A DNA stretch of 59,477 bases, from positions 1 through 59,477 of the forward strand of contig JACPYM010000084.1 in the NCBI GenBank assembly GCA_016196035.1. Reading direction: 5' to 3'. The notes below the pieces were generated by a model. That model was not told where the DNA came from, did not search any database, and saw nothing but the letters and a program-made list of their open reading frames with translations. Origin of the DNA: Acidobacteriota bacterium (lineage in GTDB: Bacteria; Acidobacteriota; Blastocatellia; RBC074). A program made the position numbers and the translations under genes. This document shows positions 1-59,477 of this stretch, in pieces (position 1 is the first letter of the stretch; each line of letters opens with the position of its first letter).

Positions 1-644
1 AAGCGCAACGCTCCGCTGGCGAGCTGATGCGCAGGCGTCGCCACGCCTTTGACGGCGGCGGGCGAGCCGAAAAAGCCGTTGTACTTGCGGCGGCTTTCGC
101 TGACAACAAACGCTTTTAGATCGTCGCGCCAACCCGCGCTCTGCCCGCCCAAGCCGCCCGGCCACATCGGTTTCAAATCGGGCACGAAGCTGGCGGTGAT
201 CGTCAACGGGCGCACCGTGTCTACGTCAAGCAGGATGATCGTGCCCGCCTCATCAATCGGCGCAAAGAAAGTCGCGCGGATGGTGAAAAGCTGATCGCTG
301 GCGACGAGCGTGGTCGCTTCAGGACGGGCAATCACACGCTGGACGATGGCGGCAAAATCAATCGCGTTATCTTGCCCTTCGACCTGAATGCTTAGCCGCG
401 CGTCGTGAAAGAGTTTGAGCGGAAACACCCAGGCTTCAAAGGCACCGCCCTCATTTGCCAGCAGCCCGGACTTGCGCCCGATGGCGTCGAAATACACGTT
501 GGGCCGCGCCGTGTGCGTGAGCGCAATGGGATTGTCAGGTAGCGCGAATTTGGCGGGCAGCCCCGGTGGTGGCGGCGTTTGTGCGAGCAAGGGCAGCGTC
601 AGTAGGCAGAGGAATAGGAGCATGGAAATTCTTAGTCGGTTCAT
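1..644 (-). CDS. Exported protein, N-terminal part (possible glycosidase), runs off the window
   Basis: The frame is open from an ATG at 644 to the window edge, about 214 residues, with no stop. It starts with a basic tip (MNRLRI), a leucine-rich hydrophobic core and an LAQTPP cleavage region, so an exported protein with a signal peptide is likely. The mature part contains FDAIGRKSGLLANEGGAFEAW and MWPGGLGGQSAGW stretches. From memory these resemble the N-terminal beta-sandwich of acidobacterial amylo-alpha-1,6-glucosidase-like proteins, but the catalytic domain would lie outside the window, so the function is a guess. The short plus-strand reading frames opposite it are shadows. The neighbouring HIT gene lies 29 bases upstream on the same strand. 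Confidence 0.6.
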   Translation of the reverse strand, partial: MNRLRISMLLFLCLLTLPLLAQTPPPPGLPAKFALPDNPIALTHTARPNVYFDAIGRKSGLLANEGGAFEAWVFPLKLFHDARLSIQVEGQDNAIDFAAIVQRVIARPEATTLVASDQLFTIRATFFAPIDEAGTIILLDVDTVRPLTITASFVPDLKPMWPGGLGGQSAGWRDDLKAFVVSESRRKYNGFFGSPAAVKGVATPAHQLASGALR

Positions 645-673
645 GACGTTGAATTAGAGCGTGGGCGGCGTGC

Positions 674-1003
674 TTAGCGCAGCGGTTCGCCGTAGTTGAT
701 GTGAAAGTGCAGATGCTTGGAATCCTGATACTGCCCCAGATTGGTCAGCACGCGCGCGCCGCCGTGTTCGGCAACGACCTGCGCAGCAAGCTGTTTGATA
801 GTGGCGATCAACTCCAACAGGATGGCATTGTCACTTTCTTCGAGCGCGATCAGGGAGGAGATATGTTTCTTGGGGATGACAACGAGATGCACCGGCCAGT
901 AGGGGCGCGTATGGTGAAAGGCCAGCACCTTTTCGGTCTCGTGAATCTTCTTGATTGACGTGCGGCCGCTCAAGGCTTCTTCGCAATAAAAGTCTTCAAT
1001 CAT
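674..1003 (-). CDS. HIT family nucleotide-binding hydrolase/transferase
   Basis: A 109-residue protein with the whole HIT fold. The catalytic histidine triad is visible near the C-terminus as HLHFHI (H97, H99, H101), preceded by the family's PYWPVHLVVIPKKHI segment around residues 34-48. HIT enzymes of this size (HINT/HinT branch) hydrolyse nucleoside phosphoramidates or adenylated lysine in the cytoplasm; the actual substrate cannot be read from the sequence. It is oriented with hpnJ and the DUF4058 gene and may be co-transcribed with them, with a 9-base gap to the DUF4058 stop. Length and motif spacing are normal. Confidence 0.9.
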   Translation of the reverse strand: MIEDFYCEEALSGRTSIKKIHETEKVLAFHHTRPYWPVHLVVIPKKHISSLIALEESDNAILLELIATIKQLAAQVVAEHGGARVLTNLGQYQDSKHLHFHINYGEPLR

Positions 1004-1012
1004 CTTGTAGCG

Positions 1013-1753
1013 TCATGCAACCGGCGAGATTTTTAGCCCCCGACAAGTGTGTTCGTAGGTATCGTTCAATTCAACCGGCAAACACCAATTGCCGCGCAAC
1101 CACAGCGGTAAGGTCGGTAGCGGGTGCCCTACGCTCAGCGATTCCTGCCAGATGTCCAGACAGGGTTGTTTGTCGCGCTCAACGACACGATAAGCCGAAG
1201 CGTAGAAATGAGAGGGCGCGACTGGTTCAGCGGTAGTGCGCAATCTCCCCATTAGCTCATCGTGCAAATTCGCGCGCCGTTCGGTCACGATGTCCACGAC
1301 GACCAAACCGATACCCTGCCGCAAATAGGTCTCGCACTTCGAGACAAAGGCTTGACGGTGTTCGGCGCGATCTTTGTTGGCTGGGCTGACCAACTCAATT
1401 GCCCCAATCAAAGTCGGCCCTCCGGATGTTTCAAAAATGTTTACCTCAATTGTGTCTGTGACAGGTGCGAAGGGAACAGTTTTAGCCGGTTGTGGCGGCG
1501 TCCAAATGCGTTGCGGAACAGCCGAAACACCTCCTTGAACGGTCTGAAGGTGTAGTAGTGACGCTGTCGTAGCTGGTGCTTCGAGCGTGGCAACATCAAT
1601 TTCAATGCCGAATTGAACGTTTGGTTCGGCAAACCAGCCTTCCGGCAGATGCTGGTTTAAGTCTAATGCAATGTGCGTCGCCCAAGCATTGTGGAATGAA
1701 TGCCAGTGACGGTGTCCTTTCAACGGCGGATGAAAATGATCAAGCAATGCCAT
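1013..1753 (-). CDS. DUF4058 family protein
   Basis: A 246-residue soluble protein that opens with MALLDHFHPPL and continues RHWHSFHNAWATHIALDLN. From memory this opening is characteristic of DUF4058 proteins, common in cyanobacteria, planctomycetes and acidobacteria. A conserved VEIDVATLE-like segment and a later VSPANKDR segment resemble PD-(D/E)XK nuclease-like folds (relatives of Uma2), but no function is established. I chose the ATG at 1753, which has a G-rich ribosome-binding stretch 6 bases upstream, over the GTG at 1774. It sits 20 bases behind the hpnJ stop codon and is probably co-transcribed with hpnJ. Confidence 0.75.
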   Translation of the reverse strand: MALLDHFHPPLKGHRHWHSFHNAWATHIALDLNQHLPEGWFAEPNVQFGIEIDVATLEAPATTASLLHLQTVQGGVSAVPQRIWTPPQPAKTVPFAPVTDTIEVNIFETSGGPTLIGAIELVSPANKDRAEHRQAFVSKCETYLRQGIGLVVVDIVTERRANLHDELMGRLRTTAEPVAPSHFYASAYRVVERDKQPCLDIWQESLSVGHPLPTLPLWLRGNWCLPVELNDTYEHTCRGLKISPVA

Positions 1754-1773
1754 CGTTGCCCCCCAAGGTTTCA

Positions 1774-3228
1774 CTACACTTGCCCAGCTTCCACCAGCTT
1801 CCGCCGTCGCGCCCGCGTCTGCAAAAACTCTTTCGCTTCCTTGTAGAGCCGCTTGCGTTCGCTGCTCTTGAACATCGCGTTTTTAACGATGCGGTAAATC
1901 GGTTTGGCGCGGAAGTAGTATTCGTCATAAAAGCGATGCACGGCCTCCAGCATCTCCGCGCTCGACAGGTGCGGGAAGTTGGCCATCGGCAGTTGCTGGC
2001 CCAGTTCATCCGACATGTGATCGTGATTGAGCAGCACGCCGTTGGCTTTGAACCATTCGTACATTTCGGTGCCCGGATAAGCGTGCGCGACCGAGACCTG
2101 TAAAGTTTCGGCGTCCATCTCTTTGGCGTAGGCGATGGTTTCCTTGATCGTCTCGCGCGTTTCGCCGGGCAGGCCGATGATGAAATCGGCGTGCACCTTG
2201 ATGCCCGCGCGTTTGCAATCCTTGACGAATTGCAGCGAGCGTTTGGCCGAAAGACCTTTCTTGATGTTCTTGAGGATCTGTTCATTGCCCGACTCGAAGC
2301 CGACGATGAACAGGCGGCAACCGGCGTCGCGCATCGTGCGCAGCGTCTCGTAATCCAAATGCGCGCGCGAAGTGGATGACCATTGGAATTTGAGCGGCTT
2401 GAACGCCTCGGACATTTCGATCATCCGCTTCGGATTGAAGGTGAAGGTATCGTCGTCAAAGAAAATTTCCTGCAAGCCTTCGGGTTTGAAGGCGTCGAGC
2501 GCCCATTCGACTTCGTTGCGCACGTCGGCGACTGAACGCTGTCGCCAGCGGTGATCGTCAAAGGTCTGCGGCCACAGACAGAACGTACATAGCGCCGGAC
2601 AGCCGCGCGTTGAATAAAACGCGACATAGGGATTGAGCAGGAAGGGCACGTTGTATTTCCTAATGTCCATATCGCGTTTGTAAATCTGGGTCGCCCACGG
2701 CAGCTTGTCCAAATCGGTCACCAACGGTTCGGGCAGCGTCGAAACCAGTTTGTCGTCTTTGAGGAAATGCACGCCGGGAATCTTGTCGAGCGACTCGCCG
2801 CTGGCGTAGCGCAGGACGGTGTAATCGAACTCTTTGTGCGTGACAAAATCAATTACTGACGAAGTCCGCAAAGCTTGTTCGGGATGCGTCGTGACGGGCG
2901 GGCCGACGAAGGCGATGCGGATGCCGGGGTTCAATTCCTTGATGTGCTCAGCCAGCCGCACGTCGTTTTTGAAGCCTACGTGCGAGGTGAAGAGCACGAG
3001 GAACTCGTAGTCCTTGGCGATCTCCGCAGTCTCTGTAGGGCTGACGTGGTGCGGCGGCGCATCCAGCAGGCGCGATTCGCCGCCCGCATCGCGGATCAAC
3101 GCGGCAGGATAGGCCAGCCAAACCGGATACCAGTAACTTTCGATCTCGCGCGTCGCGGGCCAGCGCGAACTGGCGCCGCCATCGAACTTTTCAAACGACG
3201 GTGGATTCAGCAATAGGGTCTTTAACAA
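1774..3228 (-). CDS. hpnJ: Hopanoid biosynthesis-associated radical SAM protein HpnJ
   Basis: A 484-residue B12-binding/radical SAM protein. The N-terminus MLKTLLLNPPSFEKFDGGAS is the HpnJ signature. Residues around 60-170 form the cobalamin-type Rossmann region, and the iron-sulfur site appears as RGCPALCTFC (CxxxCxxC). Known HpnJ makes the cyclitol ether head group of bacteriohopanetetrol, so it acts late in hopanoid side-chain assembly at the membrane. The start is probably the TTG at 3228, with AGGAGA six bases upstream, because no ATG fits the conserved N-terminus. It is separated from the hpnCDE-shc genes by the efflux genes. No other hopanoid side-chain gene (hpnH, hpnG, hpnO) is seen here. 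Confidence 0.88.
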   Translation of the reverse strand: MLKTLLLNPPSFEKFDGGASSRWPATREIESYWYPVWLAYPAALIRDAGGESRLLDAPPHHVSPTETAEIAKDYEFLVLFTSHVGFKNDVRLAEHIKELNPGIRIAFVGPPVTTHPEQALRTSSVIDFVTHKEFDYTVLRYASGESLDKIPGVHFLKDDKLVSTLPEPLVTDLDKLPWATQIYKRDMDIRKYNVPFLLNPYVAFYSTRGCPALCTFCLWPQTFDDHRWRQRSVADVRNEVEWALDAFKPEGLQEIFFDDDTFTFNPKRMIEMSEAFKPLKFQWSSTSRAHLDYETLRTMRDAGCRLFIVGFESGNEQILKNIKKGLSAKRSLQFVKDCKRAGIKVHADFIIGLPGETRETIKETIAYAKEMDAETLQVSVAHAYPGTEMYEWFKANGVLLNHDHMSDELGQQLPMANFPHLSSAEMLEAVHRFYDEYYFRAKPIYRIVKNAMFKSSERKRLYKEAKEFLQTRARRRKLVEAGQV

Positions 3229-3251
3229 AACGGGTCTCCTTCTCGGTAATT

Positions 3252-3397
3252 TCCCTGGGAGCGCAGGCATCCTTGCCTGCTTTAGAAGAAGTGGCGAAGC
3301 CTTCCTTTTTCTTTAACACGGCTAAAGGCGAAAGAAGGTAAAAGGAGCGCTGCGCGGCCTTTTCTACAGCAGGCAAGGATGCCTGCGCCCTCAGGGA
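3252..3397. repeat. Inverted repeat element (GCAGGCATCCTTGCCTGC arms); rest of a 389-base gap
   Basis: Two arms, near 3254-3288 and 3361-3396, are imperfect reverse complements around a core reading GCAGGCA(a/t)CCTTGCCTGC; each core is itself a short palindrome. The stretch between arms has no convincing gene. Downstream, 3429-3563 reads on the minus strand as about 38 codons (FWRYQGQTKTGDKLILFNN and onward) between two stops with no start; it could be the eroded tail of a lost gene, but I cannot name it. This whole gap lies upstream of the hpnJ start and downstream of the permease stop. Confidence 0.6.
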
Positions 3398-3617
3398 TGT
3401 TTGCTCGTAATTTCAATGCCTCGAAAGACTATCGGCTGGCTGGGGTTTTCGCAAGCTGCGGTTCGCTGCTGTAATCCAGCGTGACCAAGCCGAGGACGTT
3501 GTTGAAGAGGATCAGCTTGTCGCCTGTTTTCGTCTGTCCTTGATAGCGCCAAAACCGCTTTTAGGTCAGGGTGAAGCCTGGCAATTGGGTGTTAATTGGG
3601 CCAAGCACCCTATCAGC

Positions 3618-4856
3618 TTACTCATACCTCAGCGCTTCCACCGGGTCTAGCCGCGACGCCCGCACCGCCGGATAAATCCCAAACAGCAAGCCCGTCGCCG
3701 CCGCCACGCCGAACGACAACGCAATCGAAGCCCACGTCACCACCGTGCTCCATTCGGCATACGCCGCTACCACGCGCGAGGCGATGAAGCCGAACAATAC
3801 GCCGGTCACGCCGCCGATCAGGCTGATGGTCAGGGCTTCGATCAAAAATTGTTGCCAGATGTCGCGCCGCCGCGCGCCCAGCGCCCGCCGCACGCCGATC
3901 TCGCGCGTCCGTTCAAGGATGTTGGCGAGCATGATGTTCATGATGCCGATGCCGCCGACGAGCAGCGAGATGCTGGCGATGGCGCTCATCACGATGTTGA
4001 AGATGCGTTGCGTGCGCTGGTTCTGCTCCAGCAATTCGCGTGGCACGATCAATGAATAATCGTTCTCTTTGCCGTGCGTGTTGACCAGCACCTGGCTAAT
4101 GAGCAAGGCGGCGGGTTTGATGGCGTCGGTCTTTTGCAGCGTCAGCACGACTTCGTCCAGTTCGGATTCAAAGCGTTTCGGCTCGAATTTTTTGAGCGCG
4201 GTGGCGAGCGGGATGTAAATGTCGTTGCTGAAGTCTTGCAGTTTGACGCCCTCGAATTCGTCTTTGCCGAGGTTGTTGTCGGCTAGCACGCCGGTGACGG
4301 TGAACCAGAGCTTGTCAATTTTGAGTTGCTGACCGATGGGCGATTGCCAGCCGAACAGCTTCTGGCGCACGCGCGAGCCGATGACGCAAAACTGTTCATA
4401 GTCTTTCTCATCCGGCTCGGCGATAAAGCTGCCTTCGGCCAAGTCGTATTTTGCCGCGCGAAAGTAGCTCGGCGTGACGCCGATGACGTTGGAATCGTCG
4501 CTCTTGCCTTTGAACGAGAAAATCTGAAAGGTCTTGACGCGTTTGCGCGCCGACCACGATTCGATGTCGGGCGTGACGGCGTTGACCGCCTGCACGTCGC
4601 GCAAGGCCAGGCCGAGCGAGTTCTCGCGCACTTTCTTCAAGTCTTCCTCGCGCGCCTCGCGTTCGCGGATGATGACGTTGCGCAGGCCCATCGTGTCTAT
4701 CAGCGCCAGGCTTTCTTTCTCTGCGCCCGCACCAATCGAGAGCATCGCGATCACCGCACCGACGCCGAAGATCATGCCGAGCATGGTCAGAAAGGTGCGC
4801 AGTTTGTGCGCGTAAAGATTGCTGATGGCGAGTTGGATTTCGGTGAAATAGCGCAT
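3618..4856 (-). CDS. MacB/FtsX-type ABC transporter permease
   Basis: A 412-residue permease with the MacB layout. One transmembrane segment lies near residues 20-45 (FLTMLGMIFGVGAVIAML). A periplasmic MacB_PCD domain covers roughly 46-270, and the FtsX domain with three transmembrane helices covers about 285-400. The conserved ERTREIGVRRALGARRRDI loop and the terminal RLDPVEALRYE are visible. Such permeases work by mechanotransmission to extract or export lipids, peptides or toxins with an ATPase of the LolD/MacB type and a periplasmic adaptor. It is the last gene of a four-gene minus-strand run after three adaptors. No ATP-binding gene is adjacent, so the ATPase must come from elsewhere. 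Confidence 0.92.
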   Translation of the reverse strand: MRYFTEIQLAISNLYAHKLRTFLTMLGMIFGVGAVIAMLSIGAGAEKESLALIDTMGLRNVIIREREAREEDLKKVRENSLGLALRDVQAVNAVTPDIESWSARKRVKTFQIFSFKGKSDDSNVIGVTPSYFRAAKYDLAEGSFIAEPDEKDYEQFCVIGSRVRQKLFGWQSPIGQQLKIDKLWFTVTGVLADNNLGKDEFEGVKLQDFSNDIYIPLATALKKFEPKRFESELDEVVLTLQKTDAIKPAALLISQVLVNTHGKENDYSLIVPRELLEQNQRTQRIFNIVMSAIASISLLVGGIGIMNIMLANILERTREIGVRRALGARRRDIWQQFLIEALTISLIGGVTGVLFGFIASRVVAAYAEWSTVVTWASIALSFGVAAATGLLFGIYPAVRASRLDPVEALRYE

Positions 4857-4869
4857 CAGAGTTCAGAAG

Positions 4870-4959
4870 TTTGCCACAGAGGCACAGAGGCACAGAGATG
4901 AAGAGCGGCGAAAACCTGCTCTCGATTTTTCTCTGTGTCTTTGTGCCTCTGTGGCAAAC
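4870..4959. repeat. Inverted repeat of the GCCACAGAGGCAC family
   Basis: The left arm reads TTTGCCACAGAGGCACAGAG and the right arm CTTTGTGCCTCTGTGGCAAA, giving a long stem around a 40-base loop. It lies between the permease start and the preceding adaptor stop. Related copies occur at 19891-20021 and 56711-56803. Confidence 0.85.
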
Positions 4960-4974
4960 GAGTCCGTAGCTTGG

Positions 4975-6264
4975 TCATTTTTGATTTGTCGTGTTCTTGT
5001 CTTTCTCGCCGTCGCGCTTTACGTCGGGCGGATTGAGCGCGAGCACTTGCCCCGCCCGTAAGCCTTCGGTCACGACGACTTGGGCGAGGTCGCCCTGGCC
5101 AAGTTTGACCGGGACGGGGTCGAACTGGCCCGCCGCTTTTTGCACAAAGGCGACGAAGCCGGAATCTTTGCTGACGACGGCGCTGCGCGGGATGACGGTG
5201 ACGTTTTTCAATTCGCCGGCGTGCACACGGGCGTCGAGTTTGACGCCGGGTTTCATTACGTCTTGTTCGGTTTTCTCCAGCGTCACGACGGTCTCGAAAT
5301 ACTTGACGGGCGAGCCGCGATCAACCGGGCGGGCGACCTTGTCAATCGCTTTGACCTTGCCGCTGAAGCTGCGGCCTGGAAAGGGATCGAGCGTGAACGT
5401 GACCGGCTGTTCAATCTTCAATTCGCCCGCGTCCCGTTCCAGCACATAAACCTTGGCTTCCATCTTTTCAGGATTGACCAGTTGAAACAGCGTCATGCCG
5501 ATCCAGACGACCTTGCCCGGCATCAACGCGTTGCCGCCGAAAAAGTAGCCGGAGTTGGGATAGACGACGATGCCGGCGGCGGGCGCGAGCAGCTTCAACG
5601 AGCCGAGCGCCTTCTCGACGCGGCCCATCAGGTTGTTGGCCTGTTGCCGTTCGAGCAACAGGATGGCTTCATCCAGCGAATAGACTTTGTCTTTGAGTTG
5701 CAGCCGCGCGTCGGCAAAGACGATTTTCTTTTCGGCATAGGCTTGGTTGATCTGGCCTTCGATGATGTCGCGGCGCGTGTAAATCTGTTCGTCCTGCGGC
5801 AGGAATTCGTTGATCTTGCGCAATTCGAGTTCAGCCAATTTGCGGTCTTTACCGATGTCGGTTTTTTCGGTTTGATTGGCGAGGCCGCCCTTGGTCATCT
5901 TTTGCTGCGCCATTTCCAGCCCGGCGCGCTGCTCCTGCTTTTGCAAATCCAACTCGGCGGGATCGAATTCAACCAGCACGTCGCCTTTGTTGACGTAGCG
6001 GCCATCGGCGACGACCGAGGCGATGCGCAAGCGATTCACCGGCACCGGCGGAACGGCGATGGCGCTGGATTGCGCCGCCTGCAATTCGCCTTTGGCCGCG
6101 ATCAGCAAGCTGAAATCGCGCGGTTGAATGGTCATCGTCAGCGGCGACAATTCATTCAACGCCGGTTGCCAGGCGTGGCGCGCGGCACGCAAGCCCACGC
6201 CGAATGCCCCGCACAGCAGACCCAGCAAAACCAGATTGCGCAAACGTCGTCGCCAGAGTTTCAT
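4975..6264 (-). CDS. HlyD/MacA-type periplasmic adaptor, third in the series
   Basis: A 429-residue membrane-fusion protein. A basic N-terminus (MKLWRRRLRN) leads into a transmembrane or signal segment (LVLLGLLCGAFGVGL). Then come half a lipoyl domain (residues ~45-95, ADGRYVNKGDVLVEFDP), a coiled-coil hairpin (about 95-200), the second lipoyl half and beta-barrel domains, ending in a Lys/Asp-rich tail. I placed the start at the ATG at 6264; an upstream in-frame extension would translate into a repeat element and lacks a signal sequence. It would link an inner-membrane permease to the outer-membrane channel. It follows two further adaptors in the same direction. Confidence 0.85.
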   Translation of the reverse strand: MKLWRRRLRNLVLLGLLCGAFGVGLRAARHAWQPALNELSPLTMTIQPRDFSLLIAAKGELQAAQSSAIAVPPVPVNRLRIASVVADGRYVNKGDVLVEFDPAELDLQKQEQRAGLEMAQQKMTKGGLANQTEKTDIGKDRKLAELELRKINEFLPQDEQIYTRRDIIEGQINQAYAEKKIVFADARLQLKDKVYSLDEAILLLERQQANNLMGRVEKALGSLKLLAPAAGIVVYPNSGYFFGGNALMPGKVVWIGMTLFQLVNPEKMEAKVYVLERDAGELKIEQPVTFTLDPFPGRSFSGKVKAIDKVARPVDRGSPVKYFETVVTLEKTEQDVMKPGVKLDARVHAGELKNVTVIPRSAVVSKDSGFVAFVQKAAGQFDPVPVKLGQGDLAQVVVTEGLRAGQVLALNPPDVKRDGEKDKNTTNQK

Positions 6265-6301
6265 ACGAATTACGGTTGTTGAGGTGAATGCATGCGCCGC
6301 G

Positions 6302-6484
6302 GCCAACGCCCTGAAAGGGCGAGATTCAATAGCCGGGGACAACGCCCCGGGAGGACGCGCATGATTTCCCGACCCTGAAAGGGTCGCATCAGAATTCAAA
6401 TGTAGCCCTTTCAGGGCTTGAAAAATCTCTACGCTTTCCGTGGGCGATGCCCACGGCTATTGAATTCCGCCCTTTCAGGGCTTT
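6302..6484. repeat. Dispersed CCCTGAAAGGGC repeat cluster
   Basis: Several short palindromes of the type GCCCTGAAAGGGC / GCCCTTTCAGGGC alternate with GAATTCAATAGCC and GGGCGATGCCC words. Together they form a compound element between two adaptor genes. The same vocabulary recurs at 32551-32737 and 43637-43817. No gene is seen in it. Confidence 0.85.
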
Positions 6485-6503
6485 CAAACCGCACCAATCA
6501 GGC

Positions 6504-7760
6504 TCATTTTACCTTCGCATAATCGCTCGCCACACGGTCGCCCGCATTCAGCCCTTCCAGAATCACAACGTCCGTCGCATTCGCCTCGCCCAGCTTGACG
6601 GTCTGATCGCGCCAGCCGTTTGGTGTGCGGACTTTGACCTGCGCGCCAGTGTCGGTTGTCTTGACGGCTTTGAGTGGGACGAACAAACAATTCGCCAAAG
6701 CACCAGTTTCGATTTTGGTTTTGATGCCCATCGCCGGGCGCATCAGGTTGGTGTCGAGTTGGTCGAGTTCGATCTCGACGTAAAGAATTTTGTTCTGAAT
6801 GTCCCAGGCTTTTTGCCGCACCAGCGTGTCCATCTTTTTGACCTTGCCGGTGTAGGCCTTGCCGGGGAAGGCGTCAATCGTGATTTCGGCGCGCTGGTCG
6901 AGTTTGATCTTGCCGATGTCCACCTCGGGGACGAAAGCTTCGGCACGAATCGTGTTGAGATCGGGGATGTCAATGATGGGCTGGCCTGACCAGACGTTTT
7001 CGCCGATCTGAAACTTGTCGCCGTTCCATTTGGTTTTGTAAACGACCACGCCGTCGCGATCGGCTTTGGCCTGGAAGTTGGCGCGGCCCTGATTGATCTG
7101 GGCGACTTTGTTTTCGGCGCGCGCCTTGCGGCTGGCAATGATGTTTTGCACGGCATCGCTGGATTTCTTGTGCCACTCCAGACGCTCTTGCAAGGCTTCG
7201 ACTTCGCGGCGGGCTTGTTCAACCGCGAGTTGATCGAGTTCGATGTTGCGCGAGGCTTCGATGTCGGAACTGACGCGCTGTTTGAGTTTGAGCTTTTCGA
7301 AATTGTTTTCGGCTTCGGCCAGCTTGGCCGTGAGTTCCTGGCGTTCGAGCGAAATCTGCGCGGTCGTCTTTTCCAGTTCTTTGCTGGCTTGGTCGAGTTC
7401 GTTTTGAAAGCGCATTAAATCTTCGTTGATGCGTTGCGCGTCGAACATCAACAGCGGCTCGCCCTTTTTCACGTTGCGGCCTTCGGGGATGATGCTGACC
7501 AGTTGGAATTGCCAGTAATTGCTGAACGCTGGTGGGCCGCCAAAGCTTTGCACCGAGGTCGCGCGCAATGTGCCCGTCGTTTCGACGCGGAAGGAAAGTG
7601 TGCCGGGCGTGACTGTGATGGTCTCGGCTTCCGCGACAGGTTTGGCGAGACCGGCGGCGGCGAGCCAAGTGGTGGATTTGGGCGAACGGGCGAAGAGCAA
7701 CGCGGCGGTCAGCAAGGCAATGATGCTGACGACGATGGTAAGGCGACGGATTGATTTCAT
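6504..7760 (-). CDS. HlyD/MacA-type periplasmic adaptor, second in the series
   Basis: A 418-residue adaptor. A signal or anchor segment (LTIVVSIIALLTAALLF) covers residues 7-24, followed by a lipoyl half around residues 85-105 (PEGRNVKKGEPLLMFD), a long Glu/Gln-rich coiled coil to about residue 215, the returning lipoyl half, and beta-barrel and membrane-proximal domains. It lacks the outer-membrane channel and energy parts, which must come from partners. The gene is separated by about 110 bases, mostly repeat, from the preceding adaptor, and by the CCCTGAAAGGGC cluster from the next. Divergence among the three adaptors suggests different roles rather than recent duplication. Confidence 0.85.
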   Translation of the reverse strand: MKSIRRLTIVVSIIALLTAALLFARSPKSTTWLAAAGLAKPVAEAETITVTPGTLSFRVETTGTLRATSVQSFGGPPAFSNYWQFQLVSIIPEGRNVKKGEPLLMFDAQRINEDLMRFQNELDQASKELEKTTAQISLERQELTAKLAEAENNFEKLKLKQRVSSDIEASRNIELDQLAVEQARREVEALQERLEWHKKSSDAVQNIIASRKARAENKVAQINQGRANFQAKADRDGVVVYKTKWNGDKFQIGENVWSGQPIIDIPDLNTIRAEAFVPEVDIGKIKLDQRAEITIDAFPGKAYTGKVKKMDTLVRQKAWDIQNKILYVEIELDQLDTNLMRPAMGIKTKIETGALANCLFVPLKAVKTTDTGAQVKVRTPNGWRDQTVKLGEANATDVVILEGLNAGDRVASDYAKVK

Positions 7761-7780
7761 AAAAAACTCTCCGCGAGAAA

Positions 7781-7869
7781 GTCCGGCAAGCTGCCAGCTT
7801 GCCGGATACTTGGCCGTAAAACCCAGTGTTCGTCAGCCGCGATGCCGACAAGCTGGCAGCTTGTCGGAC
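7781..7869. repeat. Inverted repeat with GTCCGGCAAGCTGCCAGCTT arms
   Basis: Left arm 7781-7806 and right arm 7844-7869 are near reverse complements (GTCCGGCAAGCTGCCAGCTTG against CAAGCTGGCAGCTTGTCGGAC). The arms' inner AAGCTGCCAGCTT is itself palindromic. The element ends about five bases before the stop codon of the upstream adaptor gene. Confidence 0.85.
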
Positions 7870-7873
7870 AACT

Positions 7874-9196
7874 TCAGCGCCGCAGCAGCACGTGATCACC
7901 CTCGCGCAACGCGCCATTCGCGGCCACCGCATAATGAAATGCATCGGCGGCCAGGATCGTTACGGCAAGCGGGCGTTGTTCTTTTTCGCCTTCCAGCCGT
8001 GTCACCGTGATCGAATCTGCGCCGCTAAACGTCGCGGCGGCGCGCGGCACCAGCAGTTCGTTGTTCAACGTCCCGGTCTGCACCGTAACCTGCGCCGACA
8101 TGCCGGGCTTCATCTTCTCGGTCAGTGTGCGGTCGAGCGTAAAGACGACGGTGAAGACTTTGGCTTTGGCCTGCCAACTGGCCTTGGCGGCGGTTTGCGA
8201 AATGTCTTTGACCGTGCCGGTGATTTCGATGTCGGGGTAACTGTCCAGCTTGACGCGCGCCTGATTGCCGACTGAAATTTTTGGGCCATCCACTTCGTTG
8301 ACCTGGGCGACGACTTCCATCTCGGTCAAATCGGGCAATTGCACGACGGGCAAGCCGCCCCAGACGACGTCGCCGACTTGAATCTTGCGGCGTTCGTCCC
8401 AATGGTCGGTGTAAAGCACCATGCCGGCGGCGGGCGCTTTGACCTGCATTGCGCTCAAGCCGCTTTTGGCGAGGTTGAGCTGGTTTTCTGATTTTTGTTT
8501 CTCGATGGTTTTGACCTGCAACTCGGCGGCGAACTCACGTTTCTTCTGTTCGATCTTGGCGAGTTGGTTCTCGTATTCGGTTTTGGCTTTGTCGAGTGCG
8601 AATTGCTTTTCCTGATACTCGCGGCGCGGGACGACCTCGGCGGGCAGGCGGGCTTCGACTTTGGCTTTTTCGTAAGCGAGCCAGAGGCGGCTTAGCTCAA
8701 CCTGGAAGTCACGCAATTGGCCTTCCTGCTGCGCGCTGGCCTTGATGATTTCATTCTCGGCGGCGACCAGCTTTTCCTCAGCATCTTTGATTTTGTTCAA
8801 GATGGAAGTGCTGTCGAGTTCGGCCAAGCGGTCGCCCGTTTTGACGAAAGCGCCTTCGGGCGGCAGCCAGGTGATCTTGGCCTCTTCGTTGGTGTCGGCG
8901 AAAACCGTGCGCGACCGTACCGCGCGCAATTCGCCGTCCAGCAGCAATTGTTTGTTGAGCGCGCCGCGTTTGATCGTCGCCAATTGAGGCGGCGGCGCTT
9001 CGGCACGCAAGAACGAAGGCATCTGCTGCCTCAGCAGATTTGTCGTGAACTGACGAGCGCGCAGAAACGCGGGCGTGAAGACGGCCAGCAGCAATAACAA
9101 GAGCAACACGAGGGCAGGCAACAGCCGCACAGGTATTTTCCGTCGCGCGGTTTTGGCATTGGCGGCAAGAGAAGCGACCGGCGGATCAGTGACCAA
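7874..9196 (-). CDS. HlyD/MacA-type periplasmic adaptor, first in the series
   Basis: A 440-residue adaptor and the promoter-proximal gene of the efflux run. A basic stretch (ARRKIPVR) precedes a strongly hydrophobic helix (LLPALVLLLLLLLAVF). The first lipoyl half lies around residues 110-130 (PEGAFVKTGDRLAELD), followed by a coiled-coil hairpin, the second lipoyl half with an EMEVVAQVNEVDGPKI edge strand, and the barrel. I put the start at the TTG at 9196 because AGGAGGT lies six bases before it; the longer frame from 9277 has no ribosome site or signal sequence. It is divergent from hpnC across a 223-base gap that could hold both promoters. Confidence 0.82.
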   Translation of the reverse strand: MVTDPPVASLAANAKTARRKIPVRLLPALVLLLLLLLAVFTPAFLRARQFTTNLLRQQMPSFLRAEAPPPQLATIKRGALNKQLLLDGELRAVRSRTVFADTNEEAKITWLPPEGAFVKTGDRLAELDSTSILNKIKDAEEKLVAAENEIIKASAQQEGQLRDFQVELSRLWLAYEKAKVEARLPAEVVPRREYQEKQFALDKAKTEYENQLAKIEQKKREFAAELQVKTIEKQKSENQLNLAKSGLSAMQVKAPAAGMVLYTDHWDERRKIQVGDVVWGGLPVVQLPDLTEMEVVAQVNEVDGPKISVGNQARVKLDSYPDIEITGTVKDISQTAAKASWQAKAKVFTVVFTLDRTLTEKMKPGMSAQVTVQTGTLNNELLVPRAAATFSGADSITVTRLEGEKEQRPLAVTILAADAFHYAVAANGALREGDHVLLRR

Positions 9197-9419
9197 GCAT
9201 TCACCTCCTGTCGTTACTACTGAGCAAGTCCAGCTTTCGTTGAAACACAAAATCCAAGGCACAAGCAAAGGCACCAACTAAGGCAGATGCAGCGCTAAAC
9301 GCCGGAACCCAGGCTTTGGTTCCAGTGATTCCCAAAGGCCGCCAGCAGTTTGAAGAAGTCTTTCCGCACCTGCTATTCTCACCCGGCTCAAAAATTAAAA
9401 TGACGAATGGAAGTGCAGC

Positions 9420-10337
9420 TTGAACGTTCAAACGGTCGCGGCCTTGCAGCCCGCTGGTTTACCGGCGCAACCGCGCAGTTATAGCAGCGCCGAAGCCTTC
9501 GCATATTGCGAGCGCATGGCGCGCGAACATTACGAGAATTTCCCGGTCGGCAGCTTGCTGGTGCCAAGGGCGCGGCGCAAACACGTTTACAGCATCTACG
9601 CTTTTGCGCGCACGGCGGATGATTTCGCGGACGAGGGTTACGATGACGCTGTGCTGACCGAGGCGAGCCGGTTGCAAGCGTTGAACGAGTGGGAGGTGCA
9701 ACTCGCGGCCTGTTATCGCGGCGAGGCAAGTCGTCCGGTATTTGTTGCGTTGGCTGCGACGGTTAAAGAGTTGCAGTTGCCGGAACAGCTTTTCCGTGAC
9801 CTGCTTTCCGCGTTCAAACAGGATGTCGTCAAACGCCGCTATGCCGATTTTGCCGAAGTGCTGGATTATTGCCGGCGCTCGGCCAATCCGGTCGGACGCT
9901 TGATTTTGCGGCTGTTCGATTATCGCGATGAGCATCTGGATGAGTTGTCCGACGCCATCTGCACGGCTTTACAACTCGCCAATTTCTGGCAGGATGTGGC
10001 CGTTGACATACAGAAAGATCGAGTCTATTTGCCGCAGGATGAAATGCGGCAATACGGGGTCAATCTTGACGATTTGCGGGCGCAGCAGGGCAGCGCGGAG
10101 TATTGCCGCCTGCTCAAATTTCAGGTCGAACGCACACGGGAATTGTTTGCGCGCGGCAAAGACCTGCCGAAGCTGGTCAGCGGACGATTGGCGCTGGAAC
10201 TGCGGCTGACCTGGCACGGCGGCATGCGCATTCTGGAATTGATCGAGCGGCAAGCTTACGACACGCTGCGCGCGCGTCCGAAGCTGACTGGTTTTGACAA
10301 AGCGGTGCTGCTGAGTCGCGCACTGCTCAAACGATAA
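9420..10337 (+). CDS. hpnC: Hydroxysqualene synthase HpnC
   Basis: A 305-residue trans-isoprenyl diphosphate synthase of the squalene/phytoene synthase family. Both aspartate-rich Mg-diphosphate motifs are present: DDFADEG near residue 62 and DVAVDIQKD near residue 192. The N-terminal AYCERMAREHYENFPVGSLL is typical of HpnC. HpnC converts presqualene diphosphate to hydroxysqualene, the second step of the three-enzyme bacterial squalene route. The start is a TTG at 9420 (GGAAG eight bases upstream); the next in-frame ATG would remove conserved residues. It is followed after 17 bases by hpnD and then by hpnE, forming an operon. Confidence 0.93.
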   Translation: MNVQTVAALQPAGLPAQPRSYSSAEAFAYCERMAREHYENFPVGSLLVPRARRKHVYSIYAFARTADDFADEGYDDAVLTEASRLQALNEWEVQLAACYRGEASRPVFVALAATVKELQLPEQLFRDLLSAFKQDVVKRRYADFAEVLDYCRRSANPVGRLILRLFDYRDEHLDELSDAICTALQLANFWQDVAVDIQKDRVYLPQDEMRQYGVNLDDLRAQQGSAEYCRLLKFQVERTRELFARGKDLPKLVSGRLALELRLTWHGGMRILELIERQAYDTLRARPKLTGFDKAVLLSRALLKR

Positions 10338-10354
10338 CCAAAACGGTAGTCACG

Positions 10355-11356
10355 ATGAAAGCAGTCCCCACGCACAAAATTTCGCTCACGCCCTGGCATT
10401 TGCGTGAACGCGCCTCGCATTTGCGCCACGATCTGGCGAAGACGGTGCAGTCCAATTTTTTCTACTCGTTTCTTTTCCTGCCCAAAGCCAAGCGCGATGC
10501 GATCATTGACGTCTATGGGTTTTGCCGTGCGGTGGACGACATTGTGGATGACATCGTCGAGCAAAACGGCACGGTCGAAGAGGCGCGCGCGGGGCTGAAT
10601 GAATGGCGCGCGGAACTTGACGCGCTGTATGCCGGGCAGCCGGCCAAACCGATTGCGCGCCGCTTGCAACGGGTGCTAGCCCAATTCCCGCTGCCGCAGG
10701 AATACTTTGAAGAGATGATCAACGGTTGCGAGATGGATTTGCACCGCCATCGGTATGAAACCTTCGACGAGCTTTACGAATACTGCTATCGCGTCGCTTC
10801 GATCACAGGGCTGATGTGCATCGAGATTTTTACTTACCGTTCGCCGCAGACCAAAGAGTACGCCATCCATCTGGGACAGGCGCTGCAATTGACCAACATC
10901 CTGCGCGATTTGAAAGAAGACGCCGCTCGTGGCCGCGTGTATTTGCCACAGGAAGATTTGCGCCGGTTCGATTACAGCGAAACGGAACTGAATGCAGGCG
11001 TCGTCAATGACAACTTCCGCGCGCTGATGCGGTTTGAATGCGAACGCGCGCGCAGCTTCTACCAACGCGCCGCTGAGTTGTTGCCTGTCGAAGACCGCCC
11101 GACGCTGGTGGCCGCGCGCACGATGGGCAAGATTTACTACCGCTTGCTCGAACAGATCGAAGCCGTCAATTACGACGTCTTTCATCACCAGATTCGCCTG
11201 CATCGGCCCGAACGGTTTTTGATCGCGCTCAGCGAATGGGCCTTTAACGAGAGCGGCGGGCAAGGAAATGGCACGGGCGGAGATGGGGAGATAGGGGGAC
11301 GGGGAGACGGGGGAACTTCACAGGGAAACGGCGCAACCTCGGAGCATTGGCAGTGA
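10355..11356 (+). CDS. hpnD: Presqualene diphosphate synthase HpnD
   Basis: A 333-residue squalene/phytoene synthase family protein that condenses two farnesyl diphosphates to presqualene diphosphate. The first Asp-rich motif is DDIVDDIVE (near residue 58) and the second DLKEDAARGRVYLP (near residue 186). The protein has an odd tail after about residue 295: a Gly/Asn-rich low-complexity stretch (GGQGNGTGGDGEIGG and onward) encoded by G-rich DNA at 11258-11320. This tail is probably a recent read-through or slippage expansion and is not part of the fold. The last bases overlap the hpnE start. Confidence 0.93.
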   Translation: MKAVPTHKISLTPWHLRERASHLRHDLAKTVQSNFFYSFLFLPKAKRDAIIDVYGFCRAVDDIVDDIVEQNGTVEEARAGLNEWRAELDALYAGQPAKPIARRLQRVLAQFPLPQEYFEEMINGCEMDLHRHRYETFDELYEYCYRVASITGLMCIEIFTYRSPQTKEYAIHLGQALQLTNILRDLKEDAARGRVYLPQEDLRRFDYSETELNAGVVNDNFRALMRFECERARSFYQRAAELLPVEDRPTLVAARTMGKIYYRLLEQIEAVNYDVFHHQIRLHRPERFLIALSEWAFNESGGQGNGTGGDGEIGGRGDGGTSQGNGATSEHWQ

Positions 11357-12747
11357 CGCAACACGATTTGTCAGAGACTCTTCCCAGCGCCTCGCCGCTC
11401 CGTCATCCCCTCGTCATCATCGGCGGCGGCTTTGCGGGCTTGGCGGCAGCGGTGGATTTGGCTGAACAGGGACGCCATGTTTTAGTTCTCGAACGGCGCG
11501 GCTTTCTGGGCGGACGCGCCTATTCTTTCACCGACAAAACGACCGGCGCAGTGATTGATAACGGCCAGCATTTGATGATGGGTTGTTATCACCACACCTT
11601 AAACTTCCTCGGCAAAATCGGCGCGCTCGACAAACTCAAATTCCAGCCCAATCCCCGCGTAGATTTCCTGCACGAGCAAGCAGGTCACGCCAGCTTTCAA
11701 TGCCCGAATTTGCCGGCGCCGTTGCACCTGTTGGCGGGTCTGGCCAGGCTGCAAAGCATCGGTTGGAACGACCGGCTGCGCGCCTTGCGTGTCGGCGTCG
11801 CTTTGCAGTTGATGAATGGCGACCGGCAGAAACTGGCCGATGTCACCGTGCGCGAATGGCTGAATGAGTTGGGCCAATCGGAACAGATGCAGCGCCGGTT
11901 CTGGGACATCGTGGCGCTGGCGACGCTCAACGAAACGCCCGAACGCGCCTCTGCCGATATGTTCGCACGCGTGCTGGAGCAGGCTTTTCTGCACACCAAA
12001 CGCGATTCGACGATGGTCATTTCGCGCGTCGGCCTGAGCGAGCTTTACACGACGGACGCCCAGGCGTTTATCCAGGCGCGCGGCGGCGCGGTGCGGTTGA
12101 ACGCCGAGGTCGAGCGGATTGAATTCAACGGCCCGCGCGTTACCGGTTTAACCTTGCGCGGGGGCGAGCAGCTTGCCGCTGAAACGGTCATCAACGCCGC
12201 GCCGTATTTCGCCTTGCGCCGAATGATCGCGCCGGATGTGCTGGCGGCGAGTCCCAGCTTGTGCCAATTGCCGGAGCTGAAATCCGCGCCCATCGTCTCG
12301 ATCAATCTCTGGTACGACCGGCAAGTGACGGAATTGGAATTCGCCGGCTTGCTGGATTCGCCCGTCGAATGGGTCTTCAACAAAAACGCCATTGCGGGCG
12401 AACCCGTGCGCGAGTGGCAACACCTGGCGCTCGTCATCAGCGGCGCGCACGAGGCCGCCAAACAAACCAAAGAGGAATTGATCGCGCTGGCCGTGCGCGA
12501 AATGGAACGCTTCTTTCCGGCGGCGCGTCAGACAAAACCGCTGCATGCCTTTGTCGTGCGCGAACACGACGCGACGCTCTCGCACACGGTCGGTGTTGCG
12601 CGGTTGCGTCCGCCACAGCAAACCGAGTTCGAGAACTTTTACCTGGCCGGGGATTGGACGGATACCGGCTTGCCCGCGACGATTGAAAGCGCGGTGTGGA
12701 GCGGGCAAGAGTGCGCCCGGCGCATTTTGAACCGTGCGGATTGCTAG
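11353..12747 (+). CDS. hpnE: Hydroxysqualene dehydroxylase HpnE
   Basis: A 464-residue FAD-dependent amine-oxidase/phytoene-desaturase-like flavoprotein. The N-terminal dinucleotide motif is VIIGGGFAGLAAAVDLAE followed by an acidic end of beta-2 (LERRGFLGGRAYS). The C-terminal FAD signature is FYLAGDWTDTGLPATIESA. HpnE reduces hydroxysqualene to squalene, finishing the route begun by HpnD and HpnC. I chose the GTG at 11353, whose GTGA overlaps the hpnD stop and has GGAG eight bases upstream. The TTG six bases earlier is too close to that site. Confidence 0.93.
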   Translation: MTQHDLSETLPSASPLRHPLVIIGGGFAGLAAAVDLAEQGRHVLVLERRGFLGGRAYSFTDKTTGAVIDNGQHLMMGCYHHTLNFLGKIGALDKLKFQPNPRVDFLHEQAGHASFQCPNLPAPLHLLAGLARLQSIGWNDRLRALRVGVALQLMNGDRQKLADVTVREWLNELGQSEQMQRRFWDIVALATLNETPERASADMFARVLEQAFLHTKRDSTMVISRVGLSELYTTDAQAFIQARGGAVRLNAEVERIEFNGPRVTGLTLRGGEQLAAETVINAAPYFALRRMIAPDVLAASPSLCQLPELKSAPIVSINLWYDRQVTELEFAGLLDSPVEWVFNKNAIAGEPVREWQHLALVISGAHEAAKQTKEELIALAVREMERFFPAARQTKPLHAFVVREHDATLSHTVGVARLRPPQQTEFENFYLAGDWTDTGLPATIESAVWSGQECARRILNRADC

Positions 12748-12913
12748 ATTGCCGTCTGCCGCGCCTATCGCGTATCATCCACGCCGTCTTCCCCAAACTA
12801 TGAAAGCAAATCAAGTTGGTTTTCCCCGGGCGCTTCAAGCGGTAACGGGTGTGCGCTGTGTTGCTTCGAGAGCAGCGTCTTTTGCTTGAAAGCGACAGCA
12901 GGTGAATGTGGTT

Positions 12914-14263
12914 ATGCGTAGAGATTCTCAAAAATTGCGGGCCGTGGATGCCGAGGCTAGCGAAGAGTTGGAAGGGGCCGAAGCGATAGAAAGGGAAATC
13001 AGTTCGCCGGGGCGTTGGTCGCAGGGCATCATCATCTTGCTCGGCGCGTTCGGTTTGCAGCGCCTGCTGTCGTTCACGCCAGAATTGGTCGAACGGTTTT
13101 ACAGTCGCATCTTCTTCCAATCTGTCGCGCGCATCATCGCCATCATCAATAAACCATTCGGGTTTTCCCTGGCCGAAGCCGGGCTAATCGTCCTGGTCAT
13201 ACTGCTTTCTATTTGGCTGCTGTGGGTGGCGCGCAAGTTCTGGCATGGCTTTCTGGGTTTCTTCGATTTGATCGCCTACTTGCTGTACCGCGCCATTTGG
13301 GCGGGCGGCTTAGTGATGCTGCTCTTTCTCGCGTTGTGGGGCTTTAACTACCAGCGGCAAACGCTGGCGGCCAACCTGAATCTGGCGGGCCGCGAAACCC
13401 GCCCAGGCGAATTGGAAACGATCTGCAACCTGATGATTTCGCGCCTCAATTCCAGTTATGAGATGACCCGGCTCAAACAGGATTGGGCCAGCGACAAGGG
13501 CTTGCCGATAAGCCGCCCGCAGCTTTACGACGCGCTGGAAACTTCGTATCAAAGTTTGAGCATGCTGGGCCGCGCGAGTCAGGCCGGGTTCGGCCCGCCC
13601 AAACCGCTCACCCTTTCGCCGCTGCTGAGCCGCTTTGGCATCAGCGGGATTTACAGCCCGTTTACCGGCGAAGCCAATTACAACGAAGAAGCGCCCGCCT
13701 GCGACTTGCCCTATGTCATCGCCCACGAAAAAGCCCATCAACGCGGCTTTGCGCGCGAGGATGAAGCGAACTTCATCGGCTTTCTGGCCTGTGTGAATGC
13801 GACAGATGCGTTCGTGCGCTATTCCGGTTATTTGCAGGCGATGCCGCGCGTGATGAGCGTGCTGGCAACGACGAATGCAGATGAATACCAAACGCTGTTG
13901 GCGCGCATCGGGCCAGGCGCGCGCACCGATTTGCAAACGCGGGCGGCCTTTTGGCACCAGCGCGAAAGCCGCGTGCTGGGCGAAGTCGCGCGCAAGACCA
14001 ACAACACCTATCTGAAAGCCAACCGCGTGCGTTCGGGCATCGCCAATTACGACGAAGTGACGGCGCTGATCATTAACTACTTTCTCGCCTATCCGAACGG
14101 CGGACGCGAGCGCTTGCTGGTGACGGAAACGCCCGCCGCCAGCGCGAGTCCGGAAACAACGGCCAGCAAGCCACGGCAAACCCCAACGCCGCCGGCAGCG
14201 CGACCAACGGCCTCGCCTTCGCCCGCGGCAGGGCAGTCTGATCCGGGTGGATTTATTCCGTGA
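12914..14263 (+). CDS. DUF3810 family membrane protein with an HExxH motif
   Basis: A 449-residue protein. An acidic N-terminus precedes at least three hydrophobic segments (about residues 35-48, 80-105 and 120-140), so it is an inner-membrane protein. The large following domain carries HEKAHQRGFAREDEANF with the HExxH at H271, a layout like a zinc metallopeptidase with a downstream acidic ligand. This is the DUF3810 signature. The tail after about residue 400 is Pro/Thr/Ala-rich. The ATG at 12914 has AGGTG nine bases before it; a GTG at 12902 is possible. Substrate unknown. It lies inside the hopanoid gene run, between hpnE and shc, but is not a known hopanoid gene. Confidence 0.82.
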   Translation: MRRDSQKLRAVDAEASEELEGAEAIEREISSPGRWSQGIIILLGAFGLQRLLSFTPELVERFYSRIFFQSVARIIAIINKPFGFSLAEAGLIVLVILLSIWLLWVARKFWHGFLGFFDLIAYLLYRAIWAGGLVMLLFLALWGFNYQRQTLAANLNLAGRETRPGELETICNLMISRLNSSYEMTRLKQDWASDKGLPISRPQLYDALETSYQSLSMLGRASQAGFGPPKPLTLSPLLSRFGISGIYSPFTGEANYNEEAPACDLPYVIAHEKAHQRGFAREDEANFIGFLACVNATDAFVRYSGYLQAMPRVMSVLATTNADEYQTLLARIGPGARTDLQTRAAFWHQRESRVLGEVARKTNNTYLKANRVRSGIANYDEVTALIINYFLAYPNGGRERLLVTETPAASASPETTASKPRQTPTPPAARPTASPSPAAGQSDPGGFIP

Positions 14264-14315
14264 TGCAAAACCATCAAAGTCGGTGCATTCACGCGCACTG
14301 CGCGCAGCAACCAAC

Positions 14316-14414
14316 GGTGTTCAGAGTTCCGCCTTCAGGCAGTCAGCGGCGCGGCAGCGCCGGGTTGACGCATTGGCGGCGCGTTGACCACCTGAAGGCG
14401 GAACTCTGAACACC
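14316..14414. repeat. Inverted repeat of the GTTCAGAGTTC family
   Basis: Arms GGTGTTCAGAGTTCCGCCTT (14316-14340) and AAGGCGGAACTCTGAACACC (14390-14414) pair nearly perfectly around a GC-rich loop with its own short hairpins. The outer word GTTCAGAGTTC is shared with copies at 40477-40583 and 46971-47052, whereas the inner stem differs. It lies between the DUF3810 gene and shc. Confidence 0.88.
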
Positions 14415-14476
14415 AGTGTGTCAGGGTTGCAGCTCCGGCGAATGCCCAGATTTCGGGTGCTTCGAGTTAGATTCAA

Positions 14477-16469
14477 ATGAGCACGGCACAAACCTCTCTA
14501 CAACCCAATCTACAAACACGCCTGAGCGACGCCCTGCATCGTGGCCAAGCTTACCTGCTCGCTCAGCAATATCCCGAAGGCTATTGGTGGGCCGAACTCG
14601 AAGCCAATGTCACGCTGACGGCGGAACTCATCATGCTGCACCGCATCCTGATTCACAGCGACGCGCGCAATCGGTACAGCAACGGCAAAGACCGCGCGGC
14701 GCAGATTCAACAGATGGCGCGTTATCTATTGCGCGAACAACGCGCACACGGCGGTTGGGAATTGTTTTTTGGCGATGGTGGCGAAATCAGCACGACGATT
14801 GAAGCCTACTTTGCACTCAAACTCTCTGGTTTATCCGTGGATGACGAACGGATGCAGCGCGCGCGCCAATTCATCGTGGCACGCGGCGGACTGACCAAGG
14901 CGCGCGTCTTCACCAAGCTGCATCTGGCTTTGTTTGGCGCGTATCCGTGGGCAGGGCTGCCGACGCTGCCGCCCTGGTTTATGTTTTTGCCGGCGTGGCT
15001 CCCCTTCAACATTTACACGATGGCGAGTTGGGCGCGCTCTTCGACCGTGCCGCTGCTGGTCGTGATTGATAAGCGGCCCGTCTATGACCTGGGCGTCAAG
15101 GCGGACGAATTGTTTGCGCCCGGCCAGACCGATGTCGCGCTGAAAAATAACGATGGCACGCTGGTTGGTTCGCTGTTCTTGCTGGCGGACAAGGCCCTCA
15201 AAACCTTAGATCGGTTGGGCATCGTGCCGCGCCGCGAAGCCGGAAACGCCGCCGCCGAACGCTGGGTGATCGAACGCCAAGACGCGCCGGGCGATTGGGC
15301 CGGCATCGTGCCCGCAATGATCAATGCGCTGCTGATGTTTCATGCGCTCGGCTATGCGGCCAAGCATCCTTACGTCAAACGCGGCCTTGATGCGCTGGAT
15401 CGGTTTTGCATTGAAGAGGGCACTGTGCCGAGTTCGGAGGAAGCCCAGTACTTGCGCTTGCAACCGTGCATCTCGCCGACCTGGGATACGGCGTTGGGGA
15501 TTGACCGCGCTCTTTGAGGCGGGCCTTGCGCCGACGCATCGGCGCGCCCGAGCGGCGGGCGATTGGTTGCTGACGCAACAGATTTTCCGCTACGGCGATT
15601 GGGCGGTGTTCAATCGCCAAGGCAAACCGGCGGGCTGGGCGTTCGAGTTCTACAACGACTATTACCCTGACGTAGACGATACGGCGGCGGTCATCATGGC
15701 CTTGCTACCGATACGCCTTGATGATGATGAATACAAGTTGGAGGCCTGCCGCGCCGCGACCGAATGGGTGATGACGATGCAATGCCGCGCGGGCGGCTGG
15801 GCGGCCTTCGACATTGATAACACGCAAGACCTGTGGAATCAGATGCCGTATGGTGATCTCAAGGCAATGATTGATCCGCCGACGGCTGATTTGACCGGGC
15901 GCGTGTTGGAATTGCTCGGTCATTGGCAACAACGCGGCGAGAAACTGTACCGCGACGAAGACGTGCAGCGTGCGATTCGCTTCCTGCTCAGCTTGCAAGA
16001 GAAAGATGGTTCGTGGTGGGGGCGCTGGGGCGTCAATTACATTTACGGCACCTATCTGGCGCTGGTCGGTTTGCGCGCGATTGCGCCGTATGCCGGATTC
16101 GATATGGACAGCGATTCCGTCAAACAAGCTGCCGCTTGGTTGCGCAGTGTGCAAAACGGTGATGGCGGTTGGGGCGAAACCTGTGAGTCATACAAACGAC
16201 CCGAACTGCGCGGGCAGGGGCCGAGCACGCCTTCGCAAACTGCGTGGGCGTTGATCGGGTTGATGGCGGCGGGCGATTACGCGAGTGATTCGGTGAAGAA
16301 CGGCGTGGCTTATCTGTTGGGCAGACAAAACGCCGATGGTAGTTGGCCCGAAGCCGAATTTACCGGCACGGGCTTTCCCGGCCACTTTTATATCAACTAT
16401 CATCAATACCGAAATCAGTTTCCTTTGACGGCGTTGGGCCGGTACTTCCAGCAAATCAGCCGCGACTGA
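14477..16469 (+). pseudogene. shc: Squalene-hopene cyclase, split by a one-base insertion
   Basis: Two overlapping frames together give a full-length cyclase of about 663 residues. The first frame (14477 to ~15494) ends in SPTWDTALGIDRAL and a stop at 15517. The second continues as LTALFEAGL and carries the catalytic DVDDTA motif (15669) and QW repeats (NGDGGWGETC, NADGSWPEAEF). Deleting one T at 15494/15495 restores the canonical WDTAWGLTALFEAG. The enzyme would cyclise squalene to hopene at the membrane. Downstream sequence is perfectly conserved, so the frameshift is either very recent or, more likely, a sequencing error. No slippery heptamer is present. Last gene of the hopanoid run. Confidence 0.93.
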
Positions 16470-16567
16470 TTTGAGCGAAACAAAAAAGAAGATTGAAGCC
16501 GAAAGCAGCTCGGCTTCTGGTATGAGACAGCAAAACGAGCCGGGAACAGCATGATTCCAGGGCAATA

Positions 16568-17878
16568 ATGAAACGGATTCTTTTCTCCATCATCTTCGCC
16601 ACAGGCTTAGGCTTGGTTTGGTTTCCAGAAGGCGCTCGACAGCAGGATTGGCCACAAGAACATCCCTCCATTGATTACCGCCACAGCCTCAGCAACGACC
16701 CGGTTGCGCGCTTGCAGCGGCAAATTGACAGCGGCGCGGTCAAACTCGAATACAACGAGGCGCACGGTTATCTGGAAGCCGTCCTCGAACAACTGAAGGT
16801 GCCCGCGACCTCGCAAGGGCTGGTCTTTTCCAAAACCAGCTTTCAATTGCATCGCATCATGCCTTCCAATCCGCGCGCGCTTTACTTCAACGATGAAGCG
16901 TATGTCGGCTGGGTCAACGGCGGCGACGTGTTGGAACTGGCTGCGGTGGACGCCAAGCTGGGCGGCGTCTTTTACACGCTGGAGCAGGAAAGGACGGCGC
17001 GGCCAAAGTTTCGGCGCAACGATGAATGCCTGCAATGTCACGCCACCAGCAGCACGCGCAATGTACCGGGTTTCGTTGTGCGGTCGGTTTATCCCGATGC
17101 GCGCGGTTATCCGATTGCGCCGCTGGGCGGTTTCATCACCACGCACAGCAGCCCGCTGCGCGAACGTTGGGGTGGTTGGTATATCAGCGGCACTCACGGC
17201 GCGGAGAAGCATTTGGGCAACCAGCGTTTTGACGAGCAAGGCGGCGCATATAACCCAGCCCAACTCGCCAGCCAGAATGTCACCAAGTTGGAGCCGCGCT
17301 TTAACACGCTAAACTACCTGACGCCGCACAGTGACCTCATTGCCCTGATGGTGCTCGAACATCAGACACAGATGCACAATCTGATTACCAAACTCAATTA
17401 CGAAACACGCCGTGCTCTGTACGAACAACAGGCCATCAACGAAGCCTTGGGCGAAACGTCAGTGACCACCGCAGAAAGCACGCGGCGGCGCATCGCACAC
17501 GCGGCGGAAGACTTGGTGCGCTATCTGCTCTTTGCAGGGGAAACGCGTTGGAGCGTGCCGCTGAGCGGCACTTCCGGTTTTGCCAAAGACTTCGCCGCGC
17601 AAGGCCCGCGCGACAAGCGGGGCCGTTCGTTGCGTGATTTGGATTTGAAGCAAAAGCTGTTTCGCTATCCGTGCAGCTATTTGATCTATTCGGAAGCCTT
17701 CGACGCTTTGCCGCCGCCCGCGCTGGAACAGGTCTACCGGCAATTGTGGCAAGTGTTGACCGGGCAGACACACGATAAAGACTTGGCTGCGCTTCCGGCG
17801 GCGGAGCGCCAAGCCGTACTCGAAATCCTGCGCGAAACCAAGCGCAATCTGCCCGCTTACTTTCAGGCCGGAAACTGA
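16568..17878 (+). CDS. Exported protein with a single CXXCH heme-binding site
   Basis: A 436-residue protein starting with a signal-like segment (RILFSIIFATGLGLVWF). One heme c attachment motif, CLQCH, sits near residue 156, and an Asp/Trp/Gly-rich segment follows (RERWGGWYISGTHG). Similar exported proteins are common in planctomycetes and acidobacteria (recalled, not searched), but I know no assigned function. A role as a periplasmic redox protein is an inference from the heme site alone. It follows shc by 98 bases and is followed by a methyltransferase gene, with no clear operon logic. Confidence 0.7.
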   Translation: MKRILFSIIFATGLGLVWFPEGARQQDWPQEHPSIDYRHSLSNDPVARLQRQIDSGAVKLEYNEAHGYLEAVLEQLKVPATSQGLVFSKTSFQLHRIMPSNPRALYFNDEAYVGWVNGGDVLELAAVDAKLGGVFYTLEQERTARPKFRRNDECLQCHATSSTRNVPGFVVRSVYPDARGYPIAPLGGFITTHSSPLRERWGGWYISGTHGAEKHLGNQRFDEQGGAYNPAQLASQNVTKLEPRFNTLNYLTPHSDLIALMVLEHQTQMHNLITKLNYETRRALYEQQAINEALGETSVTTAESTRRRIAHAAEDLVRYLLFAGETRWSVPLSGTSGFAKDFAAQGPRDKRGRSLRDLDLKQKLFRYPCSYLIYSEAFDALPPPALEQVYRQLWQVLTGQTHDKDLAALPAAERQAVLEILRETKRNLPAYFQAGN

Positions 17879-17910
17879 GAGAGCGTTTGGGCACGGAGTC
17901 TGAGGGGAAC

Positions 17911-18471
17911 GTGAGCGCGAATTGGGACGAACGCTACAGGCGCAGTGAACATGGCAACGCTGACCCGCATCCATTGGTTGAGCGCGCCGCCTCATTGTTG
18001 CCGCCAGGACGTGCGTTAGATGTGGCCTGTGGAGTGGGGCGGCACGCCTTGTGGCTGGCCGAACGCGGCTGGCAAGTGACGGCAGTAGACGCTTCACGCG
18101 TGGCAATCGAATTGTTGCAGGCACGCGCGGCGGAACGTGGCTTGGCGATTGATGCATACGTTGCCGACTTAGAGCAAAGCGAATTCGTCATTGAGCCGAG
18201 GGCGTATGACCTGATTGTTGTGACGTGTTATCTGCAACGCGATTTGTTTCCGGCCTTGAAGGCAGGTGTGAAACCGGGCGGGGCAATCGTGGCTGTGATT
18301 GCGCTGCTTGACGATGATCCGGATGTGAAGCCGATGAATCCTGATTTCTTGCTTGCACCCGGCGAATTGCGCGCGCAGTTTGCGGGCTGGGAATTGCTGC
18401 ACGATGCGGAAGTGAAAAGTGCAGGGAAGCGCGCCGTGGCTGAACTTATGGCGCGCCGCCCGCTCGAATGA
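17911..18471 (+). CDS. Class I SAM-dependent methyltransferase, TehB-like
   Basis: A 186-residue Rossmann methyltransferase. Motif I is ALDVACGVGRHALWLAERG and motif II VTAVDASRVAIE, with an acidic end of strand beta-2. It opens with NWDERYRR, as in TehB/UbiE-like small methyltransferases. The GTG at 17911 has GAGGGG just upstream; a TTG at 17887 would add eight residues. Substrate unknown. The gene converges on the next methyltransferase, the two stop codons being adjacent. Confidence 0.82.
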   Translation: MSANWDERYRRSEHGNADPHPLVERAASLLPPGRALDVACGVGRHALWLAERGWQVTAVDASRVAIELLQARAAERGLAIDAYVADLEQSEFVIEPRAYDLIVVTCYLQRDLFPALKAGVKPGGAIVAVIALLDDDPDVKPMNPDFLLAPGELRAQFAGWELLHDAEVKSAGKRAVAELMARRPLE

Positions 18472-19131
18472 TCAGCGCTCCGCGATGACGCAGGCAGCCT
18501 CACGCCCTGGCTGCCGCGTTTCCACGCGCACGTTTTGAAAACCGACCCAACGCACCAGCCCGGCTATCTCTTGCACTTCTTCGACCTTAAATCCAGGAGC
18601 CAGCGCCAACGGGCTGTCAGAATGCAGCCGCAAACCCAAGACGAGCTTGCCACCCGGCTGCAGCACGCGTTGAATCTCGGTCAAATCCAATTCGGGATTG
18701 GGCCAGAATTGGTAGTTGTTGGCCGCGACGACTTTGCTGAAACGCGCGTATTCATAAGGGATGTTGGACACGCTGCCTTGCTGCAATTCGACGCGCCCGG
18801 CCTTGATGGCGGCTTCGTTGTGCTTGGCCGCTTGCGTGACCATCGTCATCGAGAGATCAACGCCCGCCACCAAGCCGCGCGTAACCTGCCCGGCCATCAA
18901 TTCAATCGTCTTGCCGTGCCCGAAGCCAATCTCGAGCACTTGATCATCAGGAGCCAGCCGCAATTGCTCGACGGCGAAGCGGTTCATCGCTTCGTTTTTG
19001 TAAGCCATCAAGTGGCCGACCGCCGCGCCTACCCAACCGTCAGGACAAGCGAACTGTTTCCGCCAGCCGTGCGCGCCTCGGCAGCCTGTCGGTGAAATGA
19101 TCGGTCGGTTGAATGGCAATAATGTATGCAT
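18472..19131 (-). CDS. Class I SAM-dependent methyltransferase
   Basis: A 219-residue methyltransferase with motif I VLEIGFGHGKTIELMAG (about residues 67-83) and a post-I VDLSMTMV acidic strand end. LQPGGKLVLGLRL forms the motif III region. The PDGWVGAAVGHLMAYKN opening matches small-molecule methyltransferases. It is separated by 66 bases from the upstream MarR-type regulator gene on the same strand, so the two probably form a regulator-plus-target operon, in which the regulator would sense the compound that is methylated. That last point is inference. Confidence 0.82.
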   Translation of the reverse strand: MHTLLPFNRPIISPTGCRGAHGWRKQFACPDGWVGAAVGHLMAYKNEAMNRFAVEQLRLAPDDQVLEIGFGHGKTIELMAGQVTRGLVAGVDLSMTMVTQAAKHNEAAIKAGRVELQQGSVSNIPYEYARFSKVVAANNYQFWPNPELDLTEIQRVLQPGGKLVLGLRLHSDSPLALAPGFKVEEVQEIAGLVRWVGFQNVRVETRQPGREAACVIAER

Positions 19132-19197
19132 CTGGTCCTCCTTACATATGGCTTCCAGTGGCTTCCAAGTGGTTCAAGCAGATTGAGAGAGAAGGCG

Positions 19198-19755
19198 TTA
19201 TTTGAGCGACTTCGCCAGCCGCCGCCATTGCTCGCTTTCAAACATGGCGCGCACCGCGCGCAGTGTGCGCGCCGCCGCCAGTAATTCTGCGTCAGGGACT
19301 TCCTGGCGCATTTTCAAATGCAGCTTTTGTTCCCGGCGATTCATCGCGTCAACGGCTTGTTTGCCTTGCTTGGTCAATTGCACGAAGGGCGAACGTTTGT
19401 GCGCCGGGTTATCCGCCAATTCCAGATAGCCGTCCGCCACGAGTTCGTTGATCAGCGCCTGCACATGTTGGCGCGAGACGGCGCGGGCGCGGCTCATTTG
19501 CGGCACGGTCTGGGCGCCCGTTTCATCGAGCAGCCGCAAAATGGCGCGCAAGCCGCCGGACATTTCACCCTGATGATGCACCTGTTCGGCAACCAGTTTC
19601 AGCCGGTTGAACAACAGCCCGTTCTCATTGACCAAAATGTTAAAGGGCGTGTCCGCACAGGCGGCGGGCTTTGTCATTGGTTGACGCTGACGGTTGACGG
19701 AATCTGTTTGGCTCGACTGGCGCGAGTCTTTTTTCTTAGGTTTCGTCGCTGGCAT
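19198..19755 (-). CDS. MarR family transcriptional regulator
   Basis: A 185-residue protein with a basic, Gln-rich N-terminal extension of about 40 residues, then the MarR dimerisation helices and winged helix-turn-helix. The recognition region is TVPQMSRARAVSRQHVQALINELV and the wing ELADNPAHKRSPFVQLT. MarR proteins usually repress their own operon until a small ligand releases DNA. The gene heads the operon with the methyltransferase at 18472, and palindromic sites about 50 bases upstream are candidate operators. Confidence 0.88.
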   Translation of the reverse strand: MPATKPKKKDSRQSSQTDSVNRQRQPMTKPAACADTPFNILVNENGLLFNRLKLVAEQVHHQGEMSGGLRAILRLLDETGAQTVPQMSRARAVSRQHVQALINELVADGYLELADNPAHKRSPFVQLTKQGKQAVDAMNRREQKLHLKMRQEVPDAELLAAARTLRAVRAMFESEQWRRLAKSLK

Positions 19756-19804
19756 ACGAACGTTGTTACTTTCGGGTTCCGATAAATTGGTGACGGCAAG
19801 CAGA

Positions 19805-19837
19805 TTGTCATAATGACAAGTTGGTTGTCAATTTGAC
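19805..19837. promoter_or_regulatory. Candidate MarR operator pair
   Basis: TTGTCATAATGACAA (19805-19819) is a perfect 7-1-7 palindrome. GTCAATTTGAC (19827-19837) is a perfect 5-1-5 palindrome with the same GTCA/TGAC half-sites. A further half-site TGTCA follows at about 19846. The centres are about 20 bases apart, two helical turns, and lie 50-80 bases upstream of the MarR start codon, where autoregulatory operators sit. Confidence 0.6.
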
Positions 19838-19890
19838 TGGTGGCCTGTCAAAAAAAGAGGCTGGGTAATGGCCCGCTCCAAGATTAAGTC

Positions 19891-20021
19891 AGGACTTACG
19901 CAGAACCATTGCCACAGAGGCACGGAGTCACAGAGGAAAGGCCTGCCTGACTGGTAAACTCGCTCTCTTGCTCTGTGCCTCGGTGCCTCTGTGGCAAATT
20001 TCCGGCTTTTGCGTAAGTCCT
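19891..20021. repeat. Inverted repeat of the GCCACAGAGGCAC family with outer AGGACTTACGC arms
   Basis: Outer arms AGGACTTACGC (19891) and GCGTAAGTCCT (to 20021) enclose inner arms GCCACAGAGGCACGGAG and CTCGGTGCCTCTGTGGC. The same outer word AGGACTTATG begins the copy near 56697. Apart from this element and the operator sites, the gap between the MarR and Uma2 genes holds nothing I recognise. Confidence 0.85.
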
Positions 20022-20063
20022 ATAAGTTTAACGATTGAATGACACGCGCAAAACGTGGCTGAA

Positions 20064-20834
20064 TCAAATCTGTTCCGGATCAAAACCCAATTCACGCAAT
20101 TTAGCGGCGAGCCGCGTGGCGCGTTCTGCTTCACGCGTGGCGCGCTCCGTTTCTTGCTTGGCGAATTGCGCTTGTTGTTGATGGCTTTCTGCTCCGGTGG
20201 GAATGACCTGTCCGGTGGCGTCACACCAGCGCAGCCAATCTTCTTCCCAGGCCTCGTAAGCGCCGTGCCAGATGGTGAGTTGCAAGCCGAGTTCGGGTAA
20301 TTGGAAATCCGGGCGCAGCCGATAACGTTTGCCGAAGCCGCGTTCGTAGACGCGCAAAGGCTCAGCGCTCAACTCCCGGAACGGATCGAAGACGACGTAA
20401 TAGGTGATGTCCATTTGGGCGTAGCGGCGCAATTTATGGGTCAATTCACCGCCGACCTGATTGGAAACCACCTCGACCACGACTTCGGGCGGTTTACCGA
20501 ATTCCCAGAAAAAGTAGGAGCGATGTTCTTTGGCGATCCACTCCGGATTCACCCGCACATCCAGGCTCAGAAACATATCCGGCACCAGCGGCGGTTCGTG
20601 CACAGAGAAGAACAGGCCGACATTGGCATCCGCCAGAAAGGTGCGCGGGGCAGCGCTTTCTTCGCCTTCTGCTTCTTCAGCGGGCGGCGGCGTCCAGGCG
20701 TTGTAGATTGGTTCCACCAGCAGGCGTTGCTGTTTGGCTGCGTATAGATTGTCCACAGGGGTATCGTCCTCCGTAACGAGGTTGCTGACGAGTTCGGCAA
20801 AGTCGTAGGCTTTTTGCGTTCGTGTCGGTGACAT
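20064..20834 (-). CDS. Uma2 family protein (PD-(D/E)XK nuclease-like, DUF820)
   Basis: A 256-residue protein. The nuclease-like core covers about residues 60-200: PDMFLSLDVRV, then a VVVEVVSNQVGGELTHKL segment with the conserved acidic and lysine residues, then YAQMDITYYVVFDP. The C-terminal 60 residues form a Gln/Glu/Arg-rich coiled coil (KQETERATREAERATR). Uma2 proteins are very abundant in cyanobacteria and acidobacteria and their cellular job is not settled. It stands alone between repeat elements. Confidence 0.85.
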   Translation of the reverse strand: MSPTRTQKAYDFAELVSNLVTEDDTPVDNLYAAKQQRLLVEPIYNAWTPPPAEEAEGEESAAPRTFLADANVGLFFSVHEPPLVPDMFLSLDVRVNPEWIAKEHRSYFFWEFGKPPEVVVEVVSNQVGGELTHKLRRYAQMDITYYVVFDPFRELSAEPLRVYERGFGKRYRLRPDFQLPELGLQLTIWHGAYEAWEEDWLRWCDATGQVIPTGAESHQQQAQFAKQETERATREAERATRLAAKLRELGFDPEQI

Positions 20835-20990
20835 AAATGCTCCTTGTTGGTCGAGTCAGGCGGAGGGTAGTGGATGGCCGTGGCAAAGGCAATTGTTGAG
20901 GAAAGCTCAGGTGCTGCGCTGGTTAATACAAACACGCGGCAACTTTGGCGCTGGCCGCGTGTTTGAAAGGCTTCAAATTAACGGTGTCGC

Positions 20991-22325
20991 TTATGTACCG
21001 CTGACGACCTCATCCAGCTTAAAGCTCAGGCTTTCCAGCATCGTCTTGTTGAGTTTGTAAACTGCCGGATTGCCGTCCACGCGCACATAAACGCTGTCGC
21101 CATCGGCGGCGGAAACATTCAGCCCGGCGGTTTTGCCGTCTTTGAACGTCAATTTGACGGTGACAGCGGGCTTCGCCAGTTTTGCCAAAATTGCGGCGGA
21201 GGGTTTATCCAAAACCTCTTCGGCTTTGGATTGCAGCGGCGTGAAAATCTTGAAAGCCGTGGCCTCTTTGTCTTTTTTGTCCGCCGGTTCTTTGATCAGC
21301 CATTTGGCGTGGTCTTTGTCGGCTTCGACGACCAACGTGCCATTCGGGTTTTTCAACTGCACGCGCGTCACGTCGTCCTGGCTGACTTTCAGGAATTCCT
21401 TGCTACGCAACGCGGCGAGTTTGACGTTGAGCTTGTCGTAAAGCGCCTTTTCGATTTTGTAGATTTGGGGCCGGTCAGAGACTTTGGCGTAATACTGCTC
21501 ATCCACTTTCGAGCCGATGTTCAGCGCGCGCTCGCCGCCGGAGGTCAGTTGTGCCGTCACGCCGATTTTTGAGGCGTTCAACCCATATTTCGCCAGATCG
21601 TCTGCCGACTCGCTGACGACGTCAGCCGCTTTGGCAGACGTGATTTCGCTGAGCAGGCTGTTGACCTCAGTTTCTTCGGCATTGCCACTGACCGGCGCGG
21701 TCAATTTCCAGCTTTCGCCTTCTTTTGACAGGTTGACAGGGCCGGATTCGGTACTGAGCTTCAAACCCTTGATGTCGTATTGCGAGAGGCCGCCCAGCAC
21801 ACTGCGGTCACGCAGGTCTTTGAGGTCTTTGTCAGCGCTAGTGAGCAGCGAACCCGAAAGCGAGGCGATGCTCTGGCCGCTGTCAATCTTGGCGTAAACC
21901 GCCGAGCCGGAGAAATCCTTGTCGCCGAGTTCGATCTTGTGGCTCTGGCCGTTCTTGAGTTTGACTTCGAGTTTGACCTTCGGCTCGGTCAGGCCGAAGT
22001 TTTTCAACTGCTCTGCCGTGGCCGGAATGTCGCGCGTGATACGGGCGCTGACCAGATCGCCGATGATCGTATTGATGGTGGATTCGTCCGCCAGCGCATT
22101 CAGCGGCTGGGTGATCAGCCATTTGTTGTCTTTGTTTTCAAAAGTGACAGTCTGGCCCGCGCGTGTCAGCACGATCTGATTGATGTCCTCGCGGTTGAGC
22201 TTGAAGGCCTCGCGGCTCAGGTCCTTCTCTTCGTCGCGCGGTTTGCCCGGTTTGATTTCGGTGTAATAGACGAGCGCCCCGCCGAGCAGGGCGACTAAGA
22301 ACAGAATGAGAGTGCTTTTTTTCAT
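20991..22325 (-). CDS. DUF4340 domain-containing exported protein of the ABC/Gld locus
   Basis: A 444-residue protein with an N-terminal membrane anchor (STLILFLVALLGGALVYY) and several repeats of a DUF4340-type beta unit (LNREDINQIVLTRAG, LLTSADKDLKDLRDRSVL). DUF4340 genes typically sit directly after GldG-like and ABC-2 permease genes, and that order is kept here. It probably sits on the periplasmic side of the complex. The stop lies before an intergenic stretch without repeats. The upstream junction to the GldG-like gene is filled by a GTAGACA tandem repeat. Confidence 0.88.
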   Translation of the reverse strand: MKKSTLILFLVALLGGALVYYTEIKPGKPRDEEKDLSREAFKLNREDINQIVLTRAGQTVTFENKDNKWLITQPLNALADESTINTIIGDLVSARITRDIPATAEQLKNFGLTEPKVKLEVKLKNGQSHKIELGDKDFSGSAVYAKIDSGQSIASLSGSLLTSADKDLKDLRDRSVLGGLSQYDIKGLKLSTESGPVNLSKEGESWKLTAPVSGNAEETEVNSLLSEITSAKAADVVSESADDLAKYGLNASKIGVTAQLTSGGERALNIGSKVDEQYYAKVSDRPQIYKIEKALYDKLNVKLAALRSKEFLKVSQDDVTRVQLKNPNGTLVVEADKDHAKWLIKEPADKKDKEATAFKIFTPLQSKAEEVLDKPSAAILAKLAKPAVTVKLTFKDGKTAGLNVSAADGDSVYVRVDGNPAVYKLNKTMLESLSFKLDEVVSGT

Positions 22326-22331
22326 AAGACA

Positions 22332-22412
<81 letters not shown>

Positions 22413-22417
<5 letters not shown>

Positions 22418-23948
22418 TACGCTTCCACCAAACATACGCGCCCGTGCCCATCACCAGCAGCGGCAGCAGGGCGACGCTGAACCAGAAGAACATGCGTTGC
22501 TGGCCTTCGCTCATGGTGACGCTGCGGCTGGTGGCGCTCTTGGGGCGGATGGCGATCAGGTCTTCGTCCTGTGCCAGCCAGTTGACGCAATTGAGAAAGA
22601 GGTCGCCGTTGCGTTGCGCGCGGATTGCGCCATCCGAGGCGAAATCGGAATCGCCAATGACGACCAGCCGCGCTTCTTTGTTTTCGCCCAAACTCTTGCT
22701 GCCGACAACGCCGATGTTGACCGGGCCTTTGGTATCGGCGCCATCGAACTTGGGTTGAACGTTCGGTTTGATTTCAGTCTCGCCCCAGCTTGATTCCGAA
22801 GTCGTCAGCAACGATTGCGTGTTGACACCGGAGTTACTGGCGCTGCCGACTTTGACCTCGCGCACGTAGGGGAAAATCGTCATCGAACGGTTGAACCCTT
22901 GGGTGATCGGATGTGAGCCGTAACTTTGCACCGCCGGGGCCACCGGGCCGCCGCCGCCAAAAAGCTGGCTGGCTAGATTGAAATCGAGCACGGTGTTGTT
23001 GCCGAGCACTACATTCCAGGCTTTGAGCACCGAGTCGAGTTGCGGGTCGGTTTCGGGGTCGAGCATCAAAAAGGCCTTGCCGCCGCCATCCAGATACTTG
23101 CCCACGGCGGACGCTTCGGGTGGCAGGAAGCCCTGTTTTGGCCCGGCCACGATCAGCACGGCGCATTCCGCCGGGACGGTGCCACCGCCCGTGACCATAT
23201 TGATCGTCTTGGTTTCGTAATTCTCGGCTTTGAGCTTTTTGTCCACGCTCGAAAACCCGCCGCCCTGTTGATCGGCGGATGTCAGTGATTTCTCGCCGTG
23301 GCCTTCAGTGAAGCAGATCGTTTTGAGTTTGTCGCGCGTGACTTTGAGGATGGCGTTGGTGATGGCCTGTTCGTTGATCTGCCCGGCTTCGAGCTTTTCG
23401 GTACGGTCGCCCGCTGCCACGAAGGTGTCGCCATACGCGGTCGCTTTGTATTGCTTGGCGACTTCGGGTTTGGTGCCGGGGTCAACCAGTTCGTAAGTGA
23501 TACGCCGGCCCGCGCCCTTGTACTCTTCCATCAAATCTTTGAGCGCGGTGTCTTCCTGCTTGTCGAATTTGACGATCTTGACGTCCTTGGGCAGCGCGGC
23601 GGCGACTTTGCGGGTTTGTTCCGACAGGCTGTAAAGCTGCTCGCTGGTCAGGTCAAGGCGTTTGTGGTGGCGGTAGCCCAGGAAATTGGCGAGGGCCAAA
23701 ATGCCGATGACGGCAATGGTCAACACGCCCATATTCGTGCCCAGCTTGCCCGTGCGGCTAGTGAAAGTGCCTTTGATGGACTCAAAATTCAAAGCCAGGC
23801 CTGCAACCAGCAGCAGCGCGCCGATGATGACGAGCCATAAATTGAAGCCCCACAGGCCCTGCACCGAATAGCGTACCAACCCGCTAATGACCAATGCTGC
23901 GCCCAGCATCAGGCCCAGCTTGCCGATTTCATTCCGATTGGTATTCAT
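22413..23948 (-). CDS. GldG-like ABC-associated exported subunit
   Basis: A 511-residue protein of the ABC-type uncharacterised transport family (GldG-like, PF09822). Three N-terminal hydrophobic stretches (LGLMLGAALVISGLV, LWLVIIGALLLVAGLAL, MGVLTIAVIGILALANFL) precede a large periplasmic domain with LYSLSEQTRKVAAALP, and a last anchor near the C-terminus (FFWFSVALLPLLVMGTGAYVW). In Bacteroidota the homologues couple to gliding/type 9 secretion; in acidobacteria the role is unknown. I chose the ATG at 23948 rather than the TTG at 23969. Confidence 0.87.
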
Positions 23949-24025
23949 AGATTCAATCTCAACACACAAAGGTCTGATTCAAACTTTACTCAATACTCAT
24001 AACTCACGCTGGCTGTAGGCCGCTG

Positions 24026-24424
24026 CTAAGGCGTCTCGGCCAGCGCGTATTCAAAGTCATAAAAATGTTTGCCGTCGGCGATCTTGATCGCCAGCCTGCC
24101 CGACAATCCCACGAGTTCATCCGTGCCCGAATCCGGCACGACGCTGATGTTCTGTTCCGGCACGCCGCGATTCATCGTGCTGCTGTGTTGCAACACGAAA
24201 CTGCCCTGGCACCCATGCAAGGTTCCCGTGACCAGTTCCAGCGCCACATAACCCGCCGAATTTTTGACGGCGGTTCCGGCGGCCAACATCTGGCCTTTGC
24301 TCGTGCCTTCGAGGTCGCCGTGGAATTGCTTGTCGAGCAACATCCGGCCAAAGGGCGAGGCGATAGCCTGGTCATCTTGCGGCGTCAGCTTTACTTCAAA
24401 GGCGCCGGTCGCTTGCGTAGTCAT
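24026..24424 (-). CDS. DUF3224 domain-containing protein
   Basis: A 132-residue protein with no signal peptide. The sequence TGAFEVKLTPQDD, a conserved DKQFHGDLEGTSKGQML stretch and the closing FYDFEYAL match DUF3224, a small allene-oxide-cyclase-like beta-barrel family of unknown function. It is inserted between the permease and the GldG-like gene, 21 bases after the permease stop, so it is very likely co-transcribed. It is not a usual member of this ABC locus. Confidence 0.82.
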   Translation of the reverse strand: MTTQATGAFEVKLTPQDDQAIASPFGRMLLDKQFHGDLEGTSKGQMLAAGTAVKNSAGYVALELVTGTLHGCQGSFVLQHSSTMNRGVPEQNISVVPDSGTDELVGLSGRLAIKIADGKHFYDFEYALAETP

Positions 24425-24445
24425 GAACTTCTCCTTCTTGTCTGA

Positions 24446-25234
24446 TTAGGCACGCCGCCAACGCATCGAATCGAGCGTGCGCAACGTCAGGAACAAGCCC
24501 AGCACGATCAACGAGAGGTAAAAGATCAAGCTGGTCGTATCAATCACGCCGCGCGTGAAATCGTCGAAGTGCCGCAGGATCGAGCAGTATTGCAACACCT
24601 CGCCATACCAGGTCGTCGAACCGCGCACGCCGAAATCCAGCACCCAGAGCAGCAAGAACGAGACGAAGGTCACGACCGCCGCGATGATCTGGCTTTCGGT
24701 CAGCGCCGAGATGAACGAACCCAGCGCAATTAGCACCGCGCCCAGCAGGAAGATGCCCAGATAGCCCGACCAAAGCACTTTCCACGGCATGGCCGGATCG
24801 CTGTAATAACCCATCACCACCTGATAAAGCAGCGTTGGCATCAGCATAATTGCGAACAGCGACAGCGAAGCGAGGAACTTGCCCATCACGATTTGGAATT
24901 CGGTGATCGGCGAAGTCATCAGCATCTCCATCGTGCCGCGTTTGCGCTCTTCGGCATAGACGCCCATCGTCAGCATCGGGATCATAAACAGCACGATGGT
25001 GCTGATGACGCCCGTGAAGTTGCGCATCACCAGACTGGGCACGTCAATTTCGGGCGGCGGCCCCATCTGGCGCTGTTGCATCATCGCCTGCATGGCTTGG
25101 GCCATCAGAAACGACAGGATGTTTGAGAAGAAGTAGCCGGCAATGAGCAGGAAGAAGCCGATCACGATGTAAGCAATCGGCGAAACGAAATAGCTGCTCA
25201 TTTCGCGGCGGAAGATGGCAAGAATACCTTTCAT
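24446..25234 (-). CDS. ABC-2 type permease (GldF-like)
   Basis: A 262-residue permease with six predicted membrane helices, starting FRREMSSYFVSPIAYIVIGFF. The conserved YAEERKRGTMEMLMTSPIT loop precedes helix 3, and LGSFISALTESQIIAAVVTF forms helix 5. Methionine-rich loop residues 47-65 (AMQAMMQQRQMG) are unusual. It pairs with the ATPase encoded just upstream and with the GldG-like and DUF4340 subunits downstream. Confidence 0.9.
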   Translation of the reverse strand: MKGILAIFRREMSSYFVSPIAYIVIGFFLLIAGYFFSNILSFLMAQAMQAMMQQRQMGPPPEIDVPSLVMRNFTGVISTIVLFMIPMLTMGVYAEERKRGTMEMLMTSPITEFQIVMGKFLASLSLFAIMLMPTLLYQVVMGYYSDPAMPWKVLWSGYLGIFLLGAVLIALGSFISALTESQIIAAVVTFVSFLLLWVLDFGVRGSTTWYGEVLQYCSILRHFDDFTRGVIDTTSLIFYLSLIVLGLFLTLRTLDSMRWRRA

Positions 25235-25348
25235 AGTAGTCAGTAGTCAGTAGTCAGTAGTTGGCAGTCGGTAAGCAGCAGGCAGCAGTCGGTAGCGTCG
25301 AACAGTGAACCAAAGCTACTGACTACTGACTACTGACTACTGACTACT
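25235..25348. repeat. Tandem/inverted AGTAGTC repeat supplying the stop of the ABC ATPase
   Basis: The left arm has four AGTAGTC units and the right arm four or five GACTACT units around a CAGTCGGTAAGCAGCAGGC loop. The ATPase reading frame ends inside the right arm (stop at 25337-25339; last residues SSQ are repeat-encoded). Same family as 22332-22417, two genes away. Confidence 0.8.
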
Positions 25349-26298
25349 CTTTTCCGCAGCCGCACTTTCCTGTGTGGTGAGTTGGCGGAAGATGTCTTCG
25401 AGGCTCAGATTGACGGCGCGCAGTTCGAGCAATTCAAACCCACCGCCGACGATGGTGGCGGCCACCTTGCTGCGGACGTCAATGCCCGGCTCGCTTTCGA
25501 TATTCGCAGCGACCAAATCGGTGCCTTCGTGCGTTTCGGTGGTGACGCGGTTGACGCCTTCGACCGTTTCGAGTTTGGTCTGCAACTCTTCGGCATTGCC
25601 GCGCGCCTGCACTTGGACGCGCTCGCTGCCTTTCATCTGCGTGGTCAGATTGTTGGGCGTATCAATCGCGGCGATTTTGCCTTTGTTGATGATGACCACG
25701 CGGTCACAGGTCATCTCGACTTCGGGCAGGATGTGCGTCGAAAGGATGATCGTATGATCACCCGCCAGACCCTTGATCAGCTTGCGCACCTCGATGATCT
25801 GGTTCGGGTCTAGGCCGACGGTGGGTTCGTCCAGGATTACCACGTCCGGGTTATGGACGATGGCCTGGGCGATGCCGACGCGCTGTTTGTAACCGCGCGA
25901 GAGCCGTTTGATCAGCTCGTCCTTGCGTTCGGTCAAACCGGTCAACCGCATGGATTCTTCGACGCGGTTGGGGATGTCGGCGGCCTCGACGCCTTTGATG
26001 CGGGCGACAAAGGTCAGATAGTCGCTGATCATCATCTCCGGGTAGAGCGGCGGCGTTTCGGGCAAATAGCCGATGCGCTTACGCACGTCCATGGATTGGT
26101 CGAAGACATCGAACCCGGCAATGCGCGCGGTTCCGCCTGTCGCGGGCAGGTAGCCCGTCAGGATGCGCATTGTGGTGGTTTTGCCAGCGCCGTTGGGGCC
26201 GAGAAAGCCCAGGATCTCACCTTTTCGACTTTGAAAGAAATGTCGTTGACGGCGCGGGCTGCGCCGTAGCTCTTCGTCAGATGCTCAACTTCGATCAA
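25337..26298 (-). pseudogene. ABC transporter ATP-binding protein (GldA-like), one-base frameshift near the Walker A region
   Basis: From a TTG at 26298 (GGAGG five bases upstream) the frame reads IEVEHLTKSYGAARAVNDIS as far as VEK, then loses register. One missing base in a G run near 26220 separates it from the second frame, which reads GEILGFLGPNGAGKTTTMRI with an intact Walker A. The signature (LSRGYKQRVGIAQAI), Walker B (VVILDEPTVGLDP) and switch histidine (LSTHIL) all follow. Corrected length is about 320 residues. A short product from ATG 26170 would lack Walker A and be inactive. A sequencing error in a short G run is the simplest explanation. Confidence 0.88.
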
Positions 26299-26414
26299 GC
26301 TTGCCTCCGAACTGATTTATGCAGTTGTCTGTCGCGTGATGTAATGACTACGAAGGCGCAGATTCTATGCGGCGCTTGGGAGGCCGTCAAGAGGCGGCTT
26401 TTGGCGCGAAGCTG

Positions 26415-26515
26415 CGAGGCGGTACCGCGCGCGTCAGCAAGCGGCCATCAAGGGGCTGACGCACTAGGCAAGAAGGGCTGCGTCTCCGCTTGCTGACGCG
26501 CGCGGTACCGCCTCG
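26415..26515. repeat. Inverted repeat of the GGTACCGCGCGCGTCAGCAAGCGG family
   Basis: Arms CGAGGCGGTACCGCGCGCGTC (26415) and the matching reverse complement (to 26515) enclose a 40-base spacer. Further copies are at 38185-38282 and 47150-47346, with half-arms near 40684-40709. The remainder of the 380-base gap between the ABC ATPase and the first A-type gene shows nothing I recognise. Confidence 0.88.
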
Positions 26516-26678
26516 GCACTTGTGGATGAGCGGCGCGGCTCCTAAAATGCCGCCGCCAGCGTGACGCCGCGCCAACTCATCAAGCCATCACGCTGAGAAA
26601 GCGTTCTGATCCTTTTCAGCAATTCGGGGGAAGCCGGGGCTTCCCCATCCAGCAAGGCCGTCATTACCAGGAGGTCTT

Positions 26679-28415
26679 ATGCGCCTTTCGTTTTCCAGCC
26701 TGAGCAGCGCCGCGTGCGTATTGCTTGGTTTGTCCGTCGTGTCTTCCGGGTTCGCCCAAACCAAACCGGCCGCTACCGGCGTCATCGCGGGCCGCGTCAT
26801 GATCGGCGAGAAACCCGCCGTCGGCGTGCTCGTCGGGTTGGTGCGTGCCGAACCCAACAGCCCCTCCACGGGCGGAGCGCTGGCCAAAGACGCCACCGAC
26901 AACGACGGGCGATACCGCCTAGCGCAAGTGGCCGCCGGCAATTACCGCGTCACGCCGCTGACCCCCGCGTATGTCTCGCCCGCTGACAGCCCCGGTTTTT
27001 CTGAACAGGGAAAGACCGTGCAGATGCGCGAAGGCGAGGCGGTCGAGAATCTCGATTTCAAACTCATTCGCGGCGGCGTCATCAGCGGCAAGGTGACCGA
27101 TACCTCCGACAAGCCCTTGATCGAGGAACGGCTGACCGTTTGGAAATTGGAAGCCGGTGGTCGCAAGAGTTCGTGGAGCGCGGCGGGCACAGGCTTTTAT
27201 ATGATGATGACCGATGATCGCGGCGTCTATCGGTTATTCGGCTTGCCAGAAGGCCGCTATCTGATTGCGGCTGGCGTGACGGGCGCGTCCAATGTTTCTT
27301 TAGGCCGAGGCCGCGCGTACCGGCGCACATTTTACCCCGACGTTACCGACGAGAACCAAGCCAAACCCATCGAAGTCAGTCCCGGCAGCGAGACCAAAGA
27401 TATTGATTTGCGTTTGGAAGCCGAATCTACGACCGGCCATACGGTAGTCTTGCGCGTAGTGGAGGCCGAAACAGGCGCGCCGCTGGCAGGGCAGGGCGTG
27501 ATGGTGAGCGCGCTGCAAAATGAACGGCAATCCGGCGTCAGCAGCATGCTTTATACCGATGCCAATGGCGTCGCGCGCTTCGATCAGTTAAAGCCTGGCC
27601 GTTACGGCGCAACCCTGCGCGGCGGCGCGACGCCCAGTGAGTACTTCAGTGAAATGGTGAAATATGAAATAACCGACAGCGATGTCGAGGGGCTCGAAAT
27701 CCGCGCACAACGCGGCGCAACGCTGAGCGGCAAAGCCGTGATCGAAGGCAACGCCGATCCCACGTTAATGGCGAAACTGGTTGAATTGCGGCTTAGCGCC
27801 TATTCCGTTCCCCTCAATCGCGGGCCGGGCGCGCCGCCACCGGTTCAGATAATTCCACAGGGCACAAAGATAAATCCCGATGGCAGTTTTCGTGTGAGTG
27901 GCATTGCGCCCGGACAGGCACGCTTTGGCACTTCCAACTTTGGCGGGCCAGCGTCATTCACGTTGCTGCGTGTGGAACTGGATGGCATGCCGCAAAAAGA
28001 CGGCATCGAGGTTGTGGCCGGGCAACAAGTGACTAACGTCCGGCTCCTCTTCGGCTACGGCCAGGCCAGCGTGCGCGGGCAACTCGAAATCGTGGGCGGC
28101 ACGTTGCCCGAGGGTGCGCGTGTGTTTGTCAGTGCGCGCCGGACGGACGAGCAAAATATGGCGGGCAAGGGCGCGACCGTGGATGCGCGCGGGCGCTTCG
28201 TGATCGAAGCCCTGATTCCCGGCGAATATGAACTGATCCTGACGGCCTCGCCGCGCATGATCGTCACGCAAGGGCCGGATGGAAATTTCGGCACATCCAA
28301 CCAACCCACGCCGGGCTTGCCGCGCTCTGTCCGGCAGAAAATCACCGTGCCCGCCGTTGGCGAAGTCACGGTCAGCCTCACGCTCAACCTGGCCCAACCG
28401 GAGAAACAGCAATGA
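26679..28415 (+). CDS. Exported carboxypeptidase-regulatory-domain protein, type A copy 1
   Basis: A 578-residue protein with a signal peptide (SSAACVLLGLSVVSSGFAQ). A series of Ig/transthyretin-like beta-sandwich units follows: GVIAGRVMIGEKPAVGVLVG (residues ~30-100) is a carboxypeptidase regulatory-like domain, then GGVISGKVTDTSDKPLIEERL, RDVTD-type and SGKAVIEG units to the end. No catalytic domain is seen, so a structural, adhesive or scaffold role outside the membrane is an inference. The start has AGGAGG seven bases upstream. Its stop overlaps the start of the next gene (ATGA), the first of three A-B pairs. Confidence 0.85.
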   Translation: MRLSFSSLSSAACVLLGLSVVSSGFAQTKPAATGVIAGRVMIGEKPAVGVLVGLVRAEPNSPSTGGALAKDATDNDGRYRLAQVAAGNYRVTPLTPAYVSPADSPGFSEQGKTVQMREGEAVENLDFKLIRGGVISGKVTDTSDKPLIEERLTVWKLEAGGRKSSWSAAGTGFYMMMTDDRGVYRLFGLPEGRYLIAAGVTGASNVSLGRGRAYRRTFYPDVTDENQAKPIEVSPGSETKDIDLRLEAESTTGHTVVLRVVEAETGAPLAGQGVMVSALQNERQSGVSSMLYTDANGVARFDQLKPGRYGATLRGGATPSEYFSEMVKYEITDSDVEGLEIRAQRGATLSGKAVIEGNADPTLMAKLVELRLSAYSVPLNRGPGAPPPVQIIPQGTKINPDGSFRVSGIAPGQARFGTSNFGGPASFTLLRVELDGMPQKDGIEVVAGQQVTNVRLLFGYGQASVRGQLEIVGGTLPEGARVFVSARRTDEQNMAGKGATVDARGRFVIEALIPGEYELILTASPRMIVTQGPDGNFGTSNQPTPGLPRSVRQKITVPAVGEVTVSLTLNLAQPEKQQ

Positions 28416-30211
28416 AACATGCGCTGCTTGCCCTGTTTGCCATGTTTAGTGGACTCCTCTGCGGTGTCCCTTTGGTCGCCCAAACGCCCAGCCCAACCCC
28501 CGCCGCAGCCGCACGCAGCGGCACAATCAGTGGTCGTGTATTGGGCGAAGATGGCGCGCCCGCCGCTTTTGTCACGGTGACGGCCTATGTGACGGGCGTG
28601 CGGCAATCCAACTCGCGCGCGGTGCTCACCGATGCGGAAGGCAATTTCAGCTTGCGTGATTTGGTGCCGGGCAGCTACCGGCTGAATGCTTCCGCGCCGG
28701 GTTATGTCTCCAACAATGACCCGGCGGAGGCGAGCACCTATCACCTCGGCGACACGGTCACGCTCAATCTCGTCAAAGGCGGCGTCATCACGGGCCGCGT
28801 CACGACGGGCACCGGCGAACCGGTGATTGCCCTGCAAGTCTCAGCCTTGCGCACGCGCGATGCCGAGGGGAAAGCGGTGCCGCTGAGTTATAGCGGACAC
28901 CCGGCCTTCACTGATGATAACGGCGTCTACCGGATTTATGGGTTGCGCGCCGGTTCGTATCTGGTCATCGCCAATGAACAGGGTTTTTTCTTCAGCAGTA
29001 TGGCGTCGGCTTTCGATGGCGATGTGCCGGTGTATTACCCCTCGTCAACACGCGACACCGCCAGCGAAGTGCCAGTGACGCACGGCAGCAGCGCCAGCGG
29101 TATTGACCTGCGTTATCGCGGCGAAGCCGGTCGCGTCATCAGCGGCAAAGTTTCTGGCGTGGTCGAAGCGGGCAATAGCATTAGCATCACCAATGTATCT
29201 ATTTCATTGCGGCAACTCGCCAGCGGCCAGCAAGTGGCGAATGGTTCATCCATGCCCCAAGCCGGAGCCGCCGTGTTTGAACTGCGCGGCATCCCCGATG
29301 GCGATTATGAAATCATGGCCGCGTTTTACGACCGGGTGAAATTTGCCGCTTCGCCCTGGCGGCGCGTGCAAGTGCGCGGCACAGATGTCACGGGTGTTGA
29401 TCTCACCTTGACGCCGCTCGCTTCGGTGACGGGTCGCGTCGTGTTGGAAGCCGCCGCGCCAAATGTAAAAGCAGATGAGCAGGCGGCGCAGAAGTGCACG
29501 CCGAAACGGCAGGACGCGCTCGAAGAAGTGCTGCTGCGCTTGCAACGCGATGAAGGCAAGCCCGGTGAAAGCGCGCTGACGAGCTTTGTTTCTGCCGAGG
29601 CTGCGCCTGACGGCAAGGGCGCTTTCACGCTGAATAGCTTGCAAGCGGGCCGCTATCGCATGCTTTTGAGCTTGCCGAGCGAAGCCTGGTATGCCAAAGC
29701 CATCACGCTGGGAAGCGCGCCGGTGGCAGCCGCACCCGGACGCCGGTCAACGGTTGAGCCGAACAGCGGCGGCAGCAATTTGTTCACGCTCAAAACGGGC
29801 GACAACCTGGCCGGCGTCACGATCACGCTGGCGGTGGGGGCGGCGGCCTTGCGCGGACAGGTTGTCAGCGGCCCGGACAATGGCAAAGTCACCGCCCACG
29901 TGCGCGTGCATTTGCTGCCGGCAGAGGCTGCTGCCGCCGAAGACCTGTTGCGTTACGCCGAAACGCTGGCGCATGGCGATGGCACGTTTCAATTCAAAAA
30001 TCTGGCTCCCGGCAAATACTGGCTGCTGGCGCGCTTATTGGGCGAAGACGAATCGCGCGAACGTCCCACGCGCCCCCTGGCTTGGGATGCCACCGAGCGC
30101 GCCCGCTTGCGCCGCGAAGCCGAAGCCGCCAAACAGGAAGTTGAATTGAGCGCTTGCCAAACGCTGGCGGATTTCAAATTGCAGTTCACGGCGGCGGGCC
30201 GCCCGCGTTGA
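28412..30211 (+). CDS. Exported carboxypeptidase-regulatory-domain protein, type B copy 1
   Basis: A 599-residue protein with a signal peptide (LLALFAMFSGLLCGVPLVAQ), several regulatory beta-sandwich units beginning GTISGRVLGEDGAPAAFVTV, and a longer C-terminal half. The type B mark is its end: LAPGKYWLLARLLGEDESRE, then RREAEAAKQEVELSACQTLA. Two cysteines, in QKCTPKRQDALEE and SACQTLADF, recur in all three B copies and could form a disulfide. It is translationally coupled to the A gene by ATGA. Function unknown. Confidence 0.85.
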   Translation: MKHALLALFAMFSGLLCGVPLVAQTPSPTPAAAARSGTISGRVLGEDGAPAAFVTVTAYVTGVRQSNSRAVLTDAEGNFSLRDLVPGSYRLNASAPGYVSNNDPAEASTYHLGDTVTLNLVKGGVITGRVTTGTGEPVIALQVSALRTRDAEGKAVPLSYSGHPAFTDDNGVYRIYGLRAGSYLVIANEQGFFFSSMASAFDGDVPVYYPSSTRDTASEVPVTHGSSASGIDLRYRGEAGRVISGKVSGVVEAGNSISITNVSISLRQLASGQQVANGSSMPQAGAAVFELRGIPDGDYEIMAAFYDRVKFAASPWRRVQVRGTDVTGVDLTLTPLASVTGRVVLEAAAPNVKADEQAAQKCTPKRQDALEEVLLRLQRDEGKPGESALTSFVSAEAAPDGKGAFTLNSLQAGRYRMLLSLPSEAWYAKAITLGSAPVAAAPGRRSTVEPNSGGSNLFTLKTGDNLAGVTITLAVGAAALRGQVVSGPDNGKVTAHVRVHLLPAEAAAAEDLLRYAETLAHGDGTFQFKNLAPGKYWLLARLLGEDESRERPTRPLAWDATERARLRREAEAAKQEVELSACQTLADFKLQFTAAGRPR

Positions 30212-30258
30212 GCAAGAGTGTGGGTAAGCAGGCTGGCCCGCATGCCTTTAAGCAAGGC

Positions 30259-30480
30259 ATTCTCTATTCTCCATTCTGAAGCAGCGGCAACACTGGCACA
30301 TGACCTCTTTGCTTATGGCAGTTTGCAGTTGCGTGCGACTGGGCCCGCGCGCGATGCCAGCGTAGGGCAGGTTTTCAACCTGCCCTACGCTGGCATCGGA
30401 CGGGCAGGTTGAAAACCTGCCCTACAACTTGCTGGGTCGCACACAAGTGCAAATCGCTCTAAGAATGGAGAATTGAGAAT
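30259..30480. repeat. Nested inverted repeats (ATTCTC arms around GTAGGGCAGGTT palindromes)
   Basis: Outer arms ATTCTCTATTCTCCATTCT (30259-30277) and AGAATGGAGAATTGAGAAT (30462-30480) enclose two copies of GTAGGGCAGGTTTTCAACC-type palindromes (30362-30388 and 30401-30425, facing each other). The element lies in the 437-base gap between pair 1 and pair 2. I see no gene there. Confidence 0.8.
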
Positions 30481-30648
30481 TGAGAATCGAGAATGGCAGT
30501 GGCCCAACGCTGACAAAGCTGCTGAAGTACGCACACGCTTCAAATATTTCGGGAACCTTTGGATCGTCTCTGGGGAAATGAAGAGGGCAGCGTCCAGACG
30601 TTCGGCGTTTCCATCAATCCAGACAAGCCGTCAACATCAGGAGGGTTT

Positions 30649-32493
30649 ATGAAACTTTCGCTTACAACTTTGCGCCACATCGGGGCGCTCTTCCTTGGCC
30701 TCGCCACCTGTGTGCCGGTGAGCGCGCAATCCAATAACGCAGCCGCCAGGCCGACGGGCACGGGCGTGATCTCGGGCCGTGTTTCGATTGGCGAAAAGCC
30801 TGTTATGGGTGTAGTCGTGGGATTGATGAACGGGCAAACCTTCAATGTCAGCGACACTGGCGCGGTCGTCAAAGCGACCACTGACGCCGAGGGCCGCTAT
30901 CGCATGAATCAGGTGCCCGCCGGCAGCTTTCGCGTCGCCGCGCTCGCGCCGGGTTACGTCCAGACGGCGGATAACGCGCTGCCCTTCGAGCAGGGCAAAG
31001 CCGTCAATCTGCGCGAAGGCGAAACCATCGAGAACATGGATTTCACCCTCGCGCGCGGCGGCGTCGTCACCGGCAAAGTCATGGATCCGGCGGGCAAGCC
31101 GTTGGTCGAAGAGCGCCTCAGCGTTTGGCAATTGGATGCGCAGGGACGCAAGACTTCCTGGAATCCGCCGGGCGCGGCCTTCCCCATGATTCAAACCGAT
31201 GATCGCGGCCTGTATCGAATTTATGGTTTGGCCGAAGGCCGTTATCTGCTCGCCGCCGGTACCAGCGGGGCCGACAACGTGATTGTCACGCGCGTCAGCG
31301 GCACGACCTATAAACGCACCTTTTATCCCGACACCACCGACGAGACCCAGGCCAAAGCCATCGAAGTCTCGGCGGGCGGCGAAGCCAAAGACATTGACAT
31401 CCGCCTGGTCGCCGACACGGTCAAAGGCTTCGGCGTGTTGGCGCGCGTCGTGGATGCCGACACCGGCGTGCCCGTGCCCAATGTCAGGCTGATGTATTCG
31501 GCCATACGCGGCGAACGCGGGGTCATGGGCGGCAGTATGGTGATCGCCGATCCGCAAGGCATAGCCCGGCTCGACGGCCTGCCAACGGGCCGTTACAGCC
31601 TTACGATTACCAACATTGGCGTGGGCGGCAGCGCGCCCAGCGATTATTTCAGCGACCCAGTGGCCTTTGAGATTCTCGACGGTGATGTAGAGATGGTGGA
31701 AGTGCGTGCCAAACGCGGCGCGACGATCAGCGGTGTGGCCGTTGTCGAGGGCGTAACCGATCCGACAGTGTTGGCGAAACTGAGCGAATTGCAGGGCAGC
31801 GCCTTTTCCCGCCCCAGCACACCCAGCGCCACCAGCATGCCCAGCTTTGGTTCCAACTTCAAAATCAACCGCGACGGCAGCTTTCGTCTGAGCGGTCTGG
31901 CGCCGGGCAAAGTGCAAATCAACCTAGCGAACGGGCGCACGCCGACGGGCTTTTCGTTGCATCGCATCGAAGTAGAAGGCACGCCGCAACAGGGCGGCAT
32001 CGAAGTCGCCGCCGGACAGCAACTCAACAACGTGCGGCTGGTGCTGGTTTACGGCCAGGGCGTGGTGCGCGGCCAAGTGCAAATCGTCGGCGGCCAATTG
32101 CCCGAAGGCGGGCGGGTAATGGTTTCAGCCCGGCGCACCGACAGCCAAGTGACCGGCGGCGGTGGCCCGGCCAGTCCGGTGGATGCGCGCGGCCAGTTTG
32201 TCATTCAAGGCCTGTCTGCTGGTGAATACGAACTGACGCTGACCGCCATGCCGAAGATGACCATGACAATGGTGACAACCAGCAGCGGCAACACGGGCGG
32301 CAATCCGGCCAACACGGGCACGACGGTTGTCACGACCACCACTACCACGCCGCCGACACCGAATCCTGCGACTTCTGCCACGCCCGCCTTCACGCCGAAA
32401 ACCGTCAAGCAAAAAGTGATCGTCCCTGCCGTTGGTGAAGTGCCCGTCGCCATGACGCTCGATCTGACACCCGCGCCGCCGAGGGGGAACTGA
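30649..32493 (+). CDS. Exported carboxypeptidase-regulatory-domain protein, type A copy 2
   Basis: A 614-residue type A protein with a signal peptide (LRHIGALFLGLATCVPVSAQ). The first domain reads GVISGRVSIGEKPVMGVVVG, close to copy 1. The middle carries TYKRTFYPDTTDETQAKAIE, also shared with copy 1. A Thr/Pro-rich stretch near residues 545-590 (GTTVVTTTTTTPPTPNPATS) is a linker absent from copy 1. I chose the ATG at 30649 (CAGGAGGG upstream); the upstream sequence up to the same CGTCA..CAGGAGG word resembles that before copy 1, showing the duplication includes the leader. Confidence 0.86.
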   Translation: MKLSLTTLRHIGALFLGLATCVPVSAQSNNAAARPTGTGVISGRVSIGEKPVMGVVVGLMNGQTFNVSDTGAVVKATTDAEGRYRMNQVPAGSFRVAALAPGYVQTADNALPFEQGKAVNLREGETIENMDFTLARGGVVTGKVMDPAGKPLVEERLSVWQLDAQGRKTSWNPPGAAFPMIQTDDRGLYRIYGLAEGRYLLAAGTSGADNVIVTRVSGTTYKRTFYPDTTDETQAKAIEVSAGGEAKDIDIRLVADTVKGFGVLARVVDADTGVPVPNVRLMYSAIRGERGVMGGSMVIADPQGIARLDGLPTGRYSLTITNIGVGGSAPSDYFSDPVAFEILDGDVEMVEVRAKRGATISGVAVVEGVTDPTVLAKLSELQGSAFSRPSTPSATSMPSFGSNFKINRDGSFRLSGLAPGKVQINLANGRTPTGFSLHRIEVEGTPQQGGIEVAAGQQLNNVRLVLVYGQGVVRGQVQIVGGQLPEGGRVMVSARRTDSQVTGGGGPASPVDARGQFVIQGLSAGEYELTLTAMPKMTMTMVTTSSGNTGGNPANTGTTVVTTTTTTPPTPNPATSATPAFTPKTVKQKVIVPAVGEVPVAMTLDLTPAPPRGN

Positions 32494-34547
32494 TGCTGAA
32501 ACACAAAATGAAAGGCCGTGAGTCAGAGATAGAGCAGTGCCCTGCTAAAAGCCCTGCAAGGGCGGAATTCAATAGCCGTGGGCAACGCCCACGGACGGGC
32601 GCAATGACACACCAAGCCCTGAAAGGGCGTAAGCAAACGTCGAATGTCGCCCTTTCAGGGCTTGGTGTTTTTCCACACTCATACCTGGGGCGGCGCAACG
32701 CTTGCCCCCGGCTATTGAATGTTGCCCTTTCAGGGCCGGTTGCAAATGCCACCTGGATGCGGTGCTTTACTCTGTTGTGTTTACTGCTGATTGTTTCGTT
32801 CACGCAAACCAACTTCGCCCAACAACCCGAAATTGCTTCGGCACGCACCGGCGCGATCACCGGGCGCGTCTTGAACGATGAAGGCGCGCCGGTCGCGGGC
32901 GCTACGGTCAGCCTCGGCATGGTCACCAACACACCGCAAACCGGGCGCACGGCGACGACCGATGCCGAGGGCAATTTCGTCTTCCGCGATTTGCCCGCGC
33001 GTTCTTATCGCCTGTTTGCCGCGCAGCCGGGATACGTCACCGATTTCGATTCGGTCAACGCCGCCTTCTATCACATCGGTGACAACGTCACGGTCAATCT
33101 GGTCAAGGGCAGCGTCATCACTGGGCGCGTGCTCAATGGCGTGGGCGAACCGGTCATCGCGGCGACGGTGAGCGCGCAACGCGTGCGCGATCCCGAAGGC
33201 AAACCCTCGCAAGTCAGCTTCAGTTCGGCGCGGCCCGCCCAAACCGATGATCGCGGCGTTTATCGCATCTACGGATTGATGCCCGGTTCATACATCGTCG
33301 TCGTCAACAGCGGCGCGGGGTTCACGACGTTTCGGGCCTCGCCCTATGATGGCGACTCGCCGGTCTATTACCCCGCCGCGACGCGCGACACGGCCAGCGA
33401 AGTGCAGGTGGCCGCCGGCGCGACGGCCAGCGGCATTGACATCCGTTATCGCAGCGAACCCGGCCACATCATCAGCGGCAAACTGACGGGCGCGGTCGAA
33501 TCAGCGCGCGGCTCTGTCAGTGTGAACGTGACCCTGCGGCAAGCGGGCAGCGGCAATGTCGTCGCCAATGGTTTCGGCGATGCGGCGGGCGCGACGCAAA
33601 CGTACAACCTGCGCGGCGTTGCGGATGGCGACTATGAGATCACCGCCACACGCTTCGACAACGAGAACGGCGCGGCAGCCACTCCACGTCGTATCACCGT
33701 GCGCGGTGGCGATCTGACCGGGGTGGATTTGGTGTTGAATCCGCTCGCCACCTTGGCGGGTCGCGTCGTGCTGGAACCGGCTGATCCGGCCAATGCCGAA
33801 GCTGGGAAATGCAATCCCAAACGTCCGCCAGCGTTGGAAGAAGTCACGCTGCGTTTGCAGCGCGATGAAGCCCGACCGCCCGAAAATCTTTTTCCCGGCT
33901 TCAGCGCGAGCGATGCCGCGCCTGATGAAAAGGGCGATTTCAAACTGGTCAATCTCGCGCCGGGCCGCTTTCGCCTCGTGCCCGCGCTGCCGACGGATGC
34001 CTGGTATGTCAAAGCGCTAACCACTGCTGCCGCTATCCCGGCCAGCGCCGCGCGCCGCGCCGCGACACCGGTCGGGTCAGCCGCCGCCGCTGCTCCGGCC
34101 ATCACCGCTGCCGTGGGTGCGGTGACGCTCAAAGCGGGCGACCGGCAAGCTGGTGCGACCGTCACGCTGGCGAGCGGCGCGGCGGCGTTGCAAGGGCAAC
34201 TCATTGGCAAAGACAACGCGAAAAGCGCCGCGCGGTTGCGCGTACATCTCGTGCCTGCTGAAACTGCCTCTGCCGAAGACCTGCTGCGCTACCGCGAAAG
34301 TCTGTCGCGCGCCGATGGCGCGTTTGAATTCAAACACCTCGCGCCCGGCAAATACTGGCTGTTGGCGCGCCCGCTCGCCGATGATGAATCGAGCGAACGC
34401 GCCCCACGTCCCGCCGCCTGGGACAGTGCCGAACGCGCGAAATTGCGCCGCGAGGCCGAAGCCGCCAAACAAGAGGTCAGCCTGACCACTTGTCAACGCG
34501 CGGCGGATTTCAAATTGCAATTCACGGCTCCGGTCAGAGTGCGGTAA
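32493..34547 (+). CDS. Exported carboxypeptidase-regulatory-domain protein, type B copy 2, with repeat inserted at its N-terminus
   Basis: A type B protein whose reading frame opens at ATG 32493, coupled to the preceding stop (TGATG) with GAGGGGG five bases upstream. After MLKHKMKG the frame runs in phase, with no stop, through a CCCTGAAAGGGC repeat cluster. It reaches a normal signal peptide only at residue 89 (MRCFTLLCLLLIVSFTQT, from 32757). The rest is a standard type B protein ending LAPGKYWLLARPLADDESSE and SLTTCQRAADFKLQF. Either the extension is translated, or ribosomes start at 32757, which has no visible binding site. Total 684 residues from 32493, 596 from 32757. Confidence 0.85.
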   Translation: MLKHKMKGRESEIEQCPAKSPARAEFNSRGQRPRTGAMTHQALKGRKQTSNVALSGLGVFPHSYLGRRNACPRLLNVALSGPVANATWMRCFTLLCLLLIVSFTQTNFAQQPEIASARTGAITGRVLNDEGAPVAGATVSLGMVTNTPQTGRTATTDAEGNFVFRDLPARSYRLFAAQPGYVTDFDSVNAAFYHIGDNVTVNLVKGSVITGRVLNGVGEPVIAATVSAQRVRDPEGKPSQVSFSSARPAQTDDRGVYRIYGLMPGSYIVVVNSGAGFTTFRASPYDGDSPVYYPAATRDTASEVQVAAGATASGIDIRYRSEPGHIISGKLTGAVESARGSVSVNVTLRQAGSGNVVANGFGDAAGATQTYNLRGVADGDYEITATRFDNENGAAATPRRITVRGGDLTGVDLVLNPLATLAGRVVLEPADPANAEAGKCNPKRPPALEEVTLRLQRDEARPPENLFPGFSASDAAPDEKGDFKLVNLAPGRFRLVPALPTDAWYVKALTTAAAIPASAARRAATPVGSAAAAAPAITAAVGAVTLKAGDRQAGATVTLASGAAALQGQLIGKDNAKSAARLRVHLVPAETASAEDLLRYRESLSRADGAFEFKHLAPGKYWLLARPLADDESSERAPRPAAWDSAERAKLRREAEAAKQEVSLTTCQRAADFKLQFTAPVRVR
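32551..32737. repeat. Dispersed CCCTGAAAGGGC repeat cluster inside the type B copy 2 frame
   Basis: Three or four palindromic words of the type GCCCTGAAAGGGC / GCCCTTTCAGGGC with GAATTCAATAGCC and GGGCAACGCCC words, the same vocabulary as 6302-6484 and 43637-43817. It sits between the coupled start at 32493 and the signal peptide at 32757 and stays open in that frame. Confidence 0.86.
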
Positions 34548-34622
34548 GATCAGGGTGCGCCCCTCAATTCGCGGGCGCACCCTGATTCATCACCGTGCTT
34601 TTGCACTTACCGGAGTTGACTC

Positions 34623-36431
34623 ATGCCAAAACTTTTCCTACGGCTGGCCTGCCTCAGCTTGTTACTGCTCAACGCCAATCCCTCTTTCGCGCAGACCCCA
34701 ACACCCGCGCCCCAACCACTCAATTGTTCGATCAGTGGCCGGGTAACCGTGGCCGGTAAACCGCTGGTCAATGCGCGCGTCACGTTGCTGGAAGCCAACG
34801 CGACGCGGCCTGATTTGGTGGCGAACGGCCAGGCGGGCGACTTTTCCGTCAAGACCGTGACCGATGCCGACGGGCGCTATCAGTTGCGCGACTTGCCGCA
34901 AGGGAAATATGCCGTGCGCGCCTTGTCGTCGGCCTATGTGCTGGGGGCGGCAGAGCGCTACGATCCCTGGTCGCAGCAAGCGGGCGGGCGGCTTGTGACG
35001 CTCGAAGCGGGCGAGCAGCGCACGGAGGTTGATTTGGAATTCGTGCGCGGCGGCGTCATCACAGGCCGCCTCACCGACGCGCGCGGCAAGCCGGTGATTG
35101 AGGAAGGCATTCACTTGATTGAAATGCGCGATCCCCAGCGGCCCGATTATGCCCAGGGTAGTTCGACGATCATCGGCGACCAAACCGATGATCGCGGCGT
35201 GTATCGGCTCTTCGGCATTCCGGCGGGGCGCTACGCCGTGGCGGTTGGCATGGGCGTCGTCAAATCTGAGCACAACAATCTGGAATTCAGAGGGAGGTTG
35301 ACGCGCGCGCTGGTTTTCTATCCCGGCGTGCCGTCGTTGGATAAGGCCAAGATCATTGCGGTGAACGAGGGCGACGAACTGACCGGAATTGATTTCAAAC
35401 TGGCGGACGAAGCGCAAGCCGAGACCGTGGCTGTGACGGGGCATGTGATCGAGGCCGAGAACGGCAAACCTGTGCCGAAAGTAAGCCTTTTGCTGGAGAG
35501 CAAAGAAAGCGCCGACACGCCGCGTGATAGTCGCATTGCCCAAACGGATGCCGAAGGCGAGTTCCGCTTCACCGAGTTGAAGGCGGGCGGTTACACCTTG
35601 GGATATTCGCAAGCTTATCAAACGTCAAAAGCCACTGCCGTTGCTGACGGCTTTTATGGCGAAAGCCTGAGCTTTACCGTCGGCGCTGAAGCAGTCAATG
35701 GATTGGAATTGCGCTTGCAGCGCGCGGCTTCAGTGAGCGGCGTGGTGGTGGTGGAAGGACAAGCGACTTCCGGCGACGAGCAGTTGATGCCCTATGGCAT
35801 CAGTGTAATGCCAGTCTATGAGGAATTGTCCGAAGAAGAGCGCAACAAAAACCGCAGGGAACTGAACTATGCCCAGGCGACGCTTGGGGCCACAGGTCAA
35901 TTCAAACTGACCGGCTTGCGTCCGGGGCGTGTGCAGTTGCAGTTGGTAAGTGTGACGGACAGGCCGGGCCGCTTTATGATGCGGCGGATCGAACGGAATG
36001 GCGCGCCTGTCAGTGGCATCCTTGAAATCGGCGCGGCCCAGCAGTTGACCGGGTTGCGCATCAGCGTCGTGCGCGGCACAGGCCGATTGCGCGGGCAAGT
36101 CGAATTGGTCGGCGCCTTGCCAGCGGGCTATCGAATGCAAGTGGATGTGCTGGCAGAAGAATTCAAGCGCCGCCTCAATAGCGGTGAAGAGACGATGATC
36201 AGCGGAGGCGACCCCCGGCAGGGGAGTGCCAGCGTGGACGAGGCCGGGCGCTTTCTGATTGAAGAATTGCTGCCGGGTACTTACGAACTACGATTCATGG
36301 CCTGGCCGCCGCCGTCTCAGCGCGACCTGCCTATGTTGAATGATGAAATGACACAGCAGGTTTCGGTCAACGCCGAGGGCACGACAACCGTCACCGTCAA
36401 GGTGGATTTCACACGCAAACGTCCGCAATGA
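34623..36431 (+). CDS. Exported carboxypeptidase-regulatory-domain protein, type A copy 3
   Basis: A 602-residue type A protein with a signal peptide (LFLRLACLSLLLLNANPSFAQ), a first domain SISGRVTVAGKPLVNARVTL, a conserved GGVITGRLTDARGKPVIEEG second unit and a QTDDRGVYRLFGIPAGRY hinge. It is the most diverged of the A copies, for example lacking the KRTFYPD stretch. GGAG lies seven bases before the ATG. The stop overlaps the B copy 3 start by ATGA, as in pair 1. Confidence 0.85.
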   Translation: MPKLFLRLACLSLLLLNANPSFAQTPTPAPQPLNCSISGRVTVAGKPLVNARVTLLEANATRPDLVANGQAGDFSVKTVTDADGRYQLRDLPQGKYAVRALSSAYVLGAAERYDPWSQQAGGRLVTLEAGEQRTEVDLEFVRGGVITGRLTDARGKPVIEEGIHLIEMRDPQRPDYAQGSSTIIGDQTDDRGVYRLFGIPAGRYAVAVGMGVVKSEHNNLEFRGRLTRALVFYPGVPSLDKAKIIAVNEGDELTGIDFKLADEAQAETVAVTGHVIEAENGKPVPKVSLLLESKESADTPRDSRIAQTDAEGEFRFTELKAGGYTLGYSQAYQTSKATAVADGFYGESLSFTVGAEAVNGLELRLQRAASVSGVVVVEGQATSGDEQLMPYGISVMPVYEELSEEERNKNRRELNYAQATLGATGQFKLTGLRPGRVQLQLVSVTDRPGRFMMRRIERNGAPVSGILEIGAAQQLTGLRISVVRGTGRLRGQVELVGALPAGYRMQVDVLAEEFKRRLNSGEETMISGGDPRQGSASVDEAGRFLIEELLPGTYELRFMAWPPPSQRDLPMLNDEMTQQVSVNAEGTTTVTVKVDFTRKRPQ

Positions 36432-38146
36432 ATATGATCTGGCAACGATCAAAAAGGAGCGAGGCAGTGCCTGGCATCTGGCTGCTGCTTTGGTTGGCGG
36501 CGTTCAGCGTCGTGACGCCAGAACCGCCTGCCGCGCAAGCACAAACGGCCAAGCGCGACGGCACAATCACCGGGCAGGTGCTCGACGAAGACGGCGCTCC
36601 CGTGGCGGGCCTGGCGGTCGAACTCTTCGGACGGGGCGAGTCCAACCGCGCCCGGCAAGAAGCCAAGACTGATGCGCAGGGCGAGTTCAAATTCACCGGC
36701 CTGCCGCCGCAAGCTTACAGGCTCTCGCTCAACCGCCTGCCGGGTTATGTGGAGGAAGAATCAACCGCTGAGGTTTATTACCTGGGCGCGCACATCCTGC
36801 TGCATCTGGCGAAAGGCGGCGTCATCAGCGGGCGCGTCACTGATGAGGACGGCGAACCCTTGACCGGTGTGACTGTGCTCGCCCGGCGCGTGCGTGATCT
36901 GGCGGGCGTGCCCGACAACGCTGGCCGTTGGGAAGGCTGGCGCGGCACGGATGATCGCGGTGTTTATCGCCTCTACGGATTGCAACCGGGCCGCTATCTG
37001 GTCAGCGTCAATCACGCGGCCAATCAATACAACCACCAGAGCCGCGAACTTTCCACCTATTATCCGGCGACCACGCGCGCGGAGGCCGCCGAAGTCACGG
37101 TGGAGCGCGGCGCTGAAGTCACCGGCATTGACATCCGCCATGCCGGGCGCGCTGGGCAAACCGTCAGCGGCACATTGACGTTTGCCGCTGGAACGGAGCC
37201 GGCCCAAAAAGAGTCGGGCACGGCTTGGGTGGGTTTGTTCAATCGGGCGCTACGCGAGATCGAATATGAACTGCCCTGGGTGGATGGCACGCGCTTCGTG
37301 TTCAAAGGCGTGGCCGCTGGCGAATACGATTTGCTGGCGCGCTCTTACGAACGCAATGCCGCGCCAGCCGCGCCGTTGCCCGTGACGGTGAAAGGCGCGG
37401 ACATCAATGGTCTGACGTTAAAGCTGACTCCGCTGGGCGCGCTGGCGGGCCGGGTCGTCATCGAACAGCCTGCGGCGGCTTGTCAGAAAAGCGCCTTGGC
37501 CTATGACGAAATCGTCTTGGCCGCACAACGCGTGGAAGCCGGCACAAATGCCGAGAGCGCCCTGCCGCTCTATTCCTTTGCCACGCCTGATGCGGTGGGA
37601 AATTTCAAATTGCCTATGTTGACGCCGGGCCGTTACGCGCTGCAATTTACGCTGCCGTTTGGCTGGTACGTCAAAACGCTTGAACGTTCGCAGCCAGCGG
37701 CGGCCCGCGCCGCGGCAAAGGATTTTGGCGTGCCCTTGAAAAGCGGCGAGAGTTTGACGGGTTTACTCGCGACGCTATTGGGCAGCGCGGCCAGCTTGCG
37801 CGGCGTGGTTGAAAGTAAAGCCGCCTTGCCGCCGCGTTTGCGCGTGCACCTGATTCCGGCTGACCCGACTTGGGCTGACGAAGTGTTGCGCTATGCCGAA
37901 GCGCCCGTGAACGCTGGGCGCTTCGCGTTCGACAATCTCGCGCCCGGCAAATACTGGCTGCTGGCGCGCCCGCTCGCCGACGACGAATCGAGCGAACGCG
38001 CCACACGCCCGGTTGCCTGGGATGCCAACGAGCGCGCAAAGTTGCGCCGCGAGGCTGAAGCCGCCAAACAGGAAATCAGCTTGGCCACGTGCCAGCGGGC
38101 GGCAGATTTCAAATTGCCATATACCACTCCGGCCAAGGCGAAATAA
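36428..38146 (+). CDS. Exported carboxypeptidase-regulatory-domain protein, type B copy 3
   Basis: A 572-residue type B protein, start overlapping the A copy 3 stop. A signal-like segment (GIWLLLWLAAFSVVTPE) precedes GTITGQVLDEDGAPVAGLAV. The paired cysteines are at AACQKSALAYDE and ATCQRAADF, and the C-terminal type B tail LAPGKYWLLARPLADDESSE is kept. It closes the triple A-B array. Upstream of the next gene lies a GGTACCGCGCGC-type inverted repeat. Confidence 0.85.
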   Translation: MNMIWQRSKRSEAVPGIWLLLWLAAFSVVTPEPPAAQAQTAKRDGTITGQVLDEDGAPVAGLAVELFGRGESNRARQEAKTDAQGEFKFTGLPPQAYRLSLNRLPGYVEEESTAEVYYLGAHILLHLAKGGVISGRVTDEDGEPLTGVTVLARRVRDLAGVPDNAGRWEGWRGTDDRGVYRLYGLQPGRYLVSVNHAANQYNHQSRELSTYYPATTRAEAAEVTVERGAEVTGIDIRHAGRAGQTVSGTLTFAAGTEPAQKESGTAWVGLFNRALREIEYELPWVDGTRFVFKGVAAGEYDLLARSYERNAAPAAPLPVTVKGADINGLTLKLTPLGALAGRVVIEQPAAACQKSALAYDEIVLAAQRVEAGTNAESALPLYSFATPDAVGNFKLPMLTPGRYALQFTLPFGWYVKTLERSQPAAARAAAKDFGVPLKSGESLTGLLATLLGSAASLRGVVESKAALPPRLRVHLIPADPTWADEVLRYAEAPVNAGRFAFDNLAPGKYWLLARPLADDESSERATRPVAWDANERAKLRREAEAAKQEISLATCQRAADFKLPYTTPAKAK

Positions 38147-38184
38147 GCTGAAGCTTTTTGCGCATACAGTAGAACGTGTAGCGT

Positions 38185-38282
38185 CGGGACAGTACCGCGC
38201 GCGTCAGCAAGCGGAGACTCTGCCGTTGCGCCAGCCCGCCTGACTTGATGCGCCGCTTGCTGACGCGCGCGGTACTGTCCCG
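38185..38282. repeat. Inverted repeat of the GTACCGCGCGCGTCAGCAAGCGG family
   Basis: Arms CGGGACAGTACCGCGCGCGTC (38185) and its matching reverse complement (to 38282) around a 40-base spacer. It shares the 20-base core with 26415-26515 but has different outer bases (GGGACA versus GAGGCG), again matched on both sides. Confidence 0.88.
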
Positions 38283-38355
38283 TTCCGCCGCGCGCCTTAC
38301 CTAAACCCTGCCAAGTTTATTCCCCATTTATCTTTCGCGCGCTATCATCAGTCCC

Positions 38356-39054
38356 GTGCGAATCCTCTTGGTCGAAGATGAACCCGGTGCGGCGCAGATG
38401 CTGGCGCTCGGCCTGCGCGAACAGACTTACGCCGTGGATGTGGCGGCGGATGGCGAGGCCGCGCTTTGGCAGGTGCACGACAACGATTACGATTTGATCC
38501 TGCTGGATGTCATGCTGCCGCGCAAAGACGGCTTTGCCGTGTGCCGCGAATTGCGCGCGGCGGGCGTGGCGACGCCGGTGCTGATGCTGACGGCGCGGGA
38601 CGCCGTGCAGGATCGCATCGCGGGGTTGGATCACGGGGCCGACGATTATTTGACCAAGCCTTTCGACTTTCACGAATTGCTGGCGCGGGTGCGGGCGTTG
38701 TTGCGGCGCGGCCCGGCGCTGCTGCCTGATATTTTGCGCGTGGCCGATCTGGCCGTCGAAACGCGCGCGCGCCGCGTCAGCCGCGCGGGACGGCGCGTGG
38801 AATTGACCGCCAAAGAATATGCGCTGTTGGAATATCTGACGCGCCGCGCCGGGCAGGTCGTCACGCGCGCCGAGATTGCCGAACACGTCTGGGATGAATC
38901 GTTCGATCCTTTCTCCAACTTGATCGAAGTCTATGTCCAACGCTTGCGCCGCCGGATTGATGAGGGCCACGCGCTCAAATTGATCCGCACGCGGCGCGGC
39001 GAAGGCTATCTCTTAACGGCGGAAGCCGAAGAAAGCGGTGTCGGTCATGGTTGA
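38356..39054 (+). CDS. OmpR/PhoB-type response regulator
   Basis: A 232-residue two-domain regulator. The receiver domain (1-115) has acidic pocket E7-D8, phospho-acceptor D51 (LLDVMLP), T80-region LMLTARD and K102 (LTKPFDF). The OmpR-type winged helix follows (about 125-225: VELTAKEYALLEYLTRRAGQ, YVQRLRRRID). It starts at GTG 38356. It overlaps the histidine kinase gene by eight bases, so the two are co-translated. Adjacent targets may be the exported A-B proteins upstream or the phosphatase downstream; neither is shown. Confidence 0.95.
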   Translation: MRILLVEDEPGAAQMLALGLREQTYAVDVAADGEAALWQVHDNDYDLILLDVMLPRKDGFAVCRELRAAGVATPVLMLTARDAVQDRIAGLDHGADDYLTKPFDFHELLARVRALLRRGPALLPDILRVADLAVETRARRVSRAGRRVELTAKEYALLEYLTRRAGQVVTRAEIAEHVWDESFDPFSNLIEVYVQRLRRRIDEGHALKLIRTRRGEGYLLTAEAEESGVGHG

Positions 39055-40471
39055 TTCCGTCCGTACCAAATTGACTTTGTGGTATGTCGGCGTGCTGGCG
39101 CTGGTGCTGCTCGCCTTCAGCACGGGCGTGTATGCGCTGGCGGCGCGCAAGCTGAATGCGCGCCTTGATGCGGGTTTGCGCACGACGGTGGAAGGCACGG
39201 CGCGGCTCTTCGTTCACGAAAAGGAAGAGGGCAGCACTGACGAACACGCGGCGGCGAGCGCCTTTCGCAAATACTATTACCCGCGCCAGGCCGTGGCGGT
39301 TTTCGATCAGGCGGGCCGGTTGGTGAAAGAGCAACCGCTCGGTGAAATTCACGCGACGTTGCCGGCGAATCCCGCCGCGCTTGACCGCGCCGGGCTGCAA
39401 TTTTTTCAGCAATCCGAAGAGCATTCCGGCGCGGATGATGGGTTGCGCATGGCGGTGCAACGCTTGCCGTCCGGGCCGTCCAGTGCGGTCTTTCTGGTCG
39501 TCGGCCAGTCTGCCAGCGAGGTGGTTGACGATCTGGAATTGCTGGGCGGCATTTTGGCGGCGGCGGCCCCACTGGCGCTGTTATTGGTCGCGGCGGGCGG
39601 CTGGTTTCTGGCGCGCCGCGCGCTGACCCCCGTGGTGGCGATGTCGGAGCAGGCGCGGCAAATCAGCAGCGAAAATTTGGCCGAGCGGTTGCCAGTGGCG
39701 AATGCGCGCGATGAATTGGGCCAACTGGCCGAAACCTTCAACGAAATGCTGGCGCGGCTACAATCCGCCTTTGAGCAGCAGCGCAGCTTTATGGCCGATG
39801 CCTCGCACGAATTGCGCACGCCCCTGTCGGTGATTCACACGGCGGCGCAAGTCACACTGGAGCTGCCGCATCGCCAGGAAGAAGAGTATCGCGACGCCTT
39901 GCGGTTGATTGACGGTCACACCACGCGCCTGTCCCGCATCGTGGCCGATATGTTCACGTTGGCGCGCGCCGACGCGGGCCGCCGTCCGTTGCAGCCGACC
40001 GAATTTTATCTGGATGAACTGGTGGGCGAGACCGTGCAGGCCGCGCGCCTGCTGGCGGCGCGCAAAAACATCCGCGTCGAATGGAGCGAACCCGGCGAGA
40101 CGCGCTTTCGCGGCGACGAAGATTTGCTGCGCCAGTTATTGCTGAACCTGCTGGATAACGCGATCAAGTTCACGCCCGTGGATGGCGCGATTCGCGTTTA
40201 TCTGACCCGGCAGGCGGCGGCCTGCGAAATCGCTGTGAGCGACACCGGCGCGGGCATCGCAACAGAAGTTCAGCCGCAAATCTTTGAACGCTTTTTTCGC
40301 GTAGACAAAGCCCGCGCCCGCGCTGACAATGGCGCGGGCAGCGGCGCCGGGCTGGGCCTTTCGATTGCGCGTTGGATTGCCGAAGCCCACGCCGGCAGTT
40401 TGGAACTGCGCCGCTCTGATCAACAAGGCAGCACCTTTGCAGTGCGCTTACCCACACCGTCATCCCCATAG
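39047..40471 (+). CDS. Two-component sensor histidine kinase
   Basis: A 474-residue kinase. TM1 (LWYVGVLALVLLAFSTGVYAL, residues ~9-30), an extracytoplasmic sensor of about 130 residues and TM2 (ILAAAAPLALLLVAAGGWFL) are followed by HAMP (RRALTPVVAMSEQARQIS). HisKA has phospho-acceptor H254 in SHELRTP. The ATPase has the N box (LLNLLDNAIKFTP), G1 (DTGAGIA), F (FERFFRVD) and G2 (GAGLGLSIAR) boxes. The start could also be the GTG at 39038. It overlaps the response regulator and should phosphorylate it. Confidence 0.95.
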   Translation: MVDSVRTKLTLWYVGVLALVLLAFSTGVYALAARKLNARLDAGLRTTVEGTARLFVHEKEEGSTDEHAAASAFRKYYYPRQAVAVFDQAGRLVKEQPLGEIHATLPANPAALDRAGLQFFQQSEEHSGADDGLRMAVQRLPSGPSSAVFLVVGQSASEVVDDLELLGGILAAAAPLALLLVAAGGWFLARRALTPVVAMSEQARQISSENLAERLPVANARDELGQLAETFNEMLARLQSAFEQQRSFMADASHELRTPLSVIHTAAQVTLELPHRQEEEYRDALRLIDGHTTRLSRIVADMFTLARADAGRRPLQPTEFYLDELVGETVQAARLLAARKNIRVEWSEPGETRFRGDEDLLRQLLLNLLDNAIKFTPVDGAIRVYLTRQAAACEIAVSDTGAGIATEVQPQIFERFFRVDKARARADNGAGSGAGLGLSIARWIAEAHAGSLELRRSDQQGSTFAVRLPTPSSP

Positions 40472-40476
40472 GCCAA

Positions 40477-40583
40477 GGGCATTGAATGAAGGTTCAGAGT
40501 TCACGCTTCAGCGTGTTGACTCGAGTTAGACACGCTGAAGCATGAACTCTGAACCTCGTCTCGTCGCGCTTCATTCAATGCCC
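40477..40583. repeat. Inverted repeat of the GTTCAGAGTTC family with extended outer arms
   Basis: Outer arms GGGCATTGAATGAAG (40477) and CTTCATTCAATGCCC (to 40583) enclose GGTTCAGAGTTC and GAACTCTGAACC with ACGCTTCAGCGTG / CACGCTGAAGCATG inner arms. It fills much of the 314-base gap before the phosphatase. A single GCGCGCGGTACTGTCCCGC half-arm of another family is at 40684-40709. Confidence 0.85.
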
Positions 40584-40785
40584 CTTGCTCCCCTAGGCCA
40601 ATAAGGTTGGCCCGTGACGCTGGCGATTCGCACTTTACCACTCGAGTCAATTCACCGTTCGTTCCATCTTTCATCGCCAGCAACGCGCGGTACTGTCCCG
40701 CTACGCCGGATTTATGCTGCGTTTATCCCCGTTTCACTACATTGATCAAACCCTGAATCAAACACGATCTAAAGGAGTATTGCAG

Positions 40786-42138
40786 ATGAAGTTTTCGATG
40801 GCGCGACGGCGCTTCACGTTCCACTTATGGCCGCTCGCTCTGGTGTTGGCCGGGCTGGCGTTTGTGTCGTACCAATTTACCCGTCCCGCTCAGCGCGCCC
40901 GCGCGGCGGCGTCTTTCTCAGCCGCGCAGCCTGCCCAAAGCGCCACGGTGCGCTTCATCGCTTTTGGCGACATGGGCACGGGTGACGCCGACCAATATGC
41001 GCTGGCAAAACAGATGACCGCCTGGCAAACGGCGCACCCCTTCGACACGGTCTTGCTGTTGGGCGACAACATTTACCCCGACGGCAATCCGGCGGATTTG
41101 CCCGCGAAGTTTGAAAAACCCTACGCCGAACTGTTGCAACGCGGCATCCGCTTTCAGGCTTCGCTCGGCAATCACGATGTGAAAAAGGGGCGCGCCGCCC
41201 AGATCGGCTACCCCAATTTCAACATGGGCGGCCAGGCGTATTACTCCTTCGTCAAAGGCACGAATGCTGACGGCAAACCGCTCGCCGAATTCTTTGCGCT
41301 CGATTCAAACGCGATGGACGCGGCGCAGTTGAATTGGTTTGAAGGCGCGTTGAAGGTTTCGCAAGCTGAGTGGAAGCTGGTGTTCTTTCATCACCCGCTC
41401 TATTCGTCCGCCACCACGCACGGTTCTGACGCGGCGCTGCGGGCGAAGCTGGAACCGCTCTTTGTGCGTTACGGCATCGTCGCGGCCTTCAGCGGACACG
41501 ATCATACTTACGAGCGCACCAAACCCATGCAGGGCGTGCAGTACTTTGTTTCCGGCGCGGGCAGCGGCAAGTTGCGGCGTGGCGACCTGAATCGCAAGAG
41601 CCAGTTTTTTGCCGCCGGTAATGACGAAAACGGCAGCTTTCTGTATGTCGAACTCACGCAGGCCGAACTTAACTTTCAAGCCGTAGACGTCACCGGCAAG
41701 GTTTTTGACGCCGGCAGATTACTGCCCAAACTCGCTCCTGCTCCTGCTGCTGCTCCTGCTTTGGCGCTTAATACGCCGGTTGTTTTACCCAACTCTTTGC
41801 CCGAACCGGCTACCACGCGCGGCGTCACCAAAACTACGAATGTTGAATCTGCTGCGCCACCGGTTACCGCAGTCAGCAAGCCTGAGAAAGCCAAGGCTGA
41901 CAAAGCGCCGAAAGCCAGCAAGCCTGTCAATGAAGAGAGCAACGGACAACCCAAACTGAGCGCCGATGCCGCCCAAACTATCGCCTTGCAACAAGTTCCC
42001 GGCACCGTGGAAAGCAGCGAATTGAAACGCAAAGACGGTCAGATGATTTACGCCGTCAAAATTCGCAACGGCAAAGACGCCGCCGAAGTACGCATCAATG
42101 CCGAAGACGGCACCGTCGTGCGCGTCAAACGCAAATAG
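40786..42138 (+). CDS. Exported calcineurin-like metallophosphatase with a C-terminal PepSY domain
   Basis: A 450-residue protein. A membrane/signal segment (LWPLALVLAGLAFVSYQF) leads into a metallophosphoesterase domain (about residues 45-310) with the metal ligands FGDMGTGD, LLGDNIYPDG, LGNHD, FFHHPLYSS and SGHDHTYERT, similar to purple acid phosphatases. A Pro/Ala/Lys linker follows, then a PepSY-like domain in the last 60 residues (LSADAAQTIALQQVPG, VRINAEDGTVVRVKRK). Start chosen at ATG 40786 with AAGGAG upstream. Fusion of the two domains is unusual; PepSY is normally an inhibitory or sensing unit in peptidase propeptides. Confidence 0.88.
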   Translation: MKFSMARRRFTFHLWPLALVLAGLAFVSYQFTRPAQRARAAASFSAAQPAQSATVRFIAFGDMGTGDADQYALAKQMTAWQTAHPFDTVLLLGDNIYPDGNPADLPAKFEKPYAELLQRGIRFQASLGNHDVKKGRAAQIGYPNFNMGGQAYYSFVKGTNADGKPLAEFFALDSNAMDAAQLNWFEGALKVSQAEWKLVFFHHPLYSSATTHGSDAALRAKLEPLFVRYGIVAAFSGHDHTYERTKPMQGVQYFVSGAGSGKLRRGDLNRKSQFFAAGNDENGSFLYVELTQAELNFQAVDVTGKVFDAGRLLPKLAPAPAAAPALALNTPVVLPNSLPEPATTRGVTKTTNVESAAPPVTAVSKPEKAKADKAPKASKPVNEESNGQPKLSADAAQTIALQQVPGTVESSELKRKDGQMIYAVKIRNGKDAAEVRINAEDGTVVRVKRK

Positions 42139-42170
42139 TGATTTTATCTATGGGTTTTTGATGAAGAGCA

Positions 42171-42299
42171 GAAGGAGATTACGGAACAGACGGAATCCAT
42201 AGACACGCATAAATAACAGAGCCAACCAAATCTATCGGCACGCAGAAAGCTTCTTTTCCGTCTGTTCCGTTATTTCCGTCTGTTCCGTAATCTTTCTTC
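42171..42299. repeat. Inverted repeat with TTACGGAACAGACGGAA arms
   Basis: GAAGGAGATTACGGAACAGACGGAA on the left faces two overlapping copies of TTCCGTCTGTTCCGT on the right (the last reading through TAATCTTTCTTC). It lies between the phosphatase stop and the terminator at 42327. Confidence 0.75.
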
Positions 42300-42326
42300 C
42301 TGGCTGACTGCCAAACTCATTTGATG

Positions 42327-42384
42327 AACGGGCAGAACGAAACCGTCGGCACGCTCAGCCTTGGTTTCGCTCTGCCCGTTTTTT
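42327..42384 (+). terminator. Rho-independent terminator
   Basis: AACGGGCAGAACGAAACC pairs with GGTTTCGCTCTGCCCGTT (one mismatch), a stem of about 18 bp, followed directly by a T run. It is placed to end the phosphatase transcript before the next gene. Confidence 0.7.
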
Positions 42385-42433
42385 GCGTATGCTCGCGCCG
42401 CTTTTTTATCCCATATTCAAACGGAGCCAAACT

Positions 42434-43537
<1,104 letters not shown>

Positions 43538-43636
43538 AGTCGGGAATGAGTGCGGCACGGCGAGCCGTAACCATCGGACAACAACCAGCGCATTCAGATT
43601 GCAGAAGGCGCTTCCTAGCCCGAAGCCCTGCCCAAA

Positions 43637-43817
43637 GCCTTGAAAGGGCGAAATCCAATAGCCAGGGGCATCGCCCCTGGAATGTGCGTCCAGAAATTCA
43701 TAAGCCCTGAAAGGGCGAAATTCGGCGTGATTATTTCGCCCTTTCAGGGCTTATCCGATATTTGGTTGCTTCCCAGGGGCGATGCCCCTGGCTATTGAAT
43801 TGCGCCCCGTTGGGGCT
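43637..43817. repeat. Dispersed CCCTGAAAGGGC repeat cluster
   Basis: Repeated words GCCTTGAAAGGGC, GCCCTGAAAGGGCG, GCCCTTTCAGGGC with CAGGGGCATCGCCCCTGG palindromes. The block makes up most of the 436-base gap upstream of the TIR-NACHT gene. The rest of the gap (43818-43973) shows no gene I can support. Confidence 0.86.
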
Positions 43818-43973
43818 TTACGTTGTAGCTGAAGACAAGTGCACTCATGCATCGCGTGCTCCTCGTGCACACAAACGCAATCCGTTTTATACTGCGCGCC
43901 GCCCCAAGCACACCTCGCCAGACTGTACCGGCGCGACGACAATCACCACCGCATTCAGCAGGGAAAAGCAGCG

Positions 43974-46829
43974 ATGGCCGACCAATTCAACTACGACGTT
44001 TTCCTGAGCCACAGTTCAAAAGACAAACCCCTCGTGCGCCCCCTCGCCGAACGCTTGCGGGCGGACGGGCTGCGCGTGTGGTTCGATGAGAGGGACATCA
44101 ATCCCGGCAGCCATTGGCAGTCGAAAATTGAAGAAGGGCTGGAGCAGTCGCGCGTGCTGGTGGTGTGCGTGTCGGAGAACGGGAGCACCTCTGACTGGGT
44201 GAAGTTAGAGGTCGGCACGTTTCGACGTCGTGACCCGCTGAACAGGGAGGGCCGAATAATCCTCTTGCGGCTCGATGAAGCCGAAATCAAAGGCTTGCTG
44301 GGAGAGTACCATTACATCAACTGGCTGCCGGAAGAGCAGGATTATACGAAGCTGCTCGAAGCTTTGACTGGCGCGGGCAATAAATCCGCAGGCAATTCCG
44401 TTAGCGAGCCGCTGAGCGTGCAGCGCAAATCTGAACTGGCTTACCTCGCTTGGCTGAAAGAGGAACAGTTGATTTACATGGATAGATACACGCCAGTCAG
44501 CGGCGGCACGCAGCAACAGCGGCGCGCTCGGGCGCGCGTTCCCGGCAGCACGGTGCCGTTTGACAAGGAACAGCAAACGCGCCCGTTTGCAGACGCAGTC
44601 GAAGAAATTCAAGGTCTGCAAAACAACTCTGGCCGAGCCGTACTGCTGGGTGATCCAGGTGGCGGCAAGACGTTCATCCTCTGGAAGCTCGCGGAGCGTT
44701 TGGTCGAAGCTGCGCGCAATGACTCGGCGGCGCCGATCCCGCTGCTGATCCGGCTGGGCTTCTGGACAAAGGCTGACCAGCGCTTGCCCGAATTCATGGC
44801 CGCGCAATTAAAAGGTCTGGGCCCGCATCTCAAGACGTTGCTGGAGCAAAAACGCGCGGCGCTTTTGCTGGATGGACTGAACGAAGTGCCCAGCGCCCAA
44901 CGCTCCGGCAAGGCCAATCTGATTAAGCAATTTATCGAAGACCACGAATCGTTGCTCGCCGTTGTCTCCTGCCGCAAAGAGGATTATGCGCCGCATACAG
45001 AATTCGAGTTGGGATTTGATCGCCTCAATATCCTTCCGCTCGATGCGCTGCGGATTCGTGAATTCATCGAGCGTTACTTGAAAGAGAAAGCCGAGAGGTT
45101 CTTCTGGAAGCTGGCCGGTCAAGACACGCGCACTTACCACGACGATTTCGTCGCCAAGGTCGGCGTTGAGCACGAAGAGATTTTCTGGCTCAAAGATCAA
45201 CTGCCGGATGATTTGAAATGGACGTATGACTGGGACAACAACAATGAATACAGCCGCTGGCAAGACTGGCACGGACACCGCGTGCGACACTGCGAACAGG
45301 CCGACAGCCTGCTGGTGTTAGCGCGTAATCCCTATATGCTCTGCATGCTGGTCAGCGTCTCTGATGAAAAGGGCGACTTGCCGCAGAACCGGGGTGAAGT
45401 CTTCCGCAAGTTCGTCGAGGAGTTGTTGGACCGCGAAGAAGTGTCTGCCAGTGCGCGTGAGCCGCTGCGCGCGGGGCTGATGCAAGTCGCCTACAAGATG
45501 CAAAGCCAACGCGCGCTCAGCGGCGCGGATGGCGATACTGACAAAAGCAATGCGGCGACCGTGCTCTCAAATGAAGACGTCCGCAAAATCCTGGACGAAC
45601 AATCGCTCAAACTGGCGGGCAGCGCCAGCTTGCTCAGCCTGGGCGATGAAGTACGTTTCACCCATCAACTGTTGCAGGAGTATTTCGCCGCGCAGCATCT
45701 GAAAACCATTCGAGCGGCGGGCCAGCGCGCGACCGAACTCTGGCCCCGTGAGCGTTGGTGGAAACGCACCAATTGGGAAGAAACCGCCGTGCTGCTGGCT
45801 GGGCTTGACAGCGATGATTGCTCTGAGGTCGTCGAATGGATCGCCGCCGCCAACCCGGAAGTCGCCGCGCAATGCATCGTGCGTAGCGGCGCGCAGACGC
45901 CTGAAGCCACGCGCGCCCGGTTGCGTGACGAATGGCTGAAACGGCTGGACAAGCCTGAACTCGAACCTGAACCGCAAGCCCGCGCCGCCATTGGGCGCGC
46001 CTTGGGGCAAATAGTCGGCTTGGACAATCGTCCGGGCGTGGGCCTAAACAGCGACCACTGGCCCGACATTACCTGGATCAAGATTCCCGGTGGCGAGTTT
46101 CAATACGGCGCGGAAAAGCAAGCTGGCGATCCCGACTGGTACGAGCCTGCCAAGCCGCGACCGCTGAAGCTGGCTACGTTTTGGATTAGCCGCTATCCGA
46201 TCACTTATGCGCAGTTCCGCTGCTTTGCCGAAGACAATGGCTACGGCGATGAGCGTTGGTGGGATGGGTTAGCGGCGGATGATGATGACCGCACGCCCGC
46301 TGAGCAGTCCTTCAAATTCGACAATCATCCGCGCGACACGGTGAATTGGTATGAAGCCATCGCCTTTTGCCGCTGGCTGTCGTGGCGCAAGGGTGGTGGC
46401 TATGACTTGCAACAGATTGACGAATGGAAAGTGCGCTTGCCGACTGAGTTTGAATGGGAGAAGGCGGCACGCGGCACCGATGGCAGGCTTTATCCATACG
46501 GCAATGATTTCGATGCGTCGAAAGGCAACGTTGATAAAACTGGTATCGGCCAGACCAGCGCGGTGGGCATCTTCCCCGACGGCATGTCGTTTTATGAAGT
46601 GGAAGAAATGAGCGGCAATGTGTGGGAGTGGTGTTTGAGCGATTACAACAAGCCGCAGAGAGATGCGCGGAAAGAAAAACTGGATACGGACAACACTCGT
46701 GTCCTGCGGGGCGGCTCGTGGTTCTTCAATGTTGACAACGCGCGCTCTGTGTACCGCTACTTCTCTCAGCCCGGCGGCCGCAACGGCGATCCCGGTTTTC
46801 GGGTCGTGGTAGTGCGTCCCCCTTCTTAG
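43974..46829 (+). CDS. TIR-NACHT-FGE protein (conflict-system type), C-terminal variable-region-like segment
   Basis: A 951-residue protein. TIR domain about residues 5-130 (YDVFLSHSSKDKPLVRPLAE, then IEEGLEQSR with a candidate catalytic Glu). NACHT NTPase with Walker A GDPGGGKT (G226-T233) and Walker B LLLDGLNE (D300). A helical region with little similarity runs to about 690. A formylglycine-generating-enzyme/sulfatase-modifying fold spans 700-951 (IPGGEFQYGA, GNVWEWC, LRGGSW). The end, residues 911-950, is the part that varies in C-type-lectin-fold proteins. TIR domains in such proteins usually destroy NAD or make signals. ATG 43974 was chosen; a longer frame from 43839 has no support. Confidence 0.92.
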   Translation: MADQFNYDVFLSHSSKDKPLVRPLAERLRADGLRVWFDERDINPGSHWQSKIEEGLEQSRVLVVCVSENGSTSDWVKLEVGTFRRRDPLNREGRIILLRLDEAEIKGLLGEYHYINWLPEEQDYTKLLEALTGAGNKSAGNSVSEPLSVQRKSELAYLAWLKEEQLIYMDRYTPVSGGTQQQRRARARVPGSTVPFDKEQQTRPFADAVEEIQGLQNNSGRAVLLGDPGGGKTFILWKLAERLVEAARNDSAAPIPLLIRLGFWTKADQRLPEFMAAQLKGLGPHLKTLLEQKRAALLLDGLNEVPSAQRSGKANLIKQFIEDHESLLAVVSCRKEDYAPHTEFELGFDRLNILPLDALRIREFIERYLKEKAERFFWKLAGQDTRTYHDDFVAKVGVEHEEIFWLKDQLPDDLKWTYDWDNNNEYSRWQDWHGHRVRHCEQADSLLVLARNPYMLCMLVSVSDEKGDLPQNRGEVFRKFVEELLDREEVSASAREPLRAGLMQVAYKMQSQRALSGADGDTDKSNAATVLSNEDVRKILDEQSLKLAGSASLLSLGDEVRFTHQLLQEYFAAQHLKTIRAAGQRATELWPRERWWKRTNWEETAVLLAGLDSDDCSEVVEWIAAANPEVAAQCIVRSGAQTPEATRARLRDEWLKRLDKPELEPEPQARAAIGRALGQIVGLDNRPGVGLNSDHWPDITWIKIPGGEFQYGAEKQAGDPDWYEPAKPRPLKLATFWISRYPITYAQFRCFAEDNGYGDERWWDGLAADDDDRTPAEQSFKFDNHPRDTVNWYEAIAFCRWLSWRKGGGYDLQQIDEWKVRLPTEFEWEKAARGTDGRLYPYGNDFDASKGNVDKTGIGQTSAVGIFPDGMSFYEVEEMSGNVWEWCLSDYNKPQRDARKEKLDTDNTRVLRGGSWFFNVDNARSVYRYFSQPGGRNGDPGFRVVVVRPPS
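46703..46823 (+). other. Variable-region-like segment at the end of the TIR-NACHT-FGE gene
   Basis: Encodes LRGGSW followed by variable-looking positions F, F, N, V then DNARSV, Y, R, Y, F, S, then GFRVVVVRPP. The layout fits FGE-fold variable regions of diversity-generating retroelements. It aligns to 47409-47505 with a 24-base gap. Confidence 0.55.
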
Positions 46830-46913
46830 TTCTACTCTGAACACTGTTCCTGGGGCGGTGCGCGAAGCGCAGGTGCGTATGCACCAGCCCCCTGCGCCGC
46901 TTTGGGCGCAGGC

Positions 46914-47109
46914 AAAAATTTTCTTCCTGTAAATAATCTGGGGCTGCGGGGTGTGTGGCGGCGGGTGTTCAGAGTTCGAGCTTTAGCTTGTTCGCGCCGC
47001 GTTCGGTGCGTCGGCGGCGCGAACAAGCTAAAGCTCGAACTCTGAACACCCGCTTTCGCAGGTGTCTGCGCCAACCGAACACTGAAAAATTTACAGGAAG
47101 AATTTTTTT
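46914..47109. repeat. Nested inverted repeats downstream of the TIR-NACHT-FGE gene
   Basis: Outer arms AAAAATTTTCTTCCTGTAAAT (46914-46934) and ATTTACAGGAAGAATTTTTTT (47089-47109) enclose a GTTCAGAGTTC-family element (46971-47052: GTGTTCAGAGTTCGAGCTTT facing AAAGCTCGAACTCTGAACAC). Just upstream, CTGCGCC-GCTTTG-GGCGCAG (46892-46911) is a perfect small hairpin. Confidence 0.82.
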
Positions 47110-47149
47110 CGGCAATTCGAGAGCACTGCAATAGAGCGGGCTAGTGAGG

Positions 47150-47346
47150 CAGTACCGCGCGCGCGAGCAAGCGGGTGCTGGAACGCTAGTACTCCATCAA
47201 GCTGTAAGTGATGGATGCTGAGAGCGCATCCGGGATGTAGGGCGGGATTAAATCCCGCCCTACATCCCTCATTTTCAGCTTGATGGAGTACTAGCACAAT
47301 GCGCCAAACCTGTAGGTGCCGCTTGCTCACGCGCGCGGTACTGTCC
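47150..47346. repeat. GTACCGCGCGC-family inverted repeat with another element nested inside
   Basis: Outer arms GCAGTACCGCGCGCGCGAGC (about 47149) and GCTCACGCGCGCGGTACTGTC (to 47346). Inside lies a second element 47185-47295 with arms GCTAGTACTCCATCAAGCTG and CAGCTTGATGGAGTACTAGC around GATGTAGGGCGGGATT / AATCCCGCCCTACATC. The inner element has interrupted the outer loop. Confidence 0.82.
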
Positions 47347-47408
47347 TGCGGCGTGCCGCACTGTTATGATGCCCGCGCAACGCAAGTTATGGGGTTCGCT
47401 GTGACGCA

Positions 47409-47505
47409 CCTGCGGGGCGGCGCGTGGTTCAACAACAATGACAACGCGCGTGCCGTCAATCGTAACAACAATACCGGTTTTCGGCTGGTGGTGGCGCGTC
47501 CCCCT
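47409..47505 (+). other. Template-repeat-like, adenine-rich copy of the FGE C-terminal segment
   Basis: 97 bases that translate as LRGGAWFNNNDNARAVNRNNN then TGFRLVVARPP. It is not part of an FGE gene: no FGE-fold reading frame leads into it, and upstream is a repeat element. Seven AAC/AAT codons stand where the gene at 43974 has F, N, V, Y, Y, F and S. In my hand alignment 11 of 18 template adenines are changed against 12 of 79 other bases. This matches the template side of a diversity-generating retroelement, but it is 24 bases shorter than the gene segment. No reverse transcriptase gene is in the window. Confidence 0.55.
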
Positions 47506-47880
47506 CCTTTCGTCCCTCTTCAAAGGCCTGAGGCACGGGCTTCAGCGCGAGCCGTCCCCCTTTTATCAGGGTGCGGCGGCTTCCGGAATTGCTGGCCGAG
47601 TACGCTTTGCCAGCCGAGGCGAAGAACTGAAAGAAGGCGCAGCCGAATCCCGTCCGCACGGGCGCAAAACACCGTCGGGCGCATACAAAAGCATAGGCCG
47701 GACACGCGTGCTCGCATGCCTGTCCGGCTTATGTCGTCTTTAGCCAGCCAGCCAATTGGCCACAACAGGCCGCGTGCGTGCGCGGCGCAACCGGTCAAAC
47801 AGATTGTGTTTTCAGGCGAGCAGTTTGATGTGATGAGTGTGCGGCGATGGCGGGCTGCGGCGTTGCGGTAAGAGTAGTTT
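47506..47880. other. Non-coding stretch following the template-like segment
   Basis: I see no supported gene. It contains a perfect eight-base-pair stem GCCGGACA..TGTCCGGC around 47696-47728 and frames that only echo low-complexity Arg/Gly-rich text. If the template hypothesis is right this could be the transcribed spacer that normally precedes the reverse transcriptase, but that gene is absent. Confidence 0.3.
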
Positions 47881-47881
47881 C

Positions 47882-48004
47882 CCTGGGTACGCACGGCTTC
47901 CAGCGTGCAGACTTGGCGTCGGACGCGATAGCGCCGAAGGGGAATCCTTTGGCATCAATTCGTCCCGCGCCGAGACTGCACGCTGGAAGCGATGCGTACC
48001 CAGG
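47882..48004. repeat. Inverted repeat with CCTGGGTACGCACGGCTTCC arms
   Basis: CCTGGGTACGCACGGCTTCC with a CAGCGTGCAG continuation (from 47883) faces CTGCACGCTGGAAGCGATGCG and GTACCCAGG (to 48004). It ends just before the stop codon of the sulfur carrier gene at 48008. Confidence 0.8.
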
Positions 48005-48007
48005 CTT

Positions 48008-48283
48008 TCAGCCGCCCGCAATCGCAGGCACGATGGAAATTTCGGCACGTGCGCCAACTGGCGTTTGCAGCCGCTCCAGAAAGCGGATGTCTTCGCCGTC
48101 TACATAAACGTTGATGAAGCGGCGCAACTCGCCGGTATCGTCGCAGAGGCGCGCTTGGATGCCGGGGAAGCGGGTTTCCAGTTGTTGGAAGACGTCGCCG
48201 ACGGTGGCGCCTTCGACTTCGACCAGTTCGGTGTCGTTGGTGAATTTGCGGAGCGGGGTTGGAATGATGACGGTTTGGGCCAT
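48008..48283 (-). CDS. MoaD/ThiS-type ubiquitin-like sulfur carrier
   Basis: A 91-residue beta-grasp protein ending in the essential Gly-Gly (IVPAIAGG). The body reads [20 protein letters not shown] and [16 protein letters not shown]. These are the marks of CysO/MoaD/ThiS carriers, whose terminal glycine is adenylated and thiocarboxylated to deliver sulfur for cysteine or cofactors. Start at ATG 48283 with GAGGAAA upstream; the longer frame is unsupported. It resembles the carrier domain of the fusion at 52421, so the cell has two related carriers. It lies downstream of threonine synthase, a repeat element between them. Confidence 0.88.
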
Positions 48284-48302
48284 TGTGATTTCCTCGGTAA
48301 AG

Positions 48303-48420
48303 GTACAGCAGGCTGCCAGCCTGCTGGGGACTTCAAATGTGACGAACAGCGCGCGCAGTTTGCGACTGCCCTTGATGATAGCGAAGGCAGAAGCCACCGC
48401 AGGCTGGCAGCCTGTAGTAC
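48303..48420. repeat. Inverted repeat with GTACAGCAGGCTGCCAGCCT arms
   Basis: GTACAGCAGGCTGCCAGCCTG (48303) and CAGGCTGGCAGCCTGTAGTAC (to 48420) are near-perfect reverse complements. A relative is at 52304-52395. Confidence 0.85.
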
Positions 48421-48424
48421 AACT

Positions 48425-49672
48425 TTACGCAGCAGTCGCGGCAGCCACGCGACGCAGACTGGTGGCGCGTTCAAATTCGCCCAGCTTTGGTTCGATGGAT
48501 TCGAGTTTGGTCAGTGTCAGGGCTTCCAGCGTTTTCAAGCCGTTGCCGGTGATGGCGATGACGATGCGGCTGTCGGGATTGAGGCGGCCTTGCGCCAGCA
48601 GTTTGCGGGTGACGGCCAGCGTGGTGCCACCGGCGGTTTCGGTGAAAACGCCTTCGGTTTCGGCCAGCAGCTTGATGGCGTCCACGAGTTCGGGATCGCT
48701 GACGTCTTCGGACCAGCCGCCGGATTGTGTGATGACGCCGGTCGCAAAATAACCATCCGCCGGATTGCCGATGGCGAGCGATTTGGCAACCGTGTTGGGC
48801 TTGACCGGGCGGATGTCGCGCGTGCCCGCTTTGACGGCGGCGGCGATAGGATTGCAACCCGTCGCCTGCGCGCCGTAAAAGCGCGTTTGCTTTTCTTCGA
48901 TCAAACCGAGCCGGGCGAGTTCGCCAAATGCTTTGTGGATTTTGGTGATGAGCGAACCGCCGGCCATGGGCACGACGACGGCATCGGGCGCTTGCCAGCC
49001 CAGTTGTTCGGCGATTTCGTAGCCGAAGGTCTTGGAGCCTTCGCCATAAAACGGGCGCAGGTTGACGTTGACGAAGGCGATGGGATGGCGGCCCGCAATC
49101 TCGCTGCACAGGCGGTTAACGTCGTCGTAATTGCCGCGCACCGGAATGACGTTCGCGCCGTAAATCTGCGTGCCCCAGACTTTGCTCTTTTCCAGGTTGT
49201 CGGGAATCAGAATGTAAGCAGGGAAGCCCGCCGCCGCCGCATTGGCCGCGACCGAATTGGCGAGGTTACCGGTCGAAGCGCAACCGACGGCTTCAAAGTT
49301 GAATTCGCGCGCTTTGGAAAGCGCGACGGCTACGACGCGATCTTTGAAGGAAAGCGTCGGATGCTGTACGGCATCGTTTTTCAAATACAACTCGCGCACG
49401 CCGATGGCTTTGGCTAAACGATCCGCGCGAATCAGCGGCGTCCCGCCGGTTTGTAGCCCGACGGTGGGCTCGTTTTCGAGCGGGAGCAATTCGCGGTAAC
49501 GCCACATCGTTTTCGGGCGGCTGGCGATTTCACCGCGCGTTAGTACAGCGCGGATAGCGTCGTAATCGTAATCTACTTCGAGCGGCCCGAAACATTCCTC
49601 ACAGATCGCCACGGGCGCCAGCGGCGCGGGCGTGCCACATTCGCGGCATTTCAAACCTTTCACAAAACTCAT
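48425..49672 (-). CDS. thrC: Threonine synthase
   Basis: A 415-residue PLP enzyme with an N-terminal zinc ribbon (C9, C12, C24, C27: KCRECG..ICEECF). The PLP lysine is K110 in LSFKDR, and the phosphate-binding stretch STGNLANS follows. It converts O-phosphohomoserine to threonine. The ATG at 49672 has GAGGA upstream, and the longer frame from 49822 would run through the riboswitch and terminator sequences. It is transcribed from a leader with two SAM-II-like elements. This is unusual: threonine synthase competes with methionine synthesis for homoserine derivatives. Confidence 0.95.
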   Translation of the reverse strand: MSFVKGLKCRECGTPAPLAPVAICEECFGPLEVDYDYDAIRAVLTRGEIASRPKTMWRYRELLPLENEPTVGLQTGGTPLIRADRLAKAIGVRELYLKNDAVQHPTLSFKDRVVAVALSKAREFNFEAVGCASTGNLANSVAANAAAAGFPAYILIPDNLEKSKVWGTQIYGANVIPVRGNYDDVNRLCSEIAGRHPIAFVNVNLRPFYGEGSKTFGYEIAEQLGWQAPDAVVVPMAGGSLITKIHKAFGELARLGLIEEKQTRFYGAQATGCNPIAAAVKAGTRDIRPVKPNTVAKSLAIGNPADGYFATGVITQSGGWSEDVSDPELVDAIKLLAETEGVFTETAGGTTLAVTRKLLAQGRLNPDSRIVIAITGNGLKTLEALTLTKLESIEPKLGEFERATSLRRVAAATAA

Positions 49673-49709
49673 GCTTGTCCTCGTATCGGTTGCTGTTCTT
49701 AATAAAAGC

Positions 49710-49745
49710 AAAAAGCCCCGCGCTAAAGAAGTAGCGCAGGGCTTC
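49710..49745 (-). terminator. Intrinsic terminator after the second SAM-II-like element
   Basis: Read on the minus strand, GAAGCCCTGCGCTA pairs with TAGCGCGGGGCTT, followed by a T run. It lies between the aptamer at 49762-49810 and the threonine synthase start, as an attenuator. Confidence 0.8.
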
Positions 49746-49761
49746 CGATGGTGTTCCCGCA

Positions 49762-49810
49762 GTTCTTTAGCAGTGTTTTTAAGTGGAGCAAGTCGCTGAA
49801 AATCGCCACT
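49762..49810 (-). ncRNA. SAM-II-like riboswitch, second of a tandem pair (thrC leader)
   Basis: On the minus strand AGTGGCGATTTTCAGCGACT, then TGCTCCACT and, after an A-rich linker, CTGCTAAAGAAC. AGTGG/CCACT forms the first helix; GATTTT, the CTTGC core and GCTAAAG match the pseudoknot skeleton of the SAM-II (SAM-alpha) class. A terminator follows 17 bases later, so SAM binding probably favours termination. Confidence 0.75.
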
Positions 49811-49826
49811 TCCGGTTGTCAAAACT

Positions 49827-49869
49827 GAAAAAGCCCCGCGCTTTCTTTCTAAGTAGCGCGAGGGCTTTG
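49827..49869 (-). terminator. Intrinsic terminator after the first SAM-II-like element
   Basis: On the minus strand CAAAGCCCTCGCGCT pairs with AGCGCGGGGCTTTTTC around a TACTTAGAAAGAA loop, ending in a T run. It stands between the two aptamers. Confidence 0.8.
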
Positions 49870-49878
49870 AATTCCTCA

Positions 49879-49929
49879 GGCTCTTTAGCGCGTTGTTTAA
49901 CGTGGAGCAATTTGCCTAAAATCACCACG
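49879..49929 (-). ncRNA. SAM-II-like riboswitch, first of a tandem pair (thrC leader)
   Basis: On the minus strand CGTGGTGATTTTAGGCAAAT, then TGCTCCACG and, after the linker, CGCGCTAAAGAGCC. The CGTGG/CCACG helix, the T-rich loop with GGC and GCTAAAG are shared with the other two elements in this window, whereas the bases between vary. It has its own terminator downstream. Confidence 0.75.
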
Positions 49930-49945
49930 ATCAATTGAGGGCCGG

Positions 49946-49975
49946 ACAATACACCGTGCGGAAAAAATCTGTCAA
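49946..49975 (-). promoter_or_regulatory. Sigma-70-type promoter for the threonine synthase leader
   Basis: Read on the minus strand, TTGACA (49970-49975) and TATTGT (49946-49951) are separated by 18 bases. Transcription would start a few bases before the first aptamer at 49929, which fits a leader that begins almost at the riboswitch. Confidence 0.6.
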
Positions 49976-50002
49976 GCATTATGACCAGAAAAATTTATGG
50001 TC

Positions 50003-50031
50003 TTGACAAAAGTATAAGCGCAACTAAGAAT
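50003..50031 (+). promoter_or_regulatory. Possible promoter for the peroxiredoxin gene
   Basis: TTGACA (50003-50008) and AAGAAT (50026-50031) with a 17-base spacer, about 130 bases upstream of the start codon. The -10 box is weak. Confidence 0.35.
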
Positions 50032-50164
50032 GCCGCCACTGTCATGCTTCAATCGTTTCAATCAATTTGCTGTTGTTCCCGCACCGAAACCTGCACTTGT
50101 TGTTGTCGGTAAACAATCCGACTTTCCCCTTTTCCCATCAACCCAGACTCCAAGGAGAAAGCTT

Positions 50165-50800
50165 ATGTCTATTCGCTTAGGCGATGCCGCGCCAGATTTC
50201 ACGGCACAAACAAACGAGGGCACCATCAACTTTCACGAATGGCTCGGCGACAGTTGGGGCGTGCTCTTTTCGCATCCCAAAGATTTCACGCCCGTCTGCA
50301 CGACCGAATTGGGCGAAGCCGCGCGGCTCAAACCCGAATTCGACAAACGCAACGTCAAGATTATCGGCCTGAGCGTTGACCTGGCTGATTCGCACAACAA
50401 GTGGGCCGAAGACATCAAAGAGACGCAAGGGCACGCGCTGAACTTTCCGATCATCGCCGATGCGGACAAGAAAGTTTCCGACCTTTACGAAATGATTCAT
50501 CCGAATGCCAGCGACACCTTCACCGTGCGCTCGGTCTTCGTCATCGGGCCGGACAAGAAGGTGAAATTGACGTTGACCTATCCGGCCAGCACGGGCCGTA
50601 ACTTCGCCGAGTTGTTGCGCGTGATTGATTCGTTGCAACTGACGGCGAAATACAGCGTGGCGACGCCGGTGAACTGGAAAGACGGTGACGATGTGATCAT
50701 CGTGCCAGCGGTTTCGGATGAAGCGGCCAAAGAGAAATTTCCAGGTGGTTGGAAGACGTTGAAGCCGTATTTGCGTGTGGTGCCGCAACCGGGCAAGTAA
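50165..50800 (+). CDS. 1-Cys peroxiredoxin (Prx6 type)
   Basis: A 211-residue AhpC/TSA-family peroxidase. The peroxidatic cysteine is C45 in FTPVCTTEL (PxxxT/SxxC motif), and the Prx6-type C-terminal extension (VNWKDGDDVIIVP) is present. It reduces hydroperoxides using an external thiol. The start is ATG 50165 with AAGGAGAAAG upstream; a longer frame from 50030 has no ribosome site. It shares an intergenic region with the divergent threonine synthase leader. It is the first gene on this strand of the sulfur region. Confidence 0.94.
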   Translation: MSIRLGDAAPDFTAQTNEGTINFHEWLGDSWGVLFSHPKDFTPVCTTELGEAARLKPEFDKRNVKIIGLSVDLADSHNKWAEDIKETQGHALNFPIIADADKKVSDLYEMIHPNASDTFTVRSVFVIGPDKKVKLTLTYPASTGRNFAELLRVIDSLQLTAKYSVATPVNWKDGDDVIIVPAVSDEAAKEKFPGGWKTLKPYLRVVPQPGK

Positions 50801-50831
50801 CGCGAACCCTGTGCTTGTTTGACGCGCAGCG

Positions 50832-50936
50832 TCTTTGGAGTGCGCGCGGCACAGGCCGCCGCTTTGGCAGGCCCGTCATTAGCGAGCGATCCAAGGCATA
50901 CCAAAGCGGCGGCCTGTGCCGCGCGCACTCCAAAGG
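50832..50936. repeat. Inverted repeat with GCGCGCGGCACAGGCCGCCGC arms
   Basis: CTTTGGAGTGCGCGCGGCAC followed by AGGCCGCCGCTTTGG (from 50833) and the reverse complement CCAAAGCGGCGGCCTGTGCCG with GCGCGCACTCCAAAG (to 50935). The 50800-50980 gap is almost entirely this element. Confidence 0.88.
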
Positions 50937-50979
50937 CTTCGCCAACCTGCTGGCTGTTGTTATGCCTTTATCTTGCGCT

Positions 50980-51885
50980 ATGGCCACCGCGTCGTCGTTG
51001 ACCGATTTGATCGGCAACACACCGTTGTTGCGGCTGCAAAATCTGGTTGTGAATCCGCAGGTCGAGATTTACGCCAAAGCCGAATGGGCCAACCCGGGCG
51101 GTTCGGTCAAAGACCGCCCGGCGTTGCGGATGATTCTGGAAGCCGAACGCGCGGGCGCGCTGACGCCGGACAAGACCTTGATTGATGCGACCAGCGGGAA
51201 CACCGGCATTGCCTATGCGATGCTCGGTGCGGCGCGTGGTTACAAGGTGAAACTGTGTTTGCCCAAGAATGCCAGTGCTGAACGCAAACGAATCCTGCGC
51301 GCGTATGGCGCCGAGTTGGTGTTGACCGATCCGCTGGCGGGCACCGATGGCGCGATTCTTGAGGTGCGTCGCCTGGTGGCCGAAAACCCTGACGCCTATT
51401 TTTACGCCGATCAATACAACAATCCCGCCAATTGGCAGGCGCATTACGAGACGACGGGCGTCGAGATTTTTGAACAGACCGCGGGCCGCATCACGCATTT
51501 CATCGCCGGGCTGGGTACGAGCGGCACGTTTGTTGGTGTGGGCCGCAAGTTGCGCGAATTGAAGCCGGATGTGCGGCTGATCTCCATGCAACCCGACTCG
51601 CCCTATCACGGGCTGGAAGGGATGAAGCACATGGAGACGGCCATCGTGCCGGGCATTTACGACACGACGCTGGCTGACGAGCAGATGGAGATTGCGACCG
51701 AGGACGCTTACGCAATGGTCAAACAACTGGCGCAACGCGAAGGCTGGTTCGTGGGCGTATCGGCGGCGGCCAATATCGTAGCTGCGCTGCAAATCGCCGC
51801 GCGAATTGAACGCGGTGTAATTGTCACGATTCTGTGCGATGGGGGCGGCAGGTATTTGAGCGAGAAGTTTTGGGACGATGTATGA
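50980..51885 (+). CDS. cysM: Cysteine synthase (CysM/CysK type)
   Basis: A 301-residue PLP-dependent beta-replacement enzyme. The PLP lysine is K44 in GGSVKDRP; TSGNTGIA binds the substrate carboxylate. It makes cysteine from O-acetylserine or O-phosphoserine plus a sulfur donor; next to a carrier-processing system the donor may be a carrier thiocarboxylate, as in Mycobacterium CysM with CysO. That last point is inference. The start is uncertain: ATG 50980 was chosen, but ATG 50962 is six codons earlier; neither has a clear ribosome site. The stop overlaps the next gene by ATGA. Confidence 0.9.
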   Translation: MATASSLTDLIGNTPLLRLQNLVVNPQVEIYAKAEWANPGGSVKDRPALRMILEAERAGALTPDKTLIDATSGNTGIAYAMLGAARGYKVKLCLPKNASAERKRILRAYGAELVLTDPLAGTDGAILEVRRLVAENPDAYFYADQYNNPANWQAHYETTGVEIFEQTAGRITHFIAGLGTSGTFVGVGRKLRELKPDVRLISMQPDSPYHGLEGMKHMETAIVPGIYDTTLADEQMEIATEDAYAMVKQLAQREGWFVGVSAAANIVAALQIAARIERGVIVTILCDGGGRYLSEKFWDDV

Positions 51886-52310
51886 GTGTCAGACTGACTA
51901 CAGACCAACTCCAAATCATCCGCGAACATGGCGAGCGGACGTTTCCTGAAGAATGCGGCGGCTTGCTGCTAGGCAATATCGAAAACGGCGTGCGGGTGAT
52001 CCAGGCGGTCTTGCCGCTCGAAAACATCCGGCCAGATTCGCGCCACAATCGCGTCGAACTCGATCCGCGCGATTACTTGCGGGCCGAACGCGAAGCCACC
52101 AAACGCGGTTTGGGCGTGTGGGGTTATTATCATTCGCACCCGAATCATCCGGCGATCCCGTCGGGTTTTGATCTGGATCACGCGCCGTTTATCGAATGGT
52201 CGTATCTGATCGTCGCCGTGCGGGACGGCAAAGCTGAGGAGGTGCGCGCCTGGACGGTGCGCGCAGATCGTTCGCAGTTTGATGAAGAAGAGATCGGCCT
52301 TGTACAGTAG
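51882..52310 (+). CDS. JAMM/MPN domain metalloprotease (Mec-like)
   Basis: A 142-residue zinc isopeptidase. The JAMM motif is complete: E24 in EECGGLLLG, then H84-S-H86 and D97 in HSHPNHPAIPSGFD. Mycobacterial Mec removes cysteine from the C-terminus of the sulfur carrier CysO; here it is translationally coupled to cysM and followed by a carrier fusion. It may cleave cysteine from a loaded carrier or cut the fusion itself. The stop codon (TAG at 52308-52310) lies inside an inverted repeat, so the last residues VQ were supplied by it. Confidence 0.93.
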   Translation: MSVRLTTDQLQIIREHGERTFPEECGGLLLGNIENGVRVIQAVLPLENIRPDSRHNRVELDPRDYLRAEREATKRGLGVWGYYHSHPNHPAIPSGFDLDHAPFIEWSYLIVAVRDGKAEEVRAWTVRADRSQFDEEEIGLVQ

Positions 52311-52395
52311 GCTGCCAGCCTGCTGCGGCTGACAGAGTGATGGTCGAAGGTCAGGCCGTACATTCGCAAACCCCAGCAGGCTGGCAGCCTGCTGT
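52304..52395. repeat. Inverted repeat with CAGTAGGCTGCCAGCCTGCTG arms
   Basis: CAGTAGGCTGCCAGCCTGCTG (from 52305) and CAGCAGGCTGGCAGCCTGCTG (to 52395) face each other. The left arm carries the stop codon of the JAMM gene. The right arm ends 25 bases before the next start codon, upstream of its ribosome site. Confidence 0.85.
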
Positions 52396-52420
52396 TCATT
52401 TTGAAGAGGAGAAAAGAGAC

Positions 52421-53893
52421 ATGCCAAAGATTGCGATCCCAACAGCCTTGCGCCAATACGCGGGCAACGTGGCGGCAGTGGACGTGGAAGGCGCGAACGT
52501 CGGTGAATTGCTGGCGAGCTTAACGGCGCAGCATCCCGAATTGAAAAAACATCTGTACGATGCCAACGGCAAGCTGCGCAGCTTCGTCAACGTCTTTGTC
52601 AACGACGACGATATTCGCCACCAGCAGCAGGAAAACACGCCCATCAAAGAAGGTGACGAAATAAGCATCATCCCGGCGATTGCGGGCGGCGCGGGTTTGG
52701 CTGTTGAAGAGGCGCGTTCGTCTGACGCCCTGCCCGATTTATCCAAAGATGAAATCGCGCGCTACAGCCGCCACCTCATCATGCCCGAAGTCGGCATGGA
52801 AGGTCAGCGCAAGCTCAAGGCTGCCAGCATTCTGTTGATCGGCACGGGCGGCCTGGGTTCGCCGCTGGGGCTTTATCTGGCGGCGGCGGGTGTGGGGCGC
52901 TTGGGCCTGGTGGATTTCGACGTGGTGGATCATAGCAATCTGCAACGCCAGATCGTACACGGCACCAAAGACGTGGGCCGTCCAAAAATTCAATCCGCCA
53001 AAGACCGCCTCGCTGACATTAATCCGCACATCCAGATTGATACTTATGAAACGGCGCTGCGGGCCGATAACGCGCTCGGCATCATCAAAGACTATGACAT
53101 CGTGATTGACGGCACCGACAACTTCCAGACGCGCTATTTGGCGAACGATGCCAGCGTGCTGCTGGGCAAGCCGAATGTGTACGGCTCAATCTTTCGCTTC
53201 GATGGGCAGGCTTCGGTTTTTTATCCGGGTGGCGGCGGGCCTTGTTATCGTTGCTTGTACCCCGAACCGCCACCGCCGGGCTTGGTGCCGTCGTGCGCGG
53301 AAGGCGGCGTGCTCGGCATTCTGCCCGGCATCATCGGCATCATTCAGGCGACCGAAGCGATCAAGCTCATCATCGGGCAGGGCGAATCGCTGATTGGACG
53401 TTTGTTGCTGTTTGATGCGCTGAAGATGAAATTCCGCGAGTTGAAGTTGAAGCGCAATCCCGAATGTCCGCTGTGCGGCGAGAACCCGACGATCAAGGAG
53501 TTGATTGATTACGAGCAATTCTGCGGCATCACGCCGCCCGCGCCAGTCGAGATCAAAGCCGCAACTTCGGATTGGGAAGTCACGCCCGCGCAGCTCAAAG
53601 CCGAACTTGATGGCGGACGGCAACTCACGATCATTGACGTGCGCGAACCGCACGAGTGGCAAATCTGCAACCTGGAAAATTACGGCGCGAAGCTGATTCC
53701 GCTGGGCCAGGTGGCCGCGCGGCTCGGTGAGTTGAATAGCGCCGATGACATCGTGGTGCATTGCAAGATGGGCGGGCGCAGCGCGAAGGCTTACGAGACG
53801 CTCAAACAGGCGGGCTTTACGAAGATTCGCAATCTGAAAGGCGGCATACTGGCCTGGTCGGATCAGGTGGATGCGAGTCTGCCGAAGTATTGA
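52421..53893 (+). CDS. Sulfur carrier-E1-rhodanese fusion (ThiS/MoaD + MoeB/ThiF + rhodanese)
   Basis: A 490-residue three-part protein. Residues 1-90 are a MoaD/ThiS-like carrier ending in IPAIAGG (G89-G90), followed not by a stop but by AGLAVEEARSSD. Residues ~110-370 form an E1-like adenylating domain: Rossmann GTGGLGSPLG, NLQRQ, and two Zn Cys pairs (CYRC and CPLC). Residues ~385-490 are a rhodanese with C448 in VHCKMGGRS. One chain therefore holds the carrier, its adenylator and its sulfur donor. For normal chemistry the GG must be freed by proteolysis, plausibly by the JAMM protease next door. GAGGAG lies 11 bases before the ATG. Confidence 0.9.
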   Translation: MPKIAIPTALRQYAGNVAAVDVEGANVGELLASLTAQHPELKKHLYDANGKLRSFVNVFVNDDDIRHQQQENTPIKEGDEISIIPAIAGGAGLAVEEARSSDALPDLSKDEIARYSRHLIMPEVGMEGQRKLKAASILLIGTGGLGSPLGLYLAAAGVGRLGLVDFDVVDHSNLQRQIVHGTKDVGRPKIQSAKDRLADINPHIQIDTYETALRADNALGIIKDYDIVIDGTDNFQTRYLANDASVLLGKPNVYGSIFRFDGQASVFYPGGGGPCYRCLYPEPPPPGLVPSCAEGGVLGILPGIIGIIQATEAIKLIIGQGESLIGRLLLFDALKMKFRELKLKRNPECPLCGENPTIKELIDYEQFCGITPPAPVEIKAATSDWEVTPAQLKAELDGGRQLTIIDVREPHEWQICNLENYGAKLIPLGQVAARLGELNSADDIVVHCKMGGRSAKAYETLKQAGFTKIRNLKGGILAWSDQVDASLPKY

Positions 53894-53934
53894 GAACGCA
53901 CGACCATGATTTCACAGCCGGGATTTGACAGATG

Positions 53935-53964
53935 AACGTGGCGCGACTATCTTCGCGCCACGTT
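53935..53964 (+). terminator. Hairpin after the carrier-E1-rhodanese gene
   Basis: AACGTGGCGCG and CGCGCCACGTT form a perfect 11-base-pair stem with an eight-base loop, 40 bases after the stop. No long T run follows, so it may be an mRNA end or transcription pause. Confidence 0.45.
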
Positions 53965-54000
53965 TGATAACGGCAAACAAGCATTGATTTGAAAAAAATG

Positions 54001-54048
54001 CGTGGCGATTTAGGCGACTTGCTCCACGAAAAAAACTGCTAAAGGGCG
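54001..54048 (+). ncRNA. SAM-II-like riboswitch upstream of metY
   Basis: CGTGGCGATTTAGGCGACTT, then GCTCCACG and, after an A-rich linker, CTGCTAAAGGGCG. The CGTGG/CCACG helix, GATTTA loop and GCTAAAGGG tail match the SAM-II class closely; it is the best match of the three. Downstream is a terminator. It controls an enzyme of methionine synthesis, the usual target of this class. Confidence 0.82.
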
Positions 54049-54075
54049 TTTACGTTCTCAGGCATTTCAGCGAGA

Positions 54076-54107
54076 ACCCCAGCGTGACTTTGGCGCTGGG
54101 GTTTTTG
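54076..54107 (+). terminator. Intrinsic terminator of the metY attenuator
   Basis: CCCCAGCG and CGCTGGGG form a stem around TGACTTTGG, ending in a T run (GTTTTTGTTTT). A second small hairpin GTTCTC..GAGAAC precedes it. Confidence 0.85.
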
Positions 54108-54161
54108 TTTTTGGTGTCAGGTCATGGCAACCGACTGACACGTCGCTGATCGCCCGCTTAA

Positions 54162-55481
<1,320 letters not shown>

Positions 55482-55553
55482 GACCACTTTGCCGCAAAAA
55501 GGCGCAAAATTTCTTTGCGGGGTTTGCGCTTTTTGGCGGCCAGCAAGACGGGT

Positions 55554-56693
55554 ATGCCGAACACGTTTGTCCCCACTTATGAAGGCGATCTGCATTTGAC
55601 CGATGCGCAACCGTTCACCTTGGTTTCAGGTGAGCAGTTGCCGTCGGTCAAACTGCGTTATGCCCTTTATGGCAGTCTGAACGACGCGCGCGACAATGCG
55701 ATTTTGGTGTGTCACGCCTTGTCCGGTTCGGCCCGTGTAGGGGATTGGTGGCCGCAACTTTTCGGGGAGCATGGCATCTTCGATCTCGAACGCGATTGCA
55801 TCATCTGCGTCAACGTCATCGGTTCGTGTTATGGCTCGACCGGCCCGCGCGATGTCAATCCGGCGACAGGAGAATTGTACGGCGCAGACTTTCCGCTCGT
55901 CGCGGTGCGCGATTGGGTGCAGGCGCAAGCGGTGGTGCTGGGTCATCTGGGCATTGCAAAGTTGCGCGCCGTCATCGGCGGTTCGATTGGCGGCATGCAA
56001 GCCATGCAATGGGCGATTGATTTGCCTGAACGGGTGGAACGTTGTCTGGCTGTCGGGGCCGCGCCATTGACCGCAATGGGGCTGGCGCTGAATCACCTGC
56101 AACGACAGGCCATCGTCAACGATCCGCATTGGTTGCATGGACGCTACCGTGACGAACAGCCGCCCAGCGCTGGATTGGCGCAGGCACGGGCGATAGCGAT
56201 GTGTTCCTATAAATCCGAACATCTCTTTCAGGAGCGCTACGGACGGCGGCCCAACCGGAATGGCGAAGACCCGCAACGTTTGCTCAAAGACCGCTACGAG
56301 ATTGGCGGTTATCTGGATTATCAAGGCGAGATTTTTACGCGCCGGTTCGACGCGGCTTCCTACGTCGTCATCACCAAGGCGATGGATAATTTCGATCCGG
56401 CGCAGGGTTATGCGTCAGAACTGGCGGCGTTGCAGCGCATCAAGGCGCTCACACTGCTGGTCGGCATTTCCTCTGATTGGCTGTTTCCCGCCACTGAAGT
56501 CCGTGCCCTTAGCGAACGCATGCTGGCGGCTGGCGTCACCGTCGAATATGCCGAATTGCAATCCGAGCACGGTCACGACGGCTTCCTGGCCGAGGCCGAT
56601 GCGCTGGCGCCTTTGTTGCGCAAGGCGCTGGAGCCTGAATCACATGACATCTATCAATTGTCCGCCTCGTTGCTGCTGCACGGCCATCATTGA
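55554..56693 (+). CDS. metX: Homoserine O-acetyltransferase
   Basis: A 379-residue alpha/beta hydrolase. The nucleophile is S144 in GGSIGGMQ (usually GGSMGGMQ), and the NVIGSCYGSTGP oxyanion region and the terminal SEHGHDGFL (His) are present. It acylates homoserine with acetyl- or succinyl-CoA; the neighbouring MetY favours the acetyl form. It follows metY by 72 bases. The start could be the TTG at 55515, but ATG 55554 fits the conserved opening (PTYEGDLHLTDAQPFTL). Confidence 0.93.
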   Translation: MPNTFVPTYEGDLHLTDAQPFTLVSGEQLPSVKLRYALYGSLNDARDNAILVCHALSGSARVGDWWPQLFGEHGIFDLERDCIICVNVIGSCYGSTGPRDVNPATGELYGADFPLVAVRDWVQAQAVVLGHLGIAKLRAVIGGSIGGMQAMQWAIDLPERVERCLAVGAAPLTAMGLALNHLQRQAIVNDPHWLHGRYRDEQPPSAGLAQARAIAMCSYKSEHLFQERYGRRPNRNGEDPQRLLKDRYEIGGYLDYQGEIFTRRFDAASYVVITKAMDNFDPAQGYASELAALQRIKALTLLVGISSDWLFPATEVRALSERMLAAGVTVEYAELQSEHGHDGFLAEADALAPLLRKALEPESHDIYQLSASLLLHGHH

Positions 56694-56710
56694 TAGGACT
56701 TATGTAGAAA

Positions 56711-56803
56711 CTAGCCACAGAGTCACAGAGTCACGGAGCAAAGCCAAGCACTTCTCCATCATCCAAGAAACTCTCTGTGACTCTGTGACTCTGTGGCAAG
56801 CTA
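56711..56803. repeat. Inverted repeat of the GCCACAGAGTCAC family
   Basis: CTAGCCACAGAGTCACAGAG (56711) faces CTCTGTGACTCTGTGGCAAG (to 56801), with a 30-base loop. The preceding AGGACTTATG word matches the outer arm of 19891-20021. Confidence 0.85.
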
Positions 56804-56816
56804 GGGGTAATGCGTT

Positions 56817-57677
56817 TTAGTCAGCCCTGGCTGTGGTGACTTCCCACGCCGCCGCGTTGCGCAACAAGGTCGAGAGCAGCGTGGTGTGCAAGCCGTGCCC
56901 GGAGCGCGAGGCCCGCACATGCCCCAGGATGGGCATCCCACACAGCGCCAAATCACCGATGATGTCCAAAATCTTGTGCCGCACGAATTCATCGGCGAAG
57001 CGTAACGGCTCTTCATTCATAAGGCCGTCCTTTGTCAGCGCGATGGCGTTTTCCAGCGAAGCGCCGCGCGAAAGGCCGCTTTGTCGCAGCGTTTCGATCT
57101 GGTCGGCAAACCCGAAGGTGCGGGCTGGCGCAATCTCGTGCAGATAGTTGCCATTCTCGAACGTGATCGCGTGCGTTTGCAGGCCGATGAGCGGGTGCGG
57201 AAAATCAATCTCGCAAGTGATGCGGAATTCGGCGCTCGGCTCGATGGACATCGTGCGGTTGTTTTCGCCAACTGCGATGCGTTTGAGCACGCGCAAATAG
57301 GCGCGCAGCGCGGGCAATTCGACGAGGCTGGCACGCTCGATCAACGCCACCCATTCCAGACTGCTGCCATCCAGAATCGGCACTTCCAGCGAATCAATTT
57401 CGATGATGGCATTGTCTACGCCACAGCCGACGAGCGCCGAAAGCAGATGCTCGACCGTCGCGATCATCACGCCGGATTTCATCAGCGTGGTCGCATAACT
57501 GACGTGGGCGACATATTGCGGCGCGGCGGGAATCTCGAAATCATTCAGATCGGTGCGGCGAAACAGATAGCCTGTATAAGCAGGCGCGGGCCGCACCGTG
57601 ACATTGACCGGCGAGGCCGAATGCAAGCCGATGCCCGAGGCGCTGAACGGTTGCTGAATAGTGGTCTGTTTTGCCAA
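56817..57677 (-). CDS. lpxC: UDP-3-O-acyl-N-acetylglucosamine deacetylase LpxC
   Basis: A 286-residue zinc enzyme. The first zinc-ligand stretch is VEHLLSAL, the second RHKILDIIGD, and the substrate loop has RSGHGLH. It removes the acetyl group from UDP-3-O-acyl-GlcNAc, the committed step of lipid A synthesis. It shows that this organism makes an outer membrane with lipid A. The gene is monocistronic here, convergent with metX across an inverted repeat. Confidence 0.95.
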   Translation of the reverse strand: MAKQTTIQQPFSASGIGLHSASPVNVTVRPAPAYTGYLFRRTDLNDFEIPAAPQYVAHVSYATTLMKSGVMIATVEHLLSALVGCGVDNAIIEIDSLEVPILDGSSLEWVALIERASLVELPALRAYLRVLKRIAVGENNRTMSIEPSAEFRITCEIDFPHPLIGLQTHAITFENGNYLHEIAPARTFGFADQIETLRQSGLSRGASLENAIALTKDGLMNEEPLRFADEFVRHKILDIIGDLALCGMPILGHVRASRSGHGLHTTLLSTLLRNAAAWEVTTARAD

Positions 57678-57804
57678 ACGGGTTTGCTCCGAAATTCGTC
57701 ACCGGGCGCGAAGCTTCTATTCGCCGGTCAATCGTCAGTCTGTATCCACGCCGCCACGTTGAGCAGGTTGCATTGTGGCATTCACGCCATACTGGCAACC
57801 TGAA

Positions 57805-57844
57805 AATGCAAAACGGTTGCAAGCCCGTGTGACTTGCAACCGTT
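57805..57844 (-). terminator. Rho-independent terminator after rpsU
   Basis: On the minus strand AACGGTTGCAAG pairs with CTTGCAACCGTT (12 perfect base pairs, nine-base loop), followed by TTTGCATTTT. It lies 28 bases after the rpsU stop. Confidence 0.75.
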
Positions 57845-57871
57845 GGAACTGCGTTGAACTGCCGAACGCGT

Positions 57872-58069
57872 TTATTCAAAGACGCGGCGGACTTTTTTGC
57901 GATTCCGTTTGCGCGCGAGTGCCGATTTCACGCGGCGTTTTTCGCCGGGTGGAACATAGAAGGCATGCCGCTTAACTTCGCGGATAATGTCTTCCTGCTG
58001 CACTTTGCGTTTGAAGCGCCGGAGGGCGCTTTCCATCGTCTCGTTATCGCCGAGTTTGATCTCTGCCAT
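57872..58069 (-). CDS. rpsU: 30S ribosomal protein S21
   Basis: A 65-residue protein, normal length for S21. The sequence EIKLGDNETMESALRRFKRK followed by VQQEDIIREVKRH and a basic tail (KRRVKSALARKRNRKKVRR) is diagnostic. S21 binds near the anti-Shine-Dalgarno end of 16S rRNA. It has its own terminator and a leader of about 160 bases before the next gene. Confidence 0.96.
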   Translation of the reverse strand: MAEIKLGDNETMESALRRFKRKVQQEDIIREVKRHAFYVPPGEKRRVKSALARKRNRKKVRRVFE

Positions 58070-58233
58070 TTGTTGAATTCACCTCGCTTTCACTCTTGGC
58101 GGTTCGCTTCGTCCGGCCCAAGTTGATGAAGCGGGCTGCTGAACGAAGGCGTGAGGATACGTGCCGAGCCGGGGGGTGTCAAGCGTGGCGTTCAAGGTGC
58201 TGGAAACCAACCCAGGATGCCTCGCGGGGCATT

Positions 58234-59337
58234 TCAATTCGTTGCTTTTTGCAACAACACGTCCCATAGGAATCTTGGAACTCCCACACTCGACTGGCCT
58301 CCAACGTGATAAGCCGTACCACGATAACGGAACCAATTCCCATTGATGTCTACGGTCATATCCTCGACATAGCTTAATCCAATAGACAAAACGCCAAGCT
58401 CGGACAGCGTAAACAGTTCATTTTCCCGGCTGCCTCCGACTTGCGAGATACCATCGTGATTGAAGTCACGCCAAAGTCTCAACTGGCTAAAAATCGCGTC
58501 TTGATAATCAATCTTGCCGTCTTTGTTACCGCCGTTCGCTGTCTTGTCAAATTCGGCAAGGGCGATAAAGCCATTTAGTTTTTCTGAATATGGCTGCGGT
58601 GTAGAACTACCAAACAACTCGCTGCCACCATCAATGACTCCATTATTGTTTCTATCCAGAACGAGAAATGCATCATCGGAGAAGATTGAGGTCCAAGAAA
58701 TTTTCTCTTTAACACCATCATTATCGAAGTCGAAATTTACCCCACTTATTGGCTTGGTCAAGCTGTAGCCATCTCCATTGATGTCAATAATGATTGGTGT
58801 AACTGTACAGCAGCAGCCGGGACTCACCGCATTGCCACCGTTGGGACAATCGAACGGCCAATTAGTACAAGGATCGGCTCCAAATGTGCTACAGCCAGCT
58901 TGCTGTCCTCTAATACAAATTTGTGGGCAAGGGAAGCATGGAGCGCCATCTTTGCCTTCTTTGCACAAAGGCGCAATTGCGATCCCACATTCATTGACCT
59001 TTTCACATTTTTGATTTCCATCACATCGCCAATAAGGCTTCGTATTCGGGAATGTGCAAGGTGCCTCGCAAGCCGTTCCTGGGGTGCAATTGTCATCCTG
59101 CCCACATTCAGTTTTTATTTCTTTGCATTCACCAACGCCACCCACACTTGTACATTTGTTAAACGGACTCTTTAAGCCGGTAGGGCAATCGCAGGCGTCA
59201 TCTTTACTTTTATTTTTACAGGAATCGTTATTTTCCTCGCAACCCGCAACTCCTACACACTTTTTCATCTCAGTATTACAGTCAAGGTGAGGGTCAAATC
59301 TAGGTGGATCACATCTTTCAGAGCAATCACGAACCAA
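58234..59337 (-). CDS. Cys-rich exported-type protein with calcium-loop repeats, N-terminus unclear
   Basis: A 367-residue reading frame without a plausible start: the first in-frame start codon is a TTG at 59337, and a stop lies 27 codons further upstream. The first half is Cys-rich (CSERC, ECGQDDNC, CPQIC, CCCTV), as in secreted disulfide proteins. The second half has EF-hand-like loops: DINGDGYSLT, DFDNDGVKEK, DRNNNGVIDGG, DGKIDYQDA, DFNHDGIS. The module DINGDGYS to ELFG is, from memory, common at the end of large acidobacterial surface proteins. A frameshift or contig edge may have cut off the N-terminus; 59388-59477 in another frame also looks coding (TDPPDCDLIATTACLGKYV). Confidence 0.7.
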   Translation of the reverse strand: MVRDCSERCDPPRFDPHLDCNTEMKKCVGVAGCEENNDSCKNKSKDDACDCPTGLKSPFNKCTSVGGVGECKEIKTECGQDDNCTPGTACEAPCTFPNTKPYWRCDGNQKCEKVNECGIAIAPLCKEGKDGAPCFPCPQICIRGQQAGCSTFGADPCTNWPFDCPNGGNAVSPGCCCTVTPIIIDINGDGYSLTKPISGVNFDFDNDGVKEKISWTSIFSDDAFLVLDRNNNGVIDGGSELFGSSTPQPYSEKLNGFIALAEFDKTANGGNKDGKIDYQDAIFSQLRLWRDFNHDGISQVGGSRENELFTLSELGVLSIGLSYVEDMTVDINGNWFRYRGTAYHVGGQSSVGVPRFLWDVLLQKATN

Positions 59338-59477
59338 GCGTACTTGATTAGCGGCTCGCTTTGATTTTGCCGATTGTGTGTTGAGAGTGTGGTAGTTGAA
59401 TTTAGCTTTAGGACGTATTTACCGAGGCAAGCTGTTGTGGCAATGAGGTCGCAATCAGGTGGGTCAGTTTTTCCAGC

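What the first reader, a model, noticed from the sequence alone, without database searches (positions are those of the whole stretch)
46703..47505. A VR/TR-like pair next to a TIR-NACHT-FGE gene suggests a diversity-generating retroelement with its reverse transcriptase missing
Seen directly: 580 bases after the gene, a 97-base adenine-rich copy of the FGE C-terminal segment stands alone. Its seven Asn codons align with F, N, V, Y, Y, F, S in the gene, changes reachable from AAY by adenine mutation. In my hand alignment 11 of 18 copy adenines differ against 12 of 79 other bases. Known: DGRs diversify FGE/C-type-lectin folds using AAY-rich templates. Against it: 12 non-adenine differences and a 24-base length gap mean this copy cannot be the direct, current template. 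The gene's own end follows the usual 17-residue NRNNN..NR..GFR spacing, so the copy may have lost 24 bases by AAC-repeat slippage. No RT or Avd gene is present in the window.
Basis: partly seen in the sequence, partly recalled or inferred. Interest (0 to 1): 0.92.

Follow-up and report, generated by a model that had tools for sequence, protein, structure and literature searches.

The report
Immune-like gene rewritten by distant retroelement
The tail of a bacterial immune-receptor-like gene carries the adenine-only mutation signature of a diversity-generating retroelement whose template and reverse transcriptase lie on another contig, and the nearby look-alike copy appears to be a worn-out, unused template.

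Summary
The window gene 43974-46829 (TIR-NACHT-FGE) ends in a variable repeat at 46703-46820. A complete DGR lies on contig C33 of the same genome: RT, Avd, TR and two target genes. Its TR matches the window's repeat over 118 bp with 14 of 26 template adenines changed and 0 of 92 other bases. Three more TIR-NACHT-FGE genes show the same pattern; pooled over the four, 61 of 104 adenines and 0 of 368 other bases differ. Just upstream of the repeat these genes are only 41-78% identical, so the C33 template has overwritten all four. The local copy at 47407-47502 is an orphan TR: it matches TR-plus-spacer DNA of other DGR loci over about 320 bp, has lost 24 bp between 11-bp direct repeats (C34 keeps a fuller copy), and no repeat templated by it was found. 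C33 (complete), C34 (VR, TR, Avd, no RT found) and the window (VR, damaged TR) look like a decay series. RT-less loci diversified in trans were already described in Thiohalocapsa, so this is a new member of a known kind. Present activity was not testable.

The parts
43974..46829 (+). Target gene: TIR-NACHT-FGE protein, 951 aa, open frame intact
   Evidence: Pfam TIR_2 aa 9-127, NACHT aa 223-371, FGE-sulfatase aa 701-945
46074..46808 (+). FGE (C-type-lectin-like) domain that carries the variable repeat
   Evidence: PF03781 E 1.2e-45; sequence match to Treponema denticola variable protein 2y3c E 1.2e-10
46703..46820 (+). Variable repeat (VR), 118 bp
   Evidence: Against the C33 TR: 14 of 26 template A and 0 of 92 other bases differ
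46794..46829 (+). Unchanged 3' end of the VR and stop codon (IMH-like); after CGTCCC it departs from the TR (CCTTCTTAG against ACTCCTTTC)
   Evidence: alignment of TR and VRs; the name IMH-like is by analogy
46852..46911 (+). Two G+C-rich stem-loops just downstream of the VR
   Evidence: DNA fold of 46824-46925, z -3.3, 0 of 200 shuffles as stable
46961..47053 (.). Long imperfect palindrome (MITE-like)
   Evidence: self match on the opposite strand, 90%
47186..47294 (.). 109-bp palindromic MITE-like element in high copy number, between VR and orphan TR
   Evidence: 39 further copies at 98-100% listed; 40 of 504 candidate places were scored
47367..47687 (+). Orphan TR plus spacer: the stretch homologous to TR-spacer DNA of other DGR loci
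   Evidence: 82% to C34, 75% to the C33 TR region, 76% to G007:C102, 75% to G009:C12 (alignment)
47407..47502 (+). Orphan template repeat core, 96 bp, with a 24-bp internal deletion
47461..47471 (+). Surviving copy of the 11-bp direct repeat (CGTAACAACAA) at which 24 bp were lost
   Evidence: the C34 copy has two such repeats 24 bp apart

Best explanation
The 3' end of the TIR-NACHT-FGE gene is the variable repeat of a diversity-generating retroelement that works in trans. On contig C33 a complete DGR (TR, Avd, RT) makes an adenine-mutagenised cDNA of its TR, and this cDNA replaces the matching repeat in four TIR-NACHT-FGE genes: two beside the RT, one on C34 and the window gene on C84. The A-only differences and the uniformity of all other repeat sites are shown by sequence; the cDNA step is inferred from studied DGRs. 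The adenine-rich copy at 47407-47502 is an orphan TR, inferred to come from an older duplicated DGR cassette that lost its RT and Avd here; the TR itself lost 24 bp, and MITE-like elements lie between it and the gene. The varied FGE domain is inferred to be the sensor, NACHT the oligomerising switch and TIR the effector of an anti-phage or conflict protein.
For: C33 TR against four VRs: 14, 14, 15 and 18 of 26 template A differ, 0 of 92 others each time; pooled 61/104 against 0/368, Fisher p 8e-49, and in the 12 held sequences scanned without gaps the next-best place has 22 non-A differences. Non-A VR sites are identical in all 6 gene pairs, while the 90 columns just upstream (69 comparable positions) are 41-78% identical. 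The C33 RT passes the RVT_1 cut-off and carries IGNLTSQ and YVDD (that IGNLTSQ is DGR-typical is recalled). Avd passes the NCBIfam DGR Avd cut-off, 94.7 against 80 bits. 12 of 17 public relatives of this RT have a TR/VR-like pair in which at least 80% of mismatches are at template A (threshold set in the script). The local copy's flanks match TR-spacer DNA of C33, G007 and G009. No repeat was found that matches an orphan TR with A-biased differences. C34 keeps an open Avd frame, but no RT was found there.
Against: No reads, transcripts or second strain were available, so ongoing activity is not shown; only 0/368 non-A differences argue for recency (upper bound about 0.8%). The genome is a 139-contig assembly (97% complete, 0.18% contamination), so co-residence of C33 and C84 rests on binning plus the exact match. 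No NCBIfam model specific to DGR RTs was hit; the best was the group II intron RT model, below its cut-off (118 against 300 bits). The scan had no shuffled control, and the similar scan also gave one pair (C42 against C7, 66 bp, 8 A and 2 other) that looks like chance or a repeat. In the nearest relative, G007, the TR/VR pair is not clean (13/18 A but 3 other over 75 bp). The FGE model was poor over the VR (mean pLDDT 60; residues 186-239 below 50), so placing the varied residues on a binding face is unproven. The region after the C33a VR does not fold better than shuffles (z -1.1).
Confidence: 0.93

Rival explanations
1. The local copy at 47407-47502 is the template that wrote the window VR, and its RT was lost.
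For: Adenine bias is visible against this copy too: 9-10 of 18 A against 11-12 of 79 others. The order VR, TR, spacer is that of C33.
Against: 11-12 non-A differences and a 24-bp length difference, where the C33 TR leaves none. The full-length C34 copy fits the window VR no better: 19 of 90 non-A sites differ.
Confidence: 0.03
2. The orphan TRs on C84 and C34 are live second templates served in trans by the C33 RT and Avd.
For: Their spacer DNA is still 70-79% identical to that of C33, G007 and G009, and the 3' junction is largely kept; C34 keeps an open Avd frame.
Against: No VR was found that matches either at non-A sites; the window copy has a 24-bp deletion that none of the four VRs shares; the VRs next to both carry the C33 TR sequence.
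Confidence: 0.06
3. The copy is a broken 3' fragment of a duplicated FGE gene, not a template.
For: It lies in an open frame and resembles the FGE end.
Against: Homology runs about 185 bp further downstream into spacer DNA shared with the TRs of C33, G007 and G009. The 40-50 bases upstream are 52-74% identical to TR upstream DNA, which is weak, but no blast hit joins them to FGE coding sequence.
Confidence: 0.02
4. The four VRs are alike through ordinary gene conversion or recent duplication, without mutagenic retrohoming.
For: The genes are paralogues; C84 and C34 are 73% identical over 2387 aligned columns.
Against: Conversion gives no reason for 61 differences to fall only at adenines of the C33 TR; the shared tract stops near the TR boundaries.
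Confidence: 0.01

Closest known systems
Thiohalocapsa PB-PSB1 DGR loci (Dore et al. 2024, PMC10907252)
   Same: Several DGR loci per genome; one complete locus per class plus degenerate loci with parts missing; VRs at RT-less loci match the TR of another locus at all non-A sites; MITE-like repeats in the degraded loci; NACHT, TIR and C-type-lectin domains among the targets (abstract, Results parts 1-2 of 3, section 18 and passages read).
   Different: Here an Acidobacteria-related genome with paralogous TIR-NACHT-FGE targets; the RT-less loci still hold a diverged TR, one with a mapped 24-bp deletion; no population data. Whether Dore's DGR 4 and 5 keep such TRs I did not see.
Remote variable proteins of cyanobacterial and Trichodesmium DGRs (PMC7517822, PMC8867640; passages seen)
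   Same: Target genes far from the RT; in the cyanobacterial survey with 3'-terminal VRs in C-type-lectin genes, and TIR-like domains among the less common features.
   Different: The cyanobacterial survey used 50% identity thresholds; here the match is exact at non-A sites. The word orphan does not occur in either text.
Treponema denticola DGR (PMC4891356; passages seen)
   Same: One TR serves up to seven target genes, some remote; leftover targets of lost DGRs.
   Different: Another lineage and other targets; the passages seen do not mention TIR-NACHT targets.
Bordetella phage BPP-1 DGR (PMC3240598, PMC12875486; passages seen)
   Same: TR, VR, Avd, RT, 3' junction and hairpin after the VR.
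   Different: There avd lies 5' of the TR and a spacer separates TR from the RT gene; on C33 avd lies between TR and RT on the opposite strand, and two of four targets are on other contigs.

Membership tests
Diversity-generating retroelement (C33 DGR with window VR as target) | TR/VR pair differing at template adenines only | tested here: met
   14/26 A, 0/92 other for the window VR; 61/104 and 0/368 over four VRs
Diversity-generating retroelement (C33 DGR with window VR as target) | Reverse transcriptase of DGR type next to the TR | tested here: met
   C33:146416-147495, RVT_1 over cut-off, IGNLTSQ/YVDD in the translation (motif meaning recalled); 12 of 17 close relatives have an A-biased TR/VR-like pair (no shuffled control). 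No DGR-RT model was hit in NCBIfam, and no tree with reference DGR RTs was built
Diversity-generating retroelement (C33 DGR with window VR as target) | Accessory protein Avd | tested here: met
   C33:147485-147841, NF033474 94.7 bits against cut-off 80, PF22296 67.6 against 40
Diversity-generating retroelement (C33 DGR with window VR as target) | VR in the C-terminal part of a C-type-lectin/FGE domain | tested here: met
   PF03781 and phmmer match to 2y3c, by sequence; the predicted model was too poor to add to this
Diversity-generating retroelement (C33 DGR with window VR as target) | IMH junction and downstream hairpin at the VR | tested here: inconclusive
   VR and TR diverge after CGTCCC; stem-loops predicted, z -3.3 (C84), -2.9 (C34), -3.9 (C33b), -1.1 (C33a)
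Diversity-generating retroelement (C33 DGR with window VR as target) | Variation of the VR within a population or strain set | not testable with these tools
   no reads or second strain of this species at hand
Complete DGR cassette within the window | RT and Avd present beside VR and TR | tested here: not met
   no hit of C33 RT or Avd in the window by tblastn at E up to 10
Clade 5D DGRs of multicellular bacteria (Dore et al.) | RT placement in clade 5D by phylogeny | not tested
   Two STAND-type targets flank the RT, as described for 5D (passage), but no tree was built with reference sequences

The most novel reading that the evidence does not exclude
The orphan TR-spacer units on C84 and C34 are still transcribed and loaded by the C33 RT-Avd, either as rarely used alternative templates or as decoys that modulate it, so that one RT serves several templates and can switch the sequence backbone of an immune sensor family.
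Probability: 0.06. Interest if true: 0.75.

Novelty: new member of a known kind. Interest (0 to 1): 0.56.

Why it matters
One DGR in an Acidobacteria-related genome appears to rewrite the sensor ends of four paralogous TIR-NACHT-FGE genes on three contigs, two of them at loci where no RT was found. Zero non-adenine divergence inside the repeat, against 22-59% difference just upstream, is a clear record of concerted evolution by retrohoming. The set of complete, half-decayed and nearly erased cassettes suggests how targets can outlive their local machinery by depending on a template elsewhere. Searches that need the VR beside the RT, as Roux et al. 2021 say of their own (passage seen), would miss the window locus.

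Tried and rejected
The local copy as present template: rejected, 11-12 non-A differences, while the C33 TR gives none.

Orphan TRs as templates for any repeat: own-genome DNA searches with the window copy and the C34 copy, and A-biased scans of held regions, showed none. The scans cover the RT regions and FGE loci that I held, not every base; the DNA searches cover the whole assembly at blast sensitivity, with 40 of 46-47 candidate places scored.

Other FGE genes as targets of the C33 TR: C35, C116 and C64 have 27-32 non-A differences without gaps and C99 differs in length, so they do not look like current targets.

Structure prediction of the FGE domain: mean pLDDT 60, VR region below 50; no fold search was run on it.

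PADLOC: the window protein matched only partial models, mostly of TIR proteins; no system was assigned.

Literature: a search for orphan/lacking/template repeat together gave 0 papers; Wu et al. 2018 (PMC5758913) is not held. I make no claim that orphan TRs are unreported. A search for avd on the opposite strand gave 293 papers with at least 3 of 6 terms, 20 listed, one of them on DGRs (PMC12875486); I did not pursue it.
Full report
Observation. The gene at 43974-46829 encodes a 951-aa protein with TIR (aa 9-127), NACHT (223-371) and FGE-sulfatase (701-945) domains. The adenine-rich copy lies 580 bases downstream, as reported.

The missing RT is in the genome. The window is contig C84 of a 9.59-Mb, 139-contig assembly. 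RVT_1 gave five matches there, all over the cut-off, on C104, C91, C33, C42 and C37. A DNA search with the copy hit C34 (78%) and C33 (75%), the latter close to the C33 RT. On C33 the order is target gene 1 (minus strand, VR 148492-148609), TR 148082-148201 (minus), Avd 147485-147841 (plus), RT 147495-146416 (minus), target gene 2 (plus, VR 146211-146328). The Avd passes the NCBIfam DGR Avd cut-off; the RT's best NCBIfam match is the group II intron RT model, below its cut-off.

The true template. The C33 TR and the window VR align without gaps over 118 bp: 14 of 26 template adenines differ and 0 of 92 other bases. The other three: C33b 14/26 and 0/92, C34 15/26 and 0/92, C33a 18/26 and 0/92. 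Pooled this is 61/104 against 0/368 (Fisher p 8e-49); in the 12 held sequences of this genome scanned without gaps, the next-best place has 22 non-A differences. The changes are 27 A>T, 31 A>G and 3 A>C, summed. The TR can vary 16 codons, cannot produce a stop, and encodes about 2 x 10^14 proteins.

Overwriting. The four target genes are diverged: in the 90 alignment columns before the VR, 69 positions are comparable and 41-78% identical over the six pairs, and the TIR-NACHT parts are 43-66% identical. All 92 non-A VR positions are identical in all six pairs. This is expected if one TR keeps rewriting all four, and puts an upper bound of about 0.8% on divergence since (rule of three).

The local copy. 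The stretch 47367-47687 is homologous to TR plus spacer DNA of C34 (82%), G007:C102 (76%), C33 (75%) and G009:C12 (75%). G007:C102 is identical to JAEUQP010000722.1, titled Acidobacteria bacterium isolate new MAG-254; G007 is in the window genome's family, which is my ground for calling the genome Acidobacteria-related. Over the spacer the identity to C33, G007 and G009 is 74-79% for the window copy and 70-73% for C34; the 40-50 bases upstream of the core are more weakly alike, 52-74%. The copy is therefore best read as an orphan TR with spacer. The C34 copy is full length (120 bp) and holds CGTAACAACAA twice, 24 bp apart; removing one unit gives the window's 96 bp with 11 mismatches. C34's copy differs from the C33 TR at 3/26 A and 22/92 other bases (Fisher p 0.28), so it shows no A bias. 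No place looked like a VR of either orphan.

Decay series. C33 has VR, TR, Avd, RT, VR. C34 has VR gene, full-length orphan TR and an open Avd frame (113 aa, PF22296 60.5 bits against 40), with no RT hit by tblastn in the held 13 kb. The window has VR gene and damaged orphan TR, with no Avd or RT hit. That these are stages of one decay is inference. Between gene and orphan TR lie MITE-like palindromes; one of 109 bp (47186-47294) has 39 further copies at 98-100% identity in a list that scored 40 of 504 candidate places. In the related genome G009, contig C12, the RT frame joins about residue 55 to about residue 296, while two VRs still match the local TR with 11/27 and 13/27 A changed and 0 other over 122 bp, junction base included. 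That looks like an independent loss of RT at such a locus.

Other DGRs here. C104 has a TR that explains a VR in its own FGE gene (13/24 A, 1 other) and one in trans on C7 (8/24 A, 1 other); C91 has its own TR and a kinase-FGE target (8/26 A, 1 other); the single non-A difference lies six bases from the 3' end of each aligned stretch, probably at the junction. In the family, 6 of 11 genomes searched (own included) have an RT match at E 1e-40. In G007 the pair is less clean, 13/18 A and 3 other over 75 bp; in the held stretch of G010 none was found. The scan also returned one pair (C42 against C7, 66 bp, 8 A and 2 other) that looks like chance or a repeat. A scan of genome contigs gave 17 loci with a related RT, titled Acidobacteria, Anaerolineae, Poribacteria, Leucothrix, Sphaerotilus, Zoogloea and others; 12 of 17 hold a TR/VR-like pair in which at least 80% of mismatches are at template A, a threshold that I set and for which no shuffled control was run, and 5 of 17 hold none.

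Mechanism. Shown: adenine-only differences from a TR on another contig, and uniformity of all other VR sites. Inferred from studied DGRs (passages of PMC3240598 and PMC12875486 seen): the TR RNA with its spacer is copied by RT-Avd with errors at adenines, and the cDNA replaces the VR from the 3' junction. Stem-loops are predicted after the VRs (window 46852-46911, z -3.3; C34 -2.9; C33b -3.9; C33a -1.1). Inferred: the FGE domain senses a ligand, NACHT oligomerises, TIR acts as effector. The FGE domain matches the Treponema variable protein 2y3c by sequence. The structure model was too poor over the VR to place the varied residues.

Comparison. Dore et al. 2024 (PMC10907252; abstract, Results parts 1 and 2 of 3, section 18 and passages read) report degenerate loci with missing parts, VRs that match another locus's TR at all non-A sites, MITE-like repeats replacing DGR parts, and NACHT, TIR and lectin domains among the targets. 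This locus is the same kind in another phylum. What I add is the orphan TR kept beside a VR that another TR has taken over, and the graded set of three loci; I do not claim that orphan TRs are unreported. Remote targets are also known in Treponema, cyanobacteria and Trichodesmium (passages).

Limits. No reads or second strain; co-residence of the contigs rests on the assembly; activity today is unproven; clade placement of the RT was not tested. That IGNLTSQ is typical of DGR RTs, and that the top PDB match of the C33 RT (8ub7, E 4e-47, named only Reverse transcriptase there) is a DGR RT, are recalled.

Noticed in passing
L026:9917-11342 (C33), L027:6612-6962 (C34), L128:10399-11120, L094-L110: avd is on the strand opposite to the RT on C33, in G009:C12 and in 16 of 16 public loci with an Avd hit (17 loci, L097 none); in six loci of these genomes with RTs 43-49% identical to C33's (L029, L030, L129, L130, L132, L133) it is co-directional. 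On C34, where no RT was found, avd is opposite to the orphan TR.
   Followed up: partly
window 47186-47294: 109-bp palindromic MITE-like element with at least 39 other near-identical copies in the genome (40 of 504 candidate places scored), suggesting recent spread.
   Followed up: partly
G009:C12 (L128:9738-11500): DGR locus with two A-only VRs, TR and Avd but an RT with its middle deleted.
   Followed up: partly
C104 and C91 (L029, L030), C7 (L134): Two further DGRs in the genome; C104's TR also explains a VR in trans on C7; C91's target is a protein kinase-FGE fusion.
   Followed up: partly
C99:196558-198174 (L028): TIR/SEFIR-FGE gene with a VR-like end related to the C33 family but with length changes and no matching TR found; perhaps a retired target.
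   Followed up: no
window 47883-48008 and repeats on L026, L029, L031, L032, L033: Another dispersed repeat of about 125 bp; full or partial matches at five fetched loci, in both orientations at four of them.
   Followed up: no
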